Below are positions 1 through 32,061 of a DNA stretch of 32,061 nucleotides, in pieces (position 1 is the stretch's first letter; each line of letters starts with the position of its first letter). The translations under genes and the position numbers were made by a program. The stretch is from Bacteroidota bacterium. Lineage in GTDB: Bacteria; Bacteroidota; Bacteroidia; Cytophagales; Cyclobacteriaceae. The notes beneath the pieces are model-generated. The model saw only the letters and a program-made list of their open reading frames with translations. It did not search any database and had not been told where the DNA came from. The stretch is taken from positions 1 to 32,061 of the forward strand of contig JAQCJI010000023.1 of NCBI GenBank assembly GCA_027593175.1, given 5' to 3'.

Positions 1-398
1 TCTTGAAAAGACTTAAACTCCAAGGCATTCCCACAAGGATCTAAAAAAAACATGGTTGCCTGCTCTCCTACTTCCCCTTTGAATCGGATATAAGGCTCAA
101 TGACAAATTCCATCCCATGGGCTTTCAGCTTGTCGGCAAGGGCATGCCATTCGTCCCAACCAAGTATTGCCCCAAAATGACGGACAGGAACATTTTTTCC
201 ATCCACCTCATTAGATTTGGCGTTAGCAAGTTCCTCTGGTTTGATATGCGCAGAAAGCTGGTGACCAAAGAAATTGAAGTCAATCCACTTGTCTGTGCTC
301 CTGCCAATATCGCAGCCCAAGAGGCCTCCATAAAATTGGCTCGTTTCTGCGATGTCGCGGATTGGAAAAGCGAGGTGAAAAGGTTTAAAGTCAGACAT
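1..398 (-). CDS. VOC (glyoxalase/dioxygenase superfamily) protein, 3' end cut by window edge
   Basis: A minus-strand reading frame opens at the ATG complementary to 396-398 and stays open to the left edge, giving about 132 residues with no stop, so the C-terminus is off-window. The product has the VOC layout: an N-terminal FHLAFPIRD strand, an FYGGLLG helix, and a C-terminal [16 protein letters not shown] strand. His8, His74 and Glu127 sit at the usual metal-ligand positions of the paired beta-alpha-beta-beta-beta modules. It is probably a small cytosolic glyoxalase or dioxygenase-like enzyme. The substrate cannot be told from sequence, and some members are antibiotic-binding proteins. It is divergent from the patatin gene with about 60 bp between starts. 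Confidence 0.85.
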
Positions 399-458
399 AA
401 TGCTTAGTTTCGGTGGGTAATGTGTTCAGGGACTGATAGCAAATTGTACCCTAAATAT

Positions 459-1352
459 ATGGCAAAAAACAAAATAGTTTCATTGATTTTGAGCAGCGGC
501 GGCGCAAGAGGATTGGCGCATGTGGGCGTAATCGAAGAGCTAGAGCGCAGGGACTATGTGATCGCTGAGATTGCTGGTTGCTCTGCAGGCGCCCTAGTGG
601 GAGGCATGTATGCAGCAGGAAAGCTGCCCGAATTCAAAGATTGGATCTGCAATCTCGATCGCCTAGATGTCTTTTCCTTGATGGACTTCACCTTCACTAG
701 TGGGGGATTTATCAAAGGTGAAAAGGTATACCAAGCATTAAAAGAAGTAATTCCTGATCAAGCAATTGAAGACTTACCGCTCCGCTTTTCCTGCAATGCA
801 GTAGATGTCAACTCTGGAAAGGAGTATATTTTCACTCAGGGGAGTCTGTACGAAGCGATCCGTGCCTCCGGGAGCATCCCCTCCGTTTTTTTACCTGCCG
901 AAATAGGTAAGCATCACTTTATAGATGGAGGAGTATTAAATCCAGTACCGATCTCCTTGATTTCTGATACCCACACAACGGTAGTCGTCGTCAATACGAA
1001 TAGCTTGGAGGAACATTTTCTTCCCCCTCCTCAAAAAAGAGCAAGCCAAAAACAATCCCTCACCTTACCTGGATGGCTTATGGACTACCAAAACAAGATC
1101 ATGCAGTATTTTCCGGAGAAGAAAGAAGACCCAAAAACGAGCTATTCAGCTATGGAACTGGTCATTCGCTCCTTTGACTTGCTGCAAGACCGCTACTGCC
1201 AGCTGCTTCTCGAAAATTATCCGGTAGGAGTAGAAATCAAGGTTTCCAGAAATCAGGCAGGAGTGCTGGAGTTTCACCGGGCAGCAGAGTTGATTGAAGT
1301 GGGAAGAATCAAGGCTTGTGAAGCCCTAGATCGATTGGAAAATGGAAATTGA
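459..1352 (+). CDS. Patatin-like phospholipase (RssA-type)
   Basis: Predicted lipid acyl hydrolase with a Ser-Asp dyad. The start at 459 is preferred over the in-frame ATG at 420, because the patatin fold begins right after it and the 13 extra residues do not look like domain or signal; this gives 297 aa. The oxyanion-hole glycine motif SGGARGLAHVG is at residues 13-23, the nucleophile elbow GCSAG holds Ser42, and the DGG motif holds Asp156. There is no signal peptide or membrane segment, so it is probably cytosolic or peripheral, like the RssA group, unlike the longer outer-membrane patatins of Bacteroidota. The last 11 nt overlap the methyltransferase gene, suggesting co-translation. The natural lipid substrate is unknown. 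Confidence 0.9.
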   Translation: MAKNKIVSLILSSGGARGLAHVGVIEELERRDYVIAEIAGCSAGALVGGMYAAGKLPEFKDWICNLDRLDVFSLMDFTFTSGGFIKGEKVYQALKEVIPDQAIEDLPLRFSCNAVDVNSGKEYIFTQGSLYEAIRASGSIPSVFLPAEIGKHHFIDGGVLNPVPISLISDTHTTVVVVNTNSLEEHFLPPPQKRASQKQSLTLPGWLMDYQNKIMQYFPEKKEDPKTSYSAMELVIRSFDLLQDRYCQLLLENYPVGVEIKVSRNQAGVLEFHRAAELIEVGRIKACEALDRLENGN

Positions 1353-1959
1353 CGAACTCAATCGCCTTCTTGGCAATGCGGATAACTACCTCTTGGATCA
1401 AATCCTAAAAGGGCGATTTACCAAGGAAATGAAAATCTTGGATGTGGGCTGCGGTGAAGGGCGAAATGCCGTCTACTTCCTTCAAAAAAACTACCCAATT
1501 TTTGGTATCGACCCGAATGAAGTAGCCATCCAGTATTGCCGATACCTAGCCAAAACTATTGATCCCCAAACAGACATCCATCGTTTTCAAGTAGGCGATG
1601 GTGCTGCCATCCCTTTTCATGCAGCTGCATTTGAAGCGGTCATCAGTTCGGCCGTCCTCCACTTCGCAGAGAGTTCTGCCCATTTTTGGAAAATGGTAGC
1701 AGAAATTCATCGCATACTCAAGCCAGGTGGTATTTTTTGGATGCGGATGAATACAGGCTTTGGCAAAATTCTCGAAGAAAGTAGCCCCTTGGGGGATGGA
1801 AAATACCTCTTACCCGACAACTCCGAACGCTATTTATTACTTCCTGAAGGAATGCAGCAGTTGGAACGAATGGGCTTTCAATTTCTCGAAGCTCCCAAAA
1901 CCGTCCTTGTCTACGGGCAACGGGAAATGGGTGTGTTTTTGATGGGAAAAAAATTTTAA
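1342..1959 (+). CDS. Class I SAM-dependent methyltransferase
   Basis: A 205-residue Rossmann-fold methyltransferase. Motif I (ILDVGCGEGRNA, about residues 32-43) binds SAM, and GIDPN follows as the acidic strand-2 loop. AVISSAVLHF is motif IV-like, and ILKPGGIFWMRM is the typical post-motif. It resembles small TehB/UbiE-like methyltransferases, but no substrate can be assigned. Its ATG lies within the last codons of the patatin gene (11 nt overlap), so the two are very likely one transcript. It ends 16 bp before the convergent eboF stop, and I see no hairpin terminator between them. Confidence 0.88.
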   Translation: MEIDELNRLLGNADNYLLDQILKGRFTKEMKILDVGCGEGRNAVYFLQKNYPIFGIDPNEVAIQYCRYLAKTIDPQTDIHRFQVGDGAAIPFHAAAFEAVISSAVLHFAESSAHFWKMVAEIHRILKPGGIFWMRMNTGFGKILEESSPLGDGKYLLPDNSERYLLLPEGMQQLERMGFQFLEAPKTVLVYGQREMGVFLMGKKF

Positions 1960-1975
1960 ATTATTCTGCTTTAAA

Positions 1976-3349
1976 CTAGTTTCCCAGAACCGCCCGCACA
2001 ATCAAGTCAAAAACTGCTGTAGGGGCAATACGATCAGCTTGGGTAATTGAGGCCTCGCAAACAAGCAGGGGCTTATCCAAATCTGACTCAGGAATGCGGC
2101 CATGCGCTCCCTTGACCAAGGAAGCATCCAACGGAATCACATCCATCAAGTATCGGAAACCCAGCTTCTTCTTCAAGAGCTTGCTCCCTACCTTTAGGAT
2201 GGGAAGCGAGATAGCGGGGTCCATAATGAGTTCCAAAGGATCATAGCCTGGCTTCCGGTGAATATCCACACAGCGGGCATAGTCTGGAGCTTTGGCATCG
2301 TCTAGCCAGAAGTAGTAGGTAAACCAGGAATCGGCATCCGCGACGACCACCAAATCCCCTGAACGGGTATGATCCAAATGGGCCTCTTTTTTCCCTCGGG
2401 CATCCAACACCTTTTCCACTCCTGGAAGTGCTTCGAGGAGGGCTTTCACCTCGGCAAGTAAGGACTGATCCTGCACGTGCACATGGGCTACCTGATGATC
2501 TGCTACTGCAAAAACGCTTGAGGTACCTGCATCGAGGGTTTCCAGACCAAGTTCATTTTTCACTTGAATCCAGCCCTTCTCTCGGAAAACCCGGTTGAGG
2601 TGGATCGGCTTAGACACGGAAGTAATTCCATATTCGGAAAGCAGCAGCACCTGAGTTCCTTGGCTTTCAAAATAGGTGATCAAGTCTTCGGCTACCACAT
2701 CAATCTCGTGCAAGTCTTTTGCGATTTTAGTAAAGTCAATACCATGCTTTTGAAGGCCGTAGTCCAGGTGGGGGAGGTAAATCAAATTGAGTGTAGGAGT
2801 ATACCACTGGTCTACTTTTTTGGCAGCCTCAGCAATCCAGCGACTGGAGGCAATAGTCGTAGCTGGTCCCCAAAAGCTAAAGAGGGGGAAAGGCCCAAGT
2901 TCAGCTTGCAGACGGTCCCGCAGTTCCATGGGTTGGGAATGGCAGTCGGGCAACTTCCGCCCATCAGCTGGATAGAGTGGCCTTGGGGTTACCGCAAAAT
3001 CCGCCGTGCTGTACATGTTGTACCACCAAAACAGGTTGGCCACGGTAAAACTCGGATCTTCTTTGCGCAGCAATTCCCACACCTTCTCTCCCTGCACAAG
3101 CCTGTTAGACTGTCGCCAAAATTTAATCTCACATTCTTCCTCAAAGTACCAGCCATTGCCGACAATTCCATTTTCAGAAGGCCATTTTCCTGTTAAATAG
3201 GTGGATTGAGCAGAGCAGGTCACGGCAGGAAGTACGGGTTCTACCACAGATAGGTGCTTCGATGCGATCCATTTTTTTAAAAATGGGGTATGCTCACCCA
3301 ATACACGAGGGGAGAGCGCTACAATATCGAGAACAACTGTTTTTTTCAT
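1976..3349 (-). CDS. eboF: EboF: alkaline phosphatase/nucleotide pyrophosphatase superfamily protein
   Basis: Last gene of the ebo cluster. The start is placed at 3349 (457 aa), where the first strand MKKTVVLDIV begins; an 11-residue upstream extension is possible. Superfamily residues visible are Asp8, the nucleophile-position Thr44 in PAVTCSAQSTYLTG, Asp196 and His202 in LPHLDYGLQKHG, and a late AHGR histidine. The usual SDHG metal motif is replaced by SEYG (Glu239-Tyr240). No signal peptide is seen, so a cytosolic location is likely. In cyanobacteria EboF belongs to the cluster needed for scytonemin precursor export; the reaction it catalyses is not known. It lies 70 bp downstream of eboE on the same strand. 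Confidence 0.85.
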   Translation of the reverse strand: MKKTVVLDIVALSPRVLGEHTPFLKKWIASKHLSVVEPVLPAVTCSAQSTYLTGKWPSENGIVGNGWYFEEECEIKFWRQSNRLVQGEKVWELLRKEDPSFTVANLFWWYNMYSTADFAVTPRPLYPADGRKLPDCHSQPMELRDRLQAELGPFPLFSFWGPATTIASSRWIAEAAKKVDQWYTPTLNLIYLPHLDYGLQKHGIDFTKIAKDLHEIDVVAEDLITYFESQGTQVLLLSEYGITSVSKPIHLNRVFREKGWIQVKNELGLETLDAGTSSVFAVADHQVAHVHVQDQSLLAEVKALLEALPGVEKVLDARGKKEAHLDHTRSGDLVVVADADSWFTYYFWLDDAKAPDYARCVDIHRKPGYDPLELIMDPAISLPILKVGSKLLKKKLGFRYLMDVIPLDASLVKGAHGRIPESDLDKPLLVCEASITQADRIAPTAVFDLIVRAVLGN

Positions 3350-3419
3350 GACGAGCAAAAGGTTTGGCTTTACCTCTTCCAAACAAGAGGAAAGGTGAAT
3401 CCGGCGAACAGCTAAGTGA

Positions 3420-4631
3420 TTAGTCCAGGCGATCCCTAACCCAGGCTAGCTCCCTAGAAATGGCCTCTCCCAGAGTCAGGTGGGTATCTTCAGGTAAAAC
3501 TTCCCAGGTGTAGGTTTCCACTTCCAAGTGCCTTGTAAGACTAGCGTCTGCCTTTATCAACCGAAGTACCTCCAAGATGTCTTCTTGCGTGGAATGGAAG
3601 GATCCGTAGTTTTCTAGAAAGATAGGAACATGAAAATGTACCCTCCATTCCAAATCATTGGTAGTACCAAGTTTGGCGATAGCTTGCGGTAGATCCGGAT
3701 AGCAAATAAGTCCCCCTTCTTTTGTTCTCCCTACTACTTGATGGAGGTAGGTAGTGTCTGCAAATTCTGCAAGCCTTTTTCCAATGCTAAAACGCTCTTT
3801 AGGAGATTCAGGAATTAAGAGTTTAAGGGCAGCAGATAGCTGAATTTTCCCGATACCAATCCTTGCTCTCTTCATTTTTTTGAACGCCTCTTTGGGCTTT
3901 TCGTAGCCAATGGCAAAATGACACACATCGTAACATACCTGAAGATGGGATTTGATCAACGTTTCTGCCTCTTTTTTGGTGATCCCCAGTTGCTTTGCCA
4001 GACTGACCTTTCCCTTTGGAAGAAGCCATTCTTTGAAATAGCAAATAAGCTCCTCGGAATTCTCCAGCAGCCCATCCGGCTCAGGTTCAATATCTAAGTG
4101 AAGAAACTTTCCTGTCTCCTGCTGCAGTCTCACCAACTCTTCTACAACAGCTATCAAATGGGATGTTGATCGATCAAAGGCCTCCTTCTTTTCCAAATCG
4201 GAGACGAACCAATGTCTATAAGACAAGGGAGAGGTAGAAATTCCTCCTTCTACCCCTTCGGGAAGCAGTTGGGACAAAATTCGAAAACAACGGATAGTAT
4301 ACTCTCGCCTTGCTTCCGTGGTCCAATCTGGGGCATGAACTTGTTCCTTAACCTTGGTACGGTGAAAACCTCCGTAAGGGAAGCAGTTGAGGGTAAAAAC
4401 ATAGGAGTTGGTCTTTTTCAACCAGTCTCGAAATTCTAGGAGGCGATCAGGGCGCTCCAAAACCAGACAAGCTTCCTGAGAGAGACGAAGACCAATCCCA
4501 AAAGCGCCCCTGTGCCTCAAGCGGTTTTTCACTTCAGGAATATAAATTTTCAAGTTTTGAAAGGTAGCGTCCCAACTATCCCCTGCATGGATGTTACTGC
4601 AATAACTTAGGTGTAGGTCCTTTATGTTCAT
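3420..4631 (-). CDS. eboE: EboE: TIM-barrel metabolite traffic protein
   Basis: 403 aa, a xylose-isomerase-like/AP-endonuclease-2-like TIM barrel of the EboE family. Features visible are the N-terminal strand LHLSYCSNIHAGDSW, a FPYGGFH loop, HLDIEPEPDG in the middle with a candidate metal-binding Glu, and YDVCHFAIGYE with an Asp-x-x-His pair that resembles metal ligands of this fold. There is no signal peptide. The family is known from ebo clusters in cyanobacteria, Bacteroidota and eustigmatophyte plastids; its reaction is not established. The gap to the eboD stop upstream is 17 bp, so it is translated from the same message. Identification rests on the family-specific sequence and on the cluster order. 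Confidence 0.9.
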   Translation of the reverse strand: MNIKDLHLSYCSNIHAGDSWDATFQNLKIYIPEVKNRLRHRGAFGIGLRLSQEACLVLERPDRLLEFRDWLKKTNSYVFTLNCFPYGGFHRTKVKEQVHAPDWTTEARREYTIRCFRILSQLLPEGVEGGISTSPLSYRHWFVSDLEKKEAFDRSTSHLIAVVEELVRLQQETGKFLHLDIEPEPDGLLENSEELICYFKEWLLPKGKVSLAKQLGITKKEAETLIKSHLQVCYDVCHFAIGYEKPKEAFKKMKRARIGIGKIQLSAALKLLIPESPKERFSIGKRLAEFADTTYLHQVVGRTKEGGLICYPDLPQAIAKLGTTNDLEWRVHFHVPIFLENYGSFHSTQEDILEVLRLIKADASLTRHLEVETYTWEVLPEDTHLTLGEAISRELAWVRDRLD

Positions 4632-4648
4632 AGGTAAAAATTAGCGTA

Positions 4649-5797
4649 TCACCGGAGTGCGTGTTGATCTTCCCAATCCTGGAGGAGGTGAAGAGCTTTT
4701 ACAATCAATTTATGATCCATCTCATGCACCTCCACCCCTTTACCCAAGGCAGCAAGCAACATGATCGTCAGCCGCCCTCCTAGGTGCTCTTGAAATTCCT
4801 TCAACCCATCAAGCAATGCCTCTTCTTGAAGTTCGGGGACATAAAGCAACAGACCCAAGGTGTGAAACAGTCGGAAAATACGAATTAAATTCCCTTCTGC
4901 AATTCGCCCTTGTAAAAAAGAATAGGCCGAATCCAGTGCAATGCCTATGGCAACAGCCTCCCCGTGGCGAATTCGAAAGTCACTTAATTTTTCCAGTTTG
5001 TGTGCAGCCCAATGCCCAAAATCCAGAGGCCTACTCGAACCAAACTCAAAGGGATCTTTTCCGGAAATATGGGCCATGTGGTGCTGGGCGCTACGGATGA
5101 TGTGCTCCTTCATGGGCTCCATCTCCCGCCTAGCAAGTGCAGGTGCCTCTTTTTCTAGCCATTCAAAAAACTCTAGGTCATTGATCAAGGCCACCTTGAT
5201 GGCCTCTGAGATTCCCGATACCCAATCCCGATCTTCCAGAGTTTCTAAAAAAGTAAAGTCGTTGAATACCGCAAAGGGAGGCACAAAGGTGCCGAGGTAG
5301 TTTTTCTTCCCGAAGGTATTGATGCTATTTTTTACACCGACAGCAGAATCGTTTTGGGACAAAACTGTGGTGGGAATGCGGATTAGGCGGATCCCCCTAT
5401 GGGCGATGGCTGCTGCAAATCCCACCATGTCTAGGACGGCTCCTCCCCCTATCGCCGCGATATAGGAATGACGGTCGATACCGTACAGGTGTGTGGCCTC
5501 CACCATTCGCTGGTATGCTTCTGGGTCATTTTTACAGGCTTCACCACCGGCTACCACTAGAGGCTCGGCCACAAGTTCTATTCTTCTGGGGTAGGCTGCA
5601 ACATAATTTTTGAGTTGCTGAATCAACTTCGGATGGCATGCTGCTACTCCAGAGTCCAATACAAAAAATACGCGGGCAAGCTGCCCTTCTGGAAATTGAT
5701 CTACAAATAGGGATTGGTTTTCCGTAAACAGGTTCTCCGTAAATACAACCGGGTAGCGAAAGGGTACCGAGAAAGATTGTTGGAGAATTGTAGGCAT
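4649..5797 (-). CDS. eboD: EboD: 3-dehydroquinate synthase-like protein
   Basis: 382 aa, sugar-phosphate cyclase superfamily. The NAD-binding glycine motif GGGAVLDMVG is at residues 117-126. Zinc ligands match dehydroquinate synthase: Glu198 in SEAIK, His262 in DFGHWAAHKLE and His278 in RHGEAVAIG. A Lys in AVGVKNSIN aligns with the active-site KTGIN region, although there it reads KNSIN. Catalytic machinery is therefore kept, yet the placement between eboC and eboE marks it as the ebo paralogue rather than the shikimate-pathway AroB. The substrate is unknown, probably a sugar phosphate or a similar polyol. The ATG is at 5797, 60 bp after the eboC stop. Confidence 0.9.
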   Translation of the reverse strand: MPTILQQSFSVPFRYPVVFTENLFTENQSLFVDQFPEGQLARVFFVLDSGVAACHPKLIQQLKNYVAAYPRRIELVAEPLVVAGGEACKNDPEAYQRMVEATHLYGIDRHSYIAAIGGGAVLDMVGFAAAIAHRGIRLIRIPTTVLSQNDSAVGVKNSINTFGKKNYLGTFVPPFAVFNDFTFLETLEDRDWVSGISEAIKVALINDLEFFEWLEKEAPALARREMEPMKEHIIRSAQHHMAHISGKDPFEFGSSRPLDFGHWAAHKLEKLSDFRIRHGEAVAIGIALDSAYSFLQGRIAEGNLIRIFRLFHTLGLLLYVPELQEEALLDGLKEFQEHLGGRLTIMLLAALGKGVEVHEMDHKLIVKALHLLQDWEDQHALR

Positions 5798-5857
5798 TTT
5801 GGGTAGGGATAAACGTCTAGATAGGCAAGATGTGAAAGAAATTGAATTATTTATCGC

Positions 5858-6772
5858 TTAGGTTACAGCAAATTTTTTGGCCAAGCCTAAAGAAATAGGC
5901 AAGAGCACCAAAATCAAGAGTCCTATGGGCCAGCCCGAAAAGGCCGTTGCCAAGGAGGCATTGACCAAAATAAGCGAAAGAACCGCTGCTTTGACCGACT
6001 TGCCAATGTATTGAGGCTCCTGAGTACGAATTGCCCGCAGAAGTGGAGGAAATAGGCGATAGCCTAAAAATACCAAAAAGGGAACAATCTGCAGGTACCC
6101 TGGGCTCTTCTCATTAGCCAAAACAAAGATGGCTACAAAGATGGAGGCATACATTCCTGCCCCAAAGAAAAGCACAGTTCTATTTTTTCCGTGCACCTCT
6201 CCTCTACTGATAATTGTGATTGCAGCAACATAGACGAGCGGAAGCAAACCCAAATACCAGTTACTCTGCAACAATGCAGGAACTACCGAGATCCCCAAAA
6301 GGAGATTTCCAGAACGGCATAACCCCATATTAATAGGTCCAAATAGGTACTGGTTCTTGCCCCAGTAGTCGTAAAGCAAGGCACATCCTGCTATGGCAAT
6401 AGCGATGCCTCCCGACCAAAGATTCACTTGAAAAGCACAGGTAATTCCACCCAGAAGGAGGAGCGAAGCCATACCAATAGCTCCATTTTTGGGGGCTCGG
6501 CCACTAGGAATGGGGCGCTCAGGACGTTCAATTGCATCCAATTTTGCATCGGCGATGTCGTTAAACGCTACCCCTCCCCCATACAAACCGATGGTGCTTA
6601 AGGAAAGCCAAAGTAGGTTCCACCAAAAGCCTTGGTCGCCATAGATCCAGTTGATCGCCATTGCATCCCAAGACCCGGCGATAGCAAAGCCCGCCCAAAT
6701 ATCTGCTACTGCCGTGACCACATTGGCCGGCCGCATAAGTTGGAGGAAAGCGAAAATTTTGGACTTGGCCAT
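5858..6772 (-). CDS. eboC: EboC: UbiA-like integral membrane prenyltransferase homologue
   Basis: 304 aa with about eight or nine hydrophobic segments, so an inner-membrane protein. The first UbiA aspartate motif is intact: N71-D72-x2-D75-x3-D79, followed by RPERPIPSGR. The second aspartate-rich region is not canonical; the corresponding stretch reads ISRGEVHGKNR near residues 188-198, with Glu192 and no Asp. A YDYWGKN loop around 134-140 is typical of the family. The gene starts 3 bp after the eboB stop. In the cluster it is the only obvious membrane protein, so it is the natural candidate for the membrane step in precursor movement. That is inference, and prenyl transfer is not shown. Confidence 0.9.
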   Translation of the reverse strand: MAKSKIFAFLQLMRPANVVTAVADIWAGFAIAGSWDAMAINWIYGDQGFWWNLLWLSLSTIGLYGGGVAFNDIADAKLDAIERPERPIPSGRAPKNGAIGMASLLLLGGITCAFQVNLWSGGIAIAIAGCALLYDYWGKNQYLFGPINMGLCRSGNLLLGISVVPALLQSNWYLGLLPLVYVAAITIISRGEVHGKNRTVLFFGAGMYASIFVAIFVLANEKSPGYLQIVPFLVFLGYRLFPPLLRAIRTQEPQYIGKSVKAAVLSLILVNASLATAFSGWPIGLLILVLLPISLGLAKKFAVT

Positions 6773-6775
6773 ATT

Positions 6776-7687
6776 TTAGTTTTCTACCCGGTCCTCAGGA
6801 CCCTCTACCCGGGGTGCCTGCCCACCACGGAGCACGGAGTTCCCTCCCAGCTTTTTGGTTTGATCGATTGGAGGGGCCTTGAGCCAATCGTCCTCGTGCA
6901 TCTGCCCGCTAAGGCCAAATACGGTGAGCGCATTTTGATAGGTGGTCAAGCGGACATGTTCCTCGGGCACACCCATTTTACGCATCAGGGCAGCAGTTTT
7001 CGGTACCGCAATAGGATCAGAGATGCCCCAGTCTGCAGCAGAATTCACGATGATGCGCTCAGGGCCATACTGCTTGACGATTTCTACCATGCGCTCAGAA
7101 CCCATCTTGGTATGGGGATAAATGGTAAAGGCTGCCCAAAAGCCGCGATCAAGCACCTCCTTGACGGTTTCCTCGTTGTTGTGATCGACTACTACCCAGT
7201 ATGGATCCATGCCGTGCTCTAGAGCTACATCCATGGAGCGCGCGGTACCCTTCTTCTTGTCTCGGTGGGGGGTGTGAATCAAGACCGGTAGCTCTACCTC
7301 CTTGGCCAGCTCCAGCTGCAGGCGGTAAAACCGATCCTCTGCTTCCGTTTGGTCGTCGTAACCGATTTCCCCAATGGCTACCACCCCTTCTTTCCCCGCA
7401 TAGAGTGGAAGGAGCTCCATGACCTGTTCTGCCAGAGCCACATTGTTGGCTTCCTTGGAATTGAGGCCCATGGTGCAATAGTGGACGATCCCAAACTGGC
7501 TGGCACGAAAACGCTCCCAGCCTACCAGGGTTGAAAAATAGTCTTTAAAAGACCCCAACTCGGTGCGCGGCTGACCCAGCCAAAATGCAGGTTCAATCGT
7601 GGCCACAATGCCCGCTTTGCGCATGGCTTCGTAGTCGTCGGTAGTCCTTGAAACGAGGTGAATATGGGGGTCTATGTACATTTCCAT
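6776..7687 (-). CDS. eboB: EboB: TatD-like metal-dependent hydrolase
   Basis: 303 aa, amidohydrolase-superfamily TIM barrel. Metal ligands of the TatD family are all present: His8 and His10 in DPHIHL, Glu107 in GEIGYD, His138 in LIHTPH, His169 in VVVDHNN and Asp219 in NSAADWG. A catalytically competent enzyme is therefore likely. The last about 40 residues (KLGGNSVLRGGQAP...) are a polar tail beyond the barrel. The start could be the ATG at 7687 or two codons on at 7681. It lies 45 bp after eboA and 3 bp before eboC. The TatD label reflects fold similarity only; the ebo substrate is unknown. Confidence 0.9.
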   Translation of the reverse strand: MEMYIDPHIHLVSRTTDDYEAMRKAGIVATIEPAFWLGQPRTELGSFKDYFSTLVGWERFRASQFGIVHYCTMGLNSKEANNVALAEQVMELLPLYAGKEGVVAIGEIGYDDQTEAEDRFYRLQLELAKEVELPVLIHTPHRDKKKGTARSMDVALEHGMDPYWVVVDHNNEETVKEVLDRGFWAAFTIYPHTKMGSERMVEIVKQYGPERIIVNSAADWGISDPIAVPKTAALMRKMGVPEEHVRLTTYQNALTVFGLSGQMHEDDWLKAPPIDQTKKLGGNSVLRGGQAPRVEGPEDRVEN

Positions 7688-7732
7688 GATGAAGGCTTCT
7701 GTGAGTGGGTGAATTTACGGGTTGGGTATCGA

Positions 7733-8677
7733 TTAAACTTGGTTTTTTTGAAATTCTATGCCAACGACTTCCCAAGTGAAAGCACCTGAGGCAGTAGCCT
7801 CCTGGAGGGAGCGATGGGGGGCTAAAAGTTCCTTAGCCGGCAAATAACTGCTTTGGAAAGCGGCCAAAGCCCCTGCTTTTTGCTCCAAAGAATCTGCCGA
7901 TTCCAGCACTTTTTTGAGATCTCCTAGGTAAGAGGAACTCATAGATAGCACAAGCAAACGCCATATTTCAGGCATCACGGGCCGACCTGCTGCCCAACGC
8001 TCGTGTGCAAAGTCGATGACCATAGCTGCTAAAGCTGGATTACGACGTGCGTCCAGCTGCTGAATTTGGTAGAGAGGGCGCTGCATAAAGATTGCCTTTA
8101 ACACCAGCTGGTTCCAGTTGGTCTCTGGAAAAAACCTCGCCGGATAGGGATTATTCAAGGCAATGGCATCAAAGACCAAGGACATATTGGTTCTACATCC
8201 TTCGATGGCGCGCGGCAACATATCCTCCGCAAAAGGCAATAGCGGAAGAGCCGCGTACAAAGCCTGTTGCTCGTACATATCTGCAGTTTCAAAAAGCTGT
8301 TGTACGGTAGTCATCCAACTCTTTTTTTCTTGGGGCAGCTGCAGCAAAAGGAATATTCGGGCTGCCTGCAAACTATCCCAATGGCTTGGGCAAAAAGGGG
8401 ACATGCCTGATTCATCCAGGGAGAGGGCGCCAAGGCCCGAAGAAAGAGCTTCTTTTTTAAAATGACGGGAAGCCTTGGAGAAAGCAAGAAAAAAGGCATT
8501 GGGGCTAGTCGGATTTTTGATTTTTTCTACTTGCTCCTCTAGCCAAACAAGGGAGTCGGATGACGCATTCCCTTTTAGGGCCTTTTTTAAGTATTCTTGA
8601 ACTGCTGCTTTCGCCATTGTCTGGGGTCGTTGGGAGTAATGTTGTGTAAAGAAACTGGAAGAGATAGAAAAATCCAT
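7733..8677 (-). CDS. eboA: EboA family metabolite traffic protein
   Basis: First gene of the ebo cluster, up to 314 aa. A second in-frame ATG at 8617 (MAKAAVQEYL) would give 294 aa and may be the true start. The product is alpha-helical and soluble, with no signal peptide. EboA family segments are clear: the EQQALYAALPLLPF helix, NNPYPARFFPETNWNQLVLK, and FAHERWAAGRPVMPEIWRL toward the C-terminus. No catalytic motif is recognisable, so it may be a scaffold or partner. EboA is the hallmark of ebo clusters and found in few other settings. A weak minus-strand -7-like box (TAAATTTT) lies at 8700-8707. It is divergent from the M28 peptidase gene across 163 bp. Confidence 0.9.
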   Translation of the reverse strand: MDFSISSSFFTQHYSQRPQTMAKAAVQEYLKKALKGNASSDSLVWLEEQVEKIKNPTSPNAFFLAFSKASRHFKKEALSSGLGALSLDESGMSPFCPSHWDSLQAARIFLLLQLPQEKKSWMTTVQQLFETADMYEQQALYAALPLLPFAEDMLPRAIEGCRTNMSLVFDAIALNNPYPARFFPETNWNQLVLKAIFMQRPLYQIQQLDARRNPALAAMVIDFAHERWAAGRPVMPEIWRLLVLSMSSSYLGDLKKVLESADSLEQKAGALAAFQSSYLPAKELLAPHRSLQEATASGAFTWEVVGIEFQKNQV

Positions 8678-8768
8678 CTCGTTTTAGACGAATGGAAGAA
8701 AAATTTACTTGATCTGTTAGCCCTTTAGGAAATCAACCCCAAGGCTTATTACATGGTGCATCATACGA

Positions 8769-8803
8769 TTTTCAATTATCCACCAGCGGTTTCAATAAAT
8801 TTG
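8769..8803 (+). promoter_or_regulatory. Predicted Bacteroidota-type promoter for the M28 peptidase gene
   Basis: A perfect -7 element TAAATTTG lies at 8796-8803, 37 bp before the ATG at 8841. A weak -33 candidate (TTTT) sits at 8769-8772, 23 bp upstream, at the upper end of usual spacing. Predicted from consensus only. Confidence 0.5.
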
Positions 8804-8840
8804 GAGTTATTCATAGCTTTAGCAATTAAACAATCTCGCT

Positions 8841-10385
8841 ATGAAAATCTGGAACAGCTGGTACTTCGGGCTTATGTTTTTTGTTTCTGTACAGCTACAG
8901 GCTCAAAACCAGGTCATTAATGCGATCATCAAAGAAGCAAGCCAAAATTCAAAATTAGAAGTTCTTGCCCATGAAATCATGGATGGAGTAGGCCCCCGGC
9001 TAGTCGGCTCCCCGCAAATGCAAAAGGCCCATGACTTGGCCGTTGCCACCTACCAGAGCTGGGGAATTCCTGCACGCAACGAGAAGTGGGGAGAATGGAG
9101 AGGCTGGGAAAGAGGCACTACACACATCGACCTTATTGCCCCTTGGACAAAGTCCTTGGCTGGCACTCAATTGGCTTGGAGCCCCTCTTCTCCTCAAGGA
9201 GGTGTAAAAGGGGAAGTGGTGATCCTTCCTGAATTTGCCGATTCGCTTGCATTTCAAAAGTGGCTGCCCTCTGTAAAAGGCAAGTACGTGATGATCTCCG
9301 CTCCTCAGCCTACTGGGCGACCAGACGAAAACTGGGAAGAACATGGAAGACCCGAGTCCATTACAAAAATGAAGGGCGAACGAACCCGCCTCAATGCTTC
9401 CTGGGCTAAACGCCTACAGGCCACGGGTAAAAACCGCACCCAGCTTCCACTCGCACTTGAAAACTCTGGTGCAGCAGGTATCCTCACCTCTCTTTGGTCC
9501 AATGGATTTGGTGCCAACAAGATTTTCTCTACCTCCACCAAAAAAGTGCCTACCGTAGATATTTCCTTAGAAGATTATGGCCTGCTCTATCGCTTGGCAG
9601 AAAGTGGGAAAAAACCACAATTCCATCTAAATGCGCAGTCCGAAGAAACAGGCATGCAGCCGACCTACAATACCGTTGCCGAAATCAAGGGTAGCACAAA
9701 ACCAGATGAATACGTGATGCTGTCCGCCCACTTTGACTCTTGGGATGGAGGTACTGGTGCTACAGACAACGGAACGGGCACCATCCTGATGATGGAAGTG
9801 ATGCGTGTCTTAAAGCAAGTGTATCCCAATCCAAAGCGTACCATCCTAGTTGGGCATTGGGGATCCGAGGAGCAAGGGCTAAACGGCTCTCGGGCCTTTG
9901 TGGAAGATCATCCCGAGATGGCTGGCAAAATCCAAGCCCTATTCAACCAGGACAGTGGCACCGGTCGAATTGCAAATATTTCGGGTCAAGGGTATGTGGA
10001 TAGCTACGCGTATTTGGGTCGTTGGCTCAATAAGGTACCTCGAAATATCACCCAGGATTTGAAAACCGAGTTTCCAGGGAACCCAGGCTCCGGAGGAACA
10101 GACCACTCATCCTTTGTAGCGGTGGGTGTTCCAGCTTTTAACTTGAGTGCCTTGCCTTGGAACTACTTCAACTATACGTGGCATACCAATTTGGACACCT
10201 ACGACAAGATTGTTTTTGATGACGTGCGCCAAAATGTAATCCTCACTGCCATCTTGGTGTATATGGCCTGCGAGGAAGAGGGGCTAGTGTCTCGCGAGCA
10301 GCGTATTCCGATCAACCCTCGAACAGGCGAGCCTACCGAATGGCCTGGCAAACGATCTCCTACCCGCAAGGGAGGCGTGAATTAA
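8841..10385 (+). CDS. Secreted M28 family metallopeptidase (carboxypeptidase Q-like)
   Basis: 514 aa with an N-terminal signal peptide (hydrophobic core FGLMFFVSV, cleavage probably after QLQA near residue 21). A protease-associated-like region occupies roughly 120-270. The M28 domain then follows with a full zinc set: His297 in SAHFDSWDGG, Asp309 in GATDNGTG, the Glu343-Glu344 pair (catalytic base and ligand), Asp371 in FNQDSG and His448 in TWHTNLD. It is therefore predicted to be an active, exported aminopeptidase or dipeptidase resembling plasma glutamate carboxypeptidase (PGCP). It probably works in the periplasm or outside. It has its own promoter and a strong terminator, so it looks monocistronic. 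Confidence 0.93.
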   Translation: MKIWNSWYFGLMFFVSVQLQAQNQVINAIIKEASQNSKLEVLAHEIMDGVGPRLVGSPQMQKAHDLAVATYQSWGIPARNEKWGEWRGWERGTTHIDLIAPWTKSLAGTQLAWSPSSPQGGVKGEVVILPEFADSLAFQKWLPSVKGKYVMISAPQPTGRPDENWEEHGRPESITKMKGERTRLNASWAKRLQATGKNRTQLPLALENSGAAGILTSLWSNGFGANKIFSTSTKKVPTVDISLEDYGLLYRLAESGKKPQFHLNAQSEETGMQPTYNTVAEIKGSTKPDEYVMLSAHFDSWDGGTGATDNGTGTILMMEVMRVLKQVYPNPKRTILVGHWGSEEQGLNGSRAFVEDHPEMAGKIQALFNQDSGTGRIANISGQGYVDSYAYLGRWLNKVPRNITQDLKTEFPGNPGSGGTDHSSFVAVGVPAFNLSALPWNYFNYTWHTNLDTYDKIVFDDVRQNVILTAILVYMACEEEGLVSREQRIPINPRTGEPTEWPGKRSPTRKGGVN

Positions 10386-10405
10386 GATTTATCTCTATGG
10401 TAAAG

Positions 10406-10436
10406 AAAGGCTGCCCTTATCAGGGCAGCCTTTTTT
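10406..10436 (+). terminator. Rho-independent terminator after the M28 peptidase
   Basis: A perfect 12-bp hairpin: AAAGGCTGCCCT at 10406-10417 pairs with AGGGCAGCCTTT at 10422-10433 around a TATC loop and runs into a T tract to 10436. It begins 20 bp after the peptidase stop. It is the clearest terminator in the window. Confidence 0.93.
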
Positions 10437-10489
10437 AGTGTATTCTTTCTTTCCGAGGTTAAATTATATCCTTATAATCCCTCTTCTAA

Positions 10490-10694
10490 TAAATCCCCCC
10501 TGCAATTCTACGGGGCCTGCCTGCGGCAAGCAGGCTCCCTACCCCCTTAAATGGGGAGTCGCATTTCCTGCTATTCAAATCTGAATCTTAGAATTTTATT
10601 TTCCCTTTAATTAAGGTTCTATGATTAAATTTTCTTCAACTGGTTGCTTCAGTGGGGATGCAATTCCCTCTTAAAAAGGGGGTTAGGGGGATTT
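10490..10694. repeat. Degenerate inverted-repeat element in the M28-phosphatase spacer
   Basis: The roughly 425-bp gap between the peptidase terminator and the phosphatase stop holds no credible gene. It holds an imperfect inverted repeat. The right arm, 10654-10694 read on the minus strand, is AAATCCCCCTAACCCCC followed by TTTTTAAGAGGGAATTGCAT. The left arm, 10490-10567, has the matching AAATCCCCC, CTACCCCCTTAAATGGGGAG and TCGCATTTCC blocks. The left arm is interrupted by about 40 bp that contain a small hairpin, GCCTGC...GCAGGC, at 10515-10535. The arms flank an AT-rich core of about 85 bp. It resembles a decayed MITE or REP-type palindromic element. The rest of the gap (10695-10862) shows nothing I can name. 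Confidence 0.6.
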
Positions 10695-10862
10695 CCTTAA
10701 GATGAATAACGATGACCATAAAAAGATTCTCTTTCTCGGGAGAGTCATTAAAAAATGAGAGAGAAACTTACCGGTTATCTTATAATGATGATGATTTCGA
10801 TTACCTCTTCATTATCATCTCCTAGCTTATATTGCCTTCTTATCGATTACTGCTGCTTCACA

Positions 10863-12101
10863 TTATGGTTTTCCAGACACCTTCCACGCTGTAGCACTAT
10901 GGTGCTTCCCAACCACAAGGACCTTGAAAAAGGATCGTTTGCCTAGATTGGGAGGAAGCTCAAACTCCTTTTTATTCGCCCCTACTTTTCCCAGCAGAAA
11001 ATATTCGTCCTGCCCTCCTGTGGAAAAGTGATCGGTAGGGCTCCAGTAAACTTCTAGCTGTTCCTCTGCTGAGCCAGGCGTCCAAGTTAGCGCTTGGTTT
11101 TTACCCCTCCCTTCAAGGCGTAGATTGGTAAAGGATAGGGGACCTATCAAGGGATAACCATCCAATTCTCGTTCCCAGTACTCCGACACCACCAAATTGA
11201 AAACCCGGAAAAAGGAAGGAAGCAAGTCCACCAAGGCCGCTTTCCCTGAGAAAAAATGCGCGTTTAAGCCGCTGGCACTGGTAGCGATCCAGACTTCCCG
11301 TTCCGACTCACTCTGCCCACCATGGTCTTTAGCCTCCGGCTCCTCGCGCCCATGATCGGTGGTGACCCAGAGTTGCCATTCTTCACCATAGTCTTGTTGG
11401 CGCTGGAGGAGCGCTTGCCAGATTAGACCTACCTGGTTATCAGCCTTCTGAATGGCAGCATCCAGCTCCTCACTTCTACCAAATTTGTGGCCCATATCGT
11501 CGGTATATTGCAGGTATACCCAAGTCAGGTCTGGGCCTTCGGAGGCAAGGTACATTGCCGCTGATTGAGCTACCAATTCGTCGATACGATGGATGTAATC
11601 GTATTGCATATCGTGTGGAAACTGAACCGTATCCAGTTCCAAGCCATCCACCGCCTTGTCGATTTGTAGAAAATTTGTTTGGAGTAAGTTTTCTCCGAGC
11701 AGCTTGGTTCGGTTGTCTTGCCAAGTCGAAAATATAGCTGTTTTGGCATCTCCACGGGCTTCTTTTAGGTAGCGGAAGATCGACCAATAGTGGTAGTTGG
11801 GTGATTCGATCCCATTTCCCAAAACTTGGTGTTTATTCGCCCAAGTACCTGTCAAAATAGAGTTGTAGCCTACAGCCGAAATGGTAGGAGATTCGGAATA
11901 TCCCCCCCTTTGACCTCCGGTGTAGGCCCGAGCATAGCCTCCTTTTTGAATTATTTGGTCGAGATTAGGGGTGTCCACTCGCTCCAAATCCTGAGCAGGA
12001 ATGCCATCTAGGATAATAAAAACGAGCTTTTTTTGTTGCGCCACTGCCGCAGTGCTGCACACTATTAGGATAGAGACTAGGGCTAGGGTCAGCTGTCGCA
12101 T
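10863..12101 (-). CDS. Secreted alkaline phosphatase/phosphodiesterase superfamily enzyme
   Basis: 412 aa with a signal peptide ending near AVAQ (residue 21). The catalytic domain (about 24-310) has Asp32 in ILDGIP, the nucleophile position Ser75 in SPTISAVGYNSILTG, Asp201 and His205 in TDDMGH, Asp249-His250 in TDHGR, and His260 in DHGG. All two-metal ligands expected of the type I phosphodiesterase/nucleotide pyrophosphatase group are thus present. The C-terminal about 90 residues (LRLEGRGKNQALTWTP onward) look like a fibronectin-III-like beta domain. It is likely periplasmic or surface-exposed and hydrolyses phosphomonoesters or diesters. It diverges from the S9 peptidase gene with only 57 bp between the two ATGs. 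It is a distant relative of EboF, not a duplicate. Confidence 0.88.
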   Translation of the reverse strand: MRQLTLALVSILIVCSTAAVAQQKKLVFIILDGIPAQDLERVDTPNLDQIIQKGGYARAYTGGQRGGYSESPTISAVGYNSILTGTWANKHQVLGNGIESPNYHYWSIFRYLKEARGDAKTAIFSTWQDNRTKLLGENLLQTNFLQIDKAVDGLELDTVQFPHDMQYDYIHRIDELVAQSAAMYLASEGPDLTWVYLQYTDDMGHKFGRSEELDAAIQKADNQVGLIWQALLQRQQDYGEEWQLWVTTDHGREEPEAKDHGGQSESEREVWIATSASGLNAHFFSGKAALVDLLPSFFRVFNLVVSEYWERELDGYPLIGPLSFTNLRLEGRGKNQALTWTPGSAEEQLEVYWSPTDHFSTGGQDEYFLLGKVGANKKEFELPPNLGKRSFFKVLVVGKHHSATAWKVSGKP

Positions 12102-12158
12102 CTTGGTTTTTTTTTGGAAATAAAAGAGAATTTGTACCTTTTACCAAACCCTACTCCC

Positions 12159-14240
12159 ATGAAAAATTTCGTCCTCCTCTTTTCTGTACTTTTCTGTTCT
12201 TTCCAGGGCATGGCCCAGCGCCTAGGCGAGTACCTATCGGCACCTTTCCCTACTTACATGACTGCCTCAGCGGACGGCAAGGCCTTGGCTTGGGTATTCA
12301 ACGACAAGGGGGAGCGAAATGTATTTTATGCCAAAGCCCCCAATTATGAGGCTCAGCAACTGACACAATACATCGGAGATCAAGGAGTAGATCTGGGTCC
12401 TCTGGTTTTTTCTCCCGATGGGAGTTCCCTGCTCCTGGTCCGAGGAAATCCCAAGAACTCTTCCGGCTACGCGGCCAACCCAGCGCAACTTCAGGAAAGT
12501 ACCCAAAAGAAGATCCATATTATCCAGCTGCAAATAGGCAAAAGTCGGGAGTTTTCCTTGGGAGCCTCCCCCGTGTTCAGCCCAGATGGCAAGCAGGTAG
12601 CCTTTTTGCAGGGAGGGGAAGTATATCTCAAAGCACTTGCAGACAGCAGCGGCCAAACAGGCACACCCCTGTTTAGTCCCCGAGGCGCTGCCTCCAGCCT
12701 ATCTTTTTCTCCGGATGGCAACTACTTGGCCTTCGTTTCAGAGCGCACCGACCACTCCTTTGTAGGACTTTGGAATTTCGAAAAAAGGAGCCTCCTCTTT
12801 CCAGAAGGAAGTTTCGATCACGACAGCTCCCCCACTTGGAGTCCAGATGGCAGGCAGCTCGCCTACTTGCGCGTACCCAACATCTTGAATCACCTCCCCT
12901 TCACCTCATTGACCGAAGCCAACCCGTGGAGTATCCGCGTCTTACAAATCACTACCCTAGAAGCACAGGAAGTTTGGAAAGCTGATCCCGGCAGAGGCTC
13001 TGTGATGGTGTACGACCTGCCCGCCACCTCCGAGCGCCTCTGGTGGACACCCGACGGACAACTTGTCTTTCCTTGGGAGAAAAATAACTGGATGCAACTC
13101 TATGCCGTCAACCCAAAAACAAAGCAGGTGAAACATCTCAGTACGGGGGAAGGACAAGTAGAATGGGTGCAAACCTCCTACACCAAAAAGGAGCTGCTCC
13201 TCACCCACAACATTGGGAATATAGACCGACGCCAGGTATCCCTACTTGACTTATCCACATTTGAGATGCACCTAATTTCTGACCCCGAGCGCATCTCTTG
13301 GGCGCCCGTAGCGGTAGAGAAGGGATGGGCTTGTTTCGAGTCCAACTGGAATCAGCCGGGCTGGCCTACACTTCACCTATCGGGTAAAAGCAAACTACTT
13401 GCAGAAGCGCGCTTCCCCAAAGAATTTCCCAAGACCTTCAGCAAACCAGAAACAATCACCCTTACCGCAAAAGATGGTTTCAAAACTTCCGCTCAGTTGT
13501 TTTTACCGCCAAACTATGACCCGAAGAAAAAGTATCCCGCTGTCATTTTTATGCATGGAGGTAGCCGCAGACAGATGCTTTTAGGCTACAACTATGGCTT
13601 ATACTATTCCCACACCTACGGCGCCCAACAGTATTTTGCATCCCAGGGCTACATCGCCTTGACCATCAATTACCGCAGTGGCATCGGCTATGGGATGGAC
13701 TTTAGGGAAGAGAAAAACTTCGGAGCAGGAGGTGCTAGCGAGGTGCAAGATGTCTTGGCAGCAGCAGATTTTTTGGCTTCACGAACAGATGTGGACGCGA
13801 GCAGGATTGCTCCCTGGGGCGGTAGCTATGGGGGGTACCTAACCGCCCATGCGCTGACTCAGGCCCCTGAAAAATTCCATGTTGGCGTCGACATCCATGG
13901 CGTGCACAATTGGAACAAATGGGTGGTATCCCACCCAATCTTTGCTGCTTGGTATGCTCCTGAGAAATTTCCAGAAATGGCCGATTTAGCCTTCCGATCC
14001 TCGCCTATGGCTCATGTGCAAAACTGGAAGGATCCGGTATTGCTTATACACGGCGATGACGATCGCAACGTACTCTTTTCCGAAAGTGTGGAGCTGGCGG
14101 AAGTGTTGAGAGAGCAGGGGGTAGAAGTGGAGCAACTGGTCTTCCCGGATGAGGTGCATTCTTTTTTACTTCACCAAAACTGGGTCAAGGCTTTCGAGGC
14201 AACCTACCGATTTATAACCAAACATTCTCTGGAAAAATAA
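12159..14240 (+). CDS. Secreted S9 family prolyl oligopeptidase-like peptidase
   Basis: 693 aa from the ATG at 12159, which opens a good signal peptide (MKNFVLLFSVLFCSFQGMAQ); the upstream in-frame ATG at 12114 would bury it. Residues about 25-420 form a beta-propeller with PD40-type repeats: SPDGSS, SPDGKQVAF, SPDGNYLAF and SPDGRQLAY. The C-terminal alpha/beta-hydrolase has the oxyanion region HGGSR and the triad Ser556 (GGSYGG), Asp635 (HGDDDRNV) and His667 (DEVHSF). It belongs to the dipeptidyl/acylaminoacyl peptidase group. Predicted to be a periplasmic oligopeptidase in protein scavenging. The substrate preference, for example after proline or alanine, cannot be read here. Confidence 0.93.
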   Translation: MKNFVLLFSVLFCSFQGMAQRLGEYLSAPFPTYMTASADGKALAWVFNDKGERNVFYAKAPNYEAQQLTQYIGDQGVDLGPLVFSPDGSSLLLVRGNPKNSSGYAANPAQLQESTQKKIHIIQLQIGKSREFSLGASPVFSPDGKQVAFLQGGEVYLKALADSSGQTGTPLFSPRGAASSLSFSPDGNYLAFVSERTDHSFVGLWNFEKRSLLFPEGSFDHDSSPTWSPDGRQLAYLRVPNILNHLPFTSLTEANPWSIRVLQITTLEAQEVWKADPGRGSVMVYDLPATSERLWWTPDGQLVFPWEKNNWMQLYAVNPKTKQVKHLSTGEGQVEWVQTSYTKKELLLTHNIGNIDRRQVSLLDLSTFEMHLISDPERISWAPVAVEKGWACFESNWNQPGWPTLHLSGKSKLLAEARFPKEFPKTFSKPETITLTAKDGFKTSAQLFLPPNYDPKKKYPAVIFMHGGSRRQMLLGYNYGLYYSHTYGAQQYFASQGYIALTINYRSGIGYGMDFREEKNFGAGGASEVQDVLAAADFLASRTDVDASRIAPWGGSYGGYLTAHALTQAPEKFHVGVDIHGVHNWNKWVVSHPIFAAWYAPEKFPEMADLAFRSSPMAHVQNWKDPVLLIHGDDDRNVLFSESVELAEVLREQGVEVEQLVFPDEVHSFLLHQNWVKAFEATYRFITKHSLEK

Positions 14241-14395
14241 AGAGTTATTCACAAAAAATTGGCTAAAATCTCTTTAGTGACCCTACGATTCAAAAACAAA
14301 TAGTATTTAGTAAAAAAAAAGCACCCAAATAATTTGAGGTTAAAATGAATGGGAAATACGGTTTTGTAGGGCTCCTCTTTTGTCGGTTTATGGTT

Positions 14396-14920
14396 TTATT
14401 CCAAAGTCTCTACAGCCTGAATAGCAGCCCTCAGCCTATCCTTACTTTCTCCAGCCACCAGTGCCCAAGGAAACCCGCTTATTTCGGTTATTTGCTGGTA
14501 CATTTCAAAAAACTGTTGCCGCATTTCGAGTTCGGGGTGCTCTCGGAGTGGATCTGTTTGCCAGGGAAGGTCGGGAGCACAAAGTAGAATTAGGTCGTAG
14601 GTTCGTCGGGCCATTTCCTCCAGAACCCAGGGATCTACTTTACCATAGCGGTGCTGGGACCAGACCTGAATCACGCGAAGGTCGGTATCACAAAAAAGAA
14701 AATGTTTGGCAGTCGAAGCCAACTCGTCTTCTAGGCTCATTTGGTAGCTCCCAATTTGGACCAAATCGGCATAGACGTAATGGCGGTTTAATCCTTCCAG
14801 GTAGGCTCTAGCTACTTCCGGCACCCAAGGCTCTCCATAGTGCTGTGCCAGCTTCTCGGCCAAGGTGCTCTTTCCCGTGGACTCAGGGCCTAAAATTAGA
14901 ATACGCTTAGGCCTTTTCAT
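14396..14920 (-). CDS. NadR-type P-loop kinase (probable nicotinamide riboside kinase)
   Basis: 174 aa, AAA_28/NadR C-terminal family. The Walker A GPESTGKST is at residues 11-19. FCDTDLRVIQVWSQHRYG around 75-92 is the family Asp-rich motif, and YDLILLCAPDLPWQTDPLREHP is the LID-like region. The adenylyltransferase domain of full-length NadR is absent, so only kinase activity is predicted: phosphorylation of nicotinamide riboside to NMN. The ATG overlaps the end of pnuC by 14 nt, meaning transporter and kinase are co-translated and would trap imported riboside. A related thiamine-type pair is an alternative, but I see no TPP riboswitch upstream. Confidence 0.85.
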   Translation of the reverse strand: MKRPKRILILGPESTGKSTLAEKLAQHYGEPWVPEVARAYLEGLNRHYVYADLVQIGSYQMSLEDELASTAKHFLFCDTDLRVIQVWSQHRYGKVDPWVLEEMARRTYDLILLCAPDLPWQTDPLREHPELEMRQQFFEMYQQITEISGFPWALVAGESKDRLRAAIQAVETLE

Positions 14921-15524
14921 CGATTTTCACAGCTTGGATCCATGCCACTAGACCTGCAGTGGCAAGGCCTGTAAAAAGAAGGTACTGAAAAGAAGTAAGG
15001 TAAAGCTCCTTGTGAAAATAGAGGGGAATCGACACCAGGTCCGTCAAAATCCAAAATATCCAGTTTTCTACTTTTTTCTTCGCCATCAGCCACATGGCTA
15101 CAAAGGCCGAGGAAGTAGTAAAGGAGTCCCAATAGGGAACCGTACTGTCCGTAAACTGGATTAAAACAGTCACCAAAACTGGATAGGAAAAGGTAAAAAT
15201 ACCCAAGGAGACTAACCATCCTCTCCCATCGAGCCGAGTGACGGCTAAGGGCTGATTATCTTTTTTAGGCTTTTTCCACAGGTACCAGCCATAAATAGAC
15301 ATCCCAAAATAATAGGCATTGATTCCCATATCAGCATAGAGGCCGGATTCAAAGCAAATCCACACATAAATTAGGACTGAAACAATGCCACTTGGGTACA
15401 CCCAAATGTGCTGCTTCATGGAAAAATACACCGACAAGATCCCCATAAATACAGCGAAAGCCTCCAGCCAACTGAGTTGCTGCATGCCGTCTGCCAGGCC
15501 TTGGAAGAGTGCTTCGGAATTCAT
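14907..15524 (-). CDS. pnuC: PnuC family nicotinamide riboside transporter
   Basis: 205 aa from the ATG at 15524; a 16-codon upstream extension exists but gives no family sequence. About seven hydrophobic helices are visible. The PnuC signature lies in INAYYFGMSIYGWYLWKK, with Trp80 and Trp83 in the conserved W-x-x-W. PnuC proteins are facilitators that import nicotinamide riboside and depend on a cytosolic kinase to trap it. That kinase is encoded by the next gene, overlapping by 14 nt. PnuT thiamine carriers look alike, so the substrate is assigned from the partner gene. The upstream region carries an inverted repeat shared with uvrA. Confidence 0.88.
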   Translation of the reverse strand: MNSEALFQGLADGMQQLSWLEAFAVFMGILSVYFSMKQHIWVYPSGIVSVLIYVWICFESGLYADMGINAYYFGMSIYGWYLWKKPKKDNQPLAVTRLDGRGWLVSLGIFTFSYPVLVTVLIQFTDSTVPYWDSFTTSSAFVAMWLMAKKKVENWIFWILTDLVSIPLYFHKELYLTSFQYLLFTGLATAGLVAWIQAVKIDEKA

Positions 15525-15618
15525 GTTACGAAGAAAGGAATAAATTTGACAGCCAAAAATCTTGACCAGCAAGAAATTTTAGTTCTTCTAAGTCAAATTT
15601 ATCTATAAGAGGTAACAT
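15523..15618. promoter_or_regulatory. Inverted-repeat region between pnuC and uvrA with a -7 box in each arm
   Basis: On the plus strand, ATGTTAC (15523-15529), 11 bp and TAAATTTGAC (15541-15550) face their reverse complements GTCAAATTTA (15592-15601), 10 bp and GTAACAT (15612-15618). Each 10-bp arm contains a perfect -7 element TAAATTTG, the left one reading toward uvrA and the right one toward pnuC. The two predicted transcripts would overlap by about 30 nt. Seventeen of 17 arm bases match. It could be a divergent promoter pair or an operator for a dimeric regulator; the 5' part of the left arm overlaps the pnuC start codon. Confidence 0.6.
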
Positions 15619-15657
15619 TTCCTTCACTTGACAGGTTTGATTGCTAACTTGCACCCA

Positions 15658-18459
<2,802 letters not shown>

Positions 18460-18490
18460 AAAAGTTTTAACTCCGATTTCTAAGGAGCAC

Positions 18491-18520
18491 TTGGGAAGCC
18501 CCTTGGCTTGACTATATTCG
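18491..18520 (+). promoter_or_regulatory. Predicted promoter for tRNA-Val
   Basis: A TTGG -33 candidate at 18491-18494 and TATATTCG, one mismatch from TAnnTTTG, at 18513-18520 are 18 bp apart. The tRNA begins 12 bp further on. Predicted from consensus only. Confidence 0.5.
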
Positions 18521-18531
18521 CAAGCAGAACT

Positions 18532-18606
18532 GGAATCTTAGCTCAGCTGGTTTAGAGCGCTGCTTTGACAGAGCAGAGGTCATGGGTTCGAATCCCTTAG
18601 GTTCCA
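18532..18606 (+). tRNA. tRNA-Val (anticodon GAC)
   Basis: A full cloverleaf can be drawn. The acceptor stem GGAATCT pairs with AGGTTCC (one T-G pair), and the D-arm contains AGCTCAGCTGGTTTAGAGC. The anticodon stem CTGCT/AGCAG encloses the loop TTGACAG with anticodon GAC. The T-arm has GGTTCGAATCC. The discriminator is A at 18606. CCA is not encoded. GAC reads the valine codons GUC and GUU. Confidence 0.96.
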
Positions 18607-18772
18607 CAACATGAAATAGGAAGTACGAAATACGGCATCTAAATTATTTTCGAATATCGAATGTTGGATGGCGAAGTAGGAAGAGGGGGATTATACAAAG
18701 GAGCAGAGTTCTGATTCTTCACCTCTTGGTACATGGTAATTGGTACAATTTCTTGATACGGACTAATCGATA
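18607..18772. repeat. Spacer after tRNA-Val with degenerate word repeats
   Basis: No gene is seen. The stretch has short repeated words: CGAATATCGAATGTTGG near 18652-18668, and GGTACATGGTAATTGGTAC near 18726-18744. The CGAATATCGAATG block resembles, on the opposite strand, the ATTCGAATGTT and GTTCGGTGTTCGAC words near the right end of the window (31960-32025). These are low-complexity, probably decayed spacer repeats. Confidence 0.4.
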
Positions 18773-19747
18773 CTAAATAACAACCACTCCTTTTCCCAGC
18801 ATTTTACGGTCTAGCAGATCCTGCAAAGCCTGGGGAGCCTCGGCTAACATATACTTTTTACCCACATGCTGGGCGATCTCCCCTGCTTGAATCCAGGAAA
18901 GAAGCTGATGGGTATTCTGAAGGCTTGCCGTAGGCTCCAGTTTGGCAAAATGCCCCCAAAACACACCCAAAACCGCACATCCTTTTAATAAAGGGAGGTT
19001 CATTGGGAGCTTAGGAATTTCTCCATTGGTAAAGCCAACCACCAAATAGCGCCCCTTCCAAGCCATGTTTCGAAGAGCCGATTCCGTAAATTTTCCCCCC
19101 ACCGGGTCGTAGACCACATCAATACCTTTGCCTTGGGTAAGATCTTTCAGACGGGCTTTTAGGTCTTCCGTTTCGTAATTGATACAGAGGGCGGCCCCCT
19201 TTTGACGACATAGAGCAAGCTTCTCCTCGGTGGAGGCTGCTGCAATCACCCTAGCCCCCATTTTTTTGCCAAGCTCCACGGCAGCCAAGCCTACCCCTCC
19301 GGCAGCACCAAGGACCAGTAGAGTCTCCCCCACTTGAAGCATGGCCCTATCTTTCAAGGCATGGTAAGACGTCCCATAAGCGTACAGCGTAGTGGCCGCA
19401 ACCTCAGCAGAAAGGCCCAGAGGAAGGGGAAATACACGATCCACATCCACCGCCACTTTCTCTGCAAAACCTCCCCAACCACAAAGCGCAAGGACTCGCT
19501 GCCCCAGCTCCAATCCTTGCACCTCATCTCCTAATTCCACAATAGTTCCGGCCACCTCCCCTCCAGGAGAAAAGGGGAGCTCAGGGGTAAACTGGTACTT
19601 ATTTTGGATAATTAAGACATCTGGAAAATTTACACCACAGGCCTCCACAGCAATCAGCACCTGCTTGGAACTAGGAATAGGAGTGGAAATATCCAGCACC
19701 TGCAAGGTGTCAGGAAGTCCAAATTGGGAACAAACGACTGCATTCAT
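18773..19747 (-). CDS. Zinc-independent NADPH:quinone oxidoreductase (MDR superfamily)
   Basis: 324 aa. The N-terminal GroES-like domain has the quinone oxidoreductase pattern VEACGVNFPDVLIIQNKY and FSPGGEVAGTIVELG. The Rossmann domain has the dinucleotide-binding motif GAAGGVGLAAVELGKKMG around residues 147-164, and DVVYDPVGG follows. Zinc-binding cysteines of alcohol dehydrogenases are absent, so this is the QOR/enoyl-reductase branch. It is cytosolic and probably reduces quinones or enoyl/alkenal substrates with NADPH. It stands alone on the minus strand, divergent from the M20 dipeptidase gene by about 110 bp. The substrate is uncertain. Confidence 0.9.
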   Translation of the reverse strand: MNAVVCSQFGLPDTLQVLDISTPIPSSKQVLIAVEACGVNFPDVLIIQNKYQFTPELPFSPGGEVAGTIVELGDEVQGLELGQRVLALCGWGGFAEKVAVDVDRVFPLPLGLSAEVAATTLYAYGTSYHALKDRAMLQVGETLLVLGAAGGVGLAAVELGKKMGARVIAAASTEEKLALCRQKGAALCINYETEDLKARLKDLTQGKGIDVVYDPVGGKFTESALRNMAWKGRYLVVGFTNGEIPKLPMNLPLLKGCAVLGVFWGHFAKLEPTASLQNTHQLLSWIQAGEIAQHVGKKYMLAEAPQALQDLLDRKMLGKGVVVI

Positions 19748-19820
19748 GAATAGAAAAGTTAGGCCTCAGTAGGGGCAACACAAAAGAAGAAAAAAAGAAG
19801 GAAAATCCTCTCAAAAGGGA

Positions 19821-19828
19821 TAATTTTG
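19821..19828 (+). promoter_or_regulatory. Predicted -7 element for the M20 dipeptidase gene
   Basis: TAATTTTG matches TAnnTTTG and ends 29 bp before the ATG at 19858. No good -33 box is visible in the A-rich sequence upstream, so support is partial. Confidence 0.45.
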
Positions 19829-19857
19829 AGACGATTTAACCCCTAAGACTTTTGTCT

Positions 19858-21246
19858 ATGTCAGTAGCTGCCTACCTCGAAAAAAATAAAGACCGCTTTT
19901 TACAGGAGCTTTTCGATCTCCTGCGCATCCCATCGGTAAGTGCCGACCCCAAGTTCAAACTGGATGTGATCGCTGCAGCCAATTTTGTTAAAACCTCCTT
20001 AGAAAAAGCGGGGGCAGACCTTGTGGAAATCTGTGAAACGGCTGGCTATCCCATCGTCTATGGGAAGAAAATTATTGACCCAGCGCTCCCTACGGTTCTG
20101 GTCTATGGCCATTACGACGTGCAGCCCGCAGATCCCTACGAACTATGGGATTCGCCCCCATTTGAGCCTGTGCTTAAAAAGACAACCATCCATCCGGAAG
20201 GAGCCATTTTTGCGCGCGGCGCGGCAGATGACAAAGGACAATTTTACATGCATATCAAGGCTTTCGAAGCCATGATGGCTACCAATGCTCTTCCTTGCAA
20301 TGTCAAATTTATGATTGAAGGAGAGGAAGAGATCGGCTCAGACAACCTAGACACCTTTGTACTGGCCAACAAGGAGCGCTTGCGGGCCGATGTCATCTTG
20401 ATTTCCGATACCCACATGATTGGCATGAAAAATCCTTCCATAACAGTTGGCTTAAGGGGCTTGGCCTACATGGAGGTGGAGGTGACAAGCTCCAACCGAG
20501 ACCTACACTCTGGCACCTATGGTGGAGCGGTGGCCAACCCGATCAATGTGCTTTGCGAGATGATCGCTTCCCTCAAGGACGAGAACGAGTACATCACCAT
20601 CCCTGGTTTTTACGAAAAGGTACAGCAACTGAGTGCTGCTCAGCGTCAGCGCCTCAACGAGGCTCCTTTCGATCTTTCTGAGTACAAGGGCAAACTAGAT
20701 ATACAGGAGGTTCGTGGAGAAAAAGGCTACACCACCATTGAGCGCATTGGCATACGCCCCACTCTTGATGTCAACGGCATCTGGGGAGGCTACACTGGCG
20801 AAGGAGCAAAAACAGTACTGCCTTCCAAGGCATACGCTAAGATTTCTATGCGCTTGGTGCCCGATCAGGACTGGCACGAAATTGCAGCCCTCTTTGAAAC
20901 ACACATCAAAGCCATTGCTCCTGCCTCTGTTACCGTCAAGGTAAAAGCCCATCATGGAGGGGCTCCTGCAGTAGTATCAGACTCCTCTTTAGGCTACCAA
21001 GCGGCTGAGGCGGCCATGGAAGAAACCTTTGGTAAACGGCCTATTCCTACACGCGAGGGAGGCTCAATTCCTATTGTTGCCCTGTTCCAAAAGGAACTGG
21101 GTTCGGACCCAATTCTCTTTGGCTTTGGTCTGGACACGGACGCTCTCCATTCTCCCAACGAGCACTATGGGGTGAAAAACTACCTCATTGGCATCGAGAC
21201 CATCGCCGCGTTTTTTAGACACTTTAGCGCCGCTTATGAAAGGTAA
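19858..21246 (+). CDS. M20 family dipeptidase
   Basis: 462 aa from the ATG at 19858; a TTG two codons upstream is less likely. Metal and catalytic residues of the M20 family are visible: His85 and Asp87 in YGHYDVQPADP, Asp124 in ARGAADDKG, catalytic Glu156 with Glu157 in EGEEEIGS, Asp184 in ISDTHM, and a late His in LDTDALHSPNEHY. The lid/dimerisation domain lies between about 200 and 390 and includes VTSSNRDLHSGTYGG. This is the carnosinase-like/ArgE-DapE-type dipeptidase branch, without a signal peptide, so cytosolic. It would finish peptides released by the exported peptidases. DsbD follows 74 bp later on the same strand. Confidence 0.93.
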   Translation: MSVAAYLEKNKDRFLQELFDLLRIPSVSADPKFKLDVIAAANFVKTSLEKAGADLVEICETAGYPIVYGKKIIDPALPTVLVYGHYDVQPADPYELWDSPPFEPVLKKTTIHPEGAIFARGAADDKGQFYMHIKAFEAMMATNALPCNVKFMIEGEEEIGSDNLDTFVLANKERLRADVILISDTHMIGMKNPSITVGLRGLAYMEVEVTSSNRDLHSGTYGGAVANPINVLCEMIASLKDENEYITIPGFYEKVQQLSAAQRQRLNEAPFDLSEYKGKLDIQEVRGEKGYTTIERIGIRPTLDVNGIWGGYTGEGAKTVLPSKAYAKISMRLVPDQDWHEIAALFETHIKAIAPASVTVKVKAHHGGAPAVVSDSSLGYQAAEAAMEETFGKRPIPTREGGSIPIVALFQKELGSDPILFGFGLDTDALHSPNEHYGVKNYLIGIETIAAFFRHFSAAYER

Positions 21247-21320
21247 ATTTCCTTTTCCTCCAGACTTCAGAGAAACTTTCACTTTCTCTTTTGTGTTTCC
21301 ATAGGTAACCCCCCCTTTTC

Positions 21321-23402
21321 ATGTACATATTTCCAAAAAATAGCCCTCTGTTCCTCCTACTTTTCCTCTTGCTCCTGAGTCCCTTGGCACAGGCTCAGCT
21401 GGTCAAGCCCCCTGTTTGGAACATTCGACTAGAGAGCAAAGAGTTGAAAGTGGGCAAGCGGGCCACCTTGGTGATGGAAGCTCAAATCCCCTTGGGCTGG
21501 TATGTGTATTCCAATGATTTTGACAAAAACCTCGGCCCCCTACTGACCGAATTTATTCCTTCTAGCTCTTCTGATTTTTCTCTTACAGGGAAACTAATCG
21601 CCATCCAACCCAAAAAGAAATACGACGAGGTGTGGAAAGGGGAAATCACTTATTTTATAGGAAAGGGTCGCTTTGAGCAGCCGATCACCCTGCTGAGCAC
21701 CACGGGGGTAGTTAAAGGTTCGCTCGAGTACCAAATGTGCTCAGATTTGACGGGACAGTGTATTAACTACGAACAGGAGATCGAGGTAAAATTTGCAGCC
21801 AAAGCCTCCCCCATCGTACCACTAGAAGCCAATCCAGCTCAGAAATCGGATAGCTCCACCACTGGAGTTTCGACTTTGGAAAACCCTGCCCTTGAGGAAA
21901 GTGCTGACTCCGCCAAGGGAACGGAAAATCAGGAGCAGGAACCTACTCCATTTACGGATGCCGCCGATTCGGAATCCCTCTTAGGCTTTATGGTGCTCGC
22001 CTTTTTGGCTGGCCTCGCAGCACTGGTGACGCCCTGCGTGTTTCCCATGATCCCGATGACCGTAAGTTTCTTTACGGGAAAAGCTAAAAACCGGTCTGAG
22101 GGGATACGGAAGGCCTTCATTTATGGCATCTCCATCATCGTCATTTACACGGTAGCTGGCACTGCCGTAGCAGCAATCCAAGGGCCTGAATTTGCGAATT
22201 GGCTTGCCACGCATTGGGCCCCCAATGTGTTCTTCTTCGCCATTTTTGTGGTCTTTGCCTTGGCCTTTTTGGGAATGTTTGAACTGACCCTGCCCTCGAG
22301 CTTTGTCAACAAAATAGATGCAAAAGCCGAAAAAGGAGGCCTGGGTGGGGTATTCTTTATGGCCTTTACCCTCGTGCTCGTTTCTTTTTCTTGCACTGGC
22401 CCTATTGTAGGCTCAATTTTGATTTCCTCAGCAGGAGGAGAGCTTATCAAACCCGTATTGGGTATGTTTTCCTTTGGCTTGGCCTTTGCCATTCCTTTTA
22501 CCCTATTTGCCATCTTCCCCGAATGGATGCAGCGCCTTCCAAAATCTGGGGGCTGGTTGAATACAGTCAAAGTAGTATTGGGCTTTTTGGAGCTTGCCTT
22601 AGCATTCAAATTTCTATCCATCGCCGATCTAGTATACCATTGGGGTATCTTGGACAGAGATATCTTCCTAGCCATTTGGATTGTGATCTTCTCTGCCTTG
22701 GGCCTCTACCTGCTGGGCAAACTTCGGCTCCCCCACGACGCCAAACTAAAGCATATAGGTGTTGCCCGTTTACTCCTAGCTTTGGTAACCTTTACTTTTG
22801 TGGTTTACATGATTCCAGGGCTTTGGGGAGCTCCCCTGAAGGCCCTTAGCGGCTACTTGCCTCCGATCACTACGCAGCAGTTTAGCCTACAAGGAAATCC
22901 TCAAGAAGCCGAAGCTACGCCCTCAGAGGTGGTTCTCTACGGAGATCTGCTCAAAATTCCACACGGCATCCCAGGCTATTTTGACTACAAACAAGCACTA
23001 GCTGCTGCCAAGCGGGAAGGAAAACCACTGCTAATTGACTTCACAGGGCATGGCTGTGTGAATTGTCGCAAGATGGAGGAAAATGTATGGGAAGATCCTC
23101 AGGTAATGAAGCGCTTGAAAAAGGACTTTGTGATGGTGGCTCTGTACATCGACGAGCGACTCGAACTTCCAGAAAGCAAGTGGTACACCTCCAGCTACGA
23201 TGGCAAAGAGAAAAAAACTCTTGGCAAGCAAAATGCTGACTTCCAGATTACCCGTTTTAAAAACAATGCGCAGCCCTACTACGTCATTCTGGATCACCAG
23301 GAAAAGCTTCTAGCCAGTCCTAGAGGGTATGATACCAACATTGCTGCATTTGTTGCGTTTTTGGATGGGGCATCTACCGAATTCCGTTCTAGACAGAAGT
23401 AA
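21321..23402 (+). CDS. dsbD: DsbD-type thiol:disulfide interchange protein
   Basis: 693 aa. A signal peptide (about 1-25) leads into an N-terminal immunoglobulin-like DsbD-alpha domain with Cys140 and Cys147 in MCSDLTGQC. A low-complexity Ser/Glu/Pro linker (about 165-215) follows. The eight-helix membrane domain carries the redox pair Cys239 (TPCVFPMIPM) and Cys358 (SFSCTGPIVG). The C-terminal thioredoxin-like gamma domain has GHGCVNC with Cys579 and Cys582. All six redox cysteines are present, so electrons can pass from cytosolic thioredoxin to periplasmic acceptors. The stop codon directly abuts the RES relic on the other strand. Fused three-domain architecture is usual for Bacteroidota. 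Confidence 0.95.
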   Translation: MYIFPKNSPLFLLLFLLLLSPLAQAQLVKPPVWNIRLESKELKVGKRATLVMEAQIPLGWYVYSNDFDKNLGPLLTEFIPSSSSDFSLTGKLIAIQPKKKYDEVWKGEITYFIGKGRFEQPITLLSTTGVVKGSLEYQMCSDLTGQCINYEQEIEVKFAAKASPIVPLEANPAQKSDSSTTGVSTLENPALEESADSAKGTENQEQEPTPFTDAADSESLLGFMVLAFLAGLAALVTPCVFPMIPMTVSFFTGKAKNRSEGIRKAFIYGISIIVIYTVAGTAVAAIQGPEFANWLATHWAPNVFFFAIFVVFALAFLGMFELTLPSSFVNKIDAKAEKGGLGGVFFMAFTLVLVSFSCTGPIVGSILISSAGGELIKPVLGMFSFGLAFAIPFTLFAIFPEWMQRLPKSGGWLNTVKVVLGFLELALAFKFLSIADLVYHWGILDRDIFLAIWIVIFSALGLYLLGKLRLPHDAKLKHIGVARLLLALVTFTFVVYMIPGLWGAPLKALSGYLPPITTQQFSLQGNPQEAEATPSEVVLYGDLLKIPHGIPGYFDYKQALAAAKREGKPLLIDFTGHGCVNCRKMEENVWEDPQVMKRLKKDFVMVALYIDERLELPESKWYTSSYDGKEKKTLGKQNADFQITRFKNNAQPYYVILDHQEKLLASPRGYDTNIAAFVAFLDGASTEFRSRQK

Positions 23403-23642
23403 TCAAGAACCAAAAAATCGCGAATCAAAGTGAAAATCCACCTTGCTCTGGAGTTTAATCGCTTCAAAATCCGGATGCGCGGGATTTATCCAAAAGTTGA
23501 AGTCTCTAGAAGCCACCGCAGAAAGTCCTTTTAGGACACAGACTTAATTTTCCTAAACAGAGGTGTCTCCTATCTGTTGCGTAACCAATAGATATGGGAA
23601 ACTAGCCCATCTTATCGGCAAATCCCTAATCTCAATTGTTTT
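23403..23642 (-). pseudogene. Decayed C-terminal half of a RES-domain (toxin-type) gene
   Basis: The 240 bp between the dsbD stop and the nuclease stop read as 80 consecutive minus-strand codons in a single frame. They match the conserved C-terminal pattern of RES-domain proteins: IRDLPIRW, TQQIGD, VLKGLSAV, FNFWINPAHPDF and FHFDSRFFGS, then a TGA at 23405-23403. Two in-frame nonsense codons (TAG at 23555-23553 and TAA at 23546-23544) fall where family members continue without a gap. The N-terminal half, with the catalytic Arg and Tyr, and a start codon are missing. Intact RES proteins are NAD-consuming toxins paired with Xre/MbcA-type antitoxins; no antitoxin is seen. The family match is by eye. 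Confidence 0.82.
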
Positions 23643-24416
23643 TTACGGATAAATCTCTTCAAGGACTTGAGCCAATCGAACACTTGCAGCAATCAATCGC
23701 TCTTCAGCAATACTAAAATTCTGGTAAAGATATGGGTAGCTGATCTTCTTGTTTTCCGGCAAATCGTAAACACGAGATCTGTAGCTTACGGCCTCTTTGA
23801 GCCAATCCTGAATGCTTCCTGCTCGGTAGGAGGCCCTCATCTGAGGAGTCAGACGGCGGTACAATTCTACTCCCAATTCGGTATAACTCATGCCTTGTCG
23901 ATCAATCATACCACTATCCCAGAGCGCGTGAAGATTGGTAGGTTGACCAAAAAATTCAATCCTGACATCGTTCCCTCCTCTGTCTGTCCCTGTCCCCACA
24001 TGCAGGGGCTGGTGAATATCCTCCACCATGTGAATGAGCATCTTTAATTTTTCGACTTCAGTTTTGGGATCAAGCCCTCCTGCCTTAAGTTCGGCTTTAA
24101 TTCGCTGAATGGCCTCGTAGGCATCCCCAGTTTTTTCCTGAGTGCTGGAATCGTACTCTCCATTTTTACTGTTCAGATAATGCCAAGTCGTGGCATAATC
24201 GTAACTTTTATCGGAGCGGATGTCATCCATCCAAGTACCGCTTTTGCTCAAGGAAATTGGATACAGCAGGCTGTCCACTTTTTTTCGGGTGGATTTTTTA
24301 AGCTGCTTCTCTGCCATCAATCCAATCAGGTAGTGTCCCAATTGTCCCCAAGCAAAGGCTTTAGAAGCCCCAAATGTAAGCAAAAGGGTGAGGGTAAGCG
24401 TACAGATTCTTTTCAT
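23643..24416 (-). CDS. Secreted S1/P1 family nuclease
   Basis: 257 aa with a signal peptide ending FAFA-W. The mature N-terminus would be Trp23, as required in this family because its amino group binds zinc. Other trinuclear-zinc ligands are in place: His28 in WGQLGH, Asp64 in TWMDDIR, His79 in WHYLN, His129/Asp133/His139 in HMVEDIHQPLH, and His163/Asp167 in NLHALWD. It is thus a predicted active periplasmic or extracellular single-strand nuclease/3'-nucleotidase that would supply nucleotides and phosphate. The stop is immediately followed by the RES relic, so this gene now occupies the site where the RES N-terminus should lie. Confidence 0.93.
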   Translation of the reverse strand: MKRICTLTLTLLLTFGASKAFAWGQLGHYLIGLMAEKQLKKSTRKKVDSLLYPISLSKSGTWMDDIRSDKSYDYATTWHYLNSKNGEYDSSTQEKTGDAYEAIQRIKAELKAGGLDPKTEVEKLKMLIHMVEDIHQPLHVGTGTDRGGNDVRIEFFGQPTNLHALWDSGMIDRQGMSYTELGVELYRRLTPQMRASYRAGSIQDWLKEAVSYRSRVYDLPENKKISYPYLYQNFSIAEERLIAASVRLAQVLEEIYP

Positions 24417-24438
24417 AAGAAGGGATCAAAAATGGGTT

Positions 24439-25629
24439 TTAGGTAGACGCCAGTTCGGATACCGCTAGCCAGGCCATAAGCCCAGAGCCAATTTCCAAGG
24501 CTTCTTCTTCAATGTCAAAAGTAGAAGTATGCACGCCAGAGGTGATTCCTTGGGCTTCGTTGCGCGTACCCAATCGGTAAAAGCAGCCATCCACTTCTTG
24601 CGAAAAGAAGGAAAAGTCTTCGGCAGCCATCCAAATATCTAGGTCGAGCACATTCTCGGCGCCCAAGTAGTTGCGTGCTGCCTCGATGGATCGAGCAGTC
24701 AAGGCCGGCTCGTTTTTAAGAAAAGGATATCCTTTTCGGATTTCAAAATCGAGTTGGCCGCCCATGCCCTCTACAATTCCTTCGGCAATTTGACGCATTT
24801 TCTGGTGAGCCTTAGCTCTCCACGCCTCGTCTAGGGTACGAAAAGTGCCTTGGATTTTAACCTCGTTGGGAATAATGTTGGTTGCGCCTAAGGCCTCCAC
24901 CCGTCCAAAGGATAGTACAGAAGGAATTTTAGGATTCGCAACACGGCTGACGATCTGCTGTAAAGCAACCAAAAGGTGGGCTGAAATCAAGACTGGGTCA
25001 ATGAAAGTTTCAGGCATGGCCCCATGACCGCCCTTTCCTTTAATAGTCAGGTACAGTTCATCCGTACTTGCCATATACAGCCCCGAGCGAAAGCCTACCT
25101 TACCGGAAGGAATCATCGGCATCACATGCTGCCCGAGAATTGCGTTTGGACGGGGATTTTCAAGCACTTTATCTTGTATCATCAGGGAAGCTCCACCTGG
25201 AATGCGTTCTTCTCCAGGCTGAAAAATTAGTTTGATCGTCCCCTCAAATTGGTCTCTAACTTCGTGCAAGATTTTAGCAGCTCCCAATAGCGCTGCCGTA
25301 TGGGCATCATGGCCACAGGCATGCATGACTCCTAGATTCTGAGATTTATAGGGCACCTCATTGGCTTCAAAGATGGGTAAAGCATCCATATCGGCACGCA
25401 GAGCAACTACCTTTTTATCGGGGTTTTTCCCCTTGATCAGTGCAGACCAACCTGTGGTCGCTTTGGATTCGATCTCGGTAATACCGATCTCTTTCAACTT
25501 TTCTGCTACAAAGGCTGCCGTTTGAAATTCTTTGAACGAAAGCTCCGGATGGCTATGGAGATGACGACGGAGGGCAATGACCTCCTGCTTGTAGGCTTGT
25601 GCCAGAGATTTAATTCTGTCCTTTAGCAT
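24439..25629 (-). CDS. M20D family amidohydrolase (N-acyl amino acid/IAA-amino acid hydrolase-like)
   Basis: 396 aa, cytosolic, no signal peptide. Opening residues LRRHLHSHPELSFKEFQTA are typical of the family. Metal and catalytic residues are visible: Cys105 and His107 in MHACGHDAHTA, Glu140-Glu141 in FQPGEE, and His168 in LGQHV. The satellite domain includes KGKGGHGAMPE. It resembles hippurate hydrolase, N-acetyl-L,L-diaminopimelate deacetylase and IAA-amino acid hydrolases, which cannot be told apart here. Its ATG overlaps the end of the SPOR lipoprotein gene by 20 nt, so the two are probably translated from one message. Only 22 bp separates its stop from the nuclease start downstream. Confidence 0.92.
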   Translation of the reverse strand: MLKDRIKSLAQAYKQEVIALRRHLHSHPELSFKEFQTAAFVAEKLKEIGITEIESKATTGWSALIKGKNPDKKVVALRADMDALPIFEANEVPYKSQNLGVMHACGHDAHTAALLGAAKILHEVRDQFEGTIKLIFQPGEERIPGGASLMIQDKVLENPRPNAILGQHVMPMIPSGKVGFRSGLYMASTDELYLTIKGKGGHGAMPETFIDPVLISAHLLVALQQIVSRVANPKIPSVLSFGRVEALGATNIIPNEVKIQGTFRTLDEAWRAKAHQKMRQIAEGIVEGMGGQLDFEIRKGYPFLKNEPALTARSIEAARNYLGAENVLDLDIWMAAEDFSFFSQEVDGCFYRLGTRNEAQGITSGVHTSTFDIEEEALEIGSGLMAWLAVSELAST

Positions 25630-26152
25630 TGGAGGAGTTGGATATCGTGTACTCTTTCCTTAAAAACTGATCTTGGATTATTCGTGACGCCGGAAATTGA
25701 GTCTTCAACCGGTAATAAGTGGGTTGGGCTTCAATTTTAAACCCATAGCTTCCCACTTTCACTAGATAGCGAGGCTGCTGGTATTGCATCTCAGGACTGA
25801 ATTCTGGAAATAAAAGCGAAAGCGCATCTTTGGTCTTAAAGGCTTCGTTTCGGTCTACCCCCGAATATACGAGCACCGTAAACCCGCTGTAATAGGGTTC
25901 CGTCTTCGCTTTTTCGTAATTCTTGCTTATTCGTTGCGCAAGCACTTGATCCACCGCTTGGGAAGAGGAGGGCAAGGATGGGGTCACCTCCTGCAAGGCC
26001 TGCTTGTAATCAGGAAAGTCAGGAAGTCTTTCGTTCAGATTTTCTTGGTACTTAGAATAGTCTACTTCCACCGCTTGCGGAAGCCCTATACTGGTTTTAC
26101 AGGACCAAAAAAGGAGTACGATACCAAAGATCCAAAAATTTTTCATGGGCAT
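25610..26152 (-). CDS. SPOR-domain lipoprotein
   Basis: 180 aa from the ATG at 26152 (or 178 aa from 26146). The N-terminus MPMKNFWIFGIVLLFWSC is a lipoprotein signal with Cys18 as the lipidated residue. The middle (about 25-85) is a polar linker. From about residue 90, GFTVLVYSGVDRNEAFKTKDAL through YLVKVGSYGFKIEAQPTYYRLK to the end is a SPOR domain, which binds denuded glycan strands of peptidoglycan. Its start codon overlaps the secA stop as TGATG, suggesting translational coupling. It is probably anchored in the outer membrane. The cell-division link is by family only. Confidence 0.85.
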   Translation of the reverse strand: MPMKNFWIFGIVLLFWSCKTSIGLPQAVEVDYSKYQENLNERLPDFPDYKQALQEVTPSLPSSSQAVDQVLAQRISKNYEKAKTEPYYSGFTVLVYSGVDRNEAFKTKDALSLLFPEFSPEMQYQQPRYLVKVGSYGFKIEAQPTYYRLKTQFPASRIIQDQFLRKEYTISNSSNAKGQN

Positions 26153-29100
26153 CAGCTTTCTATAACCACACAACTTCCCTTTACAATGTCTTGCTCGATA
26201 CTCTTATATTTAACATGCAATTTGGTGCTTCCATCCAGGTATTGCACCGAAACCTTATCGTTTCTCCCATAACCCTTTTCCGTCTTTCGGGGGGCAATAG
26301 GGGCTTGGGCTGGTCTACCTGCAGTAGCGGCAGCCAGTGCTGCACGATTGGCGCCTGGGTTGAGTGTATTCCCCACCTCTTCCTTGGAAACTTGCAACTT
26401 CGGCTCTGCTGCGCGTCGTGGCTGTGCTTGCTGCACCTGAGCAGGATCCTGCTTAGGAAGGTCTGCTCGGGTAAGGAAGGAAGTCATGTCTTCGTTTAGC
26501 TTGCCGATAAATCGTTTGAAGAGCTCAAAAGCCTCAAACTTGTAAATCAAGAGCGGATCTTTTTGTTCGTAAACTGCATTCTGAACAGACTGCTTTAGGT
26601 CATCCATATCCCGGAGGTGCTCCTTCCAATTTTGGTCAATAATAGCCAGAGAAACATTCTTTTCAATAGATCTGACTAGCTCCTGCCCATTGTTTTGAAG
26701 CGTTTTTTCTAGGTTACACACAACCCCAATTTGCTTGACCCCATCCGTGATCGGAACCATAATGTCTTTGACGGTACCGCCTCGCTCTTCCTGAACATTT
26801 TTGAAGACCGGAAGAGCCGTTTGGGTAATCTGCGCATTCTTCTTTTGGTAAAAGTCAAAAGCTAGTGCATAGAGCTCTTGGGTATGCTTCTGCAAATCCT
26901 TCGTTTTTAACTCTTCTGGGGTAACTGAAAAATCTATACCAAGTGTAGTGAAAACATTCATGCGCAAATTTTCTGCATCTGCTGTCGACTTACCCATTTC
27001 GATAAGGTTTTCACAGACATCGAATAAGATATTGAGAATATCAAGCTCCAAGCGATCCCCTTTCAGCGCATTTCTTCTACGCTTGTAAACCACCTCCCTC
27101 TGGGAGTTCATCACATCGTCATACTCGAGCAGGCGCTTCCGCGTACCAAAATTGTTTTCCTCCACCTTCTTCTGTGCCCGCTCAATGGATTTGGTGATCA
27201 TACTGTGTTGGATAACCTCTCCTTCTTCCAGGCCCATTCTGTCCATTAGTTTGGCAATACGGTCTGAACCGAAGAGACGCATCAAGCTATCCTCTAAGGA
27301 CACGAAAAACTGGGAGGAGCCCACGTCCCCTTGTCGGCCGGATCGGCCTCGAAGCTGTCTGTCCACGCGACGAGATTCGTGTCGCTCCGTACCGATGATA
27401 GCCAAACCTCCTGCCTTTCGGGATTCCGGAGTAAGCTTAATATCCGTACCTCTACCTGCCATATTGGTGGCGATGGTCACAGTTCCTGGCTTTCCTGCTT
27501 CAGCTACGATTTCCGCTTCACGGGCATGCTGTTTGGCATTCAATACCTGATGAGGGATTTTCTTCAGGGTCAGCATGCGACTCAGTACTTCAGAGATTTC
27601 TACCGAGGTAGTACCTACTAACACTGGCCTGCTCTGGGCCACGAGCTCATTGATTTCGTCTGTGACGGCATTAAACTTTTCCCGTACCGTTTTGTACACC
27701 TTGTCTTCACGGTCTTGGCGGATGATGTCTCTGTTGGTAGGGATGACCACCACATCCAACTTGTAGATTTCCCAAAATTCCCCTGCCTCTGTTTCTGCAG
27801 TACCCGTCATGCCTGCCAGCTTATGGTACATGCGGAAATAATTTTGGAGCGTGATGGTCGCATAAGTTTGCGTAGCATCCTCTACCTTCACATTTTCCTT
27901 GGCTTCAATCGCCTGGTGGAGTCCATCAGAGTAACGTCTGCCCTCCATCACACGGCCTGTTTGCTCGTCGACAATCTTCACCTTTCCATCCACAAGGATG
28001 TATTCGGTGTCGCGCTCAAACATGCAATAGGCCTTTAGTAGCTGGTTGACCGTGTGAATACGCTGGGCTTTGACGCCGTAGTCCTTGATCACCTCTTCCT
28101 TATGGACCAATTTTTCGGTGTCGTCCAAGGAGCTATTTTTGTCCAATTTGTCTAAAGCAATGCCAATATCTGGAAGAATAAAGAAGCTTGGGTCTTCGTT
28201 CTTGGAAGTCATGGTTTCAATGCCTCTATCTGTCAAATCAACGACGTTGGTCTTTTCGTCGATGGTAAACAAAAGCGGCTCGTCTGCCTCGGGCATATTG
28301 CGCTTGTTGTCTTGGAGGTAATGGTTCTCTGTTTTTTGAAGAATCACGCGAATTCCAGGTTCAGAGAGGTACTTGATCAAGGGTTTGTACTTAGGAATTC
28401 CTCGGTAGGCTCTAAATAGGGAGAGGCCTCCATCTTTGTCGTTACCATCGGCTATAGCTTTTTTTGCCGTTGTCAAAAATCCCTGCATCAACTTGCGTTG
28501 CTCATCTACTAAAGCCGCCACGCGGGGTTTAATATGGTCAAACTCGTGCACATCTCCTCTAGGCACTGGTCCAGAGATGATCAATGGGGTACGGGCGTCG
28601 TCAATCAAAACGGAGTCCACCTCATCGACCATGGCAAAGTGGTGCTTGCCTTGCACCAGGTCCTCGGCTTCTCGGGCCATATTATCTCGAAGGTAGTCGA
28701 AGCCAAACTCGTTGTTGGTGCCGTAGACAATGTCAGAGGCATAGGCTTTTTTTCGTTCGGGGGAGTTAGGCTGATACTTATCGATGCAGTCGACCGTAAG
28801 GCCATGAAATTCAAATATGGGCGCATTCCATTCGGAGTCACGCTTGGCCAAGTAGTCATTGACAGTAACCAAGTGAACACCTCTGCCAGATAGGGCATTG
28901 AGGAATGCAGGAAGGGTTGACACGAGGGTTTTTCCTTCCCCAGTCCCCATTTCGGAGATTTTTCCTTTGTGGAGAACCATGCCACCAATAAGCTGCACAT
29001 CGTAGTGCACCATGTCCCAAACCACTTCAGTGCCTGCTGCCAACCATTTGTTATGCCAAATGGCTTGATCTCCTTGTATCTGCACATTGGATTTGGTGGA

Positions 29101-29532
29101 AGCAAGTTCCCGATCCCGTAGGGTAGCAGTTACTTCCAATTTACCTACTTCCTTAAATCTTCGTGCGGTTTCTTTTACAATTGCGAAAGCAGTGGGCAAC
29201 AGCTCGTCCAATGCTTTTTCTAGTTCGATGTCACGCTCCTTTTCTTGGGTATCAATTTGATTAAAAAGCTGGTCTTTTTGGTGTACTGCCTGAGCCGGTA
29301 ATGCCTCTATTTGGGTTCTGATATCGGCAATTTTATCGTCAATTGCCTTGAGGTACTCGTTGATACGCGCACGAAGGGAGTGGGTTTTTTCTCGAAGTTG
29401 ATCTCCTGATAAGGAGGCCAATCCTGCAAAAATCTGGTTGGTCTCGGTTACCCGTGGAAGAAATTCTTTGATATCTCTGTCGGATTTGGTGCCAAAAATT
29501 TTGGCCAATCCTTTTGCAATAAAATCTAGCAT
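26152..29532 (-). CDS. secA: Preprotein translocase ATPase SecA
   Basis: 1,126 aa, much longer than the about 900 aa of E. coli. Walker A MGTGEGKT is at 195-202 and the DEVD box is in MVDEVDSVLIDDARTP at 303-306. NMAGRGTDI and QLRGRSGRQGD mark the second helicase half. A Bacteroidota-type insertion of about 90 residues rich in charged, coiled-coil-like sequence lies before Walker A (about 50-130). The C-terminus has a Gln/Ala/Pro-rich linker, then a conserved tail GRNDKVSVQY...GSCVVIES. The CxCx8CH/C zinc finger that binds SecB is absent. SecA powers export through SecYEG, which matches the many signal peptides nearby. The 90-bp spacer upstream gives no convincing promoter. Confidence 0.97.
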   Translation of the reverse strand: MLDFIAKGLAKIFGTKSDRDIKEFLPRVTETNQIFAGLASLSGDQLREKTHSLRARINEYLKAIDDKIADIRTQIEALPAQAVHQKDQLFNQIDTQEKERDIELEKALDELLPTAFAIVKETARRFKEVGKLEVTATLRDRELASTKSNVQIQGDQAIWHNKWLAAGTEVVWDMVHYDVQLIGGMVLHKGKISEMGTGEGKTLVSTLPAFLNALSGRGVHLVTVNDYLAKRDSEWNAPIFEFHGLTVDCIDKYQPNSPERKKAYASDIVYGTNNEFGFDYLRDNMAREAEDLVQGKHHFAMVDEVDSVLIDDARTPLIISGPVPRGDVHEFDHIKPRVAALVDEQRKLMQGFLTTAKKAIADGNDKDGGLSLFRAYRGIPKYKPLIKYLSEPGIRVILQKTENHYLQDNKRNMPEADEPLLFTIDEKTNVVDLTDRGIETMTSKNEDPSFFILPDIGIALDKLDKNSSLDDTEKLVHKEEVIKDYGVKAQRIHTVNQLLKAYCMFERDTEYILVDGKVKIVDEQTGRVMEGRRYSDGLHQAIEAKENVKVEDATQTYATITLQNYFRMYHKLAGMTGTAETEAGEFWEIYKLDVVVIPTNRDIIRQDREDKVYKTVREKFNAVTDEINELVAQSRPVLVGTTSVEISEVLSRMLTLKKIPHQVLNAKQHAREAEIVAEAGKPGTVTIATNMAGRGTDIKLTPESRKAGGLAIIGTERHESRRVDRQLRGRSGRQGDVGSSQFFVSLEDSLMRLFGSDRIAKLMDRMGLEEGEVIQHSMITKSIERAQKKVEENNFGTRKRLLEYDDVMNSQREVVYKRRRNALKGDRLELDILNILFDVCENLIEMGKSTADAENLRMNVFTTLGIDFSVTPEELKTKDLQKHTQELYALAFDFYQKKNAQITQTALPVFKNVQEERGGTVKDIMVPITDGVKQIGVVCNLEKTLQNNGQELVRSIEKNVSLAIIDQNWKEHLRDMDDLKQSVQNAVYEQKDPLLIYKFEAFELFKRFIGKLNEDMTSFLTRADLPKQDPAQVQQAQPRRAAEPKLQVSKEEVGNTLNPGANRAALAAATAGRPAQAPIAPRKTEKGYGRNDKVSVQYLDGSTKLHVKYKSIEQDIVKGSCVVIES

Positions 29533-29623
29533 ACGGTTGTGTCTGTACCCCTTTTTGAGACTTAAAAATACGCGATTTTTTTAGAATTGATACTCCTTAA
29601 TCGCTTGTAATTCACAAAGACCT

Positions 29624-30418
29624 TTAGAAACTGGGCAACTGTATCTGCCCGGCATAGACCTGCTGAGCCGGTCCAATCAGCCAGATGTTATCAAATCCCT
29701 CTTTAGCATTACCCTCAAAGGTCACCCGCAAATTCCCCCCAAGGGTACGAATTTGGATGTCTTTTTGTTGGGTAAGGGCCCCACAAACTAGGGCTGCTGC
29801 AGTGACGCCCGTGCCACAGGAAAGCGTTTCGTTTTCTACCCCGCGCTCAAAAGTGCGGACGAAAATTTCGTCATCTCCTAGTTTCTGCACGAAGTTGACA
29901 TTGCTGCCTCCGGGCGCATAAAAAGGATCGTGGCGCAGCCGTTTTCCTTGCTCCAGGACGGGATAGTCTTCCAGTTGCTCCACCCAGCGCACGTGATGGG
30001 GAGAGCCTGTGTGCACAAATGCATCTCCCAAACTTTCAGAAATTTGGGATACCTTGGCCATTTTCAGGGATACTTCCCCCCTTGCAATTCGTGCTTCATG
30101 GGGGCCATCGATGGCGAGAAATCGCGTATACTGGGCTATGATTCCGAGAAAAGACGCGAAGGCTACTGCACAGCGAGCCCCATTCCCGCAGAAACTTTGG
30201 CTACCGTCTACATTGAAATAGACCATTTCAAAGTCGTAATCGGCATGAGAACGGATCAGGATCAAGCCATCGGCACCAATTCCAAACTTTCGGTCACAAA
30301 GGGCTGTGATGAGCCTCAAATTGCCAAGATCCCAATGTGCAAGACGATAGTCCACCATCACAAAATCATTGCCTGTACCTTGGTACTTGAAAAAGGAAAT
30401 TACCTGTGGAGCGCCCAT
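29624..30418 (-). CDS. dapF: Diaminopimelate epimerase DapF
   Basis: 264 aa from the ATG at 30418; a TTG 30 nt upstream only adds unrelated residues. The N-terminal motif FFKYQGTGNDFVMVD is diagnostic. The two active-site cysteines are Cys77 in SFCGNGARC and Cys201 in LSCGTGVTAAAL, which perform the two-base racemisation of L,L- to meso-diaminopimelate for lysine and peptidoglycan synthesis. PGGSNVNFV and FERGVENET are further family segments. It is cytosolic. A perfect -7 element lies just upstream (30456-30463). It diverges from the superoxide dismutase gene. Confidence 0.97.
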   Translation of the reverse strand: MGAPQVISFFKYQGTGNDFVMVDYRLAHWDLGNLRLITALCDRKFGIGADGLILIRSHADYDFEMVYFNVDGSQSFCGNGARCAVAFASFLGIIAQYTRFLAIDGPHEARIARGEVSLKMAKVSQISESLGDAFVHTGSPHHVRWVEQLEDYPVLEQGKRLRHDPFYAPGGSNVNFVQKLGDDEIFVRTFERGVENETLSCGTGVTAAALVCGALTQQKDIQIRTLGGNLRVTFEGNAKEGFDNIWLIGPAQQVYAGQIQLPSF

Positions 30419-30455
30419 TGCCTGAAAGTAAGTAAATGTATTTCTCAATAAACCA

Positions 30456-30463
30456 CAAAGTTA
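30456..30463 (-). promoter_or_regulatory. Predicted -7 element for dapF
   Basis: On the minus strand TAACTTTG matches TAnnTTTG 37 bp before the dapF ATG. A GTTT candidate for the -33 box lies about 19 bp further upstream. Predicted from consensus only. Confidence 0.55.
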
Positions 30464-30542
30464 CGCATTTGTCTGAAAAGGAAACCCATCCTAGTTCATG
30501 CCGTTAATACCATTCAAGCATTTACTTTTTTCTAAAATAGTG

Positions 30543-30550
30543 TAAATTCG
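30543..30550 (+). promoter_or_regulatory. Predicted -7 element for the superoxide dismutase gene
   Basis: TAAATTCG, one mismatch from TAnnTTTG, ends 20 bp before the ATG at 30571, leaving a short leader. The upstream T tract (30527-30533) is a possible -33 region. Weak, from consensus only. Confidence 0.4.
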
Positions 30551-30570
30551 TAGTCCAATCCCTAACTGCC

Positions 30571-31347
30571 ATGAAAACCAATCCAAGTAATCCTAGTCGA
30601 AGAGAATTTTTAACCACCACCACCAAAGCTGGCCTTACCGTCGGCCTATTGGGCACGGCATTTTCAGACCTTCTTGCTCATCCACACCAGCAAGTAGTCG
30701 GCACTGGATTTACCCAAACTCCTTTGCCCTATGCCTACACCGCCCTAGAACCGCACATCGATGCGCGGACCATGGAAATCCACTACAGCAAGCATGCGGC
30801 CGCTTATGCGAGCAACCTTCGGGATGCTGCCAAGGAAGAGGGCGTAGATACGGCGCAGCCTTTGGAACAGGTGCTAGGATCCATTTCCAAGTACAGCGCC
30901 AAAATGCGAAACAATGGAGGGGGGCATTACAACCACGAACTTTTCTGGAGTATTCTAGGGGCCCCTACAGAAGGAGGCCTACCCACCGCGGCGGGAACTC
31001 CCAATGCACCGGAAGGAGCACTTTTAAAGGCCTTGAAAACCTCCTTTGGCAGTTACGAAGCCTTTGTGAGCCAGTTTGAAACTGCTGCCAAGACAAGATT
31101 CGGATCAGGCTGGGCTTGGTTACTCGTAGATGCCAGCGGAAAGCTTGTCGTAAGTTCGACTCCCAACCAGGACAATCCCTTGATGGACATCGCCGAGATA
31201 AAGGGAACCCCGATTTTGGGATTGGATGTCTGGGAGCATGCCTACTACCTGCATTACCAAAATCGCCGCCCCGATTACGTAACTGCCTTTTGGAAGGTGG
31301 TCAACTGGAAGGCGGTAGCCGATCGTTTTGCGGCAGCCACTACCTAA
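30571..31347 (+). CDS. Tat-exported Fe/Mn superoxide dismutase, Mn-type signature
   Basis: 258 aa. The N-terminus carries a twin-arginine signal, SRREFL at residues 9-14, followed by the hydrophobic stretch [11 protein letters not shown]. The mature enzyme would begin around residue 38-45. Metal ligands are His71 (EIHYSKHA), His122 (HYNHELFW), Asp219 and His223 (LDVWEHAYY). GGGHYNH and TPNQDNPL place the active-site Gln in the C-terminal domain (Gln200), as in Mn enzymes; Fe enzymes carry it in the N-terminal half. Tat export suggests the metal is loaded in the cytosol, and the enzyme then removes superoxide in the periplasm. A cambialistic enzyme is also possible. Confidence 0.93.
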
Positions 31348-31394
31348 TTTGTTGAATTTTCTTTTTCTCTCCTTCTCATACGATTTCATTTCCC

Positions 31395-31862
31395 ATGCAA
31401 GATCCAAAGTCCCTCAGTTCTGTTGCCCTATTTCACGGGACCTTCAAGCACCCTATTTTACCTCAGCCTACCATTCCTTCGGAGACCCGCTGCGCCCTGC
31501 GCGTGTCCTTGCTCGCCGAGGAGTTGAAGGAATTGGAAGAAGCCATTGAAAACAAAGACTTGGTCGAAATTGCCGATGCGCTGTGTGATTTGCAGTACGT
31601 CCTTTCGGGTGCCATCCTAGAGTTTGGCTTGGGGGAAAAGTTTAAGGCCCTTTTTGATGAGGTGCAGCGCTCCAACATGAGTAAGGCCTGCAAAACGGAG
31701 GAGGAAGCCAAGGCAACCGTGGCTCATTACGAGGCCAAGGGCACGCCTAGTTTCTACAAAAAAGAGGGGGATTTGTATTTGGTCTTCCGTGAGGGTGACC
31801 ACAAGACCTTGAAGTCAGTGGGGTATTCGCCGGCGGATCTGAAGGGGATTTTGAAGTCCTAA
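31395..31862 (+). CDS. MazG/PRA-PH superfamily nucleoside triphosphate pyrophosphohydrolase-like protein
   Basis: 155 aa, soluble and helical. The metal-binding pattern of the all-alpha NTP pyrophosphatase fold is visible around residues 38-70: SLLAEELKELEEAIENKDL then IADALCDLQYVL, giving E-x2-E ... D-x3-D. The C-terminal part (SFYKKEGDLYLVFREGDHKTLKSVGYSPADL) is typical of a Bacteroidota subfamily and short. A role in removing non-canonical nucleotides or in another NDP/NTP hydrolysis is inferred from the family; the substrate is unknown. It follows the superoxide dismutase gene by 47 bp on the same strand and could share its transcript. Confidence 0.82.
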   Translation: MQDPKSLSSVALFHGTFKHPILPQPTIPSETRCALRVSLLAEELKELEEAIENKDLVEIADALCDLQYVLSGAILEFGLGEKFKALFDEVQRSNMSKACKTEEEAKATVAHYEAKGTPSFYKKEGDLYLVFREGDHKTLKSVGYSPADLKGILKS

Positions 31863-31870
31863 AAAAGGGT

Positions 31871-32061
31871 TTTTCTCGCAGAGGCGCGGAGACGCAAAGG
31901 AAGCTTTTTTTAAGAAGCAAGAACCAAGACACAAGAGATTAGACTGATTCGTGGTGATATGAGATTCGAATGTTAAACGAATTCCCACTTCTTCCTTCAT
32001 TGGTCAGCGTTCGGTGTTCGACATAAGAAAGAAGCAAGAGCCGAGATACAAAAAGCAAGAT
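31871..32061. repeat. Gene-free right end with several degenerate repeats
   Basis: No gene is seen in the last 200 bp. A block at 31871-31900 (TTTTCTCGCAGAGGCGCGGA, then GACGCAAAGG) is a phrase I know as a recurrent intergenic word in Bacteroidota and other bacteria. A 24-bp direct repeat follows: 31912-31935 (AAGAAGCAAGAACCAAGACA...) and 32029-32052 (AAGAAGCAAGAGCCGAGATA...), with 20 of 24 bases the same and all four differences transitions. Between them are TTCGAATGTT and GTTCGGTGTTCGAC words, which match the spacer after tRNA-Val on the opposite strand. Confidence 0.6.

Follow-up and report, generated by a model that had tools for sequence, protein, structure and literature searches.

In the window, by which we mean the whole 32,061-nucleotide stretch of DNA that was analysed (contig JAQCJI010000023.1, assembly GCA_027593175.1, Cyclobacteriaceae), the genes pnuC and uvrA are divergent and share a spacer of 133 bp, measured from start codon to start codon. 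This spacer contains a conspicuous inverted repeat, which the initial annotation read as a symmetric promoter region, and which raises the question whether the symmetry has a function or whether each gene depends on signals of its own. Based on the comparison with related genomes, we favour, with a probability of about two in three, the reading that uvrA has a conserved, near-leaderless promoter and that the symmetry seen in the window is a lineage-specific coincidence.

Materials and methods

The genus sample comprised 72 searched genomes, of which 69 gave a uvrA match. The box proximal to the uvrA start was counted over all 69 genomes, and the distal and pnuC-directed boxes over 58 (14 from the clade described below and 44 others). 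Counts upstream of pnuC refer to the 50 stretches that contained the pnuC start. For uvrA outside the genus, the best 80 of 588 loci were taken and the 13 belonging to the genus were removed, leaving 67 loci; in five of these the stretch scanned contained no in-frame ATG. The UvrA tree had 46 rows, 42 from the genus and four outsiders, with G032 and G094 left out. The assembly that contains the window (the own genome) amounts to 2.49 Mb in 117 contigs with a completeness of 83.5%. Its gene starts follow a simple longest-ATG rule, and genes too near the end of a stretch were skipped.

Results

The pnuC-uvrA locus

The gene pnuC is located on the reverse strand at 14907..15524 and encodes a protein of the nicotinamide mononucleotide transporter family (Pfam PF04973, E 5.3e-62); its start ATG at 15524-15522 lines up with the starts in relatives. 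On the same strand, 3' of pnuC and overlapping its end, lies a gene for an AAA_28 protein (14396..14920; Pfam PF13521, E 6.5e-36), which may be a NadR-like kinase. The gene uvrA, with its Pfam UvrA domains, occupies 15658..18459 on the forward strand, and all 69 genus genomes examined have an ATG at the aligned place that matches the start ATG at 15658. Downstream of uvrA a tRNA gene was found at 18532-18606, the sole Rfam match in the window at the gathering threshold. A second UvrA-like protein (G000:C99:1825-4611, L002) was 46% identical over query residues 18-933.

Among the best 80 of 588 matches, the nearest named records to the UvrA protein were mostly Algoriphagus species and metagenome-assembled genomes. 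One record, CAMDLI010000004.1, is named Spirosoma fluviale and has a UvrA 91% identical to that of the window; its organism name looks wrong. In the UvrA tree, 14 Algoriphagus-type genomes, the window's and G036 among them, were monophyletic with 100/100 support, and G002 was sister to the other 13. The assemblies that stand for this clade are small and fragmented. Read from coordinates, pnuC and uvrA are divergent neighbours at most about 600 bp apart in 32 of 48 genus genomes, the own genome included. They are about 0.7-2 kb apart in six and more distant or on separate contigs in seven; in the remaining three at least one of the two genes had no match at the cut-offs used.

The inverted repeat and its facing boxes

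The letters of the inverted repeat are exactly as they had been described. The left outer word ATGTTAC (15523-15529), which overlaps the pnuC start codon (15522-15524) and a TTCG element, is followed after an 11-nt gap by the left inner arm TAAATTTGAC (15541-15550), and the right inner arm GTCAAATTTA (15592-15601) precedes, with a 10-nt gap, the right outer word GTAACAT (15612-15618). The outer pair and the inner pair are each exact reverse complements, the inner one being perfect over 11 bp (15540-15550 and 15592-15602). The annotated -7 box in each arm, aimed at opposite genes, was also confirmed, with TAAATTTG conforming on either strand to the -7 consensus of Bacteroidota. The box directed at uvrA (15541..15548, forward strand) has a predicted start near 15553 and a leader of 105 nt; the one directed at pnuC (15594..15601, reverse strand) has a predicted start near 15589 and a leader of 65 nt, so that the two predicted transcripts overlap by 37 nt. 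The boxes share the TAnnTTTG (TAHHTTTG) letters of the Bacteroidota sigma-ABfr/sigma-A promoter but differ from it in that neither facing box has a TTG within the preceding 30 nt, so that the uvrA-directed one has no -33 TTG/TTTG element, and their starts are predicted ones. In Flavobacterium johnsoniae the -33 motif is described as 'much less evident' (PMC6847099). A hairpin formed by the arms in RNA was set aside because the predicted forward transcript starts just inside the left arm, and an arm-mediated flip of the loop was ruled out, since the alignment of the loop with relatives runs in direct orientation.

Symmetry of this extent is not rare. When the 133-bp gap was put through 1000 dinucleotide shuffles, six of them produced a perfect inverted repeat of at least 11 bp. 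In a 432-kb sample of the genome, 43 divergent gaps measured 20-600 bp, corresponding to an estimated 250 or so in the whole genome; at that rate, one or two repeats this long would be expected by chance, assuming similar gap lengths and composition. Facing -7 boxes 20-60 nt apart are not uncommon either, with 31 pairs in the genome as compared to 22 in back-to-back arrangement. The inner arms of the window were the longest unbroken run among the 31 pairs. A complementary outer word of 7 bp was present in 2 of these 31 and one of at least 6 bp in 7 of 31 in the same search. The exact match of the outer words, to which the initial annotation attached weight as going beyond what the boxes need, is thus real in the window but lies near the chance level.

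A possible, though rather unlikely, explanation of the arrangement is that both facing promoters are active in the window's species, in which case the first approximately 37 nt of the two messages would be complementary and the genes might disturb each other, either by colliding polymerases or by pairing of the 5' ends. In its favour, each box agrees fully with the -7 consensus, both are also found in G011, and facing pairs exceed the control in the genome (31 versus 14). However, such pairs are not confined to divergent gaps: seven of the other 30 were in divergent gaps, four in co-directional ones and 18 within or overlapping a predicted reading frame, with one unplaced. Boxes of both orientations were seen in 6 of the 43 sampled divergent gaps; they were facing in two (the window's and one other) and back-to-back in two.

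The relatives further argue against two active facing promoters, as TAnnTTTG directed at pnuC is absent from 12 of the 14 clade genomes. Only the window and G011 have TAAATTTG there; CAAATTTG takes its place in 11 and a further variant in G002. A pnuC-directed box with any nn was found in 4 of the 44 non-clade genomes, and TAHHTTTG within 200 nt before pnuC in 3 of the 50 stretches (window, G011 and G080). The feature that all 50 stretches share is TTCG, 3-4 nt upstream of the pnuC ATG, located in the window at 15529..15532 on the reverse strand, 4 nt upstream of the ATG. As a general promoter element it was rejected: T[AT]nnTTCG occurred four times at -16 to -8 as compared to 0.19 per position elsewhere, the positions were scattered, and TTCG itself was not enriched at the start-proximal place among the sampled genes of the own genome. 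For these reasons we regard it as a feature specific to pnuC.

A start-proximal box upstream of uvrA

Outside the coordinates of the inverted repeat, a -7 box was found 13-14 nt upstream of the uvrA ATG in 66 of the 69 genus genomes. In the window it reads TAACTTGC (15645..15652, forward strand), 13 nt before the ATG, with a predicted start at the ATG or 1-2 nt before it. The TAHHTTTG form was present in 49 of the 69 genomes, as TAACTTTG (41 genomes) or TATCTTTG (seven) at -14 and as TAACTTTG at -13 in one more. In another 17 the box is one T shorter, TAAnTTGC at -13, and in the last three (G022, G042 and G094, the first two being sisters in the tree) it reads TAACTTTA instead of TAACTTTG. The shorter form is invariant, apart from the n, in all 14 clade genomes, and occurs also in G015, G090, G032 and, as TAAATTGC, in Belliella aquatica. 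By our reading of the tree the T was lost in at least four separate changes (the clade, G015, G090 and B. aquatica; G032 was outside the tree).

Beyond the genus, TAHHTTTG was located 2-9 nt before an in-frame ATG in 24 of the 67 uvrA loci from the best 80 of 588; the reversed motif and the reverse complement gave 0 of 67 each in this same set. The 24 loci include Belliella, Aquiflexum, Cognataquiflexum, Echinicola, Cyclobacterium, Lunatimonas and Fulvivirga, again among the best 80 of 588. Among the signals of the spacer, the proximal box is, by sequence conservation, the most widely conserved one for uvrA.

Further upstream on the forward strand, positions -45 to -40 of uvrA form an AACTTT block with 1.1-1.6 bits per column over 48 aligned genomes; the copy of this block in the window is degenerate (AACATT, 15614-15619) and is mostly contained in the right outer word. 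From 0.06-0.33 bits per column between -60 and -55, the information climbed to almost 2 bits in the box and spacer, where position -11 was always C, -12 mostly A and -2/-1 always CT. As the 48 rows had been chosen for TA and TTTG, only C at -11, C at -2, T at -1 and the AACTTT block are independent of that choice.

In the own genome, TAHHTTTG was found 60 times within 100 nt upstream of 334 predicted genes as compared to 7 times for the reversed motif, and by this enrichment TAnnTTTG is a promoter signal there. At exactly -12 it preceded 8 of 331 predicted ATGs, compared to 0.6 per position elsewhere (Poisson 2e-7), indicating that start-proximal boxes are a real class in this genome. Eight predicted genes had TAHHTTTG at exactly -12 and two had it at -13 (L253-L272); a box at -12 ends 4 nt from the ATG, and these positions suggest a class of leaderless genes. 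The shorter motif TAnnTTGY was found 21 times before predicted genes as compared to 6 for its reversed form, and six times at -16 to -8 (uvrA included) versus 0.19 per position elsewhere, which is no more than suggestive of a promoter signal.

The distal box in the clade

The uvrA-directed half of the inverted repeat is a feature of the whole clade: TAnnTTTG occupies -116/-117 of uvrA in 13 of the 14 genomes, G002 being the exception. Its nn is AA, AT or TT across the clade and the other letters are kept, as expected of a -7 box. The conservation of the arms in relatives, which the initial annotation had proposed as a check, accordingly holds for the uvrA-directed box and fails for the pnuC-directed box and the outer words.

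As the proximal box of the clade is off the sigma-A consensus, the distal box could be the main uvrA promoter in these small genomes, with the proximal TAAnTTGC as a dead relic. None of the 13 clade genomes with the distal box has the sigma-A form near the uvrA start, and of the 44 genomes outside the clade, 40 show the proximal form and two a box in the corresponding interval (-90 to -160). On the other hand, the conservation of TAAnTTGC throughout the clade is unlike that of a relic and argues against simple decay, and G002 is without the distal TAnnTTTG. We consider a main distal promoter with a dead proximal box unlikely, at about the level of the two active facing promoters.

Pairing of the arms in relatives

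The outer words pair over 7/7 positions in the window alone, over 5/7 in G011 and over 3-4/7 in the remaining 12 clade genomes. The left position reads ATGATGC in 12 of the 14 genomes and the right one GTAACTT or TTAACTT, likewise in 12. The left word overlaps the conserved start element of pnuC and the right one sits on the copy of the uvrA AACTTT block, so each belongs to the start region of a different gene. The inner arms pair over 11/11 positions in the window; eight relatives have 10 of these pairs, one has 9, three have 8 and G002 has 7. Compared to the clade-typical sequence, four changes in the arms of the window improve the pairing and two more swap one pair on both sides. Since the arms of the relatives are less alike than those of the window, the likeness probably grew recently.

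An operator in which one regulator binds both arms, coupling the uptake of NAD precursors to DNA repair, was one of the two proposals of the initial annotation and appears very improbable. It would account for the perfect inner arms, for an inner pairing of at least 8/11 in 13 of the 14 clade genomes, and for one paired position where both letters differ, the window having C..G and 11 relatives G..C. The best evidence for it, the changes that raised the symmetry in the window, comes from a single genome, itself chosen because it is symmetric here. The half-sites are not conserved in the 13 relatives (outer words 3-5/7, inner arms 7-10/11), the outer words fall within two separately conserved elements, and in G003, G020 and G096 the inner arms pair over 8/11 only even though TAnnTTTG is kept. 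In addition, the composite ATGTTAC-N8-14-TAnnTTTG has no other copy in the genome, and TAAATTTGAC is only slightly more frequent than its control (13 versus 8 over both strands).

A regulator for such an operator was also looked for. Neither the NrtR winged-helix domain (PF21906) nor the LexA DNA-binding domain (PF01726) gave a match in the own genome, where, at 83.5% completeness, absence is no proof. Of 71 genus genomes, seven had a PF01726 match, including three clade members (G027, G098 and G099), and 64 had none; a match need not be LexA, because the model also matches in archaeal control genomes.

The weakest proposal, that the two promoters arose from a common ancestor by inverted duplication, was rejected on the arm sequences of the relatives and is scarcely credible: both words are common to two units of 27-28 nt in the window, but the words are separated by spacers that differ in sequence, the words are less alike, not more, in the 13 relatives, and the outer words lie in different elements that are each conserved more widely in the genus. 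Taken as a whole, the original interpretation was partly supported.

Discussion

In our preferred reading, the proximal -7 box would direct RNA polymerase to start at the uvrA ATG or within about 2 bases of it, if the box is taken to occupy -12 to -5 relative to the start (PMC9723704), and the uvrA message would be leaderless or nearly so. The AACTTT block would be part of the same upstream region. In the clade of the window the proximal box is one T shorter, TAAnTTGC in place of TAACTTTG, and the second box, TAnnTTTG about 116 nt upstream, is kept; from it a further uvrA transcript, this one with a leader, may arise. The near-perfect symmetry would have come about, without any function, when base changes close to the start of pnuC, in the clade-conserved CAAATTTG and in the AACTTT block chanced to match.

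Some observations count against parts of this reading. Leaderless mRNAs are a minority class in the Bacteroidota: they account for 5.5% in Flavobacterium psychrophilum (PMC9723704), leaders below 10 nt for approximately 3.7% in Bacteroides thetaiotaomicron (PMC7366714), and in F. johnsoniae 87% of the predicted transcripts have leaders longer than 10 nt (PMC6847099). The uvrA box, some 4-6 nt ahead of the start codon, would place the gene in this known minor class. Moreover, the spike of start-proximal boxes in the own genome is at -12 with zero at -14, while those of uvrA are at -13/-14. The coincidence is weakened by the symmetry-improving changes in the arms of the window, as these would also be expected under selection for an operator. 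Among the papers listed in a literature search, no title concerned a leaderless uvrA in Bacteroidota, nor, again by title, a transcription start-site map of Algoriphagus.

The shorter proximal box of the clade, TAAATTGC or TAACTTGC, resembles motif SM5 of F. psychrophilum, TAnnTTGY, one of three motifs that are most likely due to alternative sigma factors (PMC9723704). The fit includes the pyrimidine and extends to all 14 clade genomes, but it is not independent evidence, because the loss of one T from TAACTTTGC yields TAnnTTGY automatically. The facing boxes, in turn, recall the bidirectional promoters with symmetric -10 elements in that a symmetric promoter sequence is read from both strands. 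In those promoters the -10 positions overlap reciprocally and the distance from one start to the other is 7-25 bp, mostly 18 (PMC10268837), whereas here two separate boxes face each other and the predicted starts are 36 bp apart.

A more far-reaching scenario, which we put forward as distinctly doubtful, is that the uvrA of the Cyclobacteriaceae has a long-conserved leaderless promoter in which losing one T (TAnnTTTG to TAnnTTGY) can transfer recognition from the primary sigma factor to another one, as would have happened separately in four or more lineages. The second, leadered promoter would go along with this change in the reduced-genome clade, and the control of nucleotide excision repair would be rewired in a genus in which most genomes show no LexA DNA-binding domain. 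To our knowledge, the control of excision repair in Bacteroidota without LexA has been little studied.

The comparison with 13 close relatives thus dismantles the symmetric 'operator' and puts in its place a better-supported box next to the uvrA start, in which a change of one base may switch the class of sigma factor.
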